This document shows, piece by piece, positions 1 through 64,000 of a stretch of 64,000 nucleotides of DNA. The DNA is taken from positions 620,001 to 684,000 of the forward strand of contig NZ_CP014862.1 of NCBI RefSeq assembly GCF_002214585.1. The letters are read 5' to 3'. Each line of letters starts with the position of its first letter. The first letter of the stretch is position 1. The notes below the pieces were generated by a model. It was not told where the DNA came from. It searched no databases and worked only from the letters and a program-made list of their open reading frames with translations. The translations under genes and the position numbers were made by a program. This DNA is from Thermococcus profundus (GTDB lineage Archaea; Methanobacteriota_B; Thermococci; Thermococcales; Thermococcaceae).

Positions 1-1
1 A

Positions 2-499
2 GGCGACCACGGCATAGCGCTGATGAGCCACAGGGAGGGCATAGCCTTCGAGACCGAGCTGAAGAGCGACGTCGCACCGATATGGGACGTTGTTAAGGCC
101 GTTGCCGACTCAATCGGCTGGGAGAAGGTCCACGCGATGAAGGACCCGACGAGGGCCGGTCTGAGCAATGCGCTCAACGAGATCGCCCGTAAGAGCAACG
201 TCGGAATCCTCGTAAGGGAAGCTGACATCCCGATAAGGCCTGAGGTGAGAGCGGCGAGCGAGATGCTCGGTATAAGCCCCTACGATGTCGCCAACGAGGG
301 CAAGGTGGTTATGGTCGTCGCGAGGGAGTACGCGGAAGAAGCTCTTGAAGCCATGAGAAAGACCGAAAAGGGCAGGAACGCGGCAATAATCGGCGAGGTG
401 ATAGACGACTACCGCGGCAAGGTTCTGCTCGAGACGGGAATAGGTGGAAAAAGGTTCATGGAACCCCCGGAGGGAGACCCCGTTCCGAGGATATGCTGA
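2..499 (+). CDS. hypE: Hydrogenase maturation protein HypE, C-terminal part (5' end outside window)
   Basis: This is the end of HypE, which dehydrates the carbamoyl group on its own C-terminal cysteine to the cyanide ligand of [NiFe]-hydrogenase. The reading frame is open from the first bases and includes the family motif GDHGIALM before the first in-frame ATG at 23, so the gene begins upstream. The central part has the DPTRAGLSNALNEIA stretch of the PurM/AIRS-like fold. The protein ends in the diagnostic PRIC, so the acceptor cysteine is intact. It fits an organism that makes NiFe hydrogenases. Identity is secure; only the true start is unknown. Confidence 0.95.
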   Translation, partial: GDHGIALMSHREGIAFETELKSDVAPIWDVVKAVADSIGWEKVHAMKDPTRAGLSNALNEIARKSNVGILVREADIPIRPEVRAASEMLGISPYDVANEGKVVMVVAREYAEEALEAMRKTEKGRNAAIIGEVIDDYRGKVLLETGIGGKRFMEPPEGDPVPRIC

Positions 500-503
500 T
501 CCC

Positions 504-1670
504 TCACTTTTCTTCCCTTGAGAACAGCCTCCAGAAGGAGACCATCGAGGCGCCGTAGAGAATACCCGTTACGAGGAACGGGATCGTGAGAGAGCGGTCG
601 AAGATTAAGCCGCCGACGTACTGGCCAATTCCAAAGGTGGCCGTCCAGGAGAGGTTTCTCAATGCTAAGGCAGTTGAGCGCTCCTCGGTGGAGAAGAAGC
701 GCATCATGAATGCGTCCCATATTGGGTTCACTATGTTCATGAGGATCGTCCTCACGATGTAAACTAGGGCCGCCAACGGAAAGGTCGGCAGGAAGGGCAT
801 TCCTGCTATCAGGACTGTTGCGCTGCCGTTGAAGCCAACTATGGTCTTAACGCTCCCGAGCTTATCTGCTAAAGCCGGAAGGAGGAAGGTGCCGAGGCCC
901 ATTATGAACTGCTGAATCGCGAAGAGGCCGCCTATGCTCTCCAAGCTGGTGCCGAACTTCCTGTTGAACCACAGACCCATGTATGGAATCGTTACACCGG
1001 CCCCGAGGCCTATTAATGCACTGGGAAGCGAGAATTTGAGAATCTTGATCACAGTCTCGCGCTCAAATTTTATCTGCCGTCCCTTCCTGTCAAGTATCGG
1101 ATGTACAAGGGAGATAACAGCCAGTTGGAGGAAGATAAAGCCTACCGATACCATCAGCGTATCCCTGTACGGGTTCTCGCCGTCCAGGACTCCTGGGAGG
1201 AAACCTCCAAGGAAGGTTCCAAAGGCGGCTCCGAAGGTTCCCATAGCTGAGTTGAGGGAAAAGAGGTAGTGTCTGTTCTCATCTCTCGCCTCCTCGCTGA
1301 GGAGGGACATTAAGGCGGGCCCCTCGAGAGCCATGCCCACGCCGAGGAGCACGGATGCAATGGCCAGGAATAGAAATTCCGGTAAGAATACCTGGATGAG
1401 TCTTCCCGAGGCGAAGAATGTAAGGGCGAGGATTATGCTCCTCTTGTAGCCGATCTTCACCGAGAGCGGGCCTGTAAAAAGAAGGAGAACCGCCTGGGCT
1501 ATCGTGGAGAGTGAGAAGAGCACGCCCATGTTCGTATAATCCATACCGAGGGACTTGAAGTAGAACGGGACTATGAACCAGGCTATATTGCCCCCTAACC
1601 AGCCGAAGAAGGAGTACAAAACCACTAGATAGGCGTCGCGGCTGAACCCTGCGTATCTGCTCAGCGGCAT
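504..1670 (-). CDS. Major facilitator superfamily transporter
   Basis: This is a 388-residue membrane carrier with about 12 hydrophobic segments. The loop after the second segment has the MFS-type basic motif (GPLSVKIGYKRS), and a repeat-like pattern follows in the second half. The substrate cannot be read from the sequence. The ATG at 1670 is preferred to an upstream in-frame start at 1733, because a TATA-like element at 1691-1700 lies about 25 bases upstream and would give a nearly leaderless message. The gene converges with hypE, with only four bases between the stops. It has no obvious partner gene. Confidence 0.85.
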   Translation of the reverse strand: MPLSRYAGFSRDAYLVVLYSFFGWLGGNIAWFIVPFYFKSLGMDYTNMGVLFSLSTIAQAVLLLFTGPLSVKIGYKRSIILALTFFASGRLIQVFLPEFLFLAIASVLLGVGMALEGPALMSLLSEEARDENRHYLFSLNSAMGTFGAAFGTFLGGFLPGVLDGENPYRDTLMVSVGFIFLQLAVISLVHPILDRKGRQIKFERETVIKILKFSLPSALIGLGAGVTIPYMGLWFNRKFGTSLESIGGLFAIQQFIMGLGTFLLPALADKLGSVKTIVGFNGSATVLIAGMPFLPTFPLAALVYIVRTILMNIVNPIWDAFMMRFFSTEERSTALALRNLSWTATFGIGQYVGGLIFDRSLTIPFLVTGILYGASMVSFWRLFSREEK

Positions 1671-1690
1671 GGGGAAAGCTCTGAACTTCC

Positions 1691-1700
1691 GTTTATAAAT
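1691..1700 (-). promoter_or_regulatory. TATA element of the MFS gene
   Basis: Read on the minus strand this is ATTTATAAAC. It sits 21-30 bases upstream of the ATG at 1670, the normal archaeal spacing for a transcript starting at or just before the start codon. It therefore supports a leaderless message and the shorter protein. Confidence 0.5.
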
Positions 1701-1833
1701 TTGTCGAAACGATGAGATACAAATAGCACCCATGAGCTATTTTTGGAATGGCTGCCAGTTGGTTTCGTAGAGTGTGTCTCTGGGCTTGAAGGCACTTTTT
1801 ATAGGGGGAGCCCCAAAGTAGGGCGGTGGTATC

Positions 1834-1896
1834 ATGGCAATCATGGGGCTGTGGCACGGCACGTACAGGGGAGAAAGGTTGCCTAAGGAGAGATGA
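1834..1896 (+). CDS. Possible 20-codon leader ORF or frameshifted gene start
   Basis: A TATA-like stretch (TTTTTATAG, about 1795-1803) is followed by GGTGGT (1825-1830) and an ATG at 1834. This is the best ribosome binding site in this gap. The frame encodes a peptide starting MAIMGLWHGTY and stops after 20 codons at 1896, 31 bases before the next small gene at 1928. It could be a leader peptide. It could also be the start of the 1928 gene separated from it by a frameshift, since the two are in different frames. A chance reading frame is also possible. Confidence 0.3.
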   Translation: MAIMGLWHGTYRGERLPKER

Positions 1897-1927
1897 AGGG
1901 AGCGAGACCCACTTCTTACTCGTGACG

Positions 1928-2056
1928 ATGTGGGATTCCATCAAGAAGTTCGCGGGTGAGAATCCAGAGTTGGCGAAGTACTGCCAGGAAGACGACGAGT
2001 TTCCCCTGGAGGAGGAAGAGTACGTCCAGCACTGCAAGATATTCTACGAGAAGTGA
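1928..2056 (+). CDS. Small acidic protein of 42 residues, function unknown
   Basis: The reading frame from the ATG at 1928 encodes a small acidic protein rich in Glu, with two cysteines 12 residues apart (AKYCQEDDE and QHCKIFYEK). The composition looks like real coding sequence, unlike the upstream extension of the same frame. The ribosome binding site is weak (GTGAC directly before the ATG). A better-placed site precedes the out-of-frame ATG at 1834, so translation may be coupled to that short frame, or the two may once have been one gene. I do not recognise a family. Confidence 0.55.
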   Translation: MWDSIKKFAGENPELAKYCQEDDEFPLEEEEYVQHCKIFYEK

Positions 2057-2102
2057 GATAGCCTTTTAATTTTTGAATTCCAATCCTTTTTTGGTGGTGT
2101 CA

Positions 2103-2693
2103 ATGAGGAAGTCCCAGCTCCAGGCTGGGTTAGTAGCTCCCCTCGTGGCTTATTCCGGCATCCTCACGGCGATCTACGTGAACCGCTCGTGGTGGAAGTT
2201 GACTGACAACGCGATAAGCGACCTCGGAAAGGTCGGCCTTTCTAACAAATGGCTCCTCAACGTGCCGCTCGTGGTAACGGCGGCATTGGCAATATACTAC
2301 GCCGCAGGCCTTCTTGAGACGGCAAGAAACAGCATTGAAAAGGCTGGAACCGGGATGCTCATAGCGGGCTTCGCCTTTCTGGCGTTGATAGGCATCTTCC
2401 CGGAGGGAACTTCACCGCACTACTACGTCAGCTGGTGCTTCTTCCTGACGGCCGGATTCGGCTTTCTGATAGCGGGTGTGGGAATGGGTCTCGCCGGGGA
2501 GAGGGGGATGCTTTACTTCACGGTGGCTCTCTTCGTCTTGGCCTGGATTCTCTCCGTCTGGGCCATGAGAACATTCAGGGGTGTTGCAATCCCCGAGTTC
2601 GTCGGGGCACTGACGATAACGGTATGGCACTATGTCGTGCTATTGAAGTTTTGGGGGGATGAATATGCGGCACTACGAGCTCATAAAGATTAA
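2103..2693 (+). CDS. DUF998-type integral membrane protein
   Basis: This protein of 196 residues has six or so hydrophobic segments. The short loop NRSWWKLTDNAISDLGKVG after the first segment is the hallmark of the DUF998 family (a conserved asparagine/serine-aspartate in the first loop). The family's function is unknown. The ATG at 2103 is chosen over one at 2073 because GGTGGTGTCA directly precedes it and a T-rich TATA-like stretch lies near 2063-2070. Its last codons overlap the start of the ACT-domain gene by 29 bases, so the two are probably co-transcribed. Confidence 0.75.
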   Translation: MRKSQLQAGLVAPLVAYSGILTAIYVNRSWWKLTDNAISDLGKVGLSNKWLLNVPLVVTAALAIYYAAGLLETARNSIEKAGTGMLIAGFAFLALIGIFPEGTSPHYYVSWCFFLTAGFGFLIAGVGMGLAGERGMLYFTVALFVLAWILSVWAMRTFRGVAIPEFVGALTITVWHYVVLLKFWGDEYAALRAHKD

Positions 2694-3072
2694 GGAAGAT
2701 GGGAAGGTGGAGATCCCGCTGGATTTCGCCTACGAGCTCGGGCTCGTTAAGGGAGCCTACTTCCTGGTAGAGGTTGATACCGACCTCAAGGAGGCCCACC
2801 TCGAGAGGATAGCCCTTCCCGGGAAGAGGCTGGTCGAGGTTGAACTCGTTGTGGAGGACAGGCCGGGGGTTCTGGCCAAGGTCAGCGGGCTCTTTGGAAA
2901 GCACGGGATAAACATCCTCTTCAACGAGAGCGAGGAGCTGGGCGAGCTGGGTCTCGCTGCAATAGTGGCAATAGTGGACGTCAGCGGGAGCAGGATTTCA
3001 CTTGAGGAGCTTGAAAAGGCCCTCAAGGGACTGGAGGAGGTCAGGGAGCTAACCCTGCGAGAGGTGGAGTAG
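2665..3072 (+). CDS. ACT-domain protein with an AbrB-like N-terminal segment
   Basis: The first 40 residues (KIKEDGKVEIPLDFAYELGL) resemble the swapped-hairpin AbrB/MazE fold. They are followed by an ACT domain at about 50-135 (EVELVVEDRPGVLAKVSGLFGKHG). ACT domains bind small ligands, usually amino acids, so this is most simply a ligand-sensing regulatory protein; that is inference. The ATG at 2665 is preferred to 2659 because the run of six G at 2653-2658 is then better spaced. The 3' end overlaps the convergent mnhD-like gene by 24 bases. Confidence 0.7.
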   Translation: MRHYELIKIKEDGKVEIPLDFAYELGLVKGAYFLVEVDTDLKEAHLERIALPGKRLVEVELVVEDRPGVLAKVSGLFGKHGINILFNESEELGELGLAAIVAIVDVSGSRISLEELEKALKGLEEVRELTLREVE

Positions 3073-4536
3073 GAGGAGCAGAAAGAGGGCGAAGAGGGCC
3101 GCCCCGATGTTCACATCCTTCGGCGTTATCTCCCTTTTTGGGAGCTTTACTTCAAGCAAACCGCTCGCCTTGAGCAGGGTGAAGAGCAATACTCCCCCCA
3201 GGAGCAGGTAAGCGTCAATCGCCTTGGGAACAGCTCCGAGCGAGATCCCAGCGAGGAGCGCCGCGAGCGCCATCATGAAGGACGGGAGGACCAGCGCGCC
3301 GCTCCTCCCCCCTTCACCATGCATGAGATAGTAGTTGAGCTTCGTGAAAGAGGCGAGAGTCCCCAGACCCGCCAGATAAAACAGTTCCTTACCGTACGGC
3401 AGTCCCTTAAGGAGAACGGCCTTCGCGGGAGAGCCGACGAACGGCCATATCCCGCCTATTGCAAGGCTGAGCATCAGTGTAGAGAGCATTAAGAGAGGGT
3501 CGCCCCTGTAGGAGAGCTTTTCCAGTTTCCTGCTCTTGGCTTTGTCCACCATAGCCCCTGCAGAGAGGAAGAGGCCGCCCTTGAAGAGCATGTGGGCGAA
3601 GGCGTAGTAGACGGCTCCGAGCGGGTTGAGCGTTCCTATTCCGAGGAGGACGTAGCCCATCTGGCTGACGGTGTGGTAGGCGAGGAGCCTCTTGACGTCC
3701 TTCTGGAGGAGCGCCATGGCAACGCCGAAGAGCATGGATGCGAAGGCCGTGCCGAGCAGAACCTCCCTAAAAGTTCTGCTGAGGGGAAGGTAGAGCGAGA
3801 GGAGCACCATGCCGTAGGCTGGGGCCTTGACGACCGCCCCGGAGAGGAGCGCCGAGACAGGGGAGGGGGCGTTGGCGTGGGCATCCGGAAGCCAGAGGTG
3901 GAGGGGGAAGATACCGGCCTTGAGGAGGAGCGAGGCTAAAGCGAGTGCAACGGCCGCCCTTATCTCCGCTGAGGGCGGAACCCGGGAAATCAGCTCGAGG
4001 TTTAGATAGCCAGTCTTGAGGTAGATAACGCCTATCGAGAACACGAAAAAGTAGGAAGCTAGGAGCGAGAGCATTAGGTACTTGTATGCCGCCCTGGTTG
4101 CCCTCCTCTCTCCGGAGAGGCCCACCAACGCGAATGAAGACACCGAGGCTATCTCCATGAAGATGTAGAAGTTGAAGAGATCCCTGCTTATGAAGGCCCC
4201 GAGGAGGCTGGCATGGACAAGAAGGAGCAGGACGAGGGCCTTTACTTCCCTTTTGAAGTAGCTAATGGAGTACAGGGCAACGGCGGAGAAGAGGATAAGC
4301 TCGCCAAGGATAAGGAGGGAGTTGTAAGCGTCGAGGGCGACCTCTATCCCCCCCACCCTCGGCCAGTTACCCACGACCCCGCTCCCTTCACCAAGGGCGA
4401 GGTAGACGAACCATGGGAGAAGCGCGCCGGCCAGGAAGAGGTACTTAGCGTACTTTTCCATTCTAACGGGGATTGTTAGGGCTGTAAGGAAAGCGAAGAG
4501 GAGTGGAACTGCAACGAGGACGGCTATCACGCCCAC
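3049..4536 (-). CDS. mnhD: Mrp antiporter subunit D / MbhH-like proton-translocating subunit
   Basis: This is a 495-residue polytopic protein of the NuoL/M/N-MrpD family, the ion-pumping unit of Mrp antiporters and of complex I-related hydrogenases. The conserved glutamate of the fifth segment (FMEIASVSSFALVGL, E128) and the two key lysines (K206 in LLLKAGIFPLHLWLPDAHA, K237 in SGAVVKAPAYG) are present, so it looks functional. It is the last gene of an eight-gene minus-strand operon and overlaps mnhC by 10 bases. Nothing resembling MbhI-N follows; the next gene is the convergent ACT protein. Confidence 0.92.
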   Translation of the reverse strand: MGVIAVLVAVPLLFAFLTALTIPVRMEKYAKYLFLAGALLPWFVYLALGEGSGVVGNWPRVGGIEVALDAYNSLLILGELILFSAVALYSISYFKREVKALVLLLLVHASLLGAFISRDLFNFYIFMEIASVSSFALVGLSGERRATRAAYKYLMLSLLASYFFVFSIGVIYLKTGYLNLELISRVPPSAEIRAAVALALASLLLKAGIFPLHLWLPDAHANAPSPVSALLSGAVVKAPAYGMVLLSLYLPLSRTFREVLLGTAFASMLFGVAMALLQKDVKRLLAYHTVSQMGYVLLGIGTLNPLGAVYYAFAHMLFKGGLFLSAGAMVDKAKSRKLEKLSYRGDPLLMLSTLMLSLAIGGIWPFVGSPAKAVLLKGLPYGKELFYLAGLGTLASFTKLNYYLMHGEGGRSGALVLPSFMMALAALLAGISLGAVPKAIDAYLLLGGVLLFTLLKASGLLEVKLPKREITPKDVNIGAALFALFLLLLLHLSQG

Positions 4537-4817
4537 TCCCCCCCGTTGCGCAGTATCATCGCAAGGGCCAGCGCGGTTATAGCCACGTCAACGACGAGCG
4601 TTGTCAGCATTAGCGTGGCAGGAAGCGGGTCAACCGGAGTGGAGGGCATTATCGGGAAGTCCCCTCCCTCGACGTAACCTGTGCCTATGAAGAACAGTAT
4701 CAGACCGAGGGAAACCACGTTGATGGAGAGCACCTGCTTTATCGCCTTCTCCTTCGATATCAGACCGTAGAGACCTATGAGCATCACGATTATTCCAGCG
4801 GTCTCGGCGTTAATCAC
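4527..4817 (-). CDS. mnhC: Mrp antiporter subunit C / MbhG-like (NuoK family)
   Basis: This 96-residue protein has three membrane segments and the NuoK/MnhC pattern, with the conserved TLVVDVAITALALA helix near the C-terminus. The GTG at 4817 is the chosen start: AGGTGG lies seven bases upstream, and the longer frame to 4880 begins with serine-rich, non-homologous sequence read from the neighbouring gene. It overlaps mnhB by eight bases upstream and mnhD by ten downstream, so translation is probably coupled. Confidence 0.9.
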   Translation of the reverse strand: MINAETAGIIVMLIGLYGLISKEKAIKQVLSINVVSLGLILFFIGTGYVEGGDFPIMPSTPVDPLPATLMLTTLVVDVAITALALAMILRNGGEWA

Positions 4818-5211
4818 GGTCAACCCACCTCGCCAAGATGTAGAAGACGAGGACGAAGGAGGTACCCACCTTGAGGGCAACGCCTACGTTGAATGTCATT
4901 ATGGTACCTCCCGGGATGTAGGGGCGGAGGAAGTTGAGGAAGAAGGCCCCGAAGGCTAAACCCATGAGTGCGACCCCTACTATAAAGAGGGCCGCAGAAG
5001 ATTCTACGAGCTGGACCGTCCTGAGCGGGAAGTGCTTTCTCGTTCTCCTGTAGCCGTAGGCGGTCATGAGCAGGATAACGCTCACGGCGAAGATTACCCC
5101 TGCCTGAAAGCCGCCGCCGGGGCTCTCGTAGCCGTAGATGGTGAGGTAAGCTCCATATGTGACCAGGAAAGGCGCCACGAGCTTTGTCGTCGTCCTCACG
5201 ACGAGGCTCAT
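4810..5211 (-). CDS. mnhB: Mrp antiporter subunit B / MbhF-like
   Basis: The 133-residue protein has four hydrophobic segments and the MnhB signature GYESPGGGFQAGVI. The start at 5211 (MSLVVRTTTK) is placed two bases after the stop of the preceding gene. The longer frame to 5352 would add 47 polar residues unlike the family and overlap the neighbour. It is part of the antiporter stalk that carries Na+ exchange in Mrp complexes. Confidence 0.9.
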   Translation of the reverse strand: MSLVVRTTTKLVAPFLVTYGAYLTIYGYESPGGGFQAGVIFAVSVILLMTAYGYRRTRKHFPLRTVQLVESSAALFIVGVALMGLAFGAFFLNFLRPYIPGGTIMTFNVGVALKVGTSFVLVFYILARWVDRD

Positions 5212-5213
5212 CT

Positions 5214-5459
5214 TCACTTCATTCTCCTCCCGAGGAGCAGGTAAAAGGCGGTGGCCGCCGCGAAGAGGAGGGTAGCTTCGCCAAGGCTGTCGTAGGCCCT
5301 CCAGTCTGCCAGTATGGCCGTCACGAGGTTCGGGATTCCAACCTCGCGCCAATTAGTTAGGTAGTAGGCGTAGCTCCCCCCTGAAACTTTGGTGTAGTCA
5401 AGCCTGAGGAGCTCCAGCAGGAGGGCCGAACTGATGAGCGCTCCGATGAGGCGCTTCAC
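5214..5459 (-). CDS. MbhE-like small subunit (MnhA/B C-terminal domain related)
   Basis: This protein of 81 residues has a helix at each end and the motif AYDSLGEATLLFAAATAFYLL, typical of the short piece that lies between the DUF4040 protein and MnhB in membrane-bound hydrogenases (MbhE). In bacterial Mrp this segment is part of the large MnhA or of MnhB. Its start overlaps the preceding DUF4040 gene by four bases (ATGA type). Confidence 0.8.
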   Translation of the reverse strand: MKRLIGALISSALLLELLRLDYTKVSGGSYAYYLTNWREVGIPNLVTAILADWRAYDSLGEATLLFAAATAFYLLLGRRMK

Positions 5460-5686
5460 TCCCCCACCTCCTTTATCGTGTAGAGGAATAGCCCCGTTAC
5501 TATCGCCCCAACCACGACGGCCGAGAGGGCAACATCGGGAGCTTTAAGCTGGATCAGGACGATTACGAAGGCTAGGCTGAGGAGGCCGTAGCGCAGTACC
5601 GCGGAGGTGAGTTTCTCAGCCTCCACCACCGAGGCCGATAGGAGGATTATCGCAATAAGCAGGACTTCATGGATTGTCCCAGGCAT
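5456..5686 (-). CDS. DUF4040 protein, MrpA C-terminal domain homologue (MbhD-like)
   Basis: The 76-residue protein has three hydrophobic helices and the family motif IQLKAPDVALSAVVVGAIVTG, seen in the C-terminal part of MrpA and in free-standing form as MbhD. The NuoL-like N-terminal two-thirds of MrpA is absent from this operon, so only MnhD supplies a large antiporter subunit. It overlaps mnhG by 20 bases upstream. Confidence 0.85.
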   Translation of the reverse strand: MPGTIHEVLLIAIILLSASVVEAEKLTSAVLRYGLLSLAFVIVLIQLKAPDVALSAVVVGAIVTGLFLYTIKEVGE

Positions 5687-5981
5687 ACATGTCCACCACC
5701 GCTTTCGGCTTTACCCCACTCTTATAGGCGGCCCTCGCTATCGCATGGCTGACCATCGGGTTTATCATGGCTATCATGAAGGCTATCACGAGGAACTTGA
5801 GCTTTCCCGTGAGGGAGAAGTCCGAGGCGAGTGCCAGGGCCAGGAGTATGCTTATCGCCCCACCAGTGTCGCACTTCGCTGTTGCATGTAGCCTCGTGTA
5901 AACGTCGGGGAAGCGGAGTAACCCGAGGGCCCCGAAGAGCATTATGAAGAGGCCGAAGAGGAGGAAGAGGAAAGCTATCAC
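5667..5981 (-). CDS. mnhG: Mrp antiporter subunit G / MbhC-like
   Basis: This is a 104-residue protein with three membrane helices and the MnhG pattern GLLRFPDVYTRLHATAKCDTGG, followed by PMVSHAIARAAY. It overlaps mnhF by four bases and the DUF4040 gene by 20. The order E-F-G-DUF4040-MbhE-B-C-D is that of the antiporter half of Thermococcales membrane hydrogenases. Confidence 0.92.
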   Translation of the reverse strand: MIAFLFLLFGLFIMLFGALGLLRFPDVYTRLHATAKCDTGGAISILLALALASDFSLTGKLKFLVIAFMIAMINPMVSHAIARAAYKSGVKPKAVVDMYAWDNP

Positions 5982-6250
5982 GCCCTCACCTCCATGTACT
6001 TAGCTATGATGAGCCCGCCCACGGCGTTGACCATGAGGAGCACTATGCTCACGTCGAGGAGGTAGGGGGCATCGTAGAGGAGCGAGAGCATTGCTATTAT
6101 CACCACGGCCTTCGTCGTTGCCGTGTTCAGTGCAACTGCCCTGTCAGCCAGCGTCGGGCCGAAGATAACGCGGTAGCTAACCAGCGTCGCGGTAAACACT
6201 AGGAAAGCCACCGCGTATGGTAAAATCACCAGAAGATTTTCTTCAGCCAT
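5978..6250 (-). CDS. mnhF: Mrp antiporter subunit F / MbhB-like
   Basis: The protein has 90 residues and three membrane helices, with the family motif VIFGPTLADRAVALNTATTKAV and a conserved aspartate in YDAPYLLDVSIV. It overlaps mnhE by 25 bases at its start. It is a core Mrp subunit with no known separate role. Confidence 0.92.
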   Translation of the reverse strand: MAEENLLVILPYAVAFLVFTATLVSYRVIFGPTLADRAVALNTATTKAVVIIAMLSLLYDAPYLLDVSIVLLMVNAVGGLIIAKYMEVRA

Positions 6251-6831
6251 TCCTCAAGCTCCCCCTTTATCTTCATTCCAGCCTTCTCCTGGTCGAGGGT
6301 TTCAACATCAATCCAGTGCACGTAGAGGTAGGCCTCACCGAGCTTCTTGTTGACGTCCAGTGTGAGGGTACCCGGTGTTAGCGTTATGGAGTTCGCGAGG
6401 ACGGTCAAGCCCGTGTTCGAGTGAAGGTCAGCCTTCACCTTAACTATCCCGGGGTTTATGTCCATGAAGAGGACGTTTTTAACGACCTTAAGGTTGCTCT
6501 CAAGCAGGCGAAAGGCCATGATGAAGAGGTACTGCGGGACGAGGAACAGGAATATGTAGGCCGCCTTTGAGAGCAGATGTCCCGTCTGCCTTATGTCGTC
6601 CGTCAGAAAGTCCCTCGTTACCGTGGCAATGGCAAGCGTCACCAGGGCCCCGGTGATCAGATGGGAAGGTGAGAACTTCCCGCTTACGACGAGCCAGAAG
6701 GCAAATAGGGCCAGCCACGTGATCCCCACCCTCTCCCAAGCCGGAAGCTTTCTCGCCTCGTAGCTCTCGTAGAGAACCCTGCCCCTAACCTCATCCAGTC
6801 TCTCACGTAGGTAGAAGTGCACCCTGCCCAT
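6226..6831 (-). CDS. mnhE: Mrp antiporter subunit E / MbhA-like, first gene of the operon
   Basis: The 201-residue protein has a cytosolic N-terminal stretch, three membrane segments and the MnhE signature LANSITLTPGTLTLDV. It is followed by the typical soluble C-terminal domain (YLYVHWIDVETLD). An A/T-rich TATA-like element (6852-6861, CCTTTTTAGG on the minus strand) lies about 25 bases upstream of the ATG, consistent with the operon promoter and a short or absent leader. The whole operon runs 6831 to 3049. Confidence 0.92.
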   Translation of the reverse strand: MGRVHFYLRERLDEVRGRVLYESYEARKLPAWERVGITWLALFAFWLVVSGKFSPSHLITGALVTLAIATVTRDFLTDDIRQTGHLLSKAAYIFLFLVPQYLFIMAFRLLESNLKVVKNVLFMDINPGIVKVKADLHSNTGLTVLANSITLTPGTLTLDVNKKLGEAYLYVHWIDVETLDQEKAGMKIKGELEEWLKKIFW

Positions 6832-6851
6832 GTATCGATTTCTACCCCAAA

Positions 6852-6861
6852 CCTAAAAAGG
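6852..6861 (-). promoter_or_regulatory. TATA-like element of the Mrp operon
   Basis: On the minus strand, AAACCCTTTTTAGG contains a purine-rich BRE-like part followed by a T/A-rich core, 21-30 bases upstream of the mnhE ATG. It is the only candidate promoter for the eight overlapping genes. Confidence 0.4.
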
Positions 6862-6873
6862 GTTTTGACGGAG

Positions 6874-7293
6874 CTATGTCTCCGCATCCCAGAGAGCCAG
6901 CCCGTTGTCCTGCGGTTTTCTCTCCAGAGGTTCCCCTAAGAGCTCCTGAATGAAGACCTCCGCAACGAAGACCTCTCCTTCAACCAGATGGCCGCCGTAG
7001 AGCCTTCCGTCCGGGCCTCCAAGCGAAACGTGGATGTGCGCGAAGGGTTTTCCCTCCTTGAGGCTTATGTTTCCCATCAGGGAAACCAGCTCAAAGGTTC
7101 CCTTCAGTTCGATCACTTTGTATTCCCCGGCTTTCTCATCGAAGTAGCCTATTTCGGGGTTCCTCAGGCTTCCTATCGCGTTGATGATTCCTATGAGAAC
7201 GTTGTGCTCCTCGGCGAAGCGGTTTATGTAGCTTAAAAGCTCTTCCCCCTCTGGAACCCTGAAAAGAAAGTTCCTTCCCTTTGAAAACCTCAT
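6874..7293 (-). CDS. PPC/DUF296 domain protein
   Basis: This 139-residue protein is entirely a PPC (DUF296) domain: LFRVPEGEELLSYINRFAEEH, then GIINAIGSLRNPEIGYFD and the metal-site-like stretch HIHVSLGGPDGRLYGGHL. The fold is a trimer found in plant AT-hook proteins and in prokaryotes, where its function is unclear. The ATG at 7293 is preferred to the GTG at 7302, because GGTGA lies five bases upstream of it and the GTG is part of that site. It is divergent from the gene at 7349. Confidence 0.8.
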   Translation of the reverse strand: MRFSKGRNFLFRVPEGEELLSYINRFAEEHNVLIGIINAIGSLRNPEIGYFDEKAGEYKVIELKGTFELVSLMGNISLKEGKPFAHIHVSLGGPDGRLYGGHLVEGEVFVAEVFIQELLGEPLERKPQDNGLALWDAET

Positions 7294-7348
7294 CACCCTC
7301 ACCTAAACCCTAATAAACCGCACCCGATTTAATCCTTTGGGTGAGAAG

Positions 7349-7921
7349 ATGGACGCGAGAAATGCTGTGATGAGGATTCTCCCAGAGCTTAGGGAGCTTG
7401 AGGAGGTGGATTTTTCGAAGTACTCAAGCCGGTACCTTCCGCTAATCAGCGCCTTTGCTGAAACGGGTAGGACTGGTCTGACCGAGTTCGAGGCTTTCGT
7501 GAGGGAAAACGGCCTCGAATCTTCCACCGTCGGAAACTTCCTCATCTCGCTCTTCCAGTACCTCCTGATCCGCTACCGTCGTTACAACGAGTACTCCGTC
7601 GTTAAGCCGGCAATTAAGGTCTTCATCACCCTCAAGGGCTGGCTGAACGAGAACGGCTTTGAAAAGGAGTGGAAGCTCCTCCTCCACAACTTCGCCGGGT
7701 ACATCGTGGACATGGCCGGAAAAACGGCCGAAAGGGAGGACTGCGAGACGGCCCTCGCTTACTTTACCACCGCCTACAGGCTTGCGGAGGAAGCTGCAGA
7801 GAACTTTAAGGAGAAGTACTTTGGGGAGCTCAGGGAGAAAGCGGGGGAGATGCTGAAGTCCCTCCACGAAAGGTGTGGGATTGAAGGAGAGCCCCCTGAA
7901 AAGAGGGAGAAGGGCTGTTAA
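7349..7921 (+). CDS. Helical protein of unknown function
   Basis: The predicted protein is 190 residues, charged and largely helical, with a run of repeat-like helices (YFTTAYRLAEEAAENFKEKYF) that may resemble TPR-type packing. No catalytic motif or membrane segment is seen. The ATG at 7349 follows GGTGAGAAG, a clear ribosome binding site; the upstream TTG at 7337 is rejected. The last codons overlap the convergent ChrB-like gene by four bases. I do not recognise the family. Confidence 0.7.
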   Translation: MDARNAVMRILPELRELEEVDFSKYSSRYLPLISAFAETGRTGLTEFEAFVRENGLESSTVGNFLISLFQYLLIRYRRYNEYSVVKPAIKVFITLKGWLNENGFEKEWKLLLHNFAGYIVDMAGKTAEREDCETALAYFTTAYRLAEEAAENFKEKYFGELREKAGEMLKSLHERCGIEGEPPEKREKGC

Positions 7922-8349
7922 GCCTTCCCTTCCTCGATCTCCTTCTTGAAGTACGCGTACATCGCATCGTAGAGTGGAAACTCCTTCTCGAGGGTCTCGT
8001 AGTCGTCCTTGGATATCATTCTGTAACCCCGTGCGAGAATATCCAAGGCCACCGCCAGCGGCTGGGGATTCTCCACGTGGGTGTCGGCCTCCCTAACGAT
8101 CTCCGCTATCTTCAAAACGGCTGGATCGGTTATGTTGTACTTCTCTACGAATGCGTCGAAGGAGCATTTACCGTCGTGGTGGCCGAGCTCAACGCCCTTG
8201 AAGTCGAAGGGAATTCCCTCTGTTATGGTCGAGGGGTCGGTGTCGCGGGGCACGAAGATGAACTCCGCCTCGGGGTCGATAAAGCGCTTTATAAGCCACG
8301 GGCACGCCACGCGGTCCACGTGGACGTGCTCTCTCGTCACCCACTTCAT
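7918..8349 (-). CDS. ChrB C-terminal-domain protein (chromate resistance-like)
   Basis: This 143-residue protein matches the stand-alone ChrB_C domain, with WVTREHVHVDRVACPWLIKRFIDPEAEF at the start, the middle HHDGKCSFDAF and a helical end. In bacteria ChrB accompanies the ChrA chromate efflux pump and senses or reduces chromate; the short form is common in archaea without ChrA. No chrA-like gene is seen nearby, so a chromate role is only a family label. The histidines and cysteines suggest metal binding. Confidence 0.75.
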   Translation of the reverse strand: MKWVTREHVHVDRVACPWLIKRFIDPEAEFIFVPRDTDPSTITEGIPFDFKGVELGHHDGKCSFDAFVEKYNITDPAVLKIAEIVREADTHVENPQPLAVALDILARGYRMISKDDYETLEKEFPLYDAMYAYFKKEIEEGKA

Positions 8350-8431
8350 AACATCGCCTCAGATCGGGTTGGCGCTCATACTATTTACGGGTTTTGAGGG
8401 GAAAATTCAGAGAGAACCGGCCGATGAGAAG

Positions 8432-8890
8432 CTACCTCTCCAGCGTTACCTCCGCGTAGCTCCTTGGATCCTCCCATATCTTTACCTTTATCTTCCTCAC
8501 GTTGTCCCCCGCCTTCTCGGCTATCCTCTCCGCGAACCACTCGGCTATGTATTCAGCCGTCACATTGGGCTTGTCCAGAACAACGGCCTCGTCTTTGGGG
8601 AGCTCGAGCCTCTTCCCGTTCTTCTCGATAACGAGAACACCATCCTCTCTCTCGACGACCCACCCCTCACTCACGAGGATCCTGTGGTCGAGGAGCTTTA
8701 TGAGCTTGCTCAGGTGGTTGAAGTCGAATATCATACCGTTCTCGTTGAGTTCGCCCCATATCTCGACGTCGACGTTGTAGGTGTGGCCGTGTATGCGGAG
8801 GCACTTGCTCTCGTAGGGCAGAGCGAGGAAGTGGGAGCTGTCGAAGTCCTTGTGCCAGCCTATCTTTCTCTCACTGATTCTGAACCCCAT
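8432..8890 (-). CDS. queD: 6-carboxy-tetrahydropterin synthase family protein (QueD-like)
   Basis: The 152-residue enzyme has the PTPS/QueD zinc site: a histidine in DSSHFLALPYESK, then CLRIHGHTYNVDVEIWG, so the CxxxHGH signature is complete. A glutamate lies near the end (KIWEDPRSYAEV). QueD makes the carboxy-tetrahydropterin precursor of 7-deazaguanines, used in archaea for archaeosine in tRNA. The ATG at 8890 follows GGAGGTGAGAGC; the frame runs on upstream to 9025 but that part is not homologous. A TATA element (8923-8929) fits a short leader. Confidence 0.82.
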   Translation of the reverse strand: MGFRISERKIGWHKDFDSSHFLALPYESKCLRIHGHTYNVDVEIWGELNENGMIFDFNHLSKLIKLLDHRILVSEGWVVEREDGVLVIEKNGKRLELPKDEAVVLDKPNVTAEYIAEWFAERIAEKAGDNVRKIKVKIWEDPRSYAEVTLER

Positions 8891-8972
8891 GCTCTCACCT
8901 CCCAATAAATCCATCAAAGGCGTTATAACCCTTTTTGCCCAAACGGCATGGTCTCTCAAAGGGTCAAATTGT

Positions 8973-9038
8973 TTAAGAATATAGACTTTCACACCTCCTG
9001 TATCGAAGGTACGCGGGCAGATCAATCCTCTCCTCCAG
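8973..9038 (-). pseudogene. Displaced 3' end of the isopentenyl-diphosphate isomerase gene
   Basis: Read on the minus strand, this stretch encodes LEERIDLPAYLRYRRCESLYS and a stop. It closely parallels the last residues of the isomerase at 10349 ([16 protein letters not shown]). It has no body of the gene attached. The simplest reading is that this is the original gene end, cut off when the islet between 9039 and 10376 arrived and supplied a replacement end. The homology to the intact gene is strongest over 9016-9038. Confidence 0.75.
9016..9038. repeat. Left copy of the 23-bp direct repeat bounding the islet
   Basis: This copy matches 10377-10399 at 22 of 23 positions (GGCAGATCAATCCTCT, one mismatch, then CTCCAG). 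Both copies lie in the same orientation, inside isomerase coding sequence. Their spacing, 1361 bp, defines the likely inserted unit. It looks like an attachment-site duplication. Confidence 0.75.
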
Positions 9039-9166
9039 TCATTATCAATGGGGGGTTGTGTTGCTTATAGTTGCTTGGTCATGAGTTTAAAAAAGTGTGA
9101 ATTTGCAGTAGTTAAAAATTATTTAAACGATAAACTTTAATAGTAGAAGGCATTAAGAATCAATCA

Positions 9167-9439
9167 ATGACTAGTTATTCAAATGAGGACATAAAGAATA
9201 CACTGAAACAGTATTTTAACAGAGTATCAATCTTAACAACTCAAGTTCCAATACAGCTCAGAGAGGTGTTGCTCCCAGAATATATGCTTTATCAAGGATT
9301 TAAGAGCGTGGTTTATATTGATGATAGTGGTAAAGTTGGATTTGAGATCCTTCGAAAGCGAGCAAGTAGGGTTTCCATAAAAATCAAAAAAACCAAAAAA
9401 AACTGTGGAGGAAGAGATATTCGGGATTTCAGGCGTTAA
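9167..9439 (+). CDS. N-terminal frame of the Shedu-like protein (ends after an A8 tract)
   Basis: A 90-residue frame starts at the ATG at 9167. A TATA-like CTTTAATA at 9135-9142 lies about 27 bases upstream, so the message would be leaderless. The frame reads through 9395-9402, a run of eight A, and then ends in basic residues unlike the rest. If one A is skipped in that run, the protein continues as KKTKKTVEEEIFGIS straight into the large frame at 9405. I therefore treat it as the first 80 or so residues of one gene of about 390 codons. The break could be real, a sequencing error, or a slippage site. Confidence 0.6.
   Translation: MTSYSNEDIKNTLKQYFNRVSILTTQVPIQLREVLLPEYMLYQGFKSVVYIDDSGKVGFEILRKRASRVSIKIKKTKKNCGGRDIRDFRR
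9395..9402 (+). other. A8 homopolymer at the frame junction of the Shedu-like gene
   Basis: Eight consecutive A, preceded by a run of seven A at 9386-9392, lie exactly where the two frames meet. Losing one A joins them into one frame. Such tracts are known sites of transcriptional slippage and of length variation, and also of assembly errors. Confidence 0.7.
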
Positions 9440-10337
9440 TGGTGCATTTGTGGTAACCGGGAAGGATTCGGGATTTTGGAGGATTATATTCACCAATCAT
9501 GGCTTCATTGGGAGATATAAAAATCAACTCCCTGAAGATTCAACAATTTTTGTACTGGCTAATGATACGATCCCTGTAAAAGTAGAACACAACGGAGAAG
9601 CAAAGTTAGTGGATGTGGGAATATATTGGGTAGTCAGAAAACAACGGCATGTTAAGCACATTCCCTTTGCATGGATTTTTGGGAAGTCTTCTACTCTTAA
9701 AGAGATTAGCCCACTCTCTCACGCCGAGTCTGATTTCTACTTTATACTTTTCAATAGACTCTATGAGATAATCACAAATGGTTATCAGAGGATTATTGAT
9801 AAAATCGCAAAACTCAAGGCTCTTGAAATGTATATGGAACTCATAGCTAGGATAGAAGACGAAATCAGAAACACTATATATACAACTAAAGCTGATGAGC
9901 AAGTTTTTCAGGATATGCTCACACGATACAAATTTTTCTTATGGCCCGGTGCAATGATGATAGAGAGCCAACCGACACTTCAAGGAGAACTCCTAAGAAG
10001 ACCAGATTTTCGTATTCAAACAAAGGAAGGTAGAGAAATTTATGTCGAGATTGAACCTCCAAGATATAAGCCGTTTATTGGAACAAGGAAATCTACCCGC
10101 CTGAAAGGTGCCCTAAATCAAATTTCAGACTGGAGAAAGATAATAGGCAATAACAGCAATGTTTTATACATGATAATTATTGGGCTTTTTGAAGAGTTAA
10201 CTGAAGAAGAGAAAAGAGCGTTGAGCTCTTTTAATGAGTCACAAGATAATTTGGTCGTTGTAACTTGGGAATACATACTTGAAAATGTTGAGAAAATCAA
10301 AGAGGGGATTAATAAAGAACTTGCTGGAGATATGTAA
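9405..10337 (+). CDS. Shedu-like (DUF4263) PD-(D/E)xK nuclease, probable anti-phage protein
   Basis: The 310-residue frame has a C-terminal nuclease domain matching the Shedu/SduA family. It shows EQVFQDMLTRYKFFLW, the catalytic aspartate in RRPDFRI (codon 10005), the YVEIEPPRYKPF strand (E at 10047 and 10053) and the helix ALNQISDW. The second acidic/basic position is ExE rather than ExK, a variant I recall in part of this family. Shedu proteins act alone as anti-phage nucleases. The N-terminal half is an unrecognised sensor-like region. The first usable codon in this frame is GTG at 9405; a stop at 9378 shows that it needs the 9167 frame for its full N-terminus. Confidence 0.7.
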   Translation: MEEEIFGISGVNGAFVVTGKDSGFWRIIFTNHGFIGRYKNQLPEDSTIFVLANDTIPVKVEHNGEAKLVDVGIYWVVRKQRHVKHIPFAWIFGKSSTLKEISPLSHAESDFYFILFNRLYEIITNGYQRIIDKIAKLKALEMYMELIARIEDEIRNTIYTTKADEQVFQDMLTRYKFFLWPGAMMIESQPTLQGELLRRPDFRIQTKEGREIYVEIEPPRYKPFIGTRKSTRLKGALNQISDWRKIIGNNSNVLYMIIIGLFEELTEEEKRALSSFNESQDNLVVVTWEYILENVEKIKEGINKELAGDM

Positions 10338-10348
10338 AAATAAAAACG

Positions 10349-11473
10349 TCAAATACCTCTGCTCCGCATATATGCAGGCAGATCAATCCTCTGCTCCAGC
10401 CACTCCCTCGTGAACCCTGTGACCACGATCGGCACTCTCCTCAGCTCCTCGACGTTTCTGGCCCCGACGAGGAACATGGCATTGCGGATCTCCTCTATGT
10501 AGCGCCTGAGGATTTTTATGACCCCTTCAACGTCGCCCTTGACAGCCGGCTTGAGGAGAGGCAGGGCAACCCCTGCGAAGGTGGCTCCCATGGCGAGAGC
10601 CTTCGCCATCGCTATACCGTCCCTCATCCCGCCTGTGGCTATTATTGGAAGTTCTGTGGCGTACCTAACTTCGGCAACGCTGATGGCGGTCTTTATCCCC
10701 CAGTCCCAGAAGCGGAGGGCCAAATCCTTCCCCAGCTCGTCCTTTGCCCGATAATACTCAACGCCGCTCCAGCTCGTCCCGCCGAGGCCGCCAACGTCTA
10801 TCGCATCAATGCCGATGCTCTCCAGTTTTATCGCGACCTCCATGGAAACTCCCGCGCCTGTCTCCTTAGCTATTATCGGGTACGGGAACTCGGCCTTCAG
10901 CTCTGCCAGGGCGTTGAGAACACCCCTGTACTGGGTATCTCCCTCCGGCTGGACGCTCTCCTGGAGCGGGTTCATGTGAATTGCCAGAGCATCGGCCTGG
11001 ATGGTCTCAACGGCCTTGAGCGCCTCCTCGATGCCGTAGCGCTCGGGAATCGTCTCGGAGAACTGGGGAGCGCCGAGGTTCCCAACGAGAAATACATCCG
11101 GGGCGACGTCCCTAACGTAGTAGCTCTCCCAGGTTTCGGGCTTCCTTATCATGGCCCTCTGACTTCCAACGCCCATCGGTATGTTGAGCTCCTGAGCGGC
11201 CTTCGCTAGCGTCTTGTTTATCTTCCCAGCCAGCTGAGAACCCTTCGTTCCTCCGGTCATTCCCGCTATGAAAATCGGGTAGTCGAACTTCCTTCCAAGG
11301 AACTCGACGCTCAAATCTATCTCGTCCTTATCTATCTCGGGAAGGCTCATGTGGACGAAGTGCACATCTTCAAAACCGTTGCTCACGTGAGCCTGAACGT
11401 TCCGCTTTAGGCAGTGCTCTATGTGCTCGAACTTTCTGATGACCGTGAGTTCTTCCTTATCAAAGGCCTGCAT
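10349..11473 (-). CDS. fni: Isopentenyl-diphosphate delta-isomerase, type 2
   Basis: This FMN-dependent isomerase interconverts isopentenyl and dimethylallyl diphosphate for archaeal isoprenoid lipids. The 374-residue protein has the TIM-barrel motifs [23 protein letters not shown], the [16 protein letters not shown] loop, [11 protein letters not shown] and [20 protein letters not shown]. The ATG at 11473 follows GGTGGTGCGA; the GTG at 11482 is rejected. Its last 9-20 codons come from the far side of an inserted islet (9039-10376), and a second, displaced gene end is found at 8973-9038. The catalytic core is unaffected. Confidence 0.93.
10377..10399. repeat. Right copy of the 23-bp direct repeat bounding the islet
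   Basis: It lies within the isomerase coding sequence (the LEQRIDLP codons) and matches 9016-9038 with one mismatch. Together the two copies suggest the crossover point lies within these 23 bases. Confidence 0.75.
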
Positions 11474-11562
11474 TCGCACCACCGAAGGGGAAAGGGGGGT
11501 GGAAGTTAAGAGGTTTTTGGAGCACCGGCTGGCGGTTTGACCCTCGATAATCTCCGCAAACG

Positions 11563-11571
11563 TTTATATAT
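11563..11571 (+). promoter_or_regulatory. TATA box of the tungsten oxidoreductase operon
   Basis: TTTATATAT is a near-ideal archaeal TATA box. It lies 50-58 bases upstream of the chosen start, leaving a leader of about 25 bases that contains the AAAAGGAG ribosome binding site at 11607-11614. Confidence 0.7.
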
Positions 11572-11620
11572 TTCAAAAACAAAGTTGACTTATTACGTTC
11601 TTATTCAAAAGGAGATGCGT

Positions 11621-13579
11621 ATGATGTCAACCACCACTGGAACTGAAGAAAGCTATGCCCTGTTTATAGACCTCGACAGGGAAAAAGCCGTCAGGAAAAG
11701 ACTGGCGCCTTCTGAAGTTAAAGCCTACCTCGGCGGCAGGGGCTTCAACTCAAGGAAGCTCTTTGAGATGGTCAATGGAAAGATAGACCCTCTCGGCCCG
11801 GAGAACGTTCTCGCCCTCGGAAACGGCACCTTCGCCGGCACTGTCCTTCCAATGACCAGCAGGCTCCACGTGAGCACAATATCCCCTCTCTCGGGGATAC
11901 TCGGTGACGGGAACGCCGGCGGGGAGTTCGCGGCGATGATGCGGTATGCGGGCTACGACCAGATTGTCGTGCTCGGAAGGGCGGACAAACCGAAGTACGT
12001 CTGGATCGAAGATGAAACCGTCGAGTTCAGGGACGCGGAAGGACTGTGGGGGATGAAGACGGGGGAGCTGGTTGACGTCCTCCGTGATGAGCACGGGGAC
12101 GATGTAAGTGTGGCCGGTATAGGACCGGCTGGAGAGAACCTCGTCAGGTTCGCCACCACCATGGTGGACAAGTACCACGCGGGGGCGAGGGGAAGCGGGG
12201 CCGTCTGGGGTTCTAAGAACCTCAAGGCGATAGCCATCAGGGGGACGAAGGGCGTTGAACCCGCCGACCCGGAGACCTTCTACGGGCTTGCCAAGGAGGA
12301 TCTGGAGTACTTCAAGAGGAGCGAGTTCGTGAGGAAGATTTACTCCGTCATAGGTACCCACTATGGTCTTCTAAGCTGGCACCCGGGCTGGAGGTACTTC
12401 TCGAAATATCTCGGCCCTGACGAGCTTCCGAAGGGCCTTAGACCCGAGGATTTAGCAGCTTACGAAGTCGGCAGAACTCAGTGCTACTCCTGCCCCCTAG
12501 CCTGCAAGGACGTCTACTACCTTCCGAAAACTGGAGAATACGGCACGTCGAGCGAGTTCGAGTCCATCTACGCCCTCGGCTCGAACAACTGCATCACTGA
12601 CACCGAGGCCGTCCTCCAGATGGAGCACATGGCGGACGAGTACGGGATGGACGTGATAACCCTCGGCGACACGATAGCCCTCGCGAGGCTTTTGCACGAG
12701 AGGGGAATCCTGAGCGACGAAGTTCTCGACGGCGTTTCCCTCGAATGGGGAGACGCTGAGGGGCAGATCGAGCTGGTTAGGATGACAGCCTACAGGAAGG
12801 GCTTTGGGAATATGATCGCAGAGGGCTACCGCAACTTCGCGAAGCTCGTCGACAGGGAGGCTCTGGCATACAGCTACGACGTGAAGGGTCTCAACAGGGG
12901 CTGGTACGAGGTCGATTTCATGAACGGAATCTTCACCCTCGCCCACGCCACCTCGACTAGGGGAGCAGACCACCTCAGGGGCCGCTCCTGGGCCTACTGG
13001 GAGAACGATGTCAACATGGACCCGGAAGCGGTAAGGGGAATGCTTGAGGCAGGGCTTCCCGATTACCGCGTCGATCCCGTTGGGGCGGTCATAGCGGGGG
13101 AGAGGGCCTGCACCCTAGCGGATTCCCTCGGAAGGTGTAAGGGTTCGATAAACATGTGGTTCCAGGCAGTTCCGCTCGTTTGGAAGTACCCAATCTTCAG
13201 GGGGACTGCGATGCTCCTCACGGCCTTCACGGGAATGGAGTTCAGTGAGAAGGACGTTGTTGAGGCCCTTGACAGGATATACCTGACGGAGATGGCCATA
13301 AACGTGAAGCAGGGCATCAGGAAGAAGCACTACAACGTGAAGTTTCCGCCCGAGCTGGCGAAGACCGAGAAGTTCAGGAGGCAGGAAAAGCGGCACTGGG
13401 AGATGGTGGACGAGTACCTCGAGAGGAGGGGCTGCGACGTGGAGACGGCCCGTCCAAAGGGGGAAACGCTGGAGAGGCTCGGCATTGGCTACGTGGCGGA
13501 CGAGATAGAGGGAAAGGAGTTCCCTGAGTGGGACGGGCCAGCCCTCTGGCCGCTGGAGAGCTATCCTGGGGGTGAGTGA
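11621..13579 (+). CDS. Tungsten-dependent aldehyde:ferredoxin oxidoreductase family protein
   Basis: The 652-residue protein belongs to the tungsten-bis-pyranopterin AOR family, which oxidises aldehydes to acids with a [4Fe-4S] cluster next to the metal. The cluster ligands CYSCPLACKD fall at residues 288, 291 and 295, with the fourth in DSLGRCKG at 506. N-terminal pterin-binding glycines are in YLGGRGFNSRKL. It heads an operon with two four-cluster ferredoxins and an FAD oxidoreductase, so electrons probably pass to more than ferredoxin, perhaps NAD(P). The ATG at 11621 (or 11624) follows GGAG; the frame upstream to 11537 is rejected. The substrate is unknown. Confidence 0.9.
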   Translation: MMSTTTGTEESYALFIDLDREKAVRKRLAPSEVKAYLGGRGFNSRKLFEMVNGKIDPLGPENVLALGNGTFAGTVLPMTSRLHVSTISPLSGILGDGNAGGEFAAMMRYAGYDQIVVLGRADKPKYVWIEDETVEFRDAEGLWGMKTGELVDVLRDEHGDDVSVAGIGPAGENLVRFATTMVDKYHAGARGSGAVWGSKNLKAIAIRGTKGVEPADPETFYGLAKEDLEYFKRSEFVRKIYSVIGTHYGLLSWHPGWRYFSKYLGPDELPKGLRPEDLAAYEVGRTQCYSCPLACKDVYYLPKTGEYGTSSEFESIYALGSNNCITDTEAVLQMEHMADEYGMDVITLGDTIALARLLHERGILSDEVLDGVSLEWGDAEGQIELVRMTAYRKGFGNMIAEGYRNFAKLVDREALAYSYDVKGLNRGWYEVDFMNGIFTLAHATSTRGADHLRGRSWAYWENDVNMDPEAVRGMLEAGLPDYRVDPVGAVIAGERACTLADSLGRCKGSINMWFQAVPLVWKYPIFRGTAMLLTAFTGMEFSEKDVVEALDRIYLTEMAINVKQGIRKKHYNVKFPPELAKTEKFRRQEKRHWEMVDEYLERRGCDVETARPKGETLERLGIGYVADEIEGKEFPEWDGPALWPLESYPGGE

Positions 13580-14146
13580 ATGCAGATTCTGGGTATCATC
13601 TACGAGAACTGCACAGGTTGCCACCTGTGCGAGCTTGTATGCTCCTACACTCACGAGGGAGTCTTTAACCCGCTGCTCTCGAGGATAACCGTTCTGACGA
13701 AGCCAGAGGTTCAGGCCTCCGCCCCTGTCTACTGCCTCCAGTGCAGGGACGCCGCATGCGAGAGAGTCTGCCCGGTGGATGCAATCCACCTCGATGGAAA
13801 GGTCGGGGCTTATCTCATAGACTACTCCCGTTGCATAGGGTGTCGCGAGTGTGCCTATGCCTGCCCGTTTGGGGCCATAAGCTTCGACTTCGACGTCAAG
13901 CCGATAAAATGCGACCTATGCGGCGGCGATCCAGAGTGCGCCCAGGTCTGCCCCCGCGACGCGATAATTTATGGCCCGAAGGAGAAGGTCATGAGAGAGC
14001 TGAAGAAGGCCAAGGCCGCGGGGGTTTCCTACGGAATATACGGGCAACTATCAGGTGAACCTTCTCCTTATCGGACCAAAAAGGCCGAAGAGGCCACGGC
14101 ACTCCTCAGGGAGATATGGAAAAGGAACGAGGGGCTTGAGCTGTGA
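13580..14146 (+). CDS. Four-cluster ferredoxin-like electron transfer subunit (first of two)
   Basis: This protein of 188 residues has four cysteine sets of the DMSO-reductase/formate-hydrogenlyase beta-subunit type: CTGCHLCELVC, CLQCRDAACERVC, CIGCRECAYAC and CDLCGGDPECAQVC. Each can bind a [4Fe-4S] cluster. It directly follows the tungsten subunit (stop and start adjacent, GGTGAG before the ATG) and should take electrons from it. The tail from about 125 is charged and helical. It overlaps the next gene by four bases. Confidence 0.92.
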   Translation: MQILGIIYENCTGCHLCELVCSYTHEGVFNPLLSRITVLTKPEVQASAPVYCLQCRDAACERVCPVDAIHLDGKVGAYLIDYSRCIGCRECAYACPFGAISFDFDVKPIKCDLCGGDPECAQVCPRDAIIYGPKEKVMRELKKAKAAGVSYGIYGQLSGEPSPYRTKKAEEATALLREIWKRNEGLEL

Positions 14147-14595
14147 ACGGGAGAGAGTACCTCCTCCACGTCCTCTCTGAGAAATGCACGGGCTGCGGGG
14201 ACTGTGTGGAAGCCTGCCCGATGGATGAGCCGGCGATAAGGATACCGGAGGTCTCCGGCGGCTGGGACGTCGTCGTATGCAGGCACTGCAGTCCAGCCCC
14301 ATGCGTGGAGGCATGCGAGTTCGGGGCGCTCTGGGTGAAGGATGATGGAACGGTGTTCCTTGCCAGGGAGTTATGTACCTCCTGCAAGGCCTGCACCGCC
14401 GTCTGCCCTTTTGGGGCTGTTTTCCTTGGGACGACGGGAGAGATGGTCAAGTGCGACCTCTGTAAGGGAAAACCGAGGTGCGTGGAAGCCTGCAGGGAGG
14501 GGGCGCTCATTTACGATAGGTTCACTGAGAAAAAGGCCTTAATGGAGGAGAAGAAGCCGGTGAAGGAGCTTCTGGCCTTCAGGGGGCTGGTCTGA
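14143..14595 (+). CDS. Four-cluster ferredoxin-like electron transfer subunit (second of two)
   Basis: The 150-residue protein again has four [4Fe-4S] sets (CTGCGDCVEAC, CRHCSPAPCVEAC, CTSCKACTAVC, CDLCKGKPRCVEAC). It starts at GTG 14143, overlapping the previous stop as GTGA. Two such proteins in tandem give up to eight clusters between the tungsten and flavin subunits. That resembles the chain of multi-subunit AOR enzymes rather than the single-subunit ones. Confidence 0.9.
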   Translation: MNGREYLLHVLSEKCTGCGDCVEACPMDEPAIRIPEVSGGWDVVVCRHCSPAPCVEACEFGALWVKDDGTVFLARELCTSCKACTAVCPFGAVFLGTTGEMVKCDLCKGKPRCVEACREGALIYDRFTEKKALMEEKKPVKELLAFRGLV

Positions 14596-14596
14596 G

Positions 14597-15811
14597 GTGT
14601 CTCCAGGGGGAACGGTCATCATCGGGGGCGGCGTTGGAGGAATCTACACCGCTATGAACCTGATAAAGGAAGGGGTCGAGCCGGGGGAGATAACTCTCAT
14701 CGCTAGGGAGTGGCCGCCCTACACGAGGCATAGGCTCGCGGAGTTTCTGGCATTGAGCGCGCCCTTCGATAGCATAGCCCTGAGGCTCGCCGGGAGGCTT
14801 CAAACGATGGGCGTTAATGTCTTGGAAGGGGCGGAGGCTCTTTCGCTGAACCCAAAGGAGCGGAGAGTTACGGTGAGACTCAACGGCAGAACTCTTGAAG
14901 TAAGCTTCACCAACCTCGTCATCGCGACCGGAGGGAGGCCGGCCGTTCCCCCGATTCCGGGCGTGAACCTCAAAGGCGTCATCTCCTTCCACGGGGTTGA
15001 GGATGTTGAGTTCCTCGAATCTCTGCCTGCTCAGGAGGATGTCGTTGTCATCGGAGCCGGCCTCGTGGGGCTGACGGCGGCGGTTGCCATGAGGAGGCGC
15101 GGGCAGGGGGTAACCGTCGTGGAGGCCAGGGAGAGGGTTCTTCCCGGACTGATCGAGCCGGGGCTTTCGGAGTTCGTCGAGGAGTATCTGAGGCGGGAAG
15201 GGCTTGAAGTCCTGACTTCAACCCTCGTCAAGAGGATTGAGGGGAGAGAAAGAGTCAAAGCTGTAGAGCTGAGCGATGGGGGAACCCTAAATGCCGGGGC
15301 GGTCGTTCTGGCGACGGGTGTGAGACCGAACTCGGCTCTCCTGAGGGACGATGGTAGGACCATCGAGGTGGACGGGCGCGGCGAGACTGCTATACCAGGG
15401 GTTTACGCCCTCGGCGACTGTGCCTTGAGCAGAGACTTCGTAACCGGGAAGTTCACATACAGACCGTTGGGCTTCGTTGCGGCCCACTACGCGAGAGTAG
15501 TTGCCAGAGCCATAACGGGGAAGCCCGTGGAGGGTAGGGGAGTAATCCCCACTATCTACGAGAAGATAGGCCGGCTGGATGTCTACAAGATCGGACTCGG
15601 GAAGGGAGAAGCCGAAGGGCTTGGGCTTTCAACGGAAGTTGAAGTTTATGGGGGCAAAAAATGGGCAGAAGCGAATCTGTTTGACTTAGAGGGCCGTCTG
15701 GTCGGCTGGCAGCGGGTTCAGGTGGGACACTTCCACTCCACTGGCTCTGCGAACGCATACCTCGCGATAAGGGGGATCCTGAGAGACAAGCTTATTAACC
15801 CCCTCGTTTAA
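14597..15811 (+). CDS. FAD-dependent pyridine nucleotide-disulphide oxidoreductase family protein
   Basis: The 404-residue protein has two dinucleotide-binding motifs, TVIIGGGVGGIYTAM (FAD) and DVVVIGAGLVGLTAAVAM (NAD(P)H), and the late FAD motif GVYALGDCALS. No redox CxxxxC pair is seen, so it resembles the NADH oxidase or ferredoxin reductase subgroup. The GTG at 14597 starts one base after the previous stop, so it is operonic. The likely role is to link the tungsten-enzyme electron chain to NAD(P)H. Confidence 0.85.
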   Translation: MSPGGTVIIGGGVGGIYTAMNLIKEGVEPGEITLIAREWPPYTRHRLAEFLALSAPFDSIALRLAGRLQTMGVNVLEGAEALSLNPKERRVTVRLNGRTLEVSFTNLVIATGGRPAVPPIPGVNLKGVISFHGVEDVEFLESLPAQEDVVVIGAGLVGLTAAVAMRRRGQGVTVVEARERVLPGLIEPGLSEFVEEYLRREGLEVLTSTLVKRIEGRERVKAVELSDGGTLNAGAVVLATGVRPNSALLRDDGRTIEVDGRGETAIPGVYALGDCALSRDFVTGKFTYRPLGFVAAHYARVVARAITGKPVEGRGVIPTIYEKIGRLDVYKIGLGKGEAEGLGLSTEVEVYGGKKWAEANLFDLEGRLVGWQRVQVGHFHSTGSANAYLAIRGILRDKLINPLV

Positions 15812-15828
15812 GATCCAGGGGTGGTTCT

Positions 15829-17004
15829 ATGGAGAGCAGCGTGAAAGAAGTTGTTCTTCTCACCGGCCCGCCGCTCAACGGCAGGGACGAGTACATAAGC
15901 GAGGCTCTCAAAAAAGCCAGTGGAGGGAGCTATGCCTACTACCACGTTTTTGACTACATCAGGGAAGTCGGCAAGGAGAGGGGAGTTAAAATAACCAGGA
16001 AGAACGTCCTCGACTTTGCCATAACCCACCAGGACTTGATGAACGAGATACGCGACGAAGCCTTTGAGCGGGTGAGGAGGGAGATAGATGAAAGCGACAG
16101 GGAGTATCACCTCGTTTCGACACCCAGTTTGTTCCGCTGGGGAAGCGGTAGCGTGATAGGCTTCACCACCAGCAACCTCAAGCTCCTGAAGCCGAACCGC
16201 GTGATCATAATCCTCGACGATGTCCTCTCGGTCAGGAGGCGGATCATCAACGATCCCGAGTGGTTCGAGCGCTTTGGAAACGACCCCGAGAACATAAAGC
16301 TCACAACCCTCGTCATGTGGCGGGAGGATGCCATCAACCACGTGAAGACCCTCGTCCACGAGCTCAAGAAGGAGGGGCTGGAAGTCCGCTACATTCTCCA
16401 GTTCGGCATAAGGCACCCTCCTGAAGTGTTCCTCGACCTTCTGTTCCACGAGAGGGAGAAGCCCCTCGTGTACCTAAGCTACCCTATGACGGGCCACGAG
16501 GATGAGTACTACCACCGTGTCAGGGGCTTTTACTCCAAACTCAGCGAGCACTTCACTGTCCTCGATCCAGGGGCCCTCGACGACTGGTGGGTCGTCGCCG
16601 AGTACGACGCTCAGGTCAACGCCGATCCATCGATAAAGCGCATTAAGATAAAGCACCTCCTGGATGGTGAGGAGGTTGAGGAGCTGGACAGGGAGGACAT
16701 AGAGCAGGCGACCGACATACTGAGGAGACAGCTAGTCGAGAGGGACTTCAACCTCGTCGATGTCAGCAAGGCTATAGCGGTCTACCACTACGCTGAGGGC
16801 GTCTCTGCGGGCGTTATCAGCGAGATGGCCGAAGCTTACAGGACGCTGGCGGCAATATACCTCTACTACCCGTTCAAGAGGAGGCCAAGCCCGTTCATGG
16901 AGTTCTACGGCATGCAGAACCCATCGCGGAGGACGATGTTCAAGGACGAGGACGAGATGATAAACGCAATGGTGGAGGAGAAGGAGTACTGGGCGAAGGT
17001 CTGA
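15829..17004 (+). CDS. P-loop NTPase-like protein with a deoxyribosyltransferase-like C-terminal domain
   Basis: The 391-residue protein begins with a kinase-like P-loop region, but the loop reads LTGPPLNGRDEY (no GKS/T). It continues with an adenylate-kinase-like middle (VIIILDDVLSVRRRIINDPEWF) to about 215. The C-terminal half resembles the nucleoside 2-deoxyribosyltransferase fold: PLVYLSYPMTG, a DLVDVSKAIAVYH-like strand (here FNLVDVSKAIAVYHY) and the acidic SAGVISEMAEAY. It follows the oxidoreductase operon by 17 bases, with GGTGG before the ATG. The function is unknown; family homologues are labelled AAA ATPases. Confidence 0.65.
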   Translation: MESSVKEVVLLTGPPLNGRDEYISEALKKASGGSYAYYHVFDYIREVGKERGVKITRKNVLDFAITHQDLMNEIRDEAFERVRREIDESDREYHLVSTPSLFRWGSGSVIGFTTSNLKLLKPNRVIIILDDVLSVRRRIINDPEWFERFGNDPENIKLTTLVMWREDAINHVKTLVHELKKEGLEVRYILQFGIRHPPEVFLDLLFHEREKPLVYLSYPMTGHEDEYYHRVRGFYSKLSEHFTVLDPGALDDWWVVAEYDAQVNADPSIKRIKIKHLLDGEEVEELDREDIEQATDILRRQLVERDFNLVDVSKAIAVYHYAEGVSAGVISEMAEAYRTLAAIYLYYPFKRRPSPFMEFYGMQNPSRRTMFKDEDEMINAMVEEKEYWAKV

Positions 17005-17053
17005 ATCTTCTCGTGTTTTCATTCCCCCGAAAAAGACCTAAAAAGGGAGACAC

Positions 17054-17386
17054 TCAGAACACTTGGTCGAACTCACTCTTTAACTCCTCGTATGCTTTTC
17101 TCTTATCTTTCCTGTCGAAATCGCAGGGGAGAACCTCGTCCCATCCCACTCCATCGAAGAGGGGCCTTTCGTTGGTGGAGAAGAGCAGGTAGCGGTCGAC
17201 GTGGTACCTGAAGGATGCGTAGTGATTGGCGAATCTTGCCATGCCCTCGTGCCTTCTGCCCATTATTAGGGTGTAGAAGAACTGGGCTACGAGCACCAGC
17301 CCTGCGACAATCCCCAGTGCATAAAAAATGAACCCGTACATGATCGCAAGCGGAATCCTCAACAGGGCTTCTACTCTTTCTCCCAA
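17054..17386 (-). CDS. DUF4389-like membrane protein
   Basis: This is a 110-residue protein. The N-terminal half has two hydrophobic segments (IMYGFIFYALGIVAGLVLVAQFF), followed by GRRHEGMARFANHYASFRYHVDRYLLFSTNERP, the conserved core of DUF4389. The family's function is unknown. The start is the ATG at 17386, or a nearby codon; no strong ribosome binding site was seen. It stands alone downstream of gdhA on the same strand. Confidence 0.65.
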   Translation of the reverse strand: MGERVEALLRIPLAIMYGFIFYALGIVAGLVLVAQFFYTLIMGRRHEGMARFANHYASFRYHVDRYLLFSTNERPLFDGVGWDEVLPCDFDRKDKRKAYEELKSEFDQVF

Positions 17387-17506
17387 GGTTTTACCCTCCT
17401 GATTACGATTCAGGAAGGTATCAAGAGAATCATTTAAAAAGTTAACGCCGCGCTTTTGTAATGGCGATGGAACAGAAACAAGAAACGAAGAGAAAAGGGA
17501 GGAGAA

Positions 17507-18766
17507 TCACTTCTTCACCCATCCGCGGTCCTTCATGGCCTGGTAAACCCTGCTGACCGCGACGACGTAGGCGGCGTCCCTCATGTGGATGTTCTTGTCC
17601 TTGTGGGTGTTGTAGACCTCCCAGAAGGCCTTGGTCATCTTCTTGTCGAGCTTCTCGCGGACCTCCTCCTCGGTCCAGTAGTAGCCGTTTATGTTCTGGA
17701 CCCACTCGAAGTAGCTGACGGTGACGCCACCGGCGTTGCACAGGAAGTCCGGAATCTGGAGGATGCCCTTCTCGCGGAGGATGTCGTCTGCCTCTGGCGT
17801 AACTGGACCGTTGGCAACCTCGGCGACGATCTTGGCCTTGATGTTGTCGGCGTTCTTCTCGGTGATGACCTCTTCGATAGCTGCCGGAGCGAGGACGTCT
17901 ACCTCGAGCTCGAGGAGCTCCTCGTTGGTGATGTTGGTCGCTCCTGGGAAGTCCTTAACTGAGCCGTGCTCCCTCTTCCACTTGAGAACCTCGTCCGGGT
18001 CGAGGCCGTCCGGGTTGTAGATGCCGCCGCGGCTGTCGCTGACGGCGACGACGGTCATGCCGAGCTGCTCCTTGGCGAGCTTGGCGGTGTAGTAGCCGGC
18101 GTTACCATAGCCCTGGACGGCGATCTTCTTGCCCTTGAGGTCGATGCCGAGGGCCTTGGCGGCCTCCCTGATGGTGAATATTGCACCCTGGGCTGTTGCT
18201 GTACCCCTACCGAGTGAACCGCCAATGCTGAGCGGCTTTCCAGTGATGACACCGAAGGCCGGGCCCTTCCTCCTCATTATTGTTTCATACTCGTCCATCA
18301 TCCAGCCCATGATCTTCGGGTTGGTGTAGACGTCGGGAGCCGGAATGTCGGTCCACGGACCGATGACGTCATAAACGGCCCTTATGTAAGCGCGAGCGAG
18401 CCTCTCCTGCTCCCTCTCGGAGAGCTCCTTCGGGTTGACGATGATGCCACCCTTACCTCCACCGTAGGGGAGGTCGACAACTGCAACCTTCCAGGTCATC
18501 CAGGTAGCGAGGGCCTTAACGGTGCTGAGGGTCTCGGCCGGGTGCCACCTTATACCACCCTTGGTCGGGCCGCGAGCCCAGTTGTGCTGAACGCGGAAAC
18601 CGGTGAAAACCTTAACAGAACCGTCGTCCATCTCTATCGGAACGCTAACTTCGACGATCCTCATGGGCTTCTTAAGCCACTCGAGGGCCTCTTCGCTTAT
18701 GTCCATGTACTGAGCAGCCCTCTCAAGCTGCTTAACGGCCATCTCAAACGGGTCAATCTCGACCAT
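17507..18766 (-). CDS. gdhA: Glutamate dehydrogenase
   Basis: This 419-residue enzyme converts glutamate and 2-oxoglutarate/ammonia, and is a highly expressed enzyme of peptide-fermenting Thermococcales. Visible motifs are the substrate lysine in [10 protein letters not shown], the [15 protein letters not shown] stretch and the Rossmann motif [14 protein letters not shown]. The sequence is nearly what I know of Thermococcus GDH from [11 protein letters not shown] on. The ATG at 18766 follows GGTGGTACAG; three further upstream codons are rejected. A strong TATA box lies at 18811-18826. Confidence 0.97.
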
Positions 18767-18810
18767 CTGTACCACCTCAGTTTCGGTAATCTGCGAAACG
18801 GGTTAAGGCG

Positions 18811-18826
18811 TTTACATATATAAACC
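18811..18826 (-). promoter_or_regulatory. gdhA TATA box
   Basis: On the minus strand GGTTTATATATGTAAA is a strong TATA box, 45-60 bases upstream of the start codon. The leader is about 20 bases and contains the GGTGGT ribosome binding site, as expected for a highly expressed gene. Confidence 0.75.
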
Positions 18827-18839
18827 TTTCGATAAAATG

Positions 18840-19384
18840 GCTGGAAAAGGGTCTGTTTAAAACAAAAAGTTAACTACTGAAATTTTCCAGTGAAAGAGCC
18901 CTTTTCATCAAAGATTCAGCCAAAAGGAGCGATGTGCATCGAGGATTTTGTATACATTAGAGAACGTTTAAGTTCATCGGAGTCCATAAAAATAAAGGGA
19001 TGTCCTCAGCGAGAAGTCGGTCATCATCTTTCAGCTCACTCTCGTTTCAATCATCGGACAAAAATAGTCCGGGGGCAGATTAAAAGGATTTTTGGTTCGT
19101 CTCACTCACCCTCATGCCACTTAAACGACGGTGAAAGCGGCGCTGAAGCTTTTGGGAAAAGCTTCATCACAAGTTTGGATGTTTTTGAGAATCGGCCTTT
19201 TTGATAAGTGAATTCTGCGGAAAACTGGTATGGTGGGCGGGTTTGTTTTCCTTTAACGCCCGGAGGGCGTTGTACTATGAGTAAACATCTTGAAAAACCG
19301 CTGATTAAATGTGAGAACTACTGAAAACCCAGCACCCTAAGGGGACATTCCTTCTTGATGAAACTTTGCAGGGCAAAGTTTCTA
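18840..19384. other. Gene-free interval with four strong hairpins
   Basis: This is 545 bases without a convincing gene, A+T-richer than its neighbours. It holds short perfect hairpins: CGGAC/GTCCG (19055-19071), GAAGCTTTT/AAAAGCTTC with a GGG loop (19145-19165), AACGCCC/GGGCGTT with a GGA loop (19255-19271) and GAAACTTTGC/GCAAAGTTTC (19360-19382). The last one lies directly behind the tRNA 3' end and may be its terminator or processing signal. The others could belong to an untranslated RNA. A 104-codon plus-strand frame (18890-19204) lacks a ribosome binding site and plausible composition. Confidence 0.4.
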
Positions 19385-19461
19385 TGGAGCCCCGGGCGGG
19401 ATTTGAACCCGCGACCGGCGGATTACAAGTCCGCCGCCCCGCCAGGCTAGGCTACCGGGGC
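19385..19461 (-). tRNA. tRNA-Thr (anticodon TGT), CCA encoded
   Basis: On the minus strand a complete cloverleaf is seen: acceptor GCCCCGG paired with CCGGGGC, anticodon stem GGCGGA/TCCGCC with loop CTTGTAA (anticodon TGT, threonine), and a T arm with GGTTCAAATCC-like sequence (GGGTTCAAATCCC). The discriminator is T followed by an encoded CCA. A TATA element (19484-19493) lies about 25 bases upstream. No intron is visible. No duplicate of its 3' end was found nearby. Confidence 0.95.
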
Positions 19462-19483
19462 ACCGTTCTAAGGAGCCCCATGA

Positions 19484-19493
19484 AAAATATAAA
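19484..19493 (-). promoter_or_regulatory. TATA element of tRNA-Thr
   Basis: The minus-strand sequence TTTATATTTT lies 23-32 bases upstream of the tRNA 5' end, with a purine-rich stretch before it. This is the usual archaeal position for direct initiation at the tRNA. Confidence 0.55.
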
Positions 19494-19554
19494 TCTTTCG
19501 GCTTTTCCGAAAATGTTTTAATGTTTGCCTTCCTGTTAAACTTTGGTGTTTAAA

Positions 19555-20010
19555 ATGAAGAGCTTCCTCACTGATCAGCAGGTTAGGATTCTCCGGTTGA
19601 GGGCGAAGGGGCTGAGACAGAGCGAGATAGCCGAACTCCTCGGTACCAGCAGGGCCAACATAAGCATACTGGAGAAAAGGGCCCTCGAAAAGGTGGAGAA
19701 AGCGAGGAACACCCTTTTGATCTGGGAGCAGATCAACGCGCGACTCAGCGTTGAGGTGAGGGAGGGAGAGGATATATTTGATGTTCCTGAGAGGCTCTTT
19801 AAAAAAGCCGACGAGCTTGGGATAAAGGTTCCGTACAGCACGGCGGAAATAATAGCGTTTCTCGTGGAGCACGCTCCCGTCCACGACAGGCTCGCGAAGA
19901 GGGACTTCACGCTCTTTCTCGACGCCAGGGACAGGCTCAGGATAAGCGAGTGTCTACTTGAGGACTTCGATGAGATAGGGAAGCACAAGGGAGGTAAAGA
20001 CGCCGTTTAG
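19555..20010 (+). CDS. tfx: Tfx family DNA-binding protein
   Basis: This is a 151-residue transcription regulator with an N-terminal helix-turn-helix resembling the sigma/LuxR type: LTDQQVRILRLRAKGLRQSEIAELLGTSRANISILEKRA. A Tfx-type C-terminal domain follows. In methanogens Tfx binds near the formylmethanofuran dehydrogenase promoter; targets in Thermococcales are unknown to me. The ATG at 19555 is preferred to a GTG at 19543, matching family starts. Its 3' end overlaps the convergent lrgB gene by 57 bases. Confidence 0.85.
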   Translation: MKSFLTDQQVRILRLRAKGLRQSEIAELLGTSRANISILEKRALEKVEKARNTLLIWEQINARLSVEVREGEDIFDVPERLFKKADELGIKVPYSTAEIIAFLVEHAPVHDRLAKRDFTLFLDARDRLRISECLLEDFDEIGKHKGGKDAV

Positions 20011-20628
20011 GGCCATCGCCAGGCCGCTCACTGCTCCAGCAAGCTCGTCGTCCAGGATTATCCTGGCCGTGCCGAGGCCGTGGGAAGTGACTCCCATAGC
20101 TAAACCTCTGGCTATTCTGTCCCTAACCCCTGCCGCGCTGAGAAGTTCAACACCTATCGCGTTGCCCAGTATTCCCGTGAGGATCACCAGAACTGCAGTA
20201 AGGGCAGGAATTCCACCTATCTTCTCGCTGACCCCTATTGCTATGGCAGTCGTCACGCTCTTCGGCGCTATGCTGAGGAGGACTTCGCCGCCCCCGCCAA
20301 GGATTTTTGCGATGTAGAAGGCGCTCAGAATCGCCACGCTTCCTCCGGCGACGATCCCAATGCTTATCTCCCGCGCGTAGGCCTTTATCGTCTCCCTCCC
20401 CCTGTAGACTGGGATCGCGAGGCTGACCACAGCGGGCCCCAGCAGGAACTTCAGTATGACCGCGCTCTCCATGTAGGATTCGTATGAAAACCCGCCCACC
20501 CAGAGGAGGGACGCTATCGTGAGTATCGAGAGGAGAACGGGGTTGGTGTAGAAGGCTCTCCTCCTCGCGTGGAGTTCAGAGAAGAGGTAGAAGACGATCA
20601 GTGTTACTGCTATCCCGTAGGGGTTCAT
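19954..20628 (-). CDS. LrgB/CidB family membrane protein
   Basis: This 224-residue protein has about seven hydrophobic segments and the family motifs LLGPAVVSLAIPVYR, APKSVTTAIAIGVSEKIGG and GVTSHGLGTARI. LrgB works with LrgA-type proteins; roles proposed are holin-like lysis control or pyruvate/glycolate uptake. The ATG at 20628 overlaps the stop of the lrgA-like gene by four bases; the longer frame to 20823 reads polar, non-homologous sequence. It is the second gene of a two-gene operon. Confidence 0.88.
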   Translation of the reverse strand: MNPYGIAVTLIVFYLFSELHARRRAFYTNPVLLSILTIASLLWVGGFSYESYMESAVILKFLLGPAVVSLAIPVYRGRETIKAYAREISIGIVAGGSVAILSAFYIAKILGGGGEVLLSIAPKSVTTAIAIGVSEKIGGIPALTAVLVILTGILGNAIGVELLSAAGVRDRIARGLAMGVTSHGLGTARIILDDELAGAVSGLAMALNGVFTSLVLPYLIEVLK

Positions 20629-20972
20629 TCTTTTTCCCTCCTCATGAGCTCTACGGTCTTTGCGGTGACTAGAATGGTGATCAGAAAGCTTATCACCAGC
20701 GCCCCGAAGACCGGAATGGCCTGGCTCTTGAGCAGACCAACGTAAGTCACTATCCCGACCCCGGGTGGGACGAACATGACGCTCATGTTCCTCACGAAGA
20801 GCTCCGCCTCGTCCTCGACCCACTCAAGCTTCACCACGCCGCCGAGGAGCGCACCCAACAGGTAGAGCATGCCGAGGACGCTGCCGGGGATGGGGAGGTT
20901 CAGCGAGGAACTGGTAAACTCGCCCAGCGTGTAGAAGCCGAAGATTATGGCCAGTCCGCGGTAGGGCTTCAT
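20625..20972 (-). CDS. LrgA/CidA family membrane protein
   Basis: The 115-residue protein has four hydrophobic helices and the family stretch NLPIPGSVLGMLYLLGALL, followed by FVPPGVGIVTY. It is encoded immediately before lrgB and overlaps it. A TATA-like element (20994-21001) lies about 25 bases upstream of the ATG, so the message is probably leaderless. Confidence 0.87.
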   Translation of the reverse strand: MKPYRGLAIIFGFYTLGEFTSSSLNLPIPGSVLGMLYLLGALLGGVVKLEWVEDEAELFVRNMSVMFVPPGVGIVTYVGLLKSQAIPVFGALVISFLITILVTAKTVELMRREKE

Positions 20973-21058
20973 AATTCACGTTGCGGTGTTGGGGTATAAA
21001 AGCCTCCCGAAGGCGAAAGGCCCATAAGGACGGACGCTTTAACACTCCCGGTGATACC

Positions 21059-22513
21059 ATGCTCCTCGGGAACTACCGTTTTCCAGGGAGGTACGGCCCC
21101 GAGTGGGGCAGCGGTGGAATTTTCGGCCTGAGGTATCACAACGGGACTCTGTACTTCACGCTGGCTTTCGAGGCAGAAGCACATTTCATCGACATGAAAA
21201 GTAGTGAAGAGAGAACCTACGACTTCACCCTCGTTGGAGATGCCCCAACGAGCGGCGGCGACACCTACAACGCCGTTGAAACCGTTGACGAGTTCATCTA
21301 CTTCGGCGGCTGGGTTCACGCCCCGGCGGTCTATCGGGAGGACAGGAGGATACTCTTCCACAACAAGTACTCCCACGTGCACGCCTACGACACTGAAGAG
21401 GGATCGATAAAGCTCCTCTGGAAGGAATCAATACATCACGAGACGGATTGGGCCGGTGAGGTGAGTGACATTACCTACGACCCGTACAACGACAGGCTCC
21501 TGCTCGCGAGGGAAGATGGGCACAAAAACCTCGGCGTCTACTCCCTGGACAGGAGGACGGGGAAGGCCGAACCCCTCTTAACCGAGCCTTCCCCCAAGGG
21601 AACGCGCGTCCACGACGTTACCTTTTTTGGTGTTGGGAACAACTTCACAGAGGGGCTGAGGGGGTTCAGGGCGCTCGACCTGATAAGTGGGAAGTGGGAC
21701 TCTTTCAAGCCTGGAAAGAGCGTGGACGGGAGGCCCTACGAGAGACCCGAGCTCGGGGCAATGTCTTCAGCTTACAACCGGATCTTCGCCTTCGTTCGCG
21801 GCGGGCTCTTCGCTGGCAACCCGTACATGGGCGAAGAGTTCGCCTTCTACCGCCTCTTTGACTTCCCGACGTTCTACGCGCCTTTCCGCGTGAACGCGAT
21901 AAACGCCGGCGGTGGAATCCTAACGGCCTTCAACGCTCACCACGATGCGACATATAGGAGGAACCCAGCCGACGCTGGAATGGGCTGGGACTTCACGAAT
22001 AACATCGTGGGACCGAGCGTTCTCGTTTACATCGCTCCGCCGATGGTGAAGATAGTTGGAACCTTTGGGGCCAGGGTAACGAGCATTGAGAAGATGGACG
22101 GGAAGATTCTGATAGCGGCTAACACGGCTCCAAACACCGGGGCGATTGAGGCGACACCCTTCGACACCGGGAACCGTGACATAGTGGTTCTGGACGAGAA
22201 GGTACTCCAAGATAGGCCGCCGGCGGTGAGCTTTTCAGTCCCCCTGGGCCTCCTGAGAAAGGCGAGAAAAAGAACCTTTGGGGGCATTCCCCTCGATGGA
22301 TACAGGAGCGCCAGGGCAATCTTTTACGTGAAGGACGACGTGAAGCTGAAGGTTTATGAGTACGACCTCTCGCTCCCCGGGGAAACGGCAGAAGAAGAAA
22401 CCCTTGATCTCAAGGCCGGAAGAAACGTGGTTGATCTGAGGACTTTCTCAGGGGCCGTCAGCTTCGAGTTGGAAAAAGAGGTAGAAGGGAGGGTAAGGAT
22501 AGAGCTCCTCTGA
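21059..22513 (+). CDS. DUF2139-like beta-rich protein
   Basis: The 484-residue protein is rich in short beta-strand repeats (ITYDPYNDRLLLARED, LGVYSLDRRTGKAEPL, VFAFVRGG-like turns) and suggests a beta-propeller. It has no signal peptide or membrane segment. From memory it fits DUF2139, an archaeal family of unknown function. The ATG at 21059 follows GGTGATACC, an excellent ribosome binding site; the frame upstream to 20981 is not coding. It is divergent from the lrgA gene, with promoters in the short gap. Confidence 0.65.
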   Translation: MLLGNYRFPGRYGPEWGSGGIFGLRYHNGTLYFTLAFEAEAHFIDMKSSEERTYDFTLVGDAPTSGGDTYNAVETVDEFIYFGGWVHAPAVYREDRRILFHNKYSHVHAYDTEEGSIKLLWKESIHHETDWAGEVSDITYDPYNDRLLLAREDGHKNLGVYSLDRRTGKAEPLLTEPSPKGTRVHDVTFFGVGNNFTEGLRGFRALDLISGKWDSFKPGKSVDGRPYERPELGAMSSAYNRIFAFVRGGLFAGNPYMGEEFAFYRLFDFPTFYAPFRVNAINAGGGILTAFNAHHDATYRRNPADAGMGWDFTNNIVGPSVLVYIAPPMVKIVGTFGARVTSIEKMDGKILIAANTAPNTGAIEATPFDTGNRDIVVLDEKVLQDRPPAVSFSVPLGLLRKARKRTFGGIPLDGYRSARAIFYVKDDVKLKVYEYDLSLPGETAEEETLDLKAGRNVVDLRTFSGAVSFELEKEVEGRVRIELL

Positions 22514-22522
22514 GTTTCTTTT

Positions 22523-24832
22523 TTACAGTTTGAACTTGCTGATGATGTCCCTTAGCTTCCCAACGATGGCTTTCAGATCATTGGCAGCCCTCTGGAGTTC
22601 TTCTATTGCCGCAGTCTGCTCCTCGACTGCTGAGCTGACTTCTTCTGCCGAGGCAGTGGTTTCTTCAGCACTGGCAGCCAAATTCTCCAAGGCTTTAAGA
22701 GCCTTATCAACCTCCTCCTGCGTCCTAATAATCTGCTCCTTCACATGCCCAAGCCTAGCCCCAGTATCACTAATCAACTCAGCAATATTCGTCAAGTACT
22801 CAGTAGTCTCCCTAAGAGTCTCCGAAGACTCACCAACAACACTAACACCCTTCTGCGTAGCATTCACAGCATCCCTAATCTCCTCAGTCATCTTAGCAAT
22901 AATGTCCTTAATGTTGTCCGCAGCCTTCTTACTCTCCTCTGCAAGGTTTCTAATCTCCTGAGCGACAACAGCAAAACCCCTGCCAGCTTCTCCAGCCCTG
23001 GCCGCTTCAATAGCAGCATTGAGGGCCAGCAAATTAGTCTGTTCTGCAATACCAGTAATCACGTTCGTGATCTCTTCAATGCTCCTGCTCATCTCGTTGA
23101 CCCTGCTGACGGCATGCTCGATCTCGCCCATCATTTCTTGGATACTCTGGATCTGCTGGGCTGAGACTTCACCCTTCTCTTTTCCTTCTTCGGCAATGTT
23201 GACGACCTCGTTCACTGCCCCCTCAAATTCTTCCATTGCTCTGACGCTTTCTTCGCTCATGTCAGCCACTAATCTCATGCCTTCGGTGATTTCGTTGATG
23301 TTCTCCTGCTGGCGCTGAGCTTCAATACTAACCTGCTGCACGGCTTCATTCACCTGATTGATGGCCTCAGTAACATCACTCGAAACCTGGGCAAGGACGT
23401 TTGCCCTCTTGTCCAGCTCGTTCGTGACGTTAACGATCTCACCGATGAGACCTTTGAGCCTGTGGGTTGTGTCCCTCAGGTCCTCAAGAACATCCCTCAG
23501 TTCACCTTTTGCTTCAACGCTCAGCCCGTTGCTTAAGTCGCCCTCAGCAAGGCGCTCAAGTTTGGCAGCTATGGTGTCTAGGGCTCCAACGAGGTCCTTC
23601 CCCACGGATTCGAAGGCTTTTATGAGCGCTCCAATTTCGTCGTCCTCGAGGTACTGTATCCGCTTGAGCCTCTCCCTGACTTCACTCAGCCTTCCATCTG
23701 CCAAGGCCTGTGCCACGTCGCGGAGCTGTTCTAGGGGCTTTAGTGTGCTGTTTATAGTCTTGTAGGCAATGCCCAGGATGACCAGGCCGAAGATCGCGGC
23801 GAGAATCGAGCCAAGGAAGGCATTCTTTATACCTGCGTCCACGTCTGAATTTATCTCTTTAGTCACCTTATCCGTGTTTTCTTTGAGGGATGCATCTATG
23901 GCGTTCATCATTGGATCAGTGAGCTCGTGTATGGGGACTGTTGCCAGAACTATCCAGCCTGTTGTTTTCATCCTCTTGTAGCCCGCTATCTTGTCCACAC
24001 CTTTGAAGGTGTACCTGACCCAGCCGGTATCTTTGTTCTTGTCGAGTTCATCGGCGAGGCTTGCCAGGTTTGGATCGTCGTGAATGTTGAGCTTCTGGAC
24101 GAGGCTCTCATCGGGATGGACTATGATAGTCCCGTCCTTGTTGGAAATCGCTATGTACCCGCTCTGGCCTATCTTTATCTGCTTGGCCTGCTCTATCAGA
24201 GTGGAGACGAAAACATCAACGCCGATGACACCAACGAACTTGCCGTTGATGTAGACAGGCTCCGAGAAGGTCACTATCCATTTGCCAGTTGACGCGTCTT
24301 TGTAAGGCTCCGTCCACACCGGGCCGTTCTTCGAAACCGCTTCCTTGTACCATGGCCTCACGCGGGGATCGTATCCCTCAGGAAGCGGCTCGTCGGGCCA
24401 CATGTACATTCCACCGGTAGTGCTTCCGAAGTAGACGTAGGCGACGTTGGAATCAAGGTTCTTGACCATCTCAAAGCGCTTGAGCAGAAACGCTTTGAAC
24501 TGAGGGTCGCTTTCGTCGTACTTCGAATACGCCTCCTGAACGTCTTGAACGGCTACATCGCCCATCATGCGCATCTTGTCAAAGTAGTCGTCGAAGAGCT
24601 TGGCCCCCAGCTCGGCCGCACTTATGGCTATAGTACCTGCTTCCTCAGTGACCGGCTTCTGGACGCTTTTTTCCATTTCCTTGGGCAGGACTTCGTTGAG
24701 CTGAACGTGAAGCGTTTGGTGGATACTGTCCCTCATCCTGAGCGTTGAGTACCCGACGGTGGCAGTACCAATGAGAAGTGTTATAAGAACTGCGGCTATT
24801 ATGGTCACAGCTATCTTCTTTCGGAACTGCAA
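22523..24832 (-). CDS. Methyl-accepting chemotaxis protein with Cache sensor domain
   Basis: The 769-residue receptor has an N-terminal membrane helix (about 5-27), an external Cache domain to about 330 ([34 protein letters not shown]), a second helix, a HAMP domain and a long coiled coil. The conserved signalling tip is [20 protein letters not shown]. It should pass ligand signals to CheA, whose gene is not here. The TTG at 24832 is the start: GGAGGTGAT lies just upstream and the frame before it is the ribosome binding site itself. This is an orphan receptor. Confidence 0.9.
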
Positions 24833-24848
24833 CGGGATCACCTCCACT
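24833..24848 (-). promoter_or_regulatory. Ribosome binding site that fixes a TTG start
   Basis: GGAGGTGAT, the full complement of the 16S 3' end, is followed by four bases and TTG. The first codons of the longer frame, GTG GAG GTG ATC, are this site, so a start at 24847 is wrong and the chemoreceptor starts with TTG. Confidence 0.7.
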
Positions 24849-24980
24849 CCTGAAAGCTCTAGAAGTAGTTTATGACTTTAATTGTTAAATTTCTTTTGTG
24901 TAGGGACTTGTGTAGGTGGTTACGATGATGAGAGGGGAGAACACATGAAATAAAAACAGAACAAGGATAGTTAGGAACGG

Positions 24981-25283
24981 CTAAGAATGGGAGAAAACGT
25001 TGTTCCAGCTCATGCTCTCCTCCACGAGTTCGGCCACTGTGAGCCTCTTCAGCGACTTTATCTCCGGCTCAAGGTCTTTCAGGAGTTCGGTGAGCTGGTC
25101 TTTATCCATCTGCTCTTCGTCGAAGATGACAAAGCCGTTTTTGGAGTAGCCGTTGAGGAAAACCCTCCAGATGCGGGTGTCTTTTTCAAGTTCGTACTGC
25201 TTTATCTGGGCACTCTCGGGGTTTATCTTCCCGAACTTAAGGTCGAGCCTCACGAGGTTTTTCTTGAGGACGGTCTCGCTCAT
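24981..25283 (-). CDS. Small protein encoded behind the tetraether synthase-like gene
   Basis: The 100-residue, charged protein has no membrane segment and no motif I recognise. It has a mixed alpha/beta look (KTRIWRVFLNGYSKNGFVIFDEEQMDKD-like strand and helix). It lies 10 bases after the radical SAM gene on the same strand, so it is co-transcribed and may assist that enzyme. The ATG at 25283 follows GAGGTGGTTGGA; the GTG at 25292 is rejected. Confidence 0.6.
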   Translation of the reverse strand: MSETVLKKNLVRLDLKFGKINPESAQIKQYELEKDTRIWRVFLNGYSKNGFVIFDEEQMDKDQLTELLKDLEPEIKSLKRLTVAELVEESMSWNNVFSHS

Positions 25284-25293
25284 TCCAACCACC

Positions 25294-27066
25294 TCACTCC
25301 CTGTTCAGGCCGAAGTAGTCCTCAATATCTATGTAGGTCTTCCGGTAGACCTCGCTGTTCCTCATCTTCTCCACGAACTCCTTTGAGCGGAAGTACTTGT
25401 CCTTCTTGTAGTCCCAGTCTGGGTGCAGGGCCTTCCACTCCTCCCAAGTGTAGCTGAACTGGGCCTGCACCTTGTCCCTGTAGAGCTCTGGGATGACGTT
25501 GAAGGTACAGAACGGAACGATTCTTCCGTCGGGCATCGCGTAGTGGATGACGCAGCGCTCAACCCTCTCAACGTCGTAGTTGTACTCGTCCATGAAGTGC
25601 ATCATTCCGATGAAGAGGGCGTTTTCGTGGAACTTTCCGAGGGCGTCGTAGTTGCCGTGCATGAAGGCGTTCTTTATGAGGTCGAGAACCTTGAGGCCCT
25701 TGGGAGCGTACTTCTCGTCATAGAAGCTCTTGAACTTCATGAATATCTCAGCGCCGAGCTTGAGCTTTCTCAGCTTGCCCATGGTCTTCCACTGCTCTAC
25801 TTCTTCCGCCTTCTCTTCAAGGAACTCGACGAAGCCCTCAACGTCGAGGAACCTCGGGATGGGCGTAACCCTCTTGTTCTCCCTGTCGAGGAAGACGTAG
25901 GTGGCGGCCCCGCAGGCGAAGTGGCTTGTCATGTAGTACTTGCTTCCGGTGAAGGCCTCAAAAAACCTTGCTATATGACCAGCTATCGGTATCGGGTACC
26001 AGTCGTCCTTGGATATAGCCCCGTTGGTCTGCTCTTCTATCCTCCTGATGGCGCCTGGTATCGTTATCCTGAACCTCTGACGCTCCTTCTTCGGAACCCT
26101 GCCGACCTGTGAAATCGGCTGGAAGTTTACACCGCGGACTATGTCGAGGTGGTTTAGTCCAAAGTTGATTATAGCTCCTAACTCGTGGTCGTTGACGTTT
26201 CTTATCGTTGTCGGGACAAGGACTATTCCCGGCCCACCAGCCTTTCTGACGTTCTCGAAAATGAGGGGAATCTCCCAGTGGTTCTTCCAGTTGGTTTGGG
26301 GTGTCATTCCGTCGTAGCTGAGGTAGAGGGTGTTCGTTCCGGCTTCCCTTATCCTCTTAACGAGTTCAGGATCGAAGGCGAGCTTTATTCCATCGGTGTT
26401 GAGCTGGACGTGATCATAACCTTCCTCCTTTGCCATCTTGAGGATTTCGATGAGGTCTTCCCTAAGGGTGGGCTCTCCGCCCGTGAACTGGACTGCGTTG
26501 GCGCCTATTGGGTGCTCCTTCTTCGCATTCCTGAGCATCATTCTTATCTGCTCGAGGGTGGGCTCGTAGATCGGCTGGCCCTCCTTGGCATAGAAGAAGC
26601 AGTACCAGCAGCTCAGGTTGCAACGGTTGGTGAGGACGATGTTGAGCAGACTAGTGTGCGAGCGGTGTCTGGGGCAGAGGCCGCAGTCGAGGGGGCAGTT
26701 GACGCCGCTGTTCTCGACGTTGGCGCTGAAGAGCTCTTTCTCCTCCCATCTCCATCTCTTGAAGCGGTTGTACTGCTCAACGTCCTCGTAGTAGAGGTCG
26801 GTTATCAAGCCCTCAGGGCACTTTTTTGTTATCCACACTTTGCCGTCCTTCTCCCAGACGAGGGCAGGTACAACCCTCCTTGTCTCGGGACAGAGGGAAT
26901 ACGTCCTGTGGGGGAGCTCTCCCCCATAGCCCCTGCTGGCCTTTTTCAATCCTTCATAAAACTCATCCTCGCTTATCTCAGGAAACTCAACGATGTCCCT
27001 TATCCTCTTAGTTGATTCCGCGAACTCTTTCTCCCCGCTGGGGATTTCACCAATGTTCTCGGCCAT
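25294..27066 (-). CDS. tes: Radical SAM tetraether lipid synthase-like protein (Tes / MJ0619 type)
   Basis: This 590-residue radical SAM protein carries the core C149-x3-C153-x2-C156 (NRCNLSCWYCFFYAK) plus six further cysteines before it (C59, C83, C124, C128, C131 and others). This is the multi-cluster layout of Tes, which couples two archaeol tails into tetraether lipids. The VNCPLDCGLCPRHRSHTS stretch fits MJ0619-type sequences as I know them. The ATG at 27066 follows AAGGTGAT. A TATA box (27121-27128) gives a 30-base leader. The biochemical call is by homology only. Confidence 0.8.
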   Translation of the reverse strand: MAENIGEIPSGEKEFAESTKRIRDIVEFPEISEDEFYEGLKKASRGYGGELPHRTYSLCPETRRVVPALVWEKDGKVWITKKCPEGLITDLYYEDVEQYNRFKRWRWEEKELFSANVENSGVNCPLDCGLCPRHRSHTSLLNIVLTNRCNLSCWYCFFYAKEGQPIYEPTLEQIRMMLRNAKKEHPIGANAVQFTGGEPTLREDLIEILKMAKEEGYDHVQLNTDGIKLAFDPELVKRIREAGTNTLYLSYDGMTPQTNWKNHWEIPLIFENVRKAGGPGIVLVPTTIRNVNDHELGAIINFGLNHLDIVRGVNFQPISQVGRVPKKERQRFRITIPGAIRRIEEQTNGAISKDDWYPIPIAGHIARFFEAFTGSKYYMTSHFACGAATYVFLDRENKRVTPIPRFLDVEGFVEFLEEKAEEVEQWKTMGKLRKLKLGAEIFMKFKSFYDEKYAPKGLKVLDLIKNAFMHGNYDALGKFHENALFIGMMHFMDEYNYDVERVERCVIHYAMPDGRIVPFCTFNVIPELYRDKVQAQFSYTWEEWKALHPDWDYKKDKYFRSKEFVEKMRNSEVYRKTYIDIEDYFGLNRE

Positions 27067-27237
27067 GATTCATCACCTTCTCTCGACAACTTCAGCTTCT
27101 AGGCGTTGGTTCAATTTGAGGGTATAAAAGCTTTTGCGTAAATATGAAGATTTTACTTCATAGGTATGGGGCATTTTTGGGTATTCCGCCTGCACAAGCG
27201 TTAAAAACACACCGATGAATCACCGGTGGGATGGAAA

Positions 27238-27588
27238 ATGCCGGCTAGGGAAATGAGGGTTGAGATGTTCCTCAGGGCGCTCCTCAGGAGGGACTTCTCC
27301 AAAGCCAAGGTTCATCTGGAGAAGCTCCAAAAAATGGCTGGGAACGACGAATGGGGCAGGGGCTACGCGAGGGCTGTGAACGGTTTTCTCAGTGCGATCC
27401 AGGATAACGACCCCGATTCCCTTATAGTCCAGCTCATAAACGAGCACGACCGGGAGAAAGCCGAGAAGCTCATGGAGCACTTTGAGTCGATACTCAAACA
27501 CGAATTCAGGGACGACTATGAGAAGGGCTACTACACCGCTTGGGTTGAGTTCCTGAAGGCGTACCTCTCCCAGAAGACCCTTGCATGA
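27238..27588 (+). CDS. Small helical protein upstream of uracil-DNA glycosylase
   Basis: The 116-residue protein is mostly helical and charged (LLRRDFSKAKVHLEKLQKMAG, HDREKAEKLMEHFESILKHEF). No domain is recognised. The ATG at 27238 has GGTGGG seven bases upstream; the GTG at 27226 overlaps that site and is rejected. It ends nine bases before udg, so the pair is an operon and may act together. Confidence 0.6.
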   Translation: MPAREMRVEMFLRALLRRDFSKAKVHLEKLQKMAGNDEWGRGYARAVNGFLSAIQDNDPDSLIVQLINEHDREKAEKLMEHFESILKHEFRDDYEKGYYTAWVEFLKAYLSQKTLA

Positions 27589-27597
27589 GGTGCTCGT

Positions 27598-28185
27598 ATG
27601 GGAAAGGAGGAGCTCATGAAGAGGCTTGAGAGGAGGATAAAGGGCTGTCAGAAATGCCCCCTGGGCCAGCTCAGAACCAACGCCGTTCCCGGTGCGGGAA
27701 GCTACGATGCGGAGGTAATGTTCGTGGGAGAGGCCCCGGGGTACTGGGAGGACCAGAAGGGACTCCCCTTCGTTGGGAGGGCCGGAAAGGTTCTCGACGA
27801 GCTTTTGGGGGCCATAGGTCTCAGCAGGGAAGAGGTGTACATCACCAACATAGTCAAGTGCCGCCCGCCCGAAAACCGCGATCCAACTGAGGATGAAATA
27901 AAGGCCTGCTCCCCCTACCTCGACAGGCAGATAGACATAATCCGGCCGAAGGTCATAGTCCCTCTGGGCAGGTACTCGATGGGCTACATCCTTCGGAAGT
28001 TCGGCTTTGAGCCGGAGCCGATAAGCAAGATCCACGGAAAGACCTTTGAGGCGCACACCCTCTTCGGGAAGATCGTTATAATGCCGATGTATCACCCCGC
28101 CGCAGCCCTCTACAAGCCGCCTTTAAGGGAGGAGCTGAAAAAGGACTTTGAGAAGCTTAAAGAGGTAATAAAGTCAGATAAATGA
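27598..28185 (+). CDS. udg: Uracil-DNA glycosylase, type 4 ([4Fe-4S])
   Basis: The 195-residue DNA repair enzyme removes uracil. The four cluster cysteines are C17, C20, C88 and C104. The active-site motif GEAPGYWEDQKGLPFVGRAG and the late MYHPAAALY motif are intact. This is the thermostable family-4 type, which matters at temperatures where cytosine deaminates fast. The ATG at 27598 follows GAGGTGCTCGT. Confidence 0.95.
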   Translation: MGKEELMKRLERRIKGCQKCPLGQLRTNAVPGAGSYDAEVMFVGEAPGYWEDQKGLPFVGRAGKVLDELLGAIGLSREEVYITNIVKCRPPENRDPTEDEIKACSPYLDRQIDIIRPKVIVPLGRYSMGYILRKFGFEPEPISKIHGKTFEAHTLFGKIVIMPMYHPAAALYKPPLREELKKDFEKLKEVIKSDK

Positions 28186-28483
28186 ATATTTTCCGATCTT
28201 CCTGATTACTTTTTCGAGTTATTTTGGCTGGTCTGGCGGTTTTGTGGGCTGAAAACTCTTATCTCGAAGCTTATTTTGCGAAAGGTTTTTATGGATTAAA
28301 TGGACAATTATGTACTTGAGAATCCCCTTAAATGCAGTGGTGTCAAAAAGTCAGCAACTCCACTCTAAACTTGGAGTGGCCTCGTCGTGGATTTCAGGGA
28401 AACTTCGGCTTTCGAAGAAATCTTTCAGAAGAATCTATATTTGGTCTAAATATCTTTGGTTCAAACCCGCTGGAGGTGAAAAC
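28186..28483 (+). other. Upstream region of the NhaC-type gene
   Basis: About 300 bases without a gene. Two candidate TATA boxes lie at about 28285-28293 (TTTTTATGG) and 28433-28443 (CTATATTTGG). Between them is a short inverted repeat, CCACTC/GAGTGG (about 28361-28380), and CTTCG/CGAAG near 28400. If transcription starts from the first box, the mRNA would carry a structured leader of about 170 bases. I see no known riboswitch. Confidence 0.3.
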
Positions 28484-30142
28484 GTGTCGGACTTCGGTGT
28501 GCTGTCTTTGCTGCCCCCGCTTGTTGCTATTGGTCTTGCTATATGGACAAAGCGGGTAGTTTTGGCTCTGTTAGCCGGTGCCTGGATTGGGGGCCTTATG
28601 GTGGAGGGATGGAACCCAGTGACGGGAACCACCCAGACCCTTGAATGGGTAGTCGGCAGCGTGACGAGTGATTGGAACGCTAGGATATTGGTGTTTGACT
28701 TCCTGATAGGGGCAGGAGTTGGCTTGATCTACAAGTCTGGTGGAGTCCATGCCTTGGCAAAAGTCCTGGGAAGCAGGATCAAAACGAGTCGGGGCGCCGC
28801 GGTGCTGGGGTGGCTCATGGGCGTCCTGGTGTTCTTCGATGACTACACAAACACGATCATCGTTGGCAACACCATGAGGCCGATAACTGACAAGACCCGC
28901 GTTTCTAGGGAGATGCTGGCTTATATCGACGATTCCACGGCCGCGCCGGTCGCTGGCCTGGCACTGATATCCACGTGGATCGGCTACGAGCTGGCCATGA
29001 TAGGTAAGGGCTTTGATGGTGCAAAGGTCGCTTACAATTCCTACGATGCGTGGCTTTCAAGCCTTCCCTTCAGGTTCTACTCGATCCTGGCGATAATCCT
29101 CGTCTTCATAGTAGCATACACCCACAGGCACTACGGAAAGATGCTCCATGCAGAATATCGCGCTAGGACAACGGGAAAAGTCCTCCGTGACGGGGCCAAG
29201 CCTTTGATGACCACCGAGACCGATCTCGGAGCCCCCCAGCCAAACGGAAGTCCCTGGGACTTCGTTATACCGATCCTCACCCTTGTGATAGTCTCGATCA
29301 TCGGCCTCTGGTACACTGGAGCGGCCAACCTCTACGCCTACGATCAGGGGCTTGACTGGTGGACAGACCTCGACAACCCCTTCGGTGTGAGCTTTACCCA
29401 CTACAGCTTCGTCGATGCATTCAGGGAAGCTGACGCCGCAACTGCCCTGCTCTGGGGTTCCTTCACCATGGTTCTGGTAGCAAGCATAATGCTCCTAGGA
29501 AGGAAGAAGATGACGATAGAGGAGTGGGAGGACACGGTTATCCGCGGTATGAAGCAGATGCTCTTCGCCAACACGATACTTGTCCTTGCATGGACTCTCG
29601 GAACCGCGGCAGACGCAGTTGGAACCGGGAGCTACGTAATCAACCTTGCCACCAGCTCCGGTCAGAACCTCGGCCCGTGGATGCCGCTGATAATGTTCCT
29701 GGCGGCTATGTTCGTGGCCTTCACCACCGGAACGAGCTGGGGAACCTTCTCCGTCATGGTGCCCCTGGGTGTCCAGCTGGGTCTTGCCTTCACCGGCGGC
29801 CAGGTGAACGACATAGTCTTTGCAACAATTGGAGCAACCTTCACCGGTGCCATCTTCGGCGACCACTGCTCCCCGATAAGCGATACCACCATCATGAGCT
29901 CCATGTTCAGCGGTTCCGATCACATAGACCACGTTACCACCCAGATACCATACGCCTTCACAGTGGCATCAATAGGCGCAGTCCTCTACCTCCTGTTTGC
30001 CGCGGGAATCCGCAGCTGGGTAATCCTCCTGACTCTTGGCATAGTGCTTCTCGTTGGCACATGGTACTTCCTGAGCGAGTGGTACGGCAAGAAGTACGGG
30101 ATTCCACACGGAAAGGTGCCGATATACGTTGTCGAAGAATGA
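28484..30142 (+). CDS. NhaC family Na+/H+ antiporter
   Basis: The 552-residue integral membrane protein has 11-12 hydrophobic segments. Family stretches include the FFDDYTNTIIVGNTMRPITD region and the late TGTSWGTFSVMVPLG and GDHCSPISDTTIMSS. It exchanges Na+ or another substrate across the membrane. The GTG at 28484 is preceded by GGAGGTGAAAAC; the frame to 28310 has a non-homologous leader. A TATA-like CTATATTTGG lies at about 28433-28443. Confidence 0.88.
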   Translation: MSDFGVLSLLPPLVAIGLAIWTKRVVLALLAGAWIGGLMVEGWNPVTGTTQTLEWVVGSVTSDWNARILVFDFLIGAGVGLIYKSGGVHALAKVLGSRIKTSRGAAVLGWLMGVLVFFDDYTNTIIVGNTMRPITDKTRVSREMLAYIDDSTAAPVAGLALISTWIGYELAMIGKGFDGAKVAYNSYDAWLSSLPFRFYSILAIILVFIVAYTHRHYGKMLHAEYRARTTGKVLRDGAKPLMTTETDLGAPQPNGSPWDFVIPILTLVIVSIIGLWYTGAANLYAYDQGLDWWTDLDNPFGVSFTHYSFVDAFREADAATALLWGSFTMVLVASIMLLGRKKMTIEEWEDTVIRGMKQMLFANTILVLAWTLGTAADAVGTGSYVINLATSSGQNLGPWMPLIMFLAAMFVAFTTGTSWGTFSVMVPLGVQLGLAFTGGQVNDIVFATIGATFTGAIFGDHCSPISDTTIMSSMFSGSDHIDHVTTQIPYAFTVASIGAVLYLLFAAGIRSWVILLTLGIVLLVGTWYFLSEWYGKKYGIPHGKVPIYVVEE

Positions 30143-30187
30143 GCCCCTTTTCTTTTTTATTGCCATCAGACCAGCTAAAAGAAAAAG

Positions 30188-30655
30188 TCATTTCTGGAAG
30201 GCTGAAGAGACCAGTCCAACTGAGAACCCAACCCACGCCAGCAGGTAGCCCGATCCGATTCTAAGACTGCCCGTGCTCCTCCCGTTTCCGTAAACCAGTG
30301 CGAGCGTCAGGATCACCATTCCCACCAGGCCTATCCCATGACCGAACTTCCCTTTGAACAGGCCTGTAACTGCCCCGATGATTATGAGGGGAAAGGCGAT
30401 GAAGGAAAGGAGCATTCCCGGGACTCCTCCCTTTTCTTCCAACCGAAGGTTTTGGTTGAGGACGTCCCTATTAAGGTACACGTTCCTGGCGACGTCTATG
30501 AAGCTCAGTCCTGCAGAATCCTTGTTGTCAGAATGCTCTCCAACGGAGGCTACCCCGAACATCTGGATTCCGGGTTCCTTGCTTCCGGGGGTGAACCATG
30601 GCATCGTCATGGCAACGATGACCAGCAGCGCCGCTAGGAAGGGCACTGGTTTCAT
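30188..30655 (-). CDS. Membrane protein of unknown function
   Basis: The 155-residue protein has an N-terminal helix, an external polar loop of about 45 residues and three further helices. No catalytic motif is seen. The ATG at 30655 follows GAGGTGATAGC. It faces the NhaC gene tail to tail. The family is not recognised. Confidence 0.6.
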   Translation of the reverse strand: MKPVPFLAALLVIVAMTMPWFTPGSKEPGIQMFGVASVGEHSDNKDSAGLSFIDVARNVYLNRDVLNQNLRLEEKGGVPGMLLSFIAFPLIIIGAVTGLFKGKFGHGIGLVGMVILTLALVYGNGRSTGSLRIGSGYLLAWVGFSVGLVSSAFQK

Positions 30656-30835
30656 GCTATCACCTCTTTGGTGATCTTAATTAAGCGAGCCGTTTATGAG
30701 CTTTTCGGCGTTAAAATTACTCTTTCCGTCTTTAGATCGGATACTCAGCCCCAAAGTTGTAATCGAACACGCGGGATACCATCTTCCCCAAAACTCTTTT
30801 ATTTGTGTGGCCGTACCCCTGAGGGGTGTGGGGAG

Positions 30836-31258
30836 ATGAGAGAAATTCAGAAAGCGGTCATTGGGCTGGTATCCTCTTTCAGCCCGGAGGAGACGGGCCT
30901 CAAACTATCCGGGATACTCGTTACACGCGAGAAGAACTCAGCATACAATTTCTCCCTCTTTGACGTGAGCGAGAGCGAGGTAGTCCTCATGCTTCAGATA
31001 GGGAGCGTTGTCGTTTACCTGGCCTTCGAGGGTGAGGAGGAAATCGATGAGGAAGAATACCCTGAACTCGTGGAAGAACTCATAGGGAAGTCCCTGCCAG
31101 GGGTTAAAGAACTCATCCGTACGATTGAGGGTTCAGGACTCGCGGAACCAAGGATCGTTTACGACGAGATGAGCCCCGAGCTTAAGGAGTTCATGTACGA
31201 CGTCCTGATGAGGTATCTAAAGGGAAGGTCGGTTTACGACCAGACCGAGCTCGCATGA
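30836..31258 (+). CDS. Soluble protein of unknown function
   Basis: The 140-residue acidic protein has alternating strands and helices (SEVVLMLQIGSVVVYLAFEGEEE, LKEFMYDVLMRYLKGRSVYD) and no membrane segment. GAGGGGTG lies before the ATG at 30836, and a TATA-like stretch lies near 30797. The longer frame from 30668 is rejected, as its first 56 codons read through the promoter. I do not recognise a family. Confidence 0.6.
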   Translation: MREIQKAVIGLVSSFSPEETGLKLSGILVTREKNSAYNFSLFDVSESEVVLMLQIGSVVVYLAFEGEEEIDEEEYPELVEELIGKSLPGVKELIRTIEGSGLAEPRIVYDEMSPELKEFMYDVLMRYLKGRSVYDQTELA

Positions 31259-31633
31259 TTGTCTGAATGACGGGTTTTTACAGGATTCTCATTGAGTTTC
31301 CGTCATCTTTCCAATTCGATGGGGAAAAGAGATTTAAGGCTGGTGACCTTCCCATATCCGATGCCCAATGACAGTCAGGAGTGAGTGTTTTTGGCGCTGA
31401 AGGTTCCCCCTTCTTCCTGAGGGTTAGTCTAAAGACTACAGGGCGGGATTGTTTTTGGAGTGATTAGGGGGGCTTTCTTTTGGCCGCCGTTTCGTTAGTG
31501 ATTTTACAACGGGCCTAGCCAGGATAGGGAATTCCAGTTCGGATTCAGGCATCATACTCATTATTCCCTCGCTTTTGGGATTTCTTTCCAGACTTGGAGG
31601 AGATTTTAAGCGCGTATTAAAGGAGGTGTTGAA
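31259..31633 (+). other. Gap before trpB2 with small inverted repeats
   Basis: 375 bases with no gene. Visible structures are GAAGG/CCTTC (31401-31415) and the palindrome TAGTCT-AA-AGACTA (31427-31440). The trpB ribosome binding site, AGGAGGTG, is at 31620-31627, and a TATA-like ATTTTAAG lies at about 31603-31610. The palindrome could be a regulator site for the tryptophan gene; nothing else supports this. Confidence 0.3.
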
Positions 31634-32956
31634 ATGAAAGCCGTTCTGCCCGATTCGAAGATACCGAAGAAGTGGTACAACATACTGCCCGACCTTCCGG
31701 AGCAGCTGGCACCGCCGCTCGACCCGGAGACGGATGAGCCGATGGAGCCGGAGAAGCTCCTCAGGATTTTCGCTGGGGAGCTCGTGAAGCAGGAGATGAG
31801 CACGGAGAGGTATATTGAAATCCCCAAGAAAGTGCGCGAGCTCTACGCGAAAATAGGCCGCCCAACCCCGCTCTTCCGCGCCACGAACCTTGAGAAGGCC
31901 CTCGACACTCCAGCGAGGATTTACTTCAAGTACGAGGGAGCGACCGTGACTGGAAGCCACAAGATAAACACCGCACTGGCACAGGCATACTACGCGAAGG
32001 AGCAGGGTATAGAGAGGCTAGTTACAGAGACGGGGGCAGGTCAGTGGGGAACCGCGCTGAGCCTCGCGGGAGCGCTCCTCGGGCTGAAGGTCAGGGTTTA
32101 CATGGCAAGGGCAAGCTACCAGCAGAAGCCATACAGGAAGACCATAATGCGCCTGTATGGAGCTGAAATCTATCCGAGCCCGAGCGACAGAACGGAGATA
32201 GGAAAGAAGTTCCTGGCTGAGGATCCGAACCACCCGGGTGGCCTAGGTATAGCGATAAGCGAGGCGATTGAAGATGTTTTAAGGGACGAGAAGGCCCGCT
32301 ACGCCCTGGGAAGTGTCCTCAACCACGTCCTCATGCACCAGACGGTCATCGGCCTTGAAGCAATGGAGCAGATGAAGGGGTTTGAAGAGCCGGACGTCAT
32401 AATCGGATGCGTCGGTGGAGGCAGCAACTTCGCCGGCTTGGCTTACCCCTTCGTCAGGGACGTCCTGAGTGGAAAAGATGACTACGAGTTCATAGCCGTC
32501 GAGCCAAGGGCAGCTCCATCGATGACGAGGGGAGTTTACAAGTACGACTACGGCGACTCCGGAGGATACACACCGAAGATGAAGATGCACACCCTCGGAC
32601 ACACCTACTACGTCCCGCCGATACACGCTGGCGGTCTGCGCTATCACGGGCTTGCACCGACGCTTAGCGTCCTGATAAACCACGGGATAGTGAAACCGGT
32701 AGCGTATCACCAGAACGAGGTCTTCCAGGCGGCCGAGCTGTTCGCGAAGACCGAAGGAATTATCCCGGCCCCGGAGAGCGCCCATGCCATAAAAGGGGCT
32801 ATAGACCGCGCTCTGCAGGCAAAGAAAGAGGGAAGAGAAGAGGTCATCCTCTTCAACCTCAGCGGGCACGGCTTCCTCGACCTTGGGGGCTACGAGGATT
32901 ACCTCAACGGGAAGCTGGAGGACTACGAGCCGGACTACTTCCCGGCGCTTGAATGA
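31634..32956 (+). CDS. trpB2: Tryptophan synthase beta chain, TrpB2 type
   Basis: The 440-residue PLP enzyme condenses indole and serine. It has the PLP lysine in [19 protein letters not shown], the GAGQWG stretch and the late [11 protein letters not shown] phosphate loop. The length and the N-terminal extension are those of TrpB2, which does not pair with TrpA. No trpA is adjacent. The ATG at 31634 follows AAAGGAGGTGTTGAA. It is a stand-alone gene. Confidence 0.93.
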
Positions 32957-32987
32957 TGGGAGGTCTTTTGGCTTTTGTTATTTCCAT

Positions 32988-33674
32988 TCATTTGAGCCTG
33001 AGGAGGATCTTTCTCGGATAGAAGTTCAAACTCGCCCTCGCCTGCGGAAATTCCATTCCAAGGTTTATTCCGAGGCTCATCAGATCCCTCGGCCCGCGGA
33101 CTTCCCATCTGCTCTCGGCCGAGCTCGTTATGAACCTTGGAACGGAGTACTTATCGACGAGCTGCCAGGTCTTGGCCATGAAGCGGAGGATCTGAACCCT
33201 CTCGTAGGGATTCGCCCTTAGGAGCGGTGCCAGCGAGAAGCCTATAGCGACGTTCCTCCTCGCGGCTATTCCGGCCAAGACGTGGTCAAAACCTGGATCC
33301 TTTCGCCCCAGCCAGGGGCTTATCAAAGCGTCCACGCCGGCCTCAAGGGCCGCCCGGTTGACCCTCATGTCCCCTCCCTGGACGTAGATAAGTGCCTTTA
33401 AGTTCCTGTTCTTTACTTCCCTGATCAGGCTCGGTTTTTTAGTTACTAGCAGGAGGGCGACCTTTCCGTACCTCCCCCGGAGCTCTTTGAGCTCTTCCTT
33501 GAGAGTGGGCCAGTCTGGGGAGTTCTCCAGGACGAGCGTCTTCGTGAAAACGACCTCGTCGAACCATTCTTTGGCCAGCTCGTAGGCTTCCTCGCTCCTC
33601 ACGTCCATCTCGATGAAGTTGTCACGGGAGAACGAAACCTCCTCTGCCTCGGGGGAGTATTGGCTCCCGCTCAT
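32988..33674 (-). CDS. rnp3: Ribonuclease P protein component 3 (Rpp30 family)
   Basis: The 228-residue protein has the PHP-like Rpp30 barrel: VALLLVTKKPSLIREVKNRNLKALIYVQ, DALISPWLGRKDPGFDHVLA, VAIGFSLAPLLRANPYERVQILRFM and FITSSAESRWEVRGPRDL. It is a tRNA 5' processing subunit. The start may be the ATG at 33674 or a GTG at 33686 (which would add MAGG); the first overlaps the preceding stop by four bases. It is co-transcribed with the RNA-binding protein upstream. Confidence 0.92.
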   Translation of the reverse strand: MSGSQYSPEAEEVSFSRDNFIEMDVRSEEAYELAKEWFDEVVFTKTLVLENSPDWPTLKEELKELRGRYGKVALLLVTKKPSLIREVKNRNLKALIYVQGGDMRVNRAALEAGVDALISPWLGRKDPGFDHVLAGIAARRNVAIGFSLAPLLRANPYERVQILRFMAKTWQLVDKYSVPRFITSSAESRWEVRGPRDLMSLGINLGMEFPQARASLNFYPRKILLRLK

Positions 33675-34126
33675 TCCTCCAGCCACTCCCTCACGGCTTT
33701 GACAACGGCTTCCTTTCTCATCGGAAAGGCCTTGGCCTTTATCCTGATCTGAATAACGTCTGCACCCTCATCTATCTCGACCTCGCCGAGGTAGGCCTTC
33801 TGCTTGTTGAAGCGGACGTAGAGGGTCCCCTCCTCATCAACCTTCTCATCGATGTGCTCGAGGAGGTAACTCCGGTCCTCTTCGCTCAGCAGTTCCTTGA
33901 AGTATTCTAGGAACTTTCTCACCGCTCTGCTCCTCTTGATCTCGGCGTTGACTACTTTGATGGGGTTGCCGAAAAAGCCCGCGGTCTCGTCAATGTCAAA
34001 TATTATATCTTCGTCATCTATGTCCTCAGGTATGAAGGTCGCTATCGCCTCCAGAACCTTGTCCTCGTCCTCCGTTGCCTGGATGAAGGTTGTGAGCCTG
34101 ATGTGGTGTGCCCTAAGTTTTGTCAT
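33671..34126 (-). CDS. RNA-binding protein, archaeal exosome-associated type (PF01877-like)
   Basis: The 151-residue protein fits the archaeal RNA-binding family often called exosome subunit or DUF54: RAHHIRLTTFIQATEDEDKVLEAIATF at the start and DVIQIRIKAKAFPMRKEAVVKAVREWL at the end. It precedes rnp3 with overlapping stop and start, a common arrangement. Its exact activity is not established. Confidence 0.78.
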   Translation of the reverse strand: MTKLRAHHIRLTTFIQATEDEDKVLEAIATFIPEDIDDEDIIFDIDETAGFFGNPIKVVNAEIKRSRAVRKFLEYFKELLSEEDRSYLLEHIDEKVDEEGTLYVRFNKQKAYLGEVEIDEGADVIQIRIKAKAFPMRKEAVVKAVREWLEE

Positions 34127-34215
34127 TTTTTCCCACCGGGGAGGGGTGCGATGCCGGGCTTAAAAACCATTCCGCTGTTTATGGTCTCGAGGGGGAAGGG
34201 AGTGGCCCGAAGACC

Positions 34216-34740
34216 TCACGCCGGAACACCCACCAAATTGCCCCGCCTCTTAACGCTGAGGGCCAAAAATCCTGCAAGCAGGGTTTTAACAACGTCTACG
34301 GCCACAAAGGGGAGCACTCCAACCTCAAAGGCTCTTTCGGGGCTGTCCAGGAGGAGGGTCAACCTGGCCCAGCCGAGGAGGTAGATAACACCCAGGGCGA
34401 GCAGGCCGAGTGCAACGTGACGGAGCAATCCCCTGCTCTCGTATGCGAGACCTGCAACTGCCGCGGCTATCGGGAAGGCCATCAAATAACCCCCTGTGGG
34501 GCCGTAGATTACAGCTGGGCCTCCGCTGAACTTTGCAAAAACTGGAAGGCCAACGGCACCGGCTAGAAGGTAGGTTATCTGGCTTAAAAATCCCCTCTTG
34601 GCTCCCAGGAGGAACCCGCTGAGGAGCACGAAGAGAACTTGAAGGGTTACAGGCACTTCTCCGAGGGGAACGCTTATCCATGCCCCAAGGGCAGTCAGCG
34701 CTCCGAAGACCGAGGCGTAGCTTATGTCCTCAACGTCCAC
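34216..34740 (-). CDS. bioY: Biotin transporter substrate-binding subunit BioY
   Basis: The 174-residue protein has six membrane helices, with the BioY motif YPTGGY-like stretch IYGPTGGYLMAFPIAAAVAGLAYE and the earlier VPVTLQVLFVLLSGFLLGAK. It is the S-component of an ECF transporter and uses the EcfA/EcfT pair encoded on the other side. A GTG at 34740 is preferred because GGTGA lies five bases before it; the GTG at 34749 lacks a site. It is divergent from birA across a shared operator. Confidence 0.88.
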   Translation of the reverse strand: MDVEDISYASVFGALTALGAWISVPLGEVPVTLQVLFVLLSGFLLGAKRGFLSQITYLLAGAVGLPVFAKFSGGPAVIYGPTGGYLMAFPIAAAVAGLAYESRGLLRHVALGLLALGVIYLLGWARLTLLLDSPERAFEVGVLPFVAVDVVKTLLAGFLALSVKRRGNLVGVPA

Positions 34741-34763
34741 ATCCCTCACCGACCCTTCGATTA

Positions 34764-34793
34764 CGTTAACTTTTAAAATGTTTTAGGTTAACG
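34764..34793. promoter_or_regulatory. Inverted repeat, likely BirA biotin operator, between bioY and birA
   Basis: CGTTAAC (34764-34770) and GTTAACG (34787-34793) form a perfect inverted repeat with a 16-base spacer. The spacer holds TTTTAAAA, the probable TATA box of birA about 25 bases before its ATG. This is the size and layout of bacterial and archaeal BirA sites (TTGTAAACC/GGTTTACAA type). The adjacent BirA has a DNA-binding domain, so autoregulation by biotinyl-AMP-bound BirA is likely. Confidence 0.7.
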
Positions 34794-34800
34794 AAGTTCC

Positions 34801-35541
34801 ATGAAGCCCCTAAGAGACAGCCCCCAAAAGAGGAGGATCCTAGAATTCCTACGGAAGAACGACACCGTCAGCGGGGAACTTATAGGGAGGGAGCTGGGGA
34901 TATCGAGAACCGCCGTTTGGAAGCACGTTGAGGAGCTCAAGGAGCTGGGATACGGGATAGAATCCACTTCCATTGGGTACCGGCTCGTTTACGATCCGGG
35001 AATACCTTACCCCTGGGAACTGGACGTTGAGTCGGTTTACTACAGGGTTACGAGGTCGACCATGGATGAAGCAAGAAAACTGGCGGAAAAAGGCTCTCCC
35101 TCGGGTCTCTTCGTGATAGCTGGGGAGCAGAGAAGCGGAAAGGGAAGGAGGGGTAGGGGGTGGCACTCACCTCCGGGGGGACTGTACTTTTCCCTGATCC
35201 TCAGGCCTGGTATGCCCATGGAGGACGTTAGAAGAGTTGAAGAGTCGGCGCTTCTGGCCGTTGAAGGATTCATGAACTCCCTCGGTCTGAATGCGGACGC
35301 ATCTCGGAGGGGGATTATTGTAAATGGAAGAAAGATCGGGGGGATTCTAACTGAGGCCTACGGGGAGGTCGATGAGGTCAGGTTCGTGATCCTGGGGGTG
35401 GGCATCAACGTGAACAACCCCGTGCCAGAGGGGGCAACCTCCCTGTCCCTGGAGCTAGGGAAAAGTCCCAGCCTCCTTGAAGTTGCAAGGAGTCTGTTCG
35501 GGGTTCTGCTCAAAGAGCTGTCGTGGGCGGTGGGAGGGTGA
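34801..35541 (+). CDS. birA: Bifunctional biotin-protein ligase and repressor BirA
   Basis: The 246-residue protein has an N-terminal winged helix (LRKNDTVSGELIGRELGISRTAVWKHVEELKE, residues 14-45) and a ligase domain with GRRGRGWHSPPGGLYFSL. It attaches biotin to carboxylase proteins and binds DNA as a biotinyl-AMP sensor. The ATG at 34801 lies about 25 bases from the TATA box, so the message is leaderless. The last bases overlap the ecfA start (GTGA). Confidence 0.9.
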   Translation: MKPLRDSPQKRRILEFLRKNDTVSGELIGRELGISRTAVWKHVEELKELGYGIESTSIGYRLVYDPGIPYPWELDVESVYYRVTRSTMDEARKLAEKGSPSGLFVIAGEQRSGKGRRGRGWHSPPGGLYFSLILRPGMPMEDVRRVEESALLAVEGFMNSLGLNADASRRGIIVNGRKIGGILTEAYGEVDEVRFVILGVGINVNNPVPEGATSLSLELGKSPSLLEVARSLFGVLLKELSWAVGG

Positions 35542-36332
35542 TAGAGTTCATTGACGTCAGTTATAGGTACCCGGACGGCACGGAGGCTCTGAAGAACGTC
35601 TCCCTCTCCATCGGAAAGGGGGTGACAGCCCTCCTCGGACCCAACGGGAGCGGAAAAACTACGCTTGCCCTCCACATGAACGGGATCCTGAAGCCTACGA
35701 AAGGGACTGTTCTCGTCAACGGGACAGACACGAGGAAGGCCAAGGCGGCCGAGCTTAGTAAGGTGGTTGGCTACGTCTTTCAGAATCCTGAGAGGATGTT
35801 CTTTGAGGAGACCGTGCTCAGGGAGGCCGCCTTCGGTCCTTCAAACCTCCAGTTGCCGCGGGAAGAGGTGCTGGAGAGGGCTTTCTCAGCGCTTAGGGCC
35901 CTTGGACTCGATGGTTACGAGGAGAGAAACCCGCTCTCCCTGAGCGGCGGTGAGCAGAAGAGGCTTGCAATAGCCTCGGTTCTTGCCATGGATCCTGAGT
36001 ACATTGTTGTGGACGAACCCCTGGCCGGCCTCGACTGGAATGGAAGAACCGAGGTAATCCACGCCCTCCGAGAACTCGCGAAAAGGGGGCGGGGCGTGGT
36101 CGTTATAACCCACGATGCCGAGCTCGCCCTGGAGCTGGCTGAGAGGATCGTTCTGATGGATAAGGGAAGGATGGTTTTCGAGGGGAGCGTGGGGGAGTTT
36201 CTTGCCATGGATCTTGAAAAATACGGAGTGAAAACCCCTGATTTCCTGAGGATATCGAGGGAGCTCGGACTCGGCTCGGTTAGGAGCGTTTCGGAACTCC
36301 TGGAACTTTTAAGGGGGAGGACGTTGGGATGA
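35538..36332 (+). CDS. ecfA: ECF transporter ATPase (BioM-like)
   Basis: The 264-residue ATPase has Walker A GPNGSGKTT, signature LSGGEQKRLAIA and Walker B YIVVDEPLAGLD. It starts at GTG 35538, which overlaps the birA stop. GGTGGGAGG precedes it, and the upstream in-frame GTG at 35523 is rejected. It drives an energy-coupling-factor importer, here with BioY. Confidence 0.88.
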   Translation: MIEFIDVSYRYPDGTEALKNVSLSIGKGVTALLGPNGSGKTTLALHMNGILKPTKGTVLVNGTDTRKAKAAELSKVVGYVFQNPERMFFEETVLREAAFGPSNLQLPREEVLERAFSALRALGLDGYEERNPLSLSGGEQKRLAIASVLAMDPEYIVVDEPLAGLDWNGRTEVIHALRELAKRGRGVVVITHDAELALELAERIVLMDKGRMVFEGSVGEFLAMDLEKYGVKTPDFLRISRELGLGSVRSVSELLELLRGRTLG

Positions 36333-37018
36333 GAAGTAAAGGTGGGCTTGGCCTCTCCTCAGAATTTTTTTGTGCGGTTCTTGTCTCAATTACCGCTCCT
36401 TTCATGGGGATGAGGGGCCTCCTCCTGGTTCTGGGCTTTCTGCTGATTGGAATGTGGCTGATGGAGGTTGAGTTCGGGGTTCTTCTGGACGGTTTAAAGG
36501 TAGTTCTCCCGTTTATCGCTATTGCGGTGGTGTTGAGACTCACTTTTGGGGTGGGAAGTTCCTCAACTCCTACTGGGTCCCTTGAGTATTTCCTCAGGCT
36601 TCTCCTGATGTTCCTCCCATTCTTGATCCTGGCAGAGACATCAAAGCCCAGTGAGCTCAGGGACTTGCTCCTGAACCTGGGGTTCCCCCTGTGGCTGGTG
36701 ATCTCTGTGTTTTTACTAATGAAGAACGTGGAGGCCGGTAAGAGGATCCTGAGGGAGGTGAAGATCGCCCAAACCTCCCGGGGGATGGATTTTAACCGGG
36801 GAAACTTTGTGGCGAGACTCTGGAACTCGAAAACCCTCGTGATTCCCCTGGTTGCGTGGGGGCTGGTGAGGTCTGGCGACCTTTCGAGGTCACTTGAGGC
36901 CAGGGGCTTCTCGCTTGAGAAGAAGCCGACGACCCTCACTGATGGGGGAATTGGGGGAAAAGATATTCTGACAATGGGAGTGATGCTTCTTATCCTTGCA
37001 ATAGCTCTAAAACTGTAA
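36329..37018 (+). CDS. ecfT: ECF transporter transmembrane protein EcfT (BioN-like)
   Basis: The 229-residue membrane protein has about five helices and a cytosolic region with the two Ala-Arg-Gly-type motifs (SRGMDF and SLEARGF) that contact the ATPase. It overlaps ecfA by four bases (ATGA). With birA and ecfA it forms one operon, and with BioY it forms a complete biotin importer (AT-S type with one ATPase). Confidence 0.85.
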   Translation: MRSKGGLGLSSEFFCAVLVSITAPFMGMRGLLLVLGFLLIGMWLMEVEFGVLLDGLKVVLPFIAIAVVLRLTFGVGSSSTPTGSLEYFLRLLLMFLPFLILAETSKPSELRDLLLNLGFPLWLVISVFLLMKNVEAGKRILREVKIAQTSRGMDFNRGNFVARLWNSKTLVIPLVAWGLVRSGDLSRSLEARGFSLEKKPTTLTDGGIGGKDILTMGVMLLILAIALKL

Positions 37019-37049
37019 AAGAGAAGTGCAATTAAAAGATAGAGCTGGA

Positions 37050-37634
37050 TCACTTAGTCTTGCCCTTGTTGGCCCTTACGCTGGGCCTGACCTTCTCGGC
37101 ACCCTTACCCTTGTTCCTAAGTCCCCTGCTCTTCCTGCCGGCGCTGGTGAGGCCGCGGAAGACGCGTCCCTTGTGGGCCTTGCCGGCTATCCAGTTGATC
37201 TTCGGGTCGCTCTTGATGACCGGGTGGTGCGGATCAACGAGAATGACCTCGAACCACTTGTACATACCGTCCTCTCCGACCCAGTAGGAGTTGAGAACCT
37301 CAAGGTTCGGGTACTTTCTAGCTGCTTTCTCCTCGGCTATCCACTGGAGGCTCTTCTTCGGTGAGTACTTGACCATACCCATCTTGCTCGGCTTCCTGCC
37401 GCCCTTCCACCTAGGCCTCTTTCTGCCGCCCTTCCTAACCCTGACGCGGACGATGACGTAGCCCTGCTTGGCCTGGTAACCGAGGCTCCTAGCGCGGTCG
37501 AGCCTCGTCGGCCTCTCGGCGCGGACGACGACCGGCTCTCTCCTCCACTTTATCATCCTGACCTTGAGAAGGTCCCCAACGTAGCTCTTCTTCGGGCTCT
37601 TCCAGGCTTCCCTAATGTACTTGTACATGCTCAT
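37050..37634 (-). CDS. rpl15e: Ribosomal protein eL15
   Basis: This 194-residue basic ribosomal protein is clear from [51 protein letters not shown] and [21 protein letters not shown]. It binds 23S rRNA in the large subunit. The ATG at 37634 follows GAGGTGAACGAG. In related Thermococcales this gene lies next to the RNase P protein 3 pair; here the biotin locus lies in between. A TATA-like stretch lies at about 37727-37734 and the leader is G+C-rich. Confidence 0.95.
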
Positions 37635-37814
37635 CTCGTTCACCTCTTCTTCCCTGTTTGTGGTTCTCCCTTACGGGAACATCCCGCGGGTCTGCCCCGC
37701 CTAGTCGGTCGAGGTTGGAGGTTGAGTTTTTAAGGGTTGCGATCCGTGGTAGGATGGCATACCGGGACTCTTGGGGGATTCGTTTTTATGGATGGGCCTA
37801 AATAAGGGGCGGCT

Positions 37815-38387
37815 TTATTTTTCTTCGATTTCGTGGATTCCCCCCTCTTTGGTCAGGTTTTTGAGTTTCTCGAGCTTCATCAGCTTGTAGTCCTTCTCTG
37901 GTGACGGTGCAAGATAGATTGGCGTGGTGGAGTTTCCCATGAACTGCCATGTTCCTATGAGCTTGAAGTAGACGTGATCCCCATCGTCCGCTGTTTTACC
38001 AACCCACACGTCGACGGTAACTCCCTCGAGTTTCTGGTTGAACTGGAGGGTGAGCGTTCCTGTTTCCAGCTCTTCAGAACAGGTTGGATTTCCTATCTCC
38101 TTTCCTGTTAGGAACTTGTACATCTTTCCGTCAAACTCGTATACTTCAACCTGTCCAATTTCGGGGGTTACGTAGGTGAAGGCAACTGAACAGTCGGTAA
38201 GGATCTCCCCCTTGATCTGGTATACCCCCTCATATTCACCGTGCTCGCTCGAACCCCTTTGAAGGGTTACCGAAATGAGCTTTGGAGGGGCAGGATTGGC
38301 CTTCTCCATGATATCCCCCCAGAACACCCCCACCACCAGCACCGCGGCGAAGAAGGCCGTGGCTATGACGGCGACTTTTCGGTCCAT
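37815..38387 (-). CDS. Anchored extracytoplasmic protein of unknown function
   Basis: The 190-residue protein has one N-terminal helix (VAVIATAFFAAVLVVGVFWG, about 5-24) and a soluble domain of beta type with a pair of cysteines (ILTDCSVAF, NPTCSEEL) that could be disulphide-linked. The likely location is outside the membrane. The family is not recognised. Confidence 0.65.
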   Translation of the reverse strand: MDRKVAVIATAFFAAVLVVGVFWGDIMEKANPAPPKLISVTLQRGSSEHGEYEGVYQIKGEILTDCSVAFTYVTPEIGQVEVYEFDGKMYKFLTGKEIGNPTCSEELETGTLTLQFNQKLEGVTVDVWVGKTADDGDHVYFKLIGTWQFMGNSTTPIYLAPSPEKDYKLMKLEKLKNLTKEGGIHEIEEK

Positions 38388-38526
38388 CCTACCACCCTAA
38401 CATGTTCGTCATCCTGTTTGATATAGCTTTTGTGCAGGTAGTTACTCTGCCATGGAATAAAGATGAAACCCGGTTCTTCTGCAAACCTTAAAAAGTCCCG
38501 GATTCATATGAGTCACAGGTGGTAGC

Positions 38527-39234
38527 ATGGACATCCTGGGCTGGCTGGTGTTTTTCGCGTACGCTCCTGCTCTGATCCTGCTTTGGTACTTCTACCATGA
38601 GGACAGGCTCGAGCCTGAGCCGAAAAAGTACGTCCTGATGACGTTCCTCTTAGGTGCCACCCTTTCTGTGGCGGTAGCGTTTGTTGTGGAGGCGCTTCTT
38701 ACACCCCGGTGGGGATACCAGAGGTCCCTCCTTCCTGCGGGGGCGTTCTACATGGCCCTCGTTGCGGGTGTGGTTGAGGAGCCTTCAAAAGCCCTGGCGA
38801 TCCTTTATCCTTTCAGGGCTGGCCAGATGGACGGCATAATGGACGGCGTTGTTTACGGAGTCGCGGCAGGGCTCGGCTTTGCGGCGACCGAGAACTTCCT
38901 CTACGGACTGGGATACGGCCTCCATGTAACCGTGTTCAGGGCGTTCCTTACCCCATTCGCCCACGGCACCTGGAGCGCCATAGTGGGGGTCGGCTACGGC
39001 CTGCTCTCTGAGGGGAAGGCAGATTCAGTGGGGGGCTTCCTCATGACTGCCATGCTTCTCCACTTCCTCTGGGACTACTTCGCCTTCCTCAGCGTTGCCG
39101 TTCCTGCCTACGACATAATGCTGATACTGCTCCTCTTCGTCAACGTCGCCATCCTGAGGTACCTCCTCCTCATGGGGAGGGCTGAAGACGAGCAGAAAAG
39201 GTGGTACTACGTCCTGCGGGGTATGTGGAGGTGA
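38527..39234 (+). CDS. PrsW-like intramembrane metalloprotease family protein
   Basis: The 235-residue protein has about seven membrane helices and the three PrsW motifs: GVVEEPSKALAI (EExxK), GLGFAATENFLYG and FAHGTWSAIVG, followed by HFLWDYFAF. These give the glutamate/histidine metal site. PrsW cleaves an anti-sigma factor in Bacillus; in archaea the target is unknown. GGTGGTAGC precedes the ATG. It is followed by a small ORF in the same operon. Confidence 0.83.
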   Translation: MDILGWLVFFAYAPALILLWYFYHEDRLEPEPKKYVLMTFLLGATLSVAVAFVVEALLTPRWGYQRSLLPAGAFYMALVAGVVEEPSKALAILYPFRAGQMDGIMDGVVYGVAAGLGFAATENFLYGLGYGLHVTVFRAFLTPFAHGTWSAIVGVGYGLLSEGKADSVGGFLMTAMLLHFLWDYFAFLSVAVPAYDIMLILLLFVNVAILRYLLLMGRAEDEQKRWYYVLRGMWR

Positions 39235-39238
39235 TAGT

Positions 39239-39460
39239 GTGAAAGATCCGCGTGAACTCGTGGAGGAGGCGCTCTTCGAGGCGAGGCCCTACGTTGAATA
39301 CAGCGATCGGCTCAGATCCGTGATCCTATCGGCTCTTAAGGAGACGGGTGATGTTGAAGAGCTTAAGGCTAGGATCGAGTCCCTTATGGAAAAAGAAAGC
39401 GAGCCGTTTAAAACTGATCTCAGGATATTCCTGCAGAAGCTTGAGGGCCTTTTGGGATGA
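39239..39460 (+). CDS. Small charged protein, downstream of the PrsW-like gene
   Basis: The 73-residue charged helical protein (LKETGDVEELKARIESLMEKE) starts at GTG 39239 with GGTGAT three bases upstream, four bases after the PrsW stop. It has no membrane segment. I do not recognise a family. Confidence 0.6.
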   Translation: MKDPRELVEEALFEARPYVEYSDRLRSVILSALKETGDVEELKARIESLMEKESEPFKTDLRIFLQKLEGLLG

Positions 39461-39628
39461 TATCTTTGACCTTTTCTTTGTTTTCGTCTTTCTGAATGAG
39501 ATTCAAGTCCAGAATGGACACTTTAATCCAAAATTCTTCCCTTGGAGTTGTTAAAACGTACCTTAGCAAAGATTAAAAACCATGAACTAAAAAATCTAAA
39601 CTTGGGAAACTCTCGCGAGGTGAAGAAA

Positions 39629-40315
39629 GTGAGAAGAACCTCCCTGTTGCTCCCGGTTGCTTTGGCCCTCATTGCGGTGGGTGCGGTTCACTTCTTGATG
39701 GTCTACACACTGGAGGAGAACGAGAGTTCTGTGAATTCGTCCCTTGAATACAACATCTCACCTGAGGCCCTTGGTGAAGCCTACGTTTACACGTATCATA
39801 TGAGGGGCTCGGGCTTCATGACGCCCTCTGAGGATGGTGTGGGTATAATATGCCCCGGGAAGTTTGGAGCCTTTTATGGGGTGGACATCAACCGCGAAAC
39901 GGTCTTTATAACGGCTGAGAATTTAACCAACAAAGCCAGGAGAGGCCTCAGGGATCCGTACCTCATAGTTGAACGGATTCTCAAGGATCAGAGATCCAAA
40001 GTGATCAAGGAAGAAAACGGAACTCGGGTTTTGAAGCTGTACTGGAACACCTCCGAGAAATACGGTCCTGAAACTGTTGTAATCCACCACACCCTCAGGG
40101 CGGTGTTCCAGAACGGCTCCCCCGTTGAGGTCTACGAGAGTCATACCAATGAAATCGTAAACGACTCACCCAGTGTTATCGTGGACTACGTGGACACTAG
40201 GTCGGTTTACACCATAAGAAAGACTTACTGTTGGCCCGATATCTTCGGCAGGAATAAAACCGTGCTGAGGTGGTACCTAGAATTGTTGTTCAAAGGAGTC
40301 TCCAGGCCTAGTTAA
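39629..40315 (+). CDS. Membrane-anchored surface protein of unknown function
   Basis: The 228-residue protein has one N-terminal helix (LLLPVALALIAVGAVHFLMVY) and an Asn/Thr-rich outer domain with several N-glycosylation-type sites. The GTG at 39629 has GAGGTGAAGAAA upstream; the longer frame to 39542 crosses the promoter (TATA-like GATTAAAAA near 39570). It is the first of three secreted-protein genes in tandem. No recognised domain. Confidence 0.6.
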   Translation: MRRTSLLLPVALALIAVGAVHFLMVYTLEENESSVNSSLEYNISPEALGEAYVYTYHMRGSGFMTPSEDGVGIICPGKFGAFYGVDINRETVFITAENLTNKARRGLRDPYLIVERILKDQRSKVIKEENGTRVLKLYWNTSEKYGPETVVIHHTLRAVFQNGSPVEVYESHTNEIVNDSPSVIVDYVDTRSVYTIRKTYCWPDIFGRNKTVLRWYLELLFKGVSRPS

Positions 40316-40455
40316 TTGATTAAGAACTCGACTATAAACCTCTACGGGGGAGAGTTCTATTATCTATCCTGCTTTTTCCGAGTATTAAAAACCGAGTCCG
40401 AAAAGTATTTAAATCATCTTGAATGTTCGCCGATGGTATACCTGGGGGGGAGATA

Positions 40456-41334
40456 ATGAAAAAAACCCTCTTGATCTTTTTAATAAGCTTGGTGATCATA
40501 ACAGCCGGCTGTCTCGGAGGGGAGACGACAAAAACCAGCCCGACTAGTTCAGTAATAACTCACTCTGAGAAAACTACTTCCTCCACCACGGCAACCCACG
40601 GAAGTACTGAGGGGCTTACAAAGGGGGACTTACTGTCGGTTCTTGACAACATAACGACAGTGAGGTACACGATAAAAATGACCGGGGACGTAGAGCTAAC
40701 CAACCTGACTTCCAATGAAACTATCGACGGGGAGATCTACTCCAACTTTACTGGGAGCTTCGATCTAAAGAACAGCCTTGGCTTTTGGGATCTTAACATC
40801 AGCGTAAAAGCTCCAGGAACGAATGGGGGAATGGAAAAGGAGATGGGCATGAAGTACTTTGTTAATGGTACGAAGACCTATGTGAACCTTAACGGACAGT
40901 GGTTCAGGGTTAACACTAATATCCCAGCCTTTGAGCATCGGAGAGAAGCTTCCTTGGAGATAGACTACGTTAAGAGAATTCTCAGAAAGACCGACTCAGT
41001 ACTCAGGAAAACTGGGGCCGGGTACGTCCTAGTATCTAACGTCACGTTTAATGACTTACGGGGTATCCAAGCTGAACTCGGAAACCTCATTGGGGGCATC
41101 TTTGGCATGAGGGTCACCACAAACAAGGGGGTGGGTAGGGTGTACTTTGATCAAAACGGAACGCCCCGCGTTATAAAAACGTACATTGACTTCACGATTA
41201 CTTTTAAAGAGGATCTGCGTTTTAGGTACAGAATCCACAAAACAACGGTGATTACGGACATAAACAAAGCCAGGGTGCCCGTACCGCGGGGGATTGAGGA
41301 CGCACCTCTTCTCAACGATGGCTCCTCGATCTGA
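40456..41334 (+). CDS. Lipoprotein (first of two related)
   Basis: The 292-residue protein has a signal and lipobox LVIITAGCLGG, then a Thr/Ser-rich linker to about 55, and a beta-rich domain. The outer domain has the same plan as the protein at 41448: GLTK(G/E)D, then Asn-rich stretches with VNLNGQWF and a KTYIDFTITF ending. It may be a binding protein (LolA/LppX-like fold is a guess). TATA-like AGTATTTAAA lies at about 40402-40413. Confidence 0.7.
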   Translation: MKKTLLIFLISLVIITAGCLGGETTKTSPTSSVITHSEKTTSSTTATHGSTEGLTKGDLLSVLDNITTVRYTIKMTGDVELTNLTSNETIDGEIYSNFTGSFDLKNSLGFWDLNISVKAPGTNGGMEKEMGMKYFVNGTKTYVNLNGQWFRVNTNIPAFEHRREASLEIDYVKRILRKTDSVLRKTGAGYVLVSNVTFNDLRGIQAELGNLIGGIFGMRVTTNKGVGRVYFDQNGTPRVIKTYIDFTITFKEDLRFRYRIHKTTVITDINKARVPVPRGIEDAPLLNDGSSI

Positions 41335-41348
41335 CGCCTATCTCCACT

Positions 41349-41379
41349 TTTTGCAGACTATTTAAAGTAGTCCGCAAAA
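41349..41379. promoter_or_regulatory. Long inverted repeat between the two lipoprotein genes
   Basis: Arms TTTTGCAGACTA (41349-41360) and TAGTCCGCAAAA (41368-41379) pair at 11 of 12 positions with a seven-base centre, TTTAAAG. It lies 15 bases after one stop and about 15 bases before the TATA-like AAGTATTTAAG (about 41391-41401) of the next gene. It could be a terminator hairpin or an operator. Confidence 0.5.
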
Positions 41380-41447
41380 TTTGAATACAAAAAGTATTTA
41401 AGGATCCCTTCGATGTTTCTCTGGTCACAACAGCAGGAGGTAACGCC

Positions 41448-42287
41448 ATGAGGAAGATACTGGCGTTGTTTATAGTGGGGTTTGTGGTCTTTGCAAGCGG
41501 GTGCGTGGAGGAGAAAACCGGGCTCACGAAGGAGGATATCCTTAACGCTTTGGAATCCATAAACACCATGGAATACGGAGAGAACATCACCATAAGCATG
41601 CACGCGAAAGATCCCATGAGCAATGAAACCCTGAGCGTTAGGGAGAGTATTGCCATCCGCGCGCTCATCGACGGCACGAAGAACGTCTCTTTAGTTCGCG
41701 GAAACGTTACAGTCCACGCTAACGGTGATGCTCTGTACATACCATTGGAGGCTTACGTCAACGGCACCAGCGCGTTTATAAACATAAACGGAACCTGGTA
41801 CGACGTGAGGAACATGACCCAGGCATACGAAGAACTTTATCAGGGTAATGCAGACATTAAATACTTGGAAAAACTCATACGGGAGAAGGACATAGAGATA
41901 GAGCAGAGGGGAGACCTTTACGTGTTCAGAACAAACATCACCTTTGATGAGCTCATGAACGTCCTTAACAGGAGCACCGTCCTCCACAACTTGATGGACA
42001 TGGCAAACATGAGCGTCAGAACGAACGAGGGATGGATCGAGGTTGGCTTCAAAGAAGACGGAACACCGGTTTATCTCAAGGACTACTTCAACATCACTAT
42101 GACGTTCCACGTTTCACAGTCGATGATAGTGAACTCCACCATCGACCAGAGCTCCATTAACCCAAGCATTGAATTCATAATACAGGACAGCGAGAGGATA
42201 TTCAGCATAAACGAGCCGCTGAACATAACTAAGCCGCAGGGAGTTGAGAACGCAGAGCCGTTGGTCAAATCACCGTTTGTAGGGTAG
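41448..42287 (+). CDS. Lipoprotein (second of two related)
   Basis: The 279-residue protein has a signal and lipobox FVVFASGCVEE, followed directly by GLTKEDILNALESINTMEYGENITI, parallel to the neighbour at 40456. The outer part is rich in Asn-X-Ser/Thr sites. It has no Thr/Ser linker, unlike its neighbour. GGAGGTAACGCC precedes the ATG. The pair are probably ancient duplicates; function unknown. Confidence 0.7.
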   Translation: MRKILALFIVGFVVFASGCVEEKTGLTKEDILNALESINTMEYGENITISMHAKDPMSNETLSVRESIAIRALIDGTKNVSLVRGNVTVHANGDALYIPLEAYVNGTSAFININGTWYDVRNMTQAYEELYQGNADIKYLEKLIREKDIEIEQRGDLYVFRTNITFDELMNVLNRSTVLHNLMDMANMSVRTNEGWIEVGFKEDGTPVYLKDYFNITMTFHVSQSMIVNSTIDQSSINPSIEFIIQDSERIFSINEPLNITKPQGVENAEPLVKSPFVG

Positions 42288-42399
42288 ATGAGAACCCTTT
42301 AAGAACTTCAACTTTCTATTTTTTCAATCCCCTTTTTCTGGAGCCTCTTGGAATTTCAGGCGGAAAAAACAAGGGAAAATGGGTTTAAGATGTCTTCAG

Positions 42400-42747
42400 C
42401 TAAGCCCCCCTCGTGGCCACTATTTTTATTCCCTCCCACTCTGCAACTACCCGGCCGATCTCAATAGGTGCCTTTAGCTTCAGTCCGGCCAGGAACCTCA
42501 TCAGTTTGGGTATCTTATCCTTCGGCACAGGTTCGGCAGTCTTGACGCTCACCGTTGGGAGGGCGCCCCCTTCAACGGGCACAACGCTCATCACGATCCT
42601 CTTCGGACTGGTAACCTCCTCTATCGCCCACTCCTGACCGCGCGGACAGGTGTGCCCTGTGACGTCCACGATCTTCCCGTTCTCCACTTTGACCTCGATC
42701 GAGCATCCTAGGGGACAGACGATGCAGGTGAAGCGGTAAACTTTCAT
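42400..42747 (-). CDS. DUF1667 protein of the glycerol oxidation cluster
   Basis: The 115-residue protein has FTCIVCPLGCSIEVKVENG and HTCPRGQEWA, so four cysteines that may bind a metal or Fe-S centre. DUF1667 genes commonly follow glpA and an FAD oxidoreductase, as here (overlap of four bases). It probably forms part of the complex oxidising glycerol 3-phosphate. Confidence 0.82.
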   Translation of the reverse strand: MKVYRFTCIVCPLGCSIEVKVENGKIVDVTGHTCPRGQEWAIEEVTSPKRIVMSVVPVEGGALPTVSVKTAEPVPKDKIPKLMRFLAGLKLKAPIEIGRVVAEWEGIKIVATRGA

Positions 42748-44012
42748 GCCCCCACCACCTCGACGGTGAGCTTTTCTCCAGCCTTCTGGATTTCCTCCGC
42801 CTTAAGCTTCAGCCTTATCATCTCGGCCGGCTTCACCACTGGTAGGCGGAGGCGCTTCCCTATCTCCGGAACCCTTACCTCGACGTCCTCCATCGGCCTT
42901 GCAACGCGAAGGTAGAGGTGTACATCGCGGTCGCCGCTTAGGTAGTGCGGAGCTATTAGGCGTACGTTCTCACCCTTCTCCACCTTCACCCAATTCCTGC
43001 TCTCTATTCCTCCCTTATCAATGAACTCTTTGGCAGCTTCGGCGGCAAGTTCGCCCTGCTCAGCCACGTAGTCAACGAGGTCGTTTATGAGGAGGGAGTT
43101 TCCGGCAACGAATATCCCTGGAACGCTCGTCTCAAGTCTATCGTTTACGATTGGGCCGCCCGTTGCCGGGTCAATTTCAACGCCTATCTTCTTCAGCTTC
43201 TTAACGCTCGGAACCAGCCCTGCGGATATGACCAGGGTGTCTGCCTCGATCCAGAACTCGCTTCCCGGGACTTCGTTGAAGTTCTCGTCCACTTTAACCA
43301 CTTTGACCCTCTGGACTCTTCCCCTTCCGCGGACTTCAACGACCTTATGGCTCAGGTAGAGCGGGATGTTGAAGTCCTTCAGTATCATCACGTTCCTTGC
43401 AAGGCCTCCCGGATAGGGCATGAGCTCAACGACGGCCTTAACCTTCGCGCCCTCGAGGGCAAACCTCCGCGCCATTATCAAGCCGACATCACCGGAGCCG
43501 ACTATCACAATCTCCTTGCCCGGAAGGATGCCGTAAACATCCATGAGGGTTTGGGCCTCTCCGGCTGTGTAAATTCCTGCAACGCGGTCTCCGACTATGC
43601 CGATCTCGAAGGCGTGCCTCTCCCTCGCTCCGGCCGCGTAGATGATCGCCTTCGCCCAGGCCTGATAAACTCCAGCGGGCGAGGTGAAAATCACAACCTT
43701 CTCAAGGTCGGAGTAGTTCCTTATCTCAAGAACCCTGGAAGAGGTTCTGTACTCAACGCCGAGCTCTACCATTCTCCTCGCCAGCCTCGACGCAAACTCC
43801 GGCCCGGTCAGCTCCTCCTTGAAGTAGTGGAGGCCGAAGCCGGGGTGTATGCACTGCGGGAGGATTCCGCCCAAGTAATCGTTCTCATCGAGGAGGAGCA
43901 CGTTGAGTCCGAGCTCCTTGGCTTTTACGGCAGCTGCCATTCCAGCTGGGCCGCCGCCTATGACAACGACGTCGTAGGAAAGCATTGGAATCTGCGGCAT
44001 CGGCTCCATCAT
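42744..44012 (-). CDS. FAD/NAD(P)-binding oxidoreductase of the glycerol cluster
   Basis: The 422-residue flavoprotein has the FAD motif DVVVIGGGPAGMAAAVKA, the NAD(P)H motif EIVIVGSGDVGLIMARR and a late SVPGIFVAGNSLLIND motif. It lies between glpA and the DUF1667 gene with overlapping ends, so it is likely the reductase partner that passes electrons from glycerol 3-phosphate to an acceptor. Tandem ATG codons at 44012 and 44009 are both possible starts. Confidence 0.87.
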   Translation of the reverse strand: MMEPMPQIPMLSYDVVVIGGGPAGMAAAVKAKELGLNVLLLDENDYLGGILPQCIHPGFGLHYFKEELTGPEFASRLARRMVELGVEYRTSSRVLEIRNYSDLEKVVIFTSPAGVYQAWAKAIIYAAGARERHAFEIGIVGDRVAGIYTAGEAQTLMDVYGILPGKEIVIVGSGDVGLIMARRFALEGAKVKAVVELMPYPGGLARNVMILKDFNIPLYLSHKVVEVRGRGRVQRVKVVKVDENFNEVPGSEFWIEADTLVISAGLVPSVKKLKKIGVEIDPATGGPIVNDRLETSVPGIFVAGNSLLINDLVDYVAEQGELAAEAAKEFIDKGGIESRNWVKVEKGENVRLIAPHYLSGDRDVHLYLRVARPMEDVEVRVPEIGKRLRLPVVKPAEMIRLKLKAEEIQKAGEKLTVEVVGA

Positions 44013-45499
44013 GCTTCATCCCCCCTGAGAAGGGCCTTGACGTCACCTATTCCAATCTCGCTTCCCCTTCCCTTGAGGGTTATTTTCCAGGGCTCAACAC
44101 CGTATTCTCTGGCGAGAAGCTGGACGATTCTCGGCCTGCAGAAGCTTCCCTGGCAGGTTCCAGTTGTTGCCTTCGTCCTGAACTTGACGGAATCGACGCT
44201 CGGCGTTTTAACCCCTATGAACTTCATCCTCTCGATGGCCTCTAGGATATCCCCCTCGCTCACGTGGTTGCATCTGCACACTATCTTTCCATAGGCAGGG
44301 TTCCGTTTTACCATCTCGTTCGCCTTCTCCGGCGGAAGCATGAAGAAGTGCGTTATCTCCTTTCTGTACGGATTCCACCTCTCCTTCTCCACGAGTTTAA
44401 CGCCGAGGTCGCGCTGGATGATCTCAGCGACCTCGTATGCTATGGCAGGGGCGCTCGTTAAACCCGGGGAGCGTATCCCCGCTACGTTTATGAAGCCCTG
44501 AACCTCCTCTTCGGCCTTGATTATGAAGTCCCCACCTGTTGGCTCAGGTCTTAAACCTGCGAACGTCCTTATCACCTTGCTTTTAGGTGGGAGGTTTGGC
44601 CAGAGCTTCCTGGCTCCTTCCCAGACCTCCCTGAGGCCCTCCTCAGTCGTGGCGAAGTCCTCCTTCTCCTCGGGCGGAAGATCCTGGGCGTTCGGCCCTA
44701 TCATCATGTGGCCGCTGACCTCGGTGGTTACGACTATTCCCTTGCTTACGGGCGTGGGTGTCGGGAAGAGAACCCTCCTCGGTCCGGGAACATCGTCGTC
44801 AAAGAGGTAGTACTCGCCCTTCCTCGGGTGTATCTCGAAGTAGTCTATCCCGGCCATCCGGGCGATTTTGTCCGCGTAGAGACCGGCGGCGTTTATAACA
44901 ATGTCCGCCTCGATGAAGCCGTTGTTGGTTTCGACCCCCTTCACCTCGCCGTTCTCGACCTTTATGCCTGTAACCTCGGTCTCAAGGTGCGTTTTAACTC
45001 CGTTCGCCACGGCGTTCTCGACTAGGGCTATAACTGCTGGAATCGGAGCTATCTGCCCGACTATCGGAACCCAGAGGGCGCCTATAGCCTCTTTGGTAAG
45101 ACCCGGCTCGAGGTGGAAGAGCTCATCCCCCTCGACTATCCTCATCTCGGGGACGCCGTTTTTCCTCCCCCTCTCCAGGAGCTTCTCAAGCTCGTCGAAG
45201 TCCTCCTCCTTCGTGGCGACTATCAAAGCACCGTTCCAGACATGGGCTATCTGAAGCTCCTTAACCCACTGGTGCCAAATCCGGTTCCCGCGGATGCAGA
45301 GTCTTGCCCTCACCGGATACTTCTCGGGATCGTCGTCGTAGCCGCCGTGGATGAGGGCGGTGTTGGCCTTGCTGACTCCCCATCCGACGTCGGGAGCTTT
45401 CTCTATTAGATGAACCTCAAGGTTCTCGTATCTGCTCAGGACGCGCGCTATGCTAGCGCCGCTTATTCCAGCGCCAATTATGGCCACTCTCGTCTTCAT
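44009..45499 (-). CDS. glpA: Glycerol-3-phosphate dehydrogenase (GlpA type)
   Basis: The 496-residue flavoprotein has RVAIIGAGISGASIARVLSRYE at the FAD site and a C-terminal BFD-like [2Fe-2S] site with CRCNHVSEGDI and TCQGSFC. It oxidises sn-glycerol 3-phosphate to dihydroxyacetone phosphate. TTTTAAAG (45539-45547) is a TATA candidate giving its own short-leader promoter, so it need not depend on glpK. The ATG at 45499 follows GGAGGTGCGAGC. Confidence 0.9.
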   Translation of the reverse strand: MKTRVAIIGAGISGASIARVLSRYENLEVHLIEKAPDVGWGVSKANTALIHGGYDDDPEKYPVRARLCIRGNRIWHQWVKELQIAHVWNGALIVATKEEDFDELEKLLERGRKNGVPEMRIVEGDELFHLEPGLTKEAIGALWVPIVGQIAPIPAVIALVENAVANGVKTHLETEVTGIKVENGEVKGVETNNGFIEADIVINAAGLYADKIARMAGIDYFEIHPRKGEYYLFDDDVPGPRRVLFPTPTPVSKGIVVTTEVSGHMMIGPNAQDLPPEEKEDFATTEEGLREVWEGARKLWPNLPPKSKVIRTFAGLRPEPTGGDFIIKAEEEVQGFINVAGIRSPGLTSAPAIAYEVAEIIQRDLGVKLVEKERWNPYRKEITHFFMLPPEKANEMVKRNPAYGKIVCRCNHVSEGDILEAIERMKFIGVKTPSVDSVKFRTKATTGTCQGSFCRPRIVQLLAREYGVEPWKITLKGRGSEIGIGDVKALLRGDEA

Positions 45500-45591
45500 G
45501 CTCGCACCTCCAAACTAAAACGAAAAACGGATTTTTTCATTTTAAAGCTTTCTCTAACCTTTGGTTTAGCCTATGGACTGTCAGAGGACGG

Positions 45592-45603
45592 TTTTGAACA
45601 TAA
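45592..45603. promoter_or_regulatory. 12-base motif TTTTGAACATAA in the glpK-glpA gap
   Basis: This 12-base sequence is repeated exactly, on the other strand, at 48728-48739 between the phosphodiesterase and MFS genes. A related palindrome, GAACA-GTTA-TGTTC (45636-45649), lies 30 bases away. They may be binding sites of a common regulator of the glycerol genes. Confidence 0.35.
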
Positions 45604-45655
45604 AAAGGGAGGACAAGGGTGAACACCAGGAAAATGAACAGTTATGTTCCTCATG

Positions 45656-47140
45656 TTACTTGGCCCCAACTACCCTAGCCCAGCCCATCGCCCTCTTCAC
45701 AGCCTCCTTCCAGCCGCGGTAGAGCCTTTCGCGCGTCTCCTCATCCATCCTGGGTTCGAAGACCTTCTCGGCTTTCCAGAGATCCTTTATCTCTTCAAGG
45801 CTCTCCCAGTAGCCGATGGCCAGTCCTGCGAGATAAGCGGCTCCGAGTGCTGTGGTTTCCTTCACAACGGGCCTTATGACTTTTCTGTTCAGTATATCCG
45901 CCTGGAACTGCATGAGGAAGTCGTTTGCAGTGACTCCTCCGTCGACGCGGAGGTCCTTAATCTGGACGAGCTTTTCCATCTCCTCAACGACGTCCCTCGT
46001 GAGGTATGCGATGGCCTCAAGCGTCGCCCTCGCCAGGTGCTCCCTGCCGGTACCGCGTGTTATGCCGATTATCAGCCCGCGCGCGAACTGATCCCAGTAG
46101 GGCGCCCCAAGGCCGACGAAGGCGGGAACGAAGTAGACCCCCTCGTTGCTCTCAAGCTTCGTTGCAAGCTCCTCGGTCTCCGAGGCGTGTTGGATTATCT
46201 TTATTCCATCCCTGAGCCACTGAACGGCGGCACCGGTCACAAAAACGCTTCCCTCAAGGGCGTAGCTGACCCTTCCCCTGAGGCCCCAGGCTATCGTCGT
46301 GAGTAGGTTCTCGGAGTAGCGCACCATCTTTCCAGTGTTGGCCAGGATGAAGCTCCCCGTTCCGTATGTCGCCTTCACCATTCCAGTCTCGAAGGCTGCC
46401 TGGCCGAAGAGAGCCGCCTGCTGGTCGCCGGCGTCGCCGCTAACGGGGATTTCAGCACCTAGGATTTCCCTCTTCGTGTAGCCGTAGACCTCGCTTGATT
46501 CCCTAACCTCGGGAAGGACGCTCTCAGGGATGTCGAAGAGCTCCAGCAGTTCTCCGTCCCACTCCAGCTTGCGTATGTTGAAGAGCATCGTCCTTGAGGC
46601 GTTGGAGTAGTCGGTGACGTGCTTTCCTGTGAGGCGGTAGATGAGGAATGTATCGACAGTTCCAAAGAGGACTTCGCCCCTCTCCGCCTTCCCCCTGAGG
46701 CCGGGCACGTTGTCGAGGAGCCACTTGAGCTTTGAGGCAGAGAAGTAGGCATCGGGAACAAGGCCCGTCTTCTTCTTTATCATAGCTCCGTACTCGCGCT
46801 TTATCTCCTCTACCATCTCCGCGGTTCTCCTGCACTGCCAGACTATCGCGTTGTATAGCGGCTTTCCCTCTCTGTCCCATACGAGCGTCGTTTCGCGCTG
46901 ATTTGTGATGCCTATGCCCGCTATCTGGCTTGGCTCGATTTTGGCCCTATCAATTGCGGTTTTTATGGCCCTAAGCTGGGCCTCCCAGATTTCCTCGGGA
47001 TTGTGCTCAACCCATCCAGGCTTGGGATAGTGCTGGGGGAACTCGTACTGCCCAACCCCGTGGACGTTGCTCTCCCTGTCGAAGATTATCGCCCTCGCCG
47101 ATGTGGTCCCCTCGTCAAGAGAGAGTATGAACTTGTCCAT
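45656..47140 (-). CDS. glpK: Glycerol kinase
   Basis: The 494-residue FGGY kinase has the ATP motif [15 protein letters not shown] and [16 protein letters not shown], the glycerol-site [11 protein letters not shown]-like stretch and a late [15 protein letters not shown]. It makes sn-glycerol 3-phosphate for GlpA. The ATG at 47140 has GGTGAGCATGG upstream, and a TATA-like TAATAAATT lies at about 47172-47180. The stop is followed by the IR at 45636-45649. Confidence 0.95.
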
Positions 47141-47251
47141 CCATGCTCACCAAAAATGATAGACGACTGGAGAATTTATTAGGGTTTCCGCGTTCACCGT
47201 TTTGGTTTCCATCGCCCAAAAATAAAAGGACACGATCCCGTAAAAGCTACC

Positions 47252-47998
47252 TCACCTCAACCCGAGCCCGGTTAGGTAGTTGAGCATCCTCTCAACGTCG
47301 TTGACAATGAGAACGTCGAAGAGACCGCCGAGCCTCACCAGATTGTCGTTGGCATAGTAGAGTTCCTCGTTGAGCGACCAGAGGGCTATCCTGAGGCCAG
47401 CACTTCTTGCCATCTGAAGGGCCCCAACGGTCTTCTCAACACCGAGGAGGGCCATCGCGTCAATCGGGGGGTTGAGGGACCATGGTTTTAGTTCGGCTAT
47501 TAGATGGGGAAGCTGCGCCAGTGCCTCCTCCTTGTCTACTAGGATCCCAATCTTGGTCTCATCGTCGTACTTGCGGTATTCGCGGAGGGCATCGATGTTG
47601 AAGGACGAGACGAGGATTCTATCGGGGTTATTCGCCTTTATAAGCTCCGCAGTCTTCTCCACCGCATCGATGTCCTTGAGCTCGACGTTGATTATAACGT
47701 CCTCCGGAAGGGCCTCAAAGACCTCCTCAAGGGTGGGGATCCTCTCCCCGTTCCCGAAGTCGAGGGACTTGAGCTCCTCAAGCGTCATCTCCTTGACCTT
47801 ACCGCTTCCGTTGCTCACCCTGTCAACGGTCTCGTCGTGGATAACCACCACTTCCCCGTCCTTTGTGAGCCAGACGTCGAGTTCAACTCCATCTGCTCCG
47901 GCCTCTACAGCTTTTTTGAACGCCAGAAGGGTGTTCTCGGGGTACTTCGCGGAGTAGCCCCTGTGCCCAAGAACCAGGGTTTTATTCCAGTTCACCAT
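47252..47998 (-). CDS. Glycerophosphodiester phosphodiesterase (larger of two)
   Basis: The 248-residue TIM-barrel enzyme has the catalytic [17 protein letters not shown] and [22 protein letters not shown]. It releases sn-glycerol 3-phosphate from glycerophosphodiesters, feeding GlpA directly. Archaeal lipids are made on the other enantiomer, so its substrates are likely bacterial debris. It follows the second phosphodiesterase by 15 bases, with GGAGGTGAACTCTA before the ATG. Confidence 0.9.
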
Positions 47999-48013
47999 TA
48001 GAGTTCACCTCCG

Positions 48014-48718
48014 TCATCTTGGCCCCTGCGGTAGAAAAACCTTTCTCAACATAGCGGGATCGTCGGAGATCACGACGTCCGCGAGGGGCTCTAACCGGGG
48101 AACCCAGAGGAGTTCGTCCATTTTGTAGTTCCACAGGTACAGCTTGAAACCCCTCTTTCTCAGTGTCCTCAGCAGGGCAGTGAACGGACCGTAGCCCACG
48201 TACGAAACGCCGTCTATCGGCACGTGGATGGAGTAGAGTCCCCTCAGCCTCGGGATCCACGCGACGGAGGAATAGCCGACGATAGAGAAGCCCACCCGGC
48301 AGTAGGGGCATTCATGGAGCAGTGCCCTGGCCGTTCCCGGGTCATCGGTGGAAAAAACAGTTCTCTCCACTGCCCCATATTTCTCGATGAGATCAAGGGC
48401 CTCTTCCCCGGCTTCCGCCTCCTTCACGTCCACGTCGAGGTGTACTGGGGGAAGCTCCCTCAGCAGGGCATCAACCGTTGGGATAAGCTTTCCAAGGGGG
48501 TGGAGCCTTCTGAGCTCTGGGAGGGTGAGGTCTTTGAGGTAGTAGCGCTCTTTTCCAACCGTGAAATGTTCGTCGTGGTGCACCACGACCTTTCCGTCCC
48601 CGGTCGTTCTCACGTCGAACTCTATCCCCTGGGCGTACCTTATGGCCCTCCGGAAAGCCGGCAACGTGTTCTCCAGTTCTCCCCTGAAACCCCTGTGTCC
48701 AAGGATGAGCACTCCCAT
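48014..48718 (-). CDS. Glycerophosphodiester phosphodiesterase (smaller of two)
   Basis: The 234-residue protein has GHRGFRGELENTLPAF and EFDVRTTGDGKVVVHHDEHF, so the catalytic histidines and acidic residues are kept. It shares the family fold with the gene at 47252 but is quite divergent, so it may have another substrate. TTTTTAAG (about 48741-48748) lies upstream as a TATA candidate. Confidence 0.87.
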   Translation of the reverse strand: MGVLILGHRGFRGELENTLPAFRRAIRYAQGIEFDVRTTGDGKVVVHHDEHFTVGKERYYLKDLTLPELRRLHPLGKLIPTVDALLRELPPVHLDVDVKEAEAGEEALDLIEKYGAVERTVFSTDDPGTARALLHECPYCRVGFSIVGYSSVAWIPRLRGLYSIHVPIDGVSYVGYGPFTALLRTLRKRGFKLYLWNYKMDELLWVPRLEPLADVVISDDPAMLRKVFLPQGPR

Positions 48719-48727
48719 CTTGCCCTA

Positions 48728-48739
48728 TTATGTTCAAAA
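48728..48739. promoter_or_regulatory. Second copy of the TTTTGAACATAA motif
   Basis: On the minus strand the 12 bases match 45592-45603 exactly. They sit directly behind the ATG of the smaller phosphodiesterase gene, between its start and the TATA-like run, in the divergent gap with the MFS gene at 48791. Confidence 0.35.
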
Positions 48740-48790
48740 AACCCTTAAAAATCCTTCTTTCCATCCCTCAAGGATTAAAATAGAGGGGTG

Positions 48791-50161
48791 ATGAACTTGA
48801 CCGAGTTCAGGTACAGCAGAATCTTCCTGCTTGGTTTCGGTTTCTTCGGTATAAGCATAATCTGGGCCCTCTACAACGCGTACATTCCGATATTCCTCCA
48901 GGACACCTTTGGAATGGGCAAGACTGTAACGGGCTTCATCATGACCATCGACAACCTTTTTGCGGTTCTCCTGCTCCCCTTCCTCGGGGCCCTTAGCGAC
49001 ATGACGCGGACCAGGTTTGGGAGGAGAAAGCCGTACATACTCCTCGGTGCTCCATCCGCCGCGCTTATGTTTGCCCTCATTCCGATAGCAAGGGATCACG
49101 GCAGTCTGGCCCTGTTCATGGGGACGATAATCCTGATGAACTTCTTCATGGCACTCTTCCGCTCCCCCGTCGTTGCCTTCATGCCAGACATAACCCCGAG
49201 TGAGAAGAGGAGCCAGGCCAACGGCATAATCAACTTCATGGGCGGACTCGGGGCTCTGCTTGCTTATTTCGGCGGTAAAGTTCTCTACGACATTAACTAC
49301 GCCTATCCATTCTACGCCGGTGCGCTCATAATGCTCCTCGCCAACCTTTTCGTTGTCCTTTTCGTTCCCGAGCCCGAGGAGTACCGCGTTCCCGGAAAGA
49401 AGATCAGCATCAGAAAGCTCCTCTCCGAAACTTCTCACAAGAGCTTCGGCGAACTCAAGGAAAACCTCAAGGACGTCTTCGCCAGCCACGAGAGAAGCCT
49501 GCTCGCTATTCTGCTGGCCATCTTCCTCTGGTTCGTTGCCTTCAACTCCCTCGAAACGTTCTTCACCAGCTACTTCAAGTACCACCTCTTTGGCATCCCC
49601 GTGGGGGCCCCCGAGACGGAACTGACGCGGAAGATAGAGAGCACTGGCGCCTTCATGCTCGGAGCGGTATCACTCAGCTTCATGCTTTCGGCGATCCCCG
49701 CGGGGTTCCTCGGCGCCAGGATCGGCAGGAGGAAGACCATAACGATTGGCCTTGTGATAGTGGCCCTCATGGTGATCACCGCCTACTTCCTCGGTCAGGC
49801 CCACAGGCCCGAGAGCCCCTCCCTTTCGGATCCCGTCGTCATGGAGTTCATGGGGCTCTTCTTTATAGCGGGTATTGGGTGGGCCATGGTCAACGTCAAT
49901 TCCCTGCCGATGGTCGTCGACATGACGACCGAGGAGAAGCTTGGCGGCTACACTGGCCTCTATTACTTCTTCAGCCAGGCCGCCAACCTGGTCGCCCCAC
50001 CGCTCGCGGGCATTTTCATCGACCTCCTCGGTTACTGGACTCTCCTGCCCTTCGCCACGGTATTCTTCCTCCTGGCGGCGCTGGTAGTCCAGTTCGTCAG
50101 GAGGGGAGACGTGGTCAGAACGAAGGGCGGCGCCCTCGACTACGTTCCGGACATGGATTGA
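48791..50161 (+). CDS. MFS carrier (GPH/SLC45-like), first of two
   Basis: The 456-residue membrane protein has 12 segments and the motif GALSDMTRTRFGRRKPYILLG of the sugar:cation symporter subgroup. The substrate is unknown; a sugar or a glycerol derivative is possible given the neighbouring phosphodiesterase, but this is a guess. ATG 48791 follows GGGGTG; the GTG at 48788 is part of it. Confidence 0.82.
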   Translation: MNLTEFRYSRIFLLGFGFFGISIIWALYNAYIPIFLQDTFGMGKTVTGFIMTIDNLFAVLLLPFLGALSDMTRTRFGRRKPYILLGAPSAALMFALIPIARDHGSLALFMGTIILMNFFMALFRSPVVAFMPDITPSEKRSQANGIINFMGGLGALLAYFGGKVLYDINYAYPFYAGALIMLLANLFVVLFVPEPEEYRVPGKKISIRKLLSETSHKSFGELKENLKDVFASHERSLLAILLAIFLWFVAFNSLETFFTSYFKYHLFGIPVGAPETELTRKIESTGAFMLGAVSLSFMLSAIPAGFLGARIGRRKTITIGLVIVALMVITAYFLGQAHRPESPSLSDPVVMEFMGLFFIAGIGWAMVNVNSLPMVVDMTTEEKLGGYTGLYYFFSQAANLVAPPLAGIFIDLLGYWTLLPFATVFFLLAALVVQFVRRGDVVRTKGGALDYVPDMD

Positions 50162-50236
50162 CTCTCCTCTCCCTTTCCTTTGTGTGGAGTGGGAGATTAG
50201 GAATGGTTTATTGAGTAATTGAGGTGGGTGGTTGCA

Positions 50237-51547
50237 ATGGAAGGAGATAAAGGATTCAAGTGGGGTGTTGTCCTCGGCCTCGCCCTGTTGGGCTTCAGCA
50301 GGAGCGTTGGATGGGCGCTGAACAAGGGGCTCTCTTTTCCCCTGCTTTCGAGCTACACGGAGTCCCCCCTTGTGAAGGGAACAATACTGGCCCTTGAGGG
50401 CCTTATTGGAATAATAATCCCGCCGCTCCTCGGCTATTACAGCGATACCCTCCGGTCGAAGCACGGCAGGAGGAGACCGTTTGTCATGATGGGCGGTGTG
50501 CTGGCCGGGATCGCCGCGCTCTTCATATACACAGCCTACGCATTGGGCATCCCCCTCGCCTGGTTCGCCCTGTCTCTGGCGTTCTTCTACTTCTCGATGC
50601 ACCTCTACACTGCTCAGTACCGGGCGCTGATGCCGGATACCGTTGAGAGCGGTCAGAGGGGGCAGGCTAGTGGGATAATAACCCTATTCGAGTGGGCCGG
50701 GAACCTCTTCCTCTTTGGACTTGCGGGCCTTTTGATCGCGAAGGCCGTTGCCGAAACTGGGGAAAAGGAGGGCATACAGGCCCTTGCTCAAACTCCTTAC
50801 CTCAAGATCCCGTTCCTCGTTACGGCGCTCTTCCTCATCGGTGCGGCGCTCTTTGTGTATTTCGTGGTCAGGGAGCCAGAAAGCCCGGAGGTTGAGGAGA
50901 ACGAGAGTCTCGGAAGCTACCTAAAGAGCATAGTTGAGAACAGGGACTTTCTCAAGTTCTACACGGCCCAGACCCTCTGGTGGATGAGCTTCGAGTTCAT
51001 AGGGGTATTCCTGTACGGAATTCTGGCCTTCATACTCTACGGTTCGGCGGGTGAAGAGAACATAAAGGCAGTTACCTCCCTGGGCCTATATTTAATGGCC
51101 CTATTCAACGTCACCGTGCTCATCGGGGCCCTTCCAGGGGGCATTATCTATGACAAGCTCGGGAGGAGGTTGAGCATAATCCTCGGCGGCGTCATCTTCG
51201 CGATCCCCCTGCTGTGGGGGTGGTTCATAACGACCAAGGCAGAGATAACGATAGCCCTCGGAATAGCTGGAGTAGGCTGGGGAATCCTCATGGCGGCGTC
51301 TTACCCAGTCATAGGCGACCTCCTGACCAGGTTCGAGAAGGAGGCCTTCACTGGGAGATACTACGGCTTCTTCGAGGCAACGCGCTCCCTGCCGGTTCTG
51401 CTGGCTGGGATCATCGGTGGAGCGGTGGTTCAGCTGGCCGGGAATAACTACCGCGTTCTCTTCCCGCTCGGCGCCGTACTGGTCCTCCTCGCGATGCCGA
51501 TGGTGTGGATGATGAAGAACCTGGAGGCGAAGGGGGTGGAGAGATGA
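50237..51547 (+). CDS. MFS carrier (GPH/SLC45-like), second of two
   Basis: The 436-residue membrane protein has the same general plan as the previous gene (GYYSDTLRSKHGRRRPFVMMGG). It starts at ATG 50237 after GAGGTGGGTGGTTGCA. The last bases overlap the hydrolase gene by four, so the two are co-translated. It is clearly a paralogue of the upstream carrier, not a broken copy. Confidence 0.8.
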   Translation: MEGDKGFKWGVVLGLALLGFSRSVGWALNKGLSFPLLSSYTESPLVKGTILALEGLIGIIIPPLLGYYSDTLRSKHGRRRPFVMMGGVLAGIAALFIYTAYALGIPLAWFALSLAFFYFSMHLYTAQYRALMPDTVESGQRGQASGIITLFEWAGNLFLFGLAGLLIAKAVAETGEKEGIQALAQTPYLKIPFLVTALFLIGAALFVYFVVREPESPEVEENESLGSYLKSIVENRDFLKFYTAQTLWWMSFEFIGVFLYGILAFILYGSAGEENIKAVTSLGLYLMALFNVTVLIGALPGGIIYDKLGRRLSIILGGVIFAIPLLWGWFITTKAEITIALGIAGVGWGILMAASYPVIGDLLTRFEKEAFTGRYYGFFEATRSLPVLLAGIIGGAVVQLAGNNYRVLFPLGAVLVLLAMPMVWMMKNLEAKGVER

Positions 51548-52419
51548 TAGGCCCGTTTCTCTCCATCATCGTTTTCCTCGTGTTCGTTTTTATCGCGTTT
51601 GTAGCCTTCGTGGGCTACAAGATGGTCAGGCCTCCGAGGCTCATCGAGGAATGGACGCCGAAGGATCTGGGCTTTGACTACGAGGATGTAACATTCGAAA
51701 CGGAGGACGGGCTCAAGCTCAGCGGCTGGTGGATCGACAACGGGAGTGATAAAACCATCATCCCGCTCCACGGCTACACGGCGAGCAGATGGTATTCGCT
51801 CTACATGAGGCCGACGATAGAGTTTCTCTTGAGGGAGGGCTACAACGTCCTGGCCTTTGACTTCCGAGCCCACGGAAAGAGTGAGGGGAAGTACACCACC
51901 GTTGGGGATAGGGAGTTGCTCGACGTCAGGGCCGCCGTGGAATGGCTGAAAAAGACTCACCCGGAGAAGGCGGGCAAAATCGGACTCACCGGCTTCTCAA
52001 TGGGGGCTATGGTCACCATAAGGTCGCTCGCGGAGATCGAGGAGGTCTGCTGCGGCGTTGCCGACAGTCCGCCGATGGACCTGGACAGGACGGGAGCGAG
52101 GGGACTTAAATACTTCGCAAACCTTCCTGAGTGGCTTTACCTCTTCGTTAAGCCCTTCACAAAGCTCTTCAGCGGCGGAAAGGAAATCCATCCCATAGAG
52201 TATGCCGATAGGGTGAAAAAGCCCCTCCTCCTGATAGCAGGCGAAAAGGATCCCCTCGTTAAGGTCGAGGAGGTGAGGGAGTTCTACGAGAGAAACGGGA
52301 AGATCAACCCGAACGTTGAACTCTGGATCACTGACGCCCCCCACGTCAGAACCCTAAAGCTCCACCCCGAGGAGTGGAAGGCTAAAGTCGGAGAGTTCCT
52401 GAGAAAGTGGGTGGGCTGA
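51544..52419 (+). CDS. Membrane-anchored alpha/beta hydrolase
   Basis: The 291-residue protein has an N-terminal helix (about 5-25) and an alpha/beta hydrolase fold with a nucleophile elbow GFSMGAM, oxyanion stretch PLHGYTASRWY, aspartate in AGEKDPLVK and histidine in DAPHVRTLK. It could be an esterase or a peptidase. It is co-transcribed with the MFS carrier and starts at ATG 51544 overlapping the previous stop. Confidence 0.85.
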   Translation: MIGPFLSIIVFLVFVFIAFVAFVGYKMVRPPRLIEEWTPKDLGFDYEDVTFETEDGLKLSGWWIDNGSDKTIIPLHGYTASRWYSLYMRPTIEFLLREGYNVLAFDFRAHGKSEGKYTTVGDRELLDVRAAVEWLKKTHPEKAGKIGLTGFSMGAMVTIRSLAEIEEVCCGVADSPPMDLDRTGARGLKYFANLPEWLYLFVKPFTKLFSGGKEIHPIEYADRVKKPLLLIAGEKDPLVKVEEVREFYERNGKINPNVELWITDAPHVRTLKLHPEEWKAKVGEFLRKWVG

Positions 52420-52461
52420 TCTCCTCTTTTTTTGGGTTCTGAAAAGGTGAAAAATACCGCG

Positions 52462-53688
52462 TCACTGGAGCCTCCTGATCGCCCAGCGGTAGAGGAGCAC
52501 CGCAACAATGAGCATTCCAAAGGCTCCGGCCGCCAGCCAGACCACATCGGGCGCGATTTCCTGGGGAGGCCTGTGGTATATCTCAAGGAGGCGGAGGTCT
52601 TTGAGGGCCCTTCCGAGCGGGAAGTACTCGGCTATTGGTTTAGCCCAGTTGGGAAGTATGCTCTCGGGTATGACCACCCCTGCGAGGAAGAGGAGGGGCA
52701 TCGAGATGAGGTTCACCACGGCGTTCGTGGCCTTCATGCTCCTCGTTCCCATTGCTATCGCCAGACCCAGGCTCATCGAGAACACTGCCGCGAGAACTAT
52801 TATCGCCCAGCCGAGGGGACCCGGGAAAACCGTCTCCCCAAAGACGAGCTTTGAGTAGCCCACGCCTATCAGTATGCTGACGGTTATCACGATGAAGGTC
52901 GAGATCATCTTGCCGGTGAGGAAGTCCCAGGCCGTAGCCGGGGAAGCCGCTATCCTCCTCAGCGTTCCCTTCTCTATCTCCTCGAAGACGAGGCCAGATA
53001 CCGTCAGCATGGTCGCAAAGAGGAACTGTATCCCTATGAAGCTCGTGACGTAGAACTGCATCGGAGAGGCTTTCTTTCCCCTAACCGCCTCCTCCCGGAA
53101 GCTGAGGGGATCTATCATGCCTACCAGATAGGGCTTTATGCTCTCTATGGAAAAATTGGCGGCGTTTCCGGGCATGTATTTCTCCATGTAGCCCAGAGTT
53201 ATGTTGAGCCTCTTGTAGGCCATTTTCCTTTCGAACTCGGAGAAGAAGCCCTTGACAACCCCGCTCGTTATCTGATACTTCTGCGGGTCGCTCCTGTCGA
53301 AATAAGCTAACACGGTTCCCCGAAGGCCCCGGCTCAAGTTCTCGCCGAAGCCCTCTGGGAACACCAGCAGTACGCCGACCCTGCCGGACTTGAGTGCCTC
53401 GATGCCCGCGCTCTCGTTCGGGTACCGGGTTACCCTGAAGACCCTCGTCCCATCGACGGTGACGTTCTCCATTATCCCCACGACGTCCCGGGCCGAGAGG
53501 GGGGCATCCTCGTTGAAGTAAACCGCCCCGACCTTGACGACAACCGGGGGACTGGAGCCGCCCCATATTCCTCCGAAGAGGGTTATCCACATGAGGGGAA
53601 AGACGAATATCCAGAATATCGTCATCTTTTCCCTGCCCACTTCCTTCAGATCCTTCATTACTATGCCCTTCACTGCCCTCGCCTTCAT
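52462..53688 (-). CDS. ABC-2 type exporter permease
   Basis: The 408-residue protein has one N-terminal helix, a large outer domain of about 150 residues and five C-terminal helices (ISTFIVITVSILIGVGY and following). This is the layout of ABC-2 permeases with an external domain. It overlaps the ATPase gene by four bases. The cargo is unknown; drug or lipid export is typical. Confidence 0.85.
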   Translation of the reverse strand: MKARAVKGIVMKDLKEVGREKMTIFWIFVFPLMWITLFGGIWGGSSPPVVVKVGAVYFNEDAPLSARDVVGIMENVTVDGTRVFRVTRYPNESAGIEALKSGRVGVLLVFPEGFGENLSRGLRGTVLAYFDRSDPQKYQITSGVVKGFFSEFERKMAYKRLNITLGYMEKYMPGNAANFSIESIKPYLVGMIDPLSFREEAVRGKKASPMQFYVTSFIGIQFLFATMLTVSGLVFEEIEKGTLRRIAASPATAWDFLTGKMISTFIVITVSILIGVGYSKLVFGETVFPGPLGWAIIVLAAVFSMSLGLAIAMGTRSMKATNAVVNLISMPLLFLAGVVIPESILPNWAKPIAEYFPLGRALKDLRLLEIYHRPPQEIAPDVVWLAAGAFGMLIVAVLLYRWAIRRLQ

Positions 53689-54572
53689 CTCAGCCCCCTC
53701 CCGGTGAGCTTCAGGAAAACGTCCTCCAGGGTAGGCTCCTCCACCCGTATGCTCTTGATCTCGCTCCCAGCACTCACGAGCGCTTCAACGAGCCTCGGTA
53801 GGACTTCCCTCGCGTTCTCCACGGCCACTCTGATGTAGTTCTCCCCTTCTATCGCCCGGAACTCTTTCTTGAGGAGCTGAACTCCCCTCAGGATCCCCTC
53901 AACGTGAATTACACTCTCACTGCCCGCCGTCCTCTTGAGCTCCTCCGGGGTTCCAACTGCTATCACCTTCCCCTCGTTCATTATGGCCACCCTATCGGCG
54001 AGCTCTTCTGCCTCTTCCATGTAGTGGGTTGCCAGCAGAACAGTTTTTCCCTCGTCCCTGAACCCCCTGATGATATCCCACAGCTCCCTCCTAGAAGGAA
54101 CGTCGAGGCCCACGGAGGGTTCGTCTAGAATGAGGATTTTGGGTTCGTAGAGGAGCGCTACGGCCAGGTTTAGCCTCCTCCTGAAGCCGCCGCTCAGCTC
54201 CTTCGCCCTCTTCTTTGGTGGAAGCTTGAGCCTCCCGATGAGATCCCCTACCCTCTCGCCGGGAACGTTGTAGAGGTCGGCATAAAAGCCGAGGTTTTCC
54301 TCGACGGTAAGAAGATCGTAGGCCAGGCTCTCCTGGGGTACGTAGCCGATAAAGCGGGCCGTCTTTTTGGATAGGGGCTCGCCGAACACTTTAACCGCGC
54401 CAGAGTCGTAGGCAAGGCCCTCAGCCAGAATCCTTATCAGCGTCGTCTTTCCAGCCCCGTTTGGGCCCAGAAGGGCGAATGTTTCTCCCTCCTCAACCTC
54501 AAGGTCTATCCCCTTCAGGGCCTGAAAGTTGCCGTAGCTTTTCTTCAGGCCCCTGATCTCAATTGCCCTCAA
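53685..54572 (-). CDS. ABC transporter ATPase partner of the ABC-2 permease
   Basis: The 295-residue ATPase has Walker A GPNGAGKTTL, LSGGFRRRLNLAVALLYEP and LILDEPSVGLD, plus a C-terminal domain of the drug-exporter type. The start is TTG at 54572: GGTGA lies five bases upstream (in a doubled GGTGAGGTGA) and the frame has a stop just before. A TATA-like GATATAAAA lies at about 54606-54613 upstream. Confidence 0.87.
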   Translation of the reverse strand: MRAIEIRGLKKSYGNFQALKGIDLEVEEGETFALLGPNGAGKTTLIRILAEGLAYDSGAVKVFGEPLSKKTARFIGYVPQESLAYDLLTVEENLGFYADLYNVPGERVGDLIGRLKLPPKKRAKELSGGFRRRLNLAVALLYEPKILILDEPSVGLDVPSRRELWDIIRGFRDEGKTVLLATHYMEEAEELADRVAIMNEGKVIAVGTPEELKRTAGSESVIHVEGILRGVQLLKKEFRAIEGENYIRVAVENAREVLPRLVEALVSAGSEIKSIRVEEPTLEDVFLKLTGRGLR

Positions 54573-54745
54573 TCACCTCACCTGTAATCTAAACCGCTCT
54601 CATGGGATATAAAACCTAACGAAACTCTGTGGTTCAGAACGGCCTCGGCTAACCCTCTTCTCCTCACCGCTCAGCGTGGCTAACGCTCGTCATCGGCCTT
54701 CTTAATTTTGGAGAACCCTTTTAAAAAGAAACCGGAAAATTCACC

Positions 54746-54803
54746 GGGGGATGAAGAGCGTTTACCGGTCTGATTCGCTACCGGATGAAGAGACTGGCAC
54801 TGG
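54746..54803 (+). ncRNA. Candidate C/D box sRNA
   Basis: A TATA box (TTTTAAAAA, about 54719-54727) lies about 25 bases before GGGGATGA at 54747-54754 (box C-like). The rest has CTGA at 54770-54773 (D'), GGATGA at 54783-54788 (C') and CTGG at 54800-54803 in place of D. The spacing, 15 and 11 bases between boxes, is not perfect and D is imperfect. The position of the start relative to the TATA box is the main support. Confidence 0.25.
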
Positions 54804-54837
54804 CAGACCCCAACAAGAGAAAAGAAAAGGGATTGGT

Positions 54838-56346
54838 TCAGTAGTCGACCTCTCCCTTCTCCTTGAGCTCCCTGTACATCCTCCAGGTGATTATCGGCTT
54901 CTTAGCCGCCAGAACGTCGTCCACCCTTCTCACTGCCGTGTTGTGCGGGGCCTCCTTGACGATTTCCGGATTCGTGTAGGCCTCCTCGCTTATCTTCTTG
55001 AGGGCCTCAACGTAGGCGTCGAGCTCCTCCTTGCTCACCGTCTCAGTCGGCTCAATCATGAGGGCCTCATGGACTATCAGCGGGAAGTATATGGTCGGTG
55101 CGTGTAATCCGAAGTCGAGGAGCCTCTTGGCAACGTCAAGAGCCTTAACGCCAGTCTCCTTCTTCATAGGCTCGGCTGAGAAGACAGTCTCGTGCTTCCT
55201 GAGCTCCTTCCCCGGAAGCTCGTAGCCCCTCGTTCCATTAAGCTTCCGGGTGATGTAGTTGGCGTTGAGAACCGCTATCTCGCTGGCCTCCCTCAGGCCT
55301 TCCCTTCCCATTATCTTTAGGTAGGTCAGGGCCCGAACCATTACGGCGAAGTTGCCGTAGAGTTCCTTCACCTTGCCTATGCTCTTCGGAACATCGTAGT
55401 CGAGATAGTAGCGGTCGTTCTCCTCATCGTAGCTAACCAGCGGAACCGGCAGGTAGTCCTTGAGGAAGTCCTTAACACCAACCGGACCGCTTCCAGGGCC
55501 GCCTCCGCCGTGCGGCGTCGAGAACGTCTTGTGGAGGTTGAGGTGGACGACGTCGAAGCCCATATCGCCGGGCCTGACCTTTCCAAGGACTGCGTTTAGG
55601 TTGGCCCCATCGTAGTAGAGCAGACCACCGGCTTTGTGAATGATCTTGGCAATCTCAAGTATCTCGTCCTCGAAGATGCCGAGGGTGTTCGGGTTGGTCA
55701 GCATCAAACCTGCCGTTCTCTCGCTCACCGCGTTCTCAAGGGCCTCAAGGTCAACGGTTCCGTTCTCGTTGGAGGGTATCTCAATGACCTTGAAGCCGGC
55801 CATGGCAGAGGAAGCGGGGTTGGTTCCGTGGGCGGAATCCGGAACTATCATCTCAGTCCTCTGCGTCTCCCCCCGGTCGAGGTGGTAGGCCCTTATTATA
55901 GAAACGCCGGTGAACTCGCCGTTGGCTCCAGCGGCGGGCTGGAGGGTGAAGCGGTCCATTCCGGTTATTTCCTTCAGCCACCCCTCGAGCTCCCACATCA
56001 CTTTAAGCGCTCCCTGAACGGTTCTTTCGTCCTGGTACGGGTGGATGTAGGCAACACCCGGATGGGAGGCTATTTCCTCGTTTATCTTGGGGTTGTACTT
56101 CATGGTGCACGAACCGAGAGGATAGATGCCAGAATCGACGCCGTAGTTCATCTCGCTTAGGCGAGTGTAGTGCTTGACTACCTCCGGCTCGCTCAGCTCT
56201 GGGAGGTTGAGTGGGCTCTTTCTCCTAAGCTTCTCGGGAATCTCAACCTCAACGTCCTCGATCGGCTGTGGGAGGGTGTAGCCGATCCTCCCGGAGCGTG
56301 AGAGTTCAAAGATGGTTGGCTCATCCCATTTGGCCTGGCGGAACAT
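54838..56346 (-). CDS. gcvPB: Glycine dehydrogenase (decarboxylating) subunit 2
   Basis: The 502-residue PLP enzyme half carries the lysine in [25 protein letters not shown]. With subunit 1 it forms the P-protein of the glycine cleavage system. The ATG at 56346 follows GGTGATTGAG; a GTG at 56355 is part of that site. The preceding vapC stop lies two bases upstream, so the toxin gene and gcvPB are co-transcribed. Confidence 0.95.
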
Positions 56347-56347
56347 C

Positions 56348-56839
56348 TCAATCACCTTCCCCCAGCTTTATAACGTCAACAATCCCAACGTCAAAATCTC
56401 CGTTTAGGGTGAAAATCTTCCTAATACCAAACTTCAGGGCCGTGGCAAGGATCAGGGCATCGTTCGGGAGGAGGCGGTGCTTTTCCATCAGCTCGTTGGC
56501 GATCTTCACGGTTTCTTCGTCAACTTCGAGCACCGTTAAATCACCCTGCATCAGGCCGCCAAGCAGGAAGTTTGTATAGAATGCTCTGTAGTATTCCAGT
56601 AGCTCTTCGTTCTTCTTGAGCTCTCTCTTGACGTCAAATGCCGAGTAGCGGCCCTTTTCTTCCACGTACTTTGCTGCTATGAGCTGGAAGGCTACCTCGC
56701 TGAAGATTATCGGGTTTATTGCCAACTGGTGCTCTCTCACTAGCCCTCCAAGCTTCTCCTTAACCTTCTCGTTGCCGCGGAGGAGCTCGAGTATGACGTT
56801 GCTGTCAACGAGAACCCGCTCTCTCAAGGACGTAGTCAT
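56348..56839 (-). CDS. vapC: PIN-domain toxin (VapC family)
   Basis: The 163-residue PIN-domain RNase-like protein has the aspartate in [15 protein letters not shown] (D12), a glutamate in FSEVAFQL and the late [13 protein letters not shown]. The ATG at 56839 follows GGAGGAGGCCTACT. Its start overlaps the antitoxin gene by 35 bases. It lies between the two glycine dehydrogenase genes, sharing their strand and spacing. Confidence 0.87.
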
Positions 56840-57008
56840 AGTAGGCCTCCTCCAGCTCCTTGATCCCTATTTTTCTCTGCTTCAGTATGCCAAAGCTGGC
56901 CTCAATAAAATCCCTGATGACCTCCACTTTGACCCTCTCACCATCCTTCAGGTTGAGTGGTTTGACGGGTTTTATAACACCCCCCTGGTATACGGCCTCA
57001 ACGGGCAT
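56805..57008 (-). CDS. DUF104-type antitoxin (VapB-like)
   Basis: The 67-residue protein has the DUF104/AF2212-like stretch VEAVYQGGVIKPVKPLNLKDGERVKVEV and a helical C-terminus. It is the typical partner of archaeal PIN toxins. It starts at ATG 57008 after AGGTGGGAGA, nine bases after the subunit 1 stop. Confidence 0.83.
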   Translation of the reverse strand: MPVEAVYQGGVIKPVKPLNLKDGERVKVEVIRDFIEASFGILKQRKIGIKELEEAYYDYVLERAGSR

Positions 57009-57017
57009 TCTCCCACC

Positions 57018-58373
57018 TCACAGCTCCGCCTCGCCTATTATCTCCTTTAGAGCACCGATGAGACCATCAACCCACTCCTTTCTCGTGGTTTCGGTAGCGG
57101 CGAAGAGCGTGGTCTCTCCAAGCTCCGGGAAGTGCTCTCCGAGGTAGTAGCCGCCGTGGATTCCTTTTTCAAGGAGCCTCTCGTGGATAACGCTGTAGGG
57201 AACCTCAAACTTAACCGGAACATCCTTGAAGTTGATGCCCTCAAAGGGAACCTCCGCAACCTCACCGAGGCGCTTCTTCAGGTATGCAGTGTTCTTGAGG
57301 ATGACCTCGCCGAGCTCCCTAATTCCCTTTGGCCCTAGGGTAGCGAGATGGATGGCGGCGGCAACGGCAACGAGGGCCTCGTTTGAGCATATGTTCGACG
57401 TTGCTTTGGCCCTTCTTATGTGCTGCTCCCTCGTCTGGAGCGTCATCACGAAGGCCCTCTTTCCGTCCGCGTCCTTCGTCATGCCGATTATTCTTCCCGG
57501 CATCTGCCTTATCAGCTTCCTGTCGTTTCTAACCGCGAAGATACCGGCTCTGGGCCCGCCGAAGTTCATGGGGTTGCCGAAGTAGGCCGCTTCACCGACA
57601 ACGATGTCTGCCCCAAGTTCTCCCGGTGCCTCGACTATTCCGAGTATCGTCGGATCTACGCCGACCACAAATAGCGCGCCAGCATCGTGGGCAATCTCCC
57701 CGATCTCCCTTAAGTTCTCCTCTAGGAGGCCGAAGAAGTTCGGCATCTCGACGTAAACGCCTGCGGCTCCCTTAACTGCCTCCTTGAGCTTCTCAACGTC
57801 CATCTGGCCCCTCTCGTCCCAGGGAACCTCTACCGTCTCAAGGGCCGGGCCGGCCGTGTAGGTCTTGAGGACGAGCTTTTTCTCGGGGCTTAGGGCCTTC
57901 GGAACGACGAACTTTTTCCTCTTCGTAACGCGGGCGCTCATCAGGGCCGCTTCCGCCATCGCCGTTCCCCAGTCGTACATCGAGGAGTTCACGATGGGAA
58001 GGCCTACGAGCTCGGCTATGAGGCTCTGGTACTCGAAGAGTGCCTGGAGCATGCCTTGGCTTACCTCGGGCTGATATGGAGTGTAGGCCGTGAGGAACTC
58101 GCTCCTCTCGATGAGGTACTTGACGTGTGCAGGGACGTAGTGGAAGTATGTCCCAGCTCCCAGAAAGCTCGGCATCTCGAGGACTATCTTGTTTTTGCTC
58201 AACGTCTTGTTGAGCTCCGTGAAGACCTCGTATTCGCTCTTCCCCTCTGGGAGGTTGAACTCCTTTGCCATTCCCTCAGGGACGTCGGAGAAGAGGTCTT
58301 CAATCGAGGTGAACCCGATCTCTTTCAGCATCTCATCCTTATGGGCCAGGTTGGGAAGGTAGTGTTTGCCCAT
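57018..58373 (-). CDS. gcvPA: Glycine dehydrogenase (decarboxylating) subunit 1
   Basis: The 451-residue protein is the N-terminal half of the glycine cleavage P-protein: [38 protein letters not shown] and the late [20 protein letters not shown]. The ATG at 58373 has GGTGATCAAG upstream; the frame to 58463 is rejected. A TATA box (GCATATATTACC, about 58421-58432) precedes it. The operon is gcvPA, antitoxin, toxin, gcvPB. Confidence 0.95.
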
Positions 58374-58522
58374 CTTGATCACCCTTTGAGCTTTAAGATG
58401 CTCGTTGAAAATTGAAGTACCGGTAATATATGCTTTGTGGCCCAGTGAACTTGGTTGGGGCAATGAACAAAGATGGGTATCTCTTGCGTTAAAGCTTTAA
58501 AAACCGGCTCCACCCCAGTTTT

Positions 58523-59119
58523 ATGGGCGGGAAAAAGGGATTCGTGCTGGTGCTGGTTTTTCTAGTACTGGGAAGTGGCTGTCTGGGAGGCGGAGGGGAT
58601 AATTTAAAACATGGGCCTGGAACCGTCCCGTGGATACCCGATGGAAGGATAGACCCGGGGGAGTACACGGTGCGGAAGAACTCCGATGGCATGTCCATAT
58701 ACCTCCGCGCTGAGAACGACACCCTCTACGTCGCTATCTCCTCCGAGACCCGGGGCTGGGTGGCAATCGGCTTTGGAGGCGGGCCTGGCATGAAAAATAC
58801 AGACATCGTGATAGCCTACGTCCTGCCCAACGGAACCGTCGAAATAAGGGATTCCTACTCAACGGGCTTTTCCGGGCCTCACAATCCGGACACGTTCCTC
58901 GGGGGACGCGATGATATAGCATCTTACGGCGGGCGGGAAAACGAGAACGGGACCGTTGTGGAGTTTTCACGGCCCCTGAAAACCGGCGACGAATACGATT
59001 ATCCCGTACCCATTGGAAGGCCTTTCAGGGTGATTTGGGCCTACGGACCAACTGATGATTTTCAATCGATGCACATAAAAGCGGGGCACGTTTATGTAAC
59101 GCTGGAGGGAGAGGGATGA
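58523..59119 (+). CDS. DOMON-like lipoprotein
   Basis: The 198-residue protein has a lipobox LVLGSGCLGGGG and a DOMON-type beta domain (WIPDGRIDPGEYTVRK, GWVAIGFGGGPGMKNTDIVIAYVLPNG). DOMON domains bind haem or sugar. The ATG at 58523 lies about 25 bases from TTTAAAAA, giving a leaderless message. Its last codons overlap the HAD gene by four bases. Confidence 0.8.
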   Translation: MGGKKGFVLVLVFLVLGSGCLGGGGDNLKHGPGTVPWIPDGRIDPGEYTVRKNSDGMSIYLRAENDTLYVAISSETRGWVAIGFGGGPGMKNTDIVIAYVLPNGTVEIRDSYSTGFSGPHNPDTFLGGRDDIASYGGRENENGTVVEFSRPLKTGDEYDYPVPIGRPFRVIWAYGPTDDFQSMHIKAGHVYVTLEGEG

Positions 59120-59793
59120 TAATAGCTTTCGACTTCGACGGAACTCTTGCCGATACCTACTCATGCATCGAGGAGGCCTTCAAGCGCGCCCTGGAGAGGC
59201 GCTACCGCTGGCTTCCCGGAAAGGCTCTCTGGGCTAAAATTTTGGCTAAGATCGAGCTCCAGTTCGAGAGGCCCTCTTTCGGGAAGCACAAGAAGAAGGG
59301 CAAGCCACCTTTCTTCCTCAGGACTAAGTTCTTTGAAACCTGGTTCGAAGAGAGGGCGAAGCTGACGAAGCCGATAGACGATTCCCCGGAGCTGTTGAAG
59401 AAGCTCAAAGAAGAGGGCCACACCGTCATCTCCTTCTCTGCGGAGGACTTCATAGACGGCATGAAGGTCAGGAGGCTTAAGGAGATGGGGATCTACGACC
59501 TCTTCGACGATGTGATAGTCTTTGGCAGGGAGCTGACGATAGACGAGGCGTTCAAGCTTGTCCGCGAGAAATACGGGGATGATATCTTCATCTGGGTGGA
59601 CGACAAGCCCTGGCGCTTCATAGGGCACGGCGATGAAAACACCGAGTACGTCTGGTACTACTTCCCCTTCACGGCGAAGTTCGTGGAGAAAAATAGGGAG
59701 CGTTTGGCTCTGATCCCTCACCTGCACGTGGTAAGGGATCTCTGGAGCATCTTCGACGTGATAGAGAGGGTCAAGCAGGAGCGCTCAGTCTGA
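59116..59793 (+). CDS. HAD superfamily phosphatase-like protein
   Basis: The 225-residue protein starts with IIAFDFDGTLADTYS (nucleophile D6, acid D8), then SFSAEDFI and FIWVDDKPWRF for the later motifs. The substrate is unknown. The start overlaps the lipoprotein stop (ATGA). The end overlaps the convergent small gene by nine bases. Confidence 0.82.
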   Translation: MIIAFDFDGTLADTYSCIEEAFKRALERRYRWLPGKALWAKILAKIELQFERPSFGKHKKKGKPPFFLRTKFFETWFEERAKLTKPIDDSPELLKKLKEEGHTVISFSAEDFIDGMKVRRLKEMGIYDLFDDVIVFGRELTIDEAFKLVREKYGDDIFIWVDDKPWRFIGHGDENTEYVWYYFPFTAKFVEKNRERLALIPHLHVVRDLWSIFDVIERVKQERSV

Positions 59794-60069
59794 GTCGGCG
59801 TTGGTGTACTCCACAGTGTCCTCTATGAACTCGTCAAACGTCTCTTTGTCCGTTTTTTCGAGCTCGAATGTGAACTCCCTCCCGAGGGACCACCTAACGG
59901 CCACGTGCCCCTTTTCCCCCTCAACGATGACTATCCCGAAGGGAAGGTCGCCGGCCCAGTGGTGCTTTGTAAAGGAAACGTCAAAACCCCTCTTTTTGAG
60001 CTCCTCAAGGATTACCTCCTGGGTCTTGTGGGGCCCGTAGGGACTCCTCGCTTTTCCAATGTAATACAT
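59785..60069 (-). CDS. Small protein of unknown function
   Basis: The 94-residue protein has mixed strands and helices (ARSPYGPHKTQEVILEELKKRGFDVSF, GIVIVEGEKGHVAVRWSLG). The ATG at 60069 lacks an obvious ribosome binding site, and it may be leaderless. The composition is typical of coding DNA in the region. Family unknown. Confidence 0.6.
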   Translation of the reverse strand: MYYIGKARSPYGPHKTQEVILEELKKRGFDVSFTKHHWAGDLPFGIVIVEGEKGHVAVRWSLGREFTFELEKTDKETFDEFIEDTVEYTNADSD

Positions 60070-60176
60070 TCTTACCCACCAGTGTATAGTTTGGGGCAGG
60101 ATTTAAAATCTTTTCGGTTTCCCTAACAAGTTTAGAGGGAACAACGTTTTAAAGAGTGCCTTCGTAGGGGGGTTCG

Positions 60177-61796
60177 ATGAGGTGGAAGAAACTATCACCC
60201 CTGGTACTCCTCCCTTCACTCGTCTTTCTCATCCTGTTCTTCTACTACCCCATAGTCCTGATCCTAGAGGATGGACTCTCCCCGGGGGCCCTGATGGATG
60301 TAATCGGGGACTCCTACTACCGGAGGGTGATCCTCTTCACGTTCGAACAGGCGGTTGCCTCGACCCTCCTGACGCTCGCGCTCGGCTTGCCCGGGGCGTA
60401 CATCTTCGCCAAATACGACTTTCCGGGAAAGCGCTTTTTGAGGGCCCTCCTAACAGTTCCCTTTGTTATGCCGAGCATAATGGTGGCCCTCGGGTTTATC
60501 GTACTCTTCGGGAGAAATGGTGTGATAACCAACCTCATCGGGCACGATCCCGGGATAATCTACTCGTGGAAGGGAATACTCCTCGCCCACGCCTTCTACA
60601 ACTTTCCTGTCGTCGTGAGGATGGTCTCAGCTCTATGGCAGAGGATAAACCCCCACTACGAGGAGGCCGCCATGAGCCTTGGGGCGAGGGGCTTTACCCT
60701 CTTCAGAAAGGTGACGCTGCCGATGCTCTACCCAGGAATATTCGCCTCGGCGATGTTGACTTTTATCTTCTCCTTCCTCAGCTTCTCGATCCCGCTCATA
60801 ATCGGCGGCTACCGCTACGCGACGATCGAGGTGGCAATATTCACAGAGATAATGACCCTTCTCGACTTCAGGAGGGGCTCTGCCCTTGCCGTGATTCAGC
60901 TCTTGCTCAGCTTCACCTTCATGTACATCTACCTAAAGAGCCTTGAGAGGTATTCAAAGGCAGAAGAGCAGAGGATCTTCCAAAAGGCGAGACGTATAAC
61001 TCCTGGGGAGCTCCTTGGGATCAAGGGAGCTTTGATCGTCGGGTACTCTCTAATCGTGGGGCTCTTCATCCTGGCCCCACTTCTGGCGATAATCTATGAA
61101 TCTTTCACCTACGGGGGGAGGTTTACCCTTCAGTGGTACAGCCACCTGTTCGATTCCAGGTACAACCCGATGTTCGCCTCGGACAGCCTGCATGCAATAG
61201 GGTACACCTTTGTTTTCGGCTTCTCAACTGTCGTGCTTGGCCTTTTGGTTGCCCTTCCGATAGCATACTCCATGAGGAGGTGGAGCTTTCCAGGGAAGAG
61301 GCTTTTTGACACCGCCGTCATGCTGCCCCTAGGCTCCTCTGCAATCGTTATAGGGCTTGGCTACATAAAGGCGTTCCATCGGGAGCCCCTCCAGCTTATA
61401 GGAAGCCCTTACCTCATAGTCTTTGCCCACACGGTGATAGCATATCCCTTCGTCCTGAGGGCATTGTCAGCGTCGCTCGGAAAGATAAAGAGGAACCTGC
61501 GGGAAGCGGCAATGAGCTTGGGTGCGAGGGATCTAACGGCCTTCCTGAAGGTTGAGCTTCCATTAGCCGCTGGGGGGCTTCTCGTGGGAGCGATCTTCGC
61601 CTTCGCCATGAGCATAGCCGAACTCGGTGCAACCTACATGATCTACCGGCCTGAGTACACCACGGTTACGATAGCGATATACAAGTACATCGGGACGAGG
61701 CAGTTCGGGCCCGCGTCGGCGATGGCCGTTGTACTTATGGCCGTAAGCCTCGCTGGCTTCCTCCTTATCGAGAGGACGGGTGAGGAGATATGGTAG
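60177..61796 (+). CDS. thiP: Thiamine-type ABC transporter permease (ThiP-like)
   Basis: The 539-residue permease is two fused six-helix halves, each with an EAA loop: EEAAMSLGARGFTLFRKVTLPML and REAAMSLGARDLTAFLKVELPL. The layout is that of ThiP and iron permeases; the binding protein downstream makes thiamine more likely. GGGGGG lies before the ATG at 60177, with TATA-like GTTTTAAAG at about 60146-60154. Confidence 0.85.
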   Translation: MRWKKLSPLVLLPSLVFLILFFYYPIVLILEDGLSPGALMDVIGDSYYRRVILFTFEQAVASTLLTLALGLPGAYIFAKYDFPGKRFLRALLTVPFVMPSIMVALGFIVLFGRNGVITNLIGHDPGIIYSWKGILLAHAFYNFPVVVRMVSALWQRINPHYEEAAMSLGARGFTLFRKVTLPMLYPGIFASAMLTFIFSFLSFSIPLIIGGYRYATIEVAIFTEIMTLLDFRRGSALAVIQLLLSFTFMYIYLKSLERYSKAEEQRIFQKARRITPGELLGIKGALIVGYSLIVGLFILAPLLAIIYESFTYGGRFTLQWYSHLFDSRYNPMFASDSLHAIGYTFVFGFSTVVLGLLVALPIAYSMRRWSFPGKRLFDTAVMLPLGSSAIVIGLGYIKAFHREPLQLIGSPYLIVFAHTVIAYPFVLRALSASLGKIKRNLREAAMSLGARDLTAFLKVELPLAAGGLLVGAIFAFAMSIAELGATYMIYRPEYTTVTIAIYKYIGTRQFGPASAMAVVLMAVSLAGFLLIERTGEEIW

Positions 61797-62794
61797 AGGT
61801 AAGGCTCGAGGGAATCAGGCTCACGCGCGAGGGGTTCACCCTTGAGATACCTGAACTCGAAGTTAGGGACGGGGAGCTGATGACGCTCCTTGGACCGAGC
61901 GGATGCGGAAAGACGACGACGCTGAGGATAATAGCAGGGTTTGAAAGATCCGGGGGTAGGGTGTTCTTTGACGATGAGGACGTGACCGAGAAGGAGCCTT
62001 ACGAGAGGAACATCGGGATAGTCTTCCAAGACTACGCACTCTTCCCCCACATGACGGTATTTGAAAACGTTGCCTTCGGGCTCAGGTTGAAGAGGCTCCC
62101 GAAGAGCGAGATAGAAAGACGGGTGAGGGATGTCCTTGAACTCGTTGGATTAACCGGAATGGAGAACAGATATCCGGAACAGCTGAGCGGCGGCCAGCAG
62201 CAGAGGGTCGCCCTGGCAAGGGCGCTTGTGATAGAACCGAAGGTTCTCCTCCTCGATGAGCCCCTAAGCAACCTCGACGCTAAGATCAGGGAGAGGCTCA
62301 GGGGGGAGATAAAGAGGATCCAGCGGGAGACTGGCACTACAACCATCTACGTTACCCACGATCAGGAGGAGGCCATGGCAATAAGCGACAGAATAGCAGT
62401 GATGAAAGACGGGAGGATCCTCCAAGTTGGGGAGCCCCTTGAGCTGTACTACCACCCGAAGACCGAGTTCGTTGCGAGGTTCCTCGGAACCGCCAATATA
62501 CTCGAACTTGAGGCGGAAGGAGGCAAAGCTTCTCTTGGAAACCTGTGCTTCAGCCTGGGAGACGTTAGCGGAAGGGTGAAGGTGTTCTTCAGACCGGAGA
62601 GCGTGATGATAAGTGAGGGGGAGGACGCTGAGGTGGTTGGCTATGAGGTCCTTCCCGGGAGGATGAGGATGACCCTTGAGATTGAAGGCCAAAAAATAAC
62701 CGCCGAGAGACCCCTTCCGGAGCTCCCGTTCAGTCATAAAAAAGTGCCAAAAAAAGTGGGGGTAAAGATCCTGGAGTACTCAACTCTTCCTTGA
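61790..62794 (+). CDS. thiQ: Thiamine-type ABC transporter ATPase (ThiQ-like)
   Basis: The 334-residue ATPase has Walker A GPSGCGKTTT, signature LSGGQQQRVALARAL and LLLDEPLSNLD, plus a C-terminal TOBE-like domain. It overlaps thiP by seven bases, with GGTGAGGAGAT before the ATG. Its 3' end overlaps the convergent thiB by 15 bases. Confidence 0.85.
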   Translation: MVEVRLEGIRLTREGFTLEIPELEVRDGELMTLLGPSGCGKTTTLRIIAGFERSGGRVFFDDEDVTEKEPYERNIGIVFQDYALFPHMTVFENVAFGLRLKRLPKSEIERRVRDVLELVGLTGMENRYPEQLSGGQQQRVALARALVIEPKVLLLDEPLSNLDAKIRERLRGEIKRIQRETGTTTIYVTHDQEEAMAISDRIAVMKDGRILQVGEPLELYYHPKTEFVARFLGTANILELEAEGGKASLGNLCFSLGDVSGRVKVFFRPESVMISEGEDAEVVGYEVLPGRMRMTLEIEGQKITAERPLPELPFSHKKVPKKVGVKILEYSTLP

Positions 62795-63961
62795 GGAGAT
62801 TATTTCCTCGGGACTCTTGTCCTGGATCATCAGCGCAGTCCACTCCCTTATCCAGCGGTTGAAGTTCTGCCTGACGTACTCCGGATCAAGGCTGACGGGT
62901 TTTATCTCGTCAGGGGAGACGGCGTACTTGTAAACCTCCGGAAGCTTGACGTTCGGGTTGACCGGGTACATCCACTGGTTCGTGGGCACTTCGCTCTGGA
63001 AGTCCTCGGTGAGAAGCCACTCTATGAACTTCTCGGCCAGCTCCTTCTTCTTCGTCCCCTTGATTATCCCTGCCCCCTCAACCTGGAGGTAGTTGCCCTC
63101 TGTGAAGGCGACTGCCCTGACGTTGGTGTTGTTGTCGTAGTAGACGGTTGCAGCCGGGGAAGTTGAGTAGCTGAGGACGAGCGGATAACCCTCCTGCATG
63201 AACTTTCCGTACCAGGCATCGCTCCAGCCCTCGGTTATGACGACGCCGTTCTCCTTGAGCTTCTGCCAGTAGTTAAGATAGCCGTCGTCGCCGTAAACCG
63301 CTATCGTCCAGAGGAGGAAAGCGGCTCCGGGTGAGCTCGTCCTGGGATCTTCTATAACAAGCTTGTCCTTCCACTCGGGCTTGGTGAAGTCTTCGAGGCT
63401 CTTCGGCGGCTCACTCACCTTGTCGAGGCGGTAGTTTATGGCGATGTAGCCGTAGTCGTAGGGTATCAAGTGGTAGGTCGGGTCGAGCTTGTCGATCAGC
63501 CACTTTGGAACGATGTCTATGTTCTTTGGCTTGTAGGGCTCTAGTATTCCCGCCTCTATTGCCCTAGCGGCGAGACTGTTGTCTATTCCAATGACAACGT
63601 CCGCTTGGGGGCTGTCCTTCTCAAGGATGAGCCTGTTCAGGAGCTGGCCAGCATCTCCAACCGTTACCAGCTTTACCTTTACCCCGTACTTCTGCTCGAA
63701 CTTTGGAAACGCGGCCTTGGCGACGTACTCAAAGCTCTCGTAGGAGTAGACAACGAGGGTCTGGGGCTTTAAGGCTGTAGTTGAAGTGGTAGTTGTCGAT
63801 GAGCTGGATGAGCTTGGGGAGCTGCTGGTCACGTGGGATGAAGCAGTAGTTTGCGGAGCGCTGGTGGTTGTGGTGGTGGTTTTGTCCTGGCCGCCCCCGA
63901 TGCAGCCCAAGGCGAAGGCGACCATCATAATCAACAGCAACCCAACGGCTTTAGACTTCAT
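62780..63961 (-). CDS. thiB: Thiamine-type ABC transporter binding lipoprotein (ThiB/TbpA-like)
   Basis: The 393-residue protein has a lipobox VAFALGCIGGG and a Thr/Ser linker to about 65. The body matches the thiamine-binding protein pattern as I know it: LVVYSYESF, GDAGQLLNRLILEKDSPQADVVIGIDNSL, IEDPRTSSPGAAFLLW, TEGWSDAW and PTNQWMYPVN. It is convergent with thiPQ, an unusual layout. GGGGTGAGGGT precedes the ATG, and CAACC-T-GGTTG (63975-63985) lies just upstream. Confidence 0.88.
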   Translation of the reverse strand: MKSKAVGLLLIMMVAFALGCIGGGQDKTTTTTTSAPQTTASSHVTSSSPSSSSSSTTTTSTTALKPQTLVVYSYESFEYVAKAAFPKFEQKYGVKVKLVTVGDAGQLLNRLILEKDSPQADVVIGIDNSLAARAIEAGILEPYKPKNIDIVPKWLIDKLDPTYHLIPYDYGYIAINYRLDKVSEPPKSLEDFTKPEWKDKLVIEDPRTSSPGAAFLLWTIAVYGDDGYLNYWQKLKENGVVITEGWSDAWYGKFMQEGYPLVLSYSTSPAATVYYDNNTNVRAVAFTEGNYLQVEGAGIIKGTKKKELAEKFIEWLLTEDFQSEVPTNQWMYPVNPNVKLPEVYKYAVSPDEIKPVSLDPEYVRQNFNRWIREWTALMIQDKSPEEIISSRKS

Positions 63962-63974
63962 ACCCTCACCCCTA

Positions 63975-63985
63975 CAACCTGGTTG
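63975..63985. promoter_or_regulatory. Small palindrome upstream of thiB
   Basis: CAACC-T-GGTTG is a perfect 5-base inverted repeat just upstream of the thiB ribosome binding site. It could be an operator, but the window ends here and no second copy was seen before thiP. Confidence 0.25.
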
Positions 63986-64000
63986 TTGTTTTCGATAACC

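Follow-up and report, generated by a model that had tools for sequence, protein, structure and literature searches.

The bioY locus of Thermococcus profundus

The 64-kb stretch of the Thermococcus profundus genome analysed here (the window) contains a biotin uptake locus in which bioY and a gene for a BirA-like protein, named birA in the first-pass annotation and referred to here as the regulator gene, lie on opposite strands (Table 1). The regulator gene is followed without a gap by genes for an ECF ATPase and an ECF transmembrane component. The assignment of bioY and birA as the neighbours of an inverted repeat was confirmed by matches to BioY on one side and to HTH_11 and BPL_LplA_LipB on the other, and the N-terminal winged helix proposed for the adjacent BirA is present both as the HTH_11 match (residues 11-61) and in a structural model. 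At loci L019, L025, L026, L028 and L046-L051 of other genomes, the regulator/bioY pair was seen without a close downstream ecfA and ecfT of the same type.

Table 1. Positions in the window of the genes, protein domains and sequence elements at the bioY locus
Feature	Position	Strand	Basis
bioY, biotin ECF transporter substrate-binding (S) component, GTG start	34216..34749	-	PF02632, 5.6e-38
Predicted operator, BirA-box type inverted repeat CGTTAAC-N16-GTTAACG	34764..34793	.	Window search and conservation
TTTTAAAA, TATA-like, within the operator; putative promoter role	34771..34778	.	Distances to starts
Regulator gene (birA of the first-pass annotation), 246 aa, winged helix and BPL-like domain, without C-terminal cap	34801..35541	+	Pfam, model
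Winged helix-turn-helix HTH_11, residues 11-61	34831..34983	+	PF08279, 5e-14
BPL-like sensor domain (predicted), residues 82-203	35044..35409	+	Pfam BPL_LplA_LipB, PF03099, 6.9e-15
Site of the lost KWPND, now S168-R169-R170-G171	35302..35313	+	Alignment
ecfA/bioM-like ECF transporter ATPase	35538..36332	+	GTG at 35538 overlaps the regulator stop codon
ecfT/bioN-like transmembrane component, CbiQ family	36329..37018	+	PF02361, 9.7e-11

The gap of 51 bases between bioY and the regulator gene is filled by the repeat CGTTAAC-N16-GTTAACG, in which perfect 7-nt arms (34764-34770 and 34787-34793) are separated by 16 bases and the GTTAAC half-sites are 22 bp apart. The perfection of the repeat, noted in the first-pass annotation, was confirmed: it is the single match in the window and was obtained in 0 of 100 dinucleotide shuffles. 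The coordinates also bear out the earlier description of the repeat as spanning the gap and enclosing the TATA-like TTTTAAAA, an element whose own symmetry makes it usable in both directions. Measured from the centre of TTTTAAAA, the two start codons, the GTG of bioY at 34749 and the ATG of the regulator at 34801, are 25.5 and 26.5 nt away, respectively, a geometry compatible with the earlier proposal that one site serves both divergent promoters. These distances are about those between an archaeal TATA box and the transcription start, and both transcripts may therefore be almost leaderless, starting just outside the repeat. A riboswitch or other RNA was dropped as a candidate since no Rfam family was matched at the locus, and a scan for bacterial promoters and terminators gave nothing useful.

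Conservation of the repeat and its loss together with the regulator

We sampled 94 Thermococcales genomes and scored an operator as present where two GTTAAC half-sites separated by N14-17, with at most one mismatch, were found at bioY. An HTH-bearing homologue of the regulator was present in 46 of these genomes, i.e. at the 45 loci L007-L051 and at L053, where the gene is cut by a contig end; L052 (G085:C59), which has KWPND and no bioY, was excluded from the regulators as a different gene. A scan of all 47 loci detected two half-sites, 15-17 bases apart and with at most one mismatch, in 44 of them, the misses being L010, L039 and L052. At L010 and L039 the regulator lies away from bioY and the exact repeat was found at bioY itself (L181 and L182), which brings the operator count to 46 of 46 regulator genomes, 23 with an exact repeat and 23 with one mismatch. 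Over the 44 loci the gap between the half-sites was 15 in 31, 16 in 12 and 17 in one, and when each of these conserved loci was shuffled only 0-3 of 200 shuffles attained its score. The repeat is kept across all six genera sampled from the order. Absence of the repeat from other Thermococcales that keep the locus had been named as the finding that would overturn the operator reading; the repeat is instead present in every regulator genome.

The genomes that have bioY and no regulator match provide the counterpart to these results. Of the 94 genomes, 84 have bioY, and 38 of these 84 are without a regulator match. In two of them (G051, L165; G082, L176) the contig stops at the expected place of the regulator, and they were set aside. 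The operator was found with at most one mismatch in none of the 36 evaluable genomes (L143 has two mismatches), as against all 46 with a regulator (Fisher 4e-24). On the well supported branches of the bioY tree all 11 independent contrasts agree (sign test p 0.001), and the regulator is carried by none of the 10 genomes that are without bioY (Fisher 0.001). Of the two set aside, L176 has the repeat with two mismatches. In L165 (G051:C174:1-1661) the contig starts at about the start of the regulator, an apparently cut-off beginning of which is visible; as the repeat is present with one mismatch, the G051 genome probably has a regulator.

As the operator adjoins the regulator gene in 44 of the 46 genomes, some of the joint losses could be single deletions. 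Relocated regulators and decayed half-sites speak against single deletion as the sole cause. In G001:C10 (L181) and G093:C5 (L182) the regulator lies 1.6-2.6 kb from bioY, in G001 downstream of it on the same strand, and the exact repeat is still at bioY; the regulator-less loci L147, L174, L177, L178 and L180 retain a decayed half-site in place. Because it is both conserved and lost together with the regulator, the repeat is very probably the operator of the adjoining HTH protein, and is strongly supported as the predicted docking site of a biotin repressor. The earlier claim of a BirA operator thus holds for the operator and its neighbouring HTH protein; one point to amend is the protein, which does not look like an ordinary bifunctional BirA.

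The regulator protein: parts lost and parts kept

The alignment comprised 47 regulator-type proteins and 60 Thermococcales class I ligases (44 from regulator genomes and 16 from others), a subset given that about 92 genomes have a class I ligase. Residue counts for the regulators refer to 45 sequences, L052 and the cut L053 being left out, and counts for the cap to 44 complete sequences. The KWPND motif is present in all 60 ligases and in none of the 45 regulators, in which WPN, PND and KWP do not occur anywhere in the protein. The C-terminal cap is likewise kept in 60 of 60 ligases and gone in 44 of 44 regulators, which have 21-43 residues after the TSMKLELG block compared with 86-91 in every ligase. 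Passages of PMC12582158 describe the catalytic domain plus the C-terminal cap as the minimal structure for biotinylation and KWPND as essential for biotin binding. PMC2384007 is less uniform, since one of its passages has KWPND not touching the ligands and its docking table gives contacts for Asn130 and Asp131, residues that presumably belong to KWPND. Among relatives found on genome contigs, both Thermococcus matches are without WPND and all 78 others have it.

Other parts of the protein are retained. The biotin pocket (Ser-Thr, Gln42, Gly45 and Trp53 in P. horikoshii numbering) and the active-site lysine that activates biotin (Lys111/Lys183) are kept in all 45 regulators. In the same numbering Arg48 is kept in 40 of 45, Arg51 in 28 and Asp104 in two, and Trp101 is deleted in all 45. 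The retention of Lys111 and Arg48 leaves room for weak biotin activation. For three of these positions PDB entry titles list P. horikoshii mutants: biotinyl-AMP is named as the ligand of R48A and of K111 mutants, ATP together with biotin as the ligands of D104A. We also considered the STM of the regulators (45/45), set against the STN of the ligases (60/60), as a lost ligase residue, and rejected it as a sign of inactivity because bacterial BirAs with an intact WPND share STM (L190, L193, L198, L204, L218, L234, L240, L248 and L267).

The AlphaFold2 model of the regulator has a pLDDT of 96.1 and contains the catalytic-domain fold of BPL, in line with the PF03099 match. Model residues 73-246 align to residues 2-174 of the 235-residue P. 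horikoshii BPL (2deq; Z 25.4, rmsd 1.5, 165-166 residues aligned), i.e. the alignment stops before the cap. Purifying selection acts on the regulator: in 13 close pairs dN/dS ranged over 0.11-0.25 when the protein was taken whole and over 0.08-0.46 in its BPL-like part.

A separate ligase and an apparently local regulon

The T. profundus genome has a class I BPL at G000:C1:1088988-1089320 and a further BPL/LplA family member, likely a lipoate ligase, at 1994463-1994783. A class I BPL was found in 45 of the 46 regulator genomes, the exception being G035, which is 69% complete. By these distributions almost every genome has the ligase, and the regulator is an optional gene that accompanies bioY. 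The excluded L052 (G085:C59:6874-7653) encodes a second, normal-looking BirA in a genome that is 61% complete, and is perhaps contamination or a recent transfer.

Over the whole genome (2,043,143 bases) there are three exact GTTAAC-N8-24-GTTAAC sites, the operator and two others (L002 and L003) that lie inside long open frames of 500 and 967 codons. With a gap of 16 and at most one mismatch the operator is the only site, and neither the exact N14-17 search nor the one-mismatch search found a further intergenic site in T. profundus; the circuit therefore looks local, its regulon consisting of the transporter and the regulator only. Upstream of the class I BPL gene no inverted repeat with at most one mismatch was found in any of the 60 loci examined. 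The carboxylase genes put forward in the first-pass annotation as further places to look gave no support for a wider regulon: near the genes for BCCP, carboxyltransferase or ligase there was no site with up to two mismatches except in L280, where one two-mismatch match lies at the far end. Plasmid copies were not found.

The exact GTTAAC-N14-17-GTTAAC search was also run over the 94 genomes. Two genomes share the same exact GTTAAC-N15-GTTAAC, which encloses a TAAAAAAG stretch, in L135 (G070:C1:286180-286206) and at G047:C42:7867-7893. In both it is flanked by a 220-aa gene and one that is RNA-methyltransferase-like, with the gene for the class I ligase about 5 kb away; it is possibly an extra operator, or chance. 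In T. profundus itself the seven other gap-15 sites all lie in open frames of 166-1008 codons, but as the longest frame on either strand was taken, the shorter frames are weak evidence of a coding placement.

A proposed circuit and its alternatives

We consider it likely that the repeat acts as the operator for a biotin repressor that is dedicated to this role and probably dead as a ligase, and that biotinylation is carried out by the separate class I ligase. The regulator would have descended from a BirA-type biotin ligase, keeping the DNA-binding domain and the pocket and losing the parts needed for ligation, which would be the task of the separate enzyme. With biotin or a derivative of it bound, a regulator dimer would sit on both GTTAAC half-sites and cover TTTTAAAA, shutting both the bioY and the regulator-ecfA-ecfT transcripts; when biotin is scarce the regulator would release the DNA and the uptake system would be made. 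DNA binding, repression, biotin as the signal and the absence of ligase activity are what we infer for this protein. In known BirAs the corepressor is biotinoyl-5'-AMP, which the regulator may be unable to make. We lean slightly towards a repressor that has shed ligation altogether and senses either free biotin or biotinoyl-AMP supplied by the ligase, its corepressor not being of its own making.

An ordinary bifunctional BirA, which like that of E. coli would make biotinoyl-AMP, repress with it and also biotinylate, is the main competitor, and the retained Lys111, Arg48 and pocket residues fit it, as does a score above the cut-off of the NCBIfam birA_ligase model (104.9 vs 83.1 bits). What makes it unlikely is the complete loss of KWPND, Trp101 and the cap and the poor retention of Asp104 and Arg51, in a family whose other members examined keep WPND (78/78 relatives outside Thermococcus and 12/12 relatives from the same class); the P. 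horikoshii crystal mutants with ligands named in entry titles weigh on the same side. Decay could account for the same losses, the regulator then being a ligase pseudogene kept for now, and the frequent loss of the gene (the bioY tree requires 11 or more changes) would agree with this; given the dN/dS of the BPL-like part, the invariant pocket residues and a model confidence of 96, such a pseudogene is barely credible.

The two remaining readings concern the repeat rather than the protein. Since it surrounds a TATA-like box, the repeat could be part of the bioY promoter or the site of another regulator, with the adjacent HTH protein not binding it; this is very unlikely because the 36 evaluable regulator-less genomes keep bioY without the repeat and because its pattern is that of a BirA box. 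Its short arms and the palindromic nature of GTTAAC itself would suit a coincidence or a by-product of an AT-rich gap, a reading that the shuffles of the window and of the 44 conserved loci, together with conservation in six genera and in all regulator genomes, have already refuted, leaving it next to no probability.

A dedicated repressor would have consequences beyond this locus. Known BirAs combine biotin attachment and repression in a single protein, and repression therefore reflects both the demand for biotin and its supply. A repressor without ligation would, if the proposal is true, break this logic, in which biotinylation demand competes with repression inside one molecule; if the jobs are split in Thermococcales, the repressor responds to supply only, and the lineage offers a natural experiment on the purpose of the coupling. 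The order provides a clean archaeal regulator-operator pair, for which the 36 evaluable genomes without a regulator serve as controls. In the 46 of 94 Thermococcales genomes that have it, the regulator gene is probably mislabelled as a 'bifunctional biotin ligase/repressor'.

Comparison with known systems

Conserved BirA signals in archaea were reportedly proposed already by Rodionov and colleagues in 2002, and the operator is of a known kind; a Pyrococcus site may already be on their list. With a palindrome, a position at a biotin-gene promoter and co-occurrence with an HTH BirA-like protein, the repeat has the sequence features of a BirA-box operator and is a variant of that kind. The BirA box consensus of Rodionov, Mironov and Gelfand (2002), as quoted in PMC545781, is TTGTAAACC-N14/15-GGTTTACAA. 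Like it, the repeat is inverted and stands at a divergent biotin promoter beside birA. Compared from 34763 onwards, with N14, the window site departs from TTGTnAACC-N14-GGTTnACAA at 4 of the 16 positions scored (position 5 free). It differs in its outer bases and in that the regulator is not a normal BirA, and at most Thermococcales sites the spacer is one base shorter (a gap of 15 in 31 of 44).

A 95-row tree places the regulators with Desulfobacterota/Thermodesulfobacteria-like BirAs (SH-aLRT 100), but with a set of 47 rows a tree that unites them with the Thermococcales ligases was not rejected (p-AU 0.546); a bacterial transfer and an old duplication are both compatible with these trees. 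GTTAAC-type repeats occur just before or at the birA start in 4 of the 9 tree-nearest bacterial loci (L190, L204, L210 and L248), and several Desulfobacterota loci have such sites ahead of birA. A more stringent scan, run on the sequence before the chosen starts, found a GTTAAC pair with at most one mismatch in 2 of the 9 nearest loci and in 8 of 77 overall. The 12 same-class BirAs examined all keep WPND, and bioY was found beside none of them.

The regulator has the winged helix and BPL fold in common with the class II bifunctional BirAs of E. coli, B. subtilis and S. aureus, and over its full length it is matched best by the S. aureus BPL (Foldseek E 5e-19; Z 24.4, rmsd 3.4, 239 residues). 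It differs from them in having neither KWPND nor the C-terminal cap, and at 246 aa it is shorter than 76 relatives of 308-375 aa (not counting L188, L189, L201 and L262). The BPL and BirA of Pyrococcus abyssi and P. furiosus treated in PMC3199775 are probably the same gene pair as here. That account has two homologues branching far apart and counts those with a complete N-terminal domain as bifunctional; its section 10 does not mention loss of KWPND, loss of the cap or an operator, and in the literature searched we found no description of the loss of ligase parts in this regulator. Francisella novicida, with BirA and BplA (PMC11089781), and Lactococcus lactis, with BirA1 and BirA2 (PMC4861984), also have a DNA-binding protein in addition to a separate class I ligase, and in L. 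lactis BirA1 is reported to bind the bioY promoter. In L. lactis, however, both proteins are reported there to be active ligases and BirA1 has a normal length (323 residues), whereas the Thermococcales regulator looks ligase-dead.
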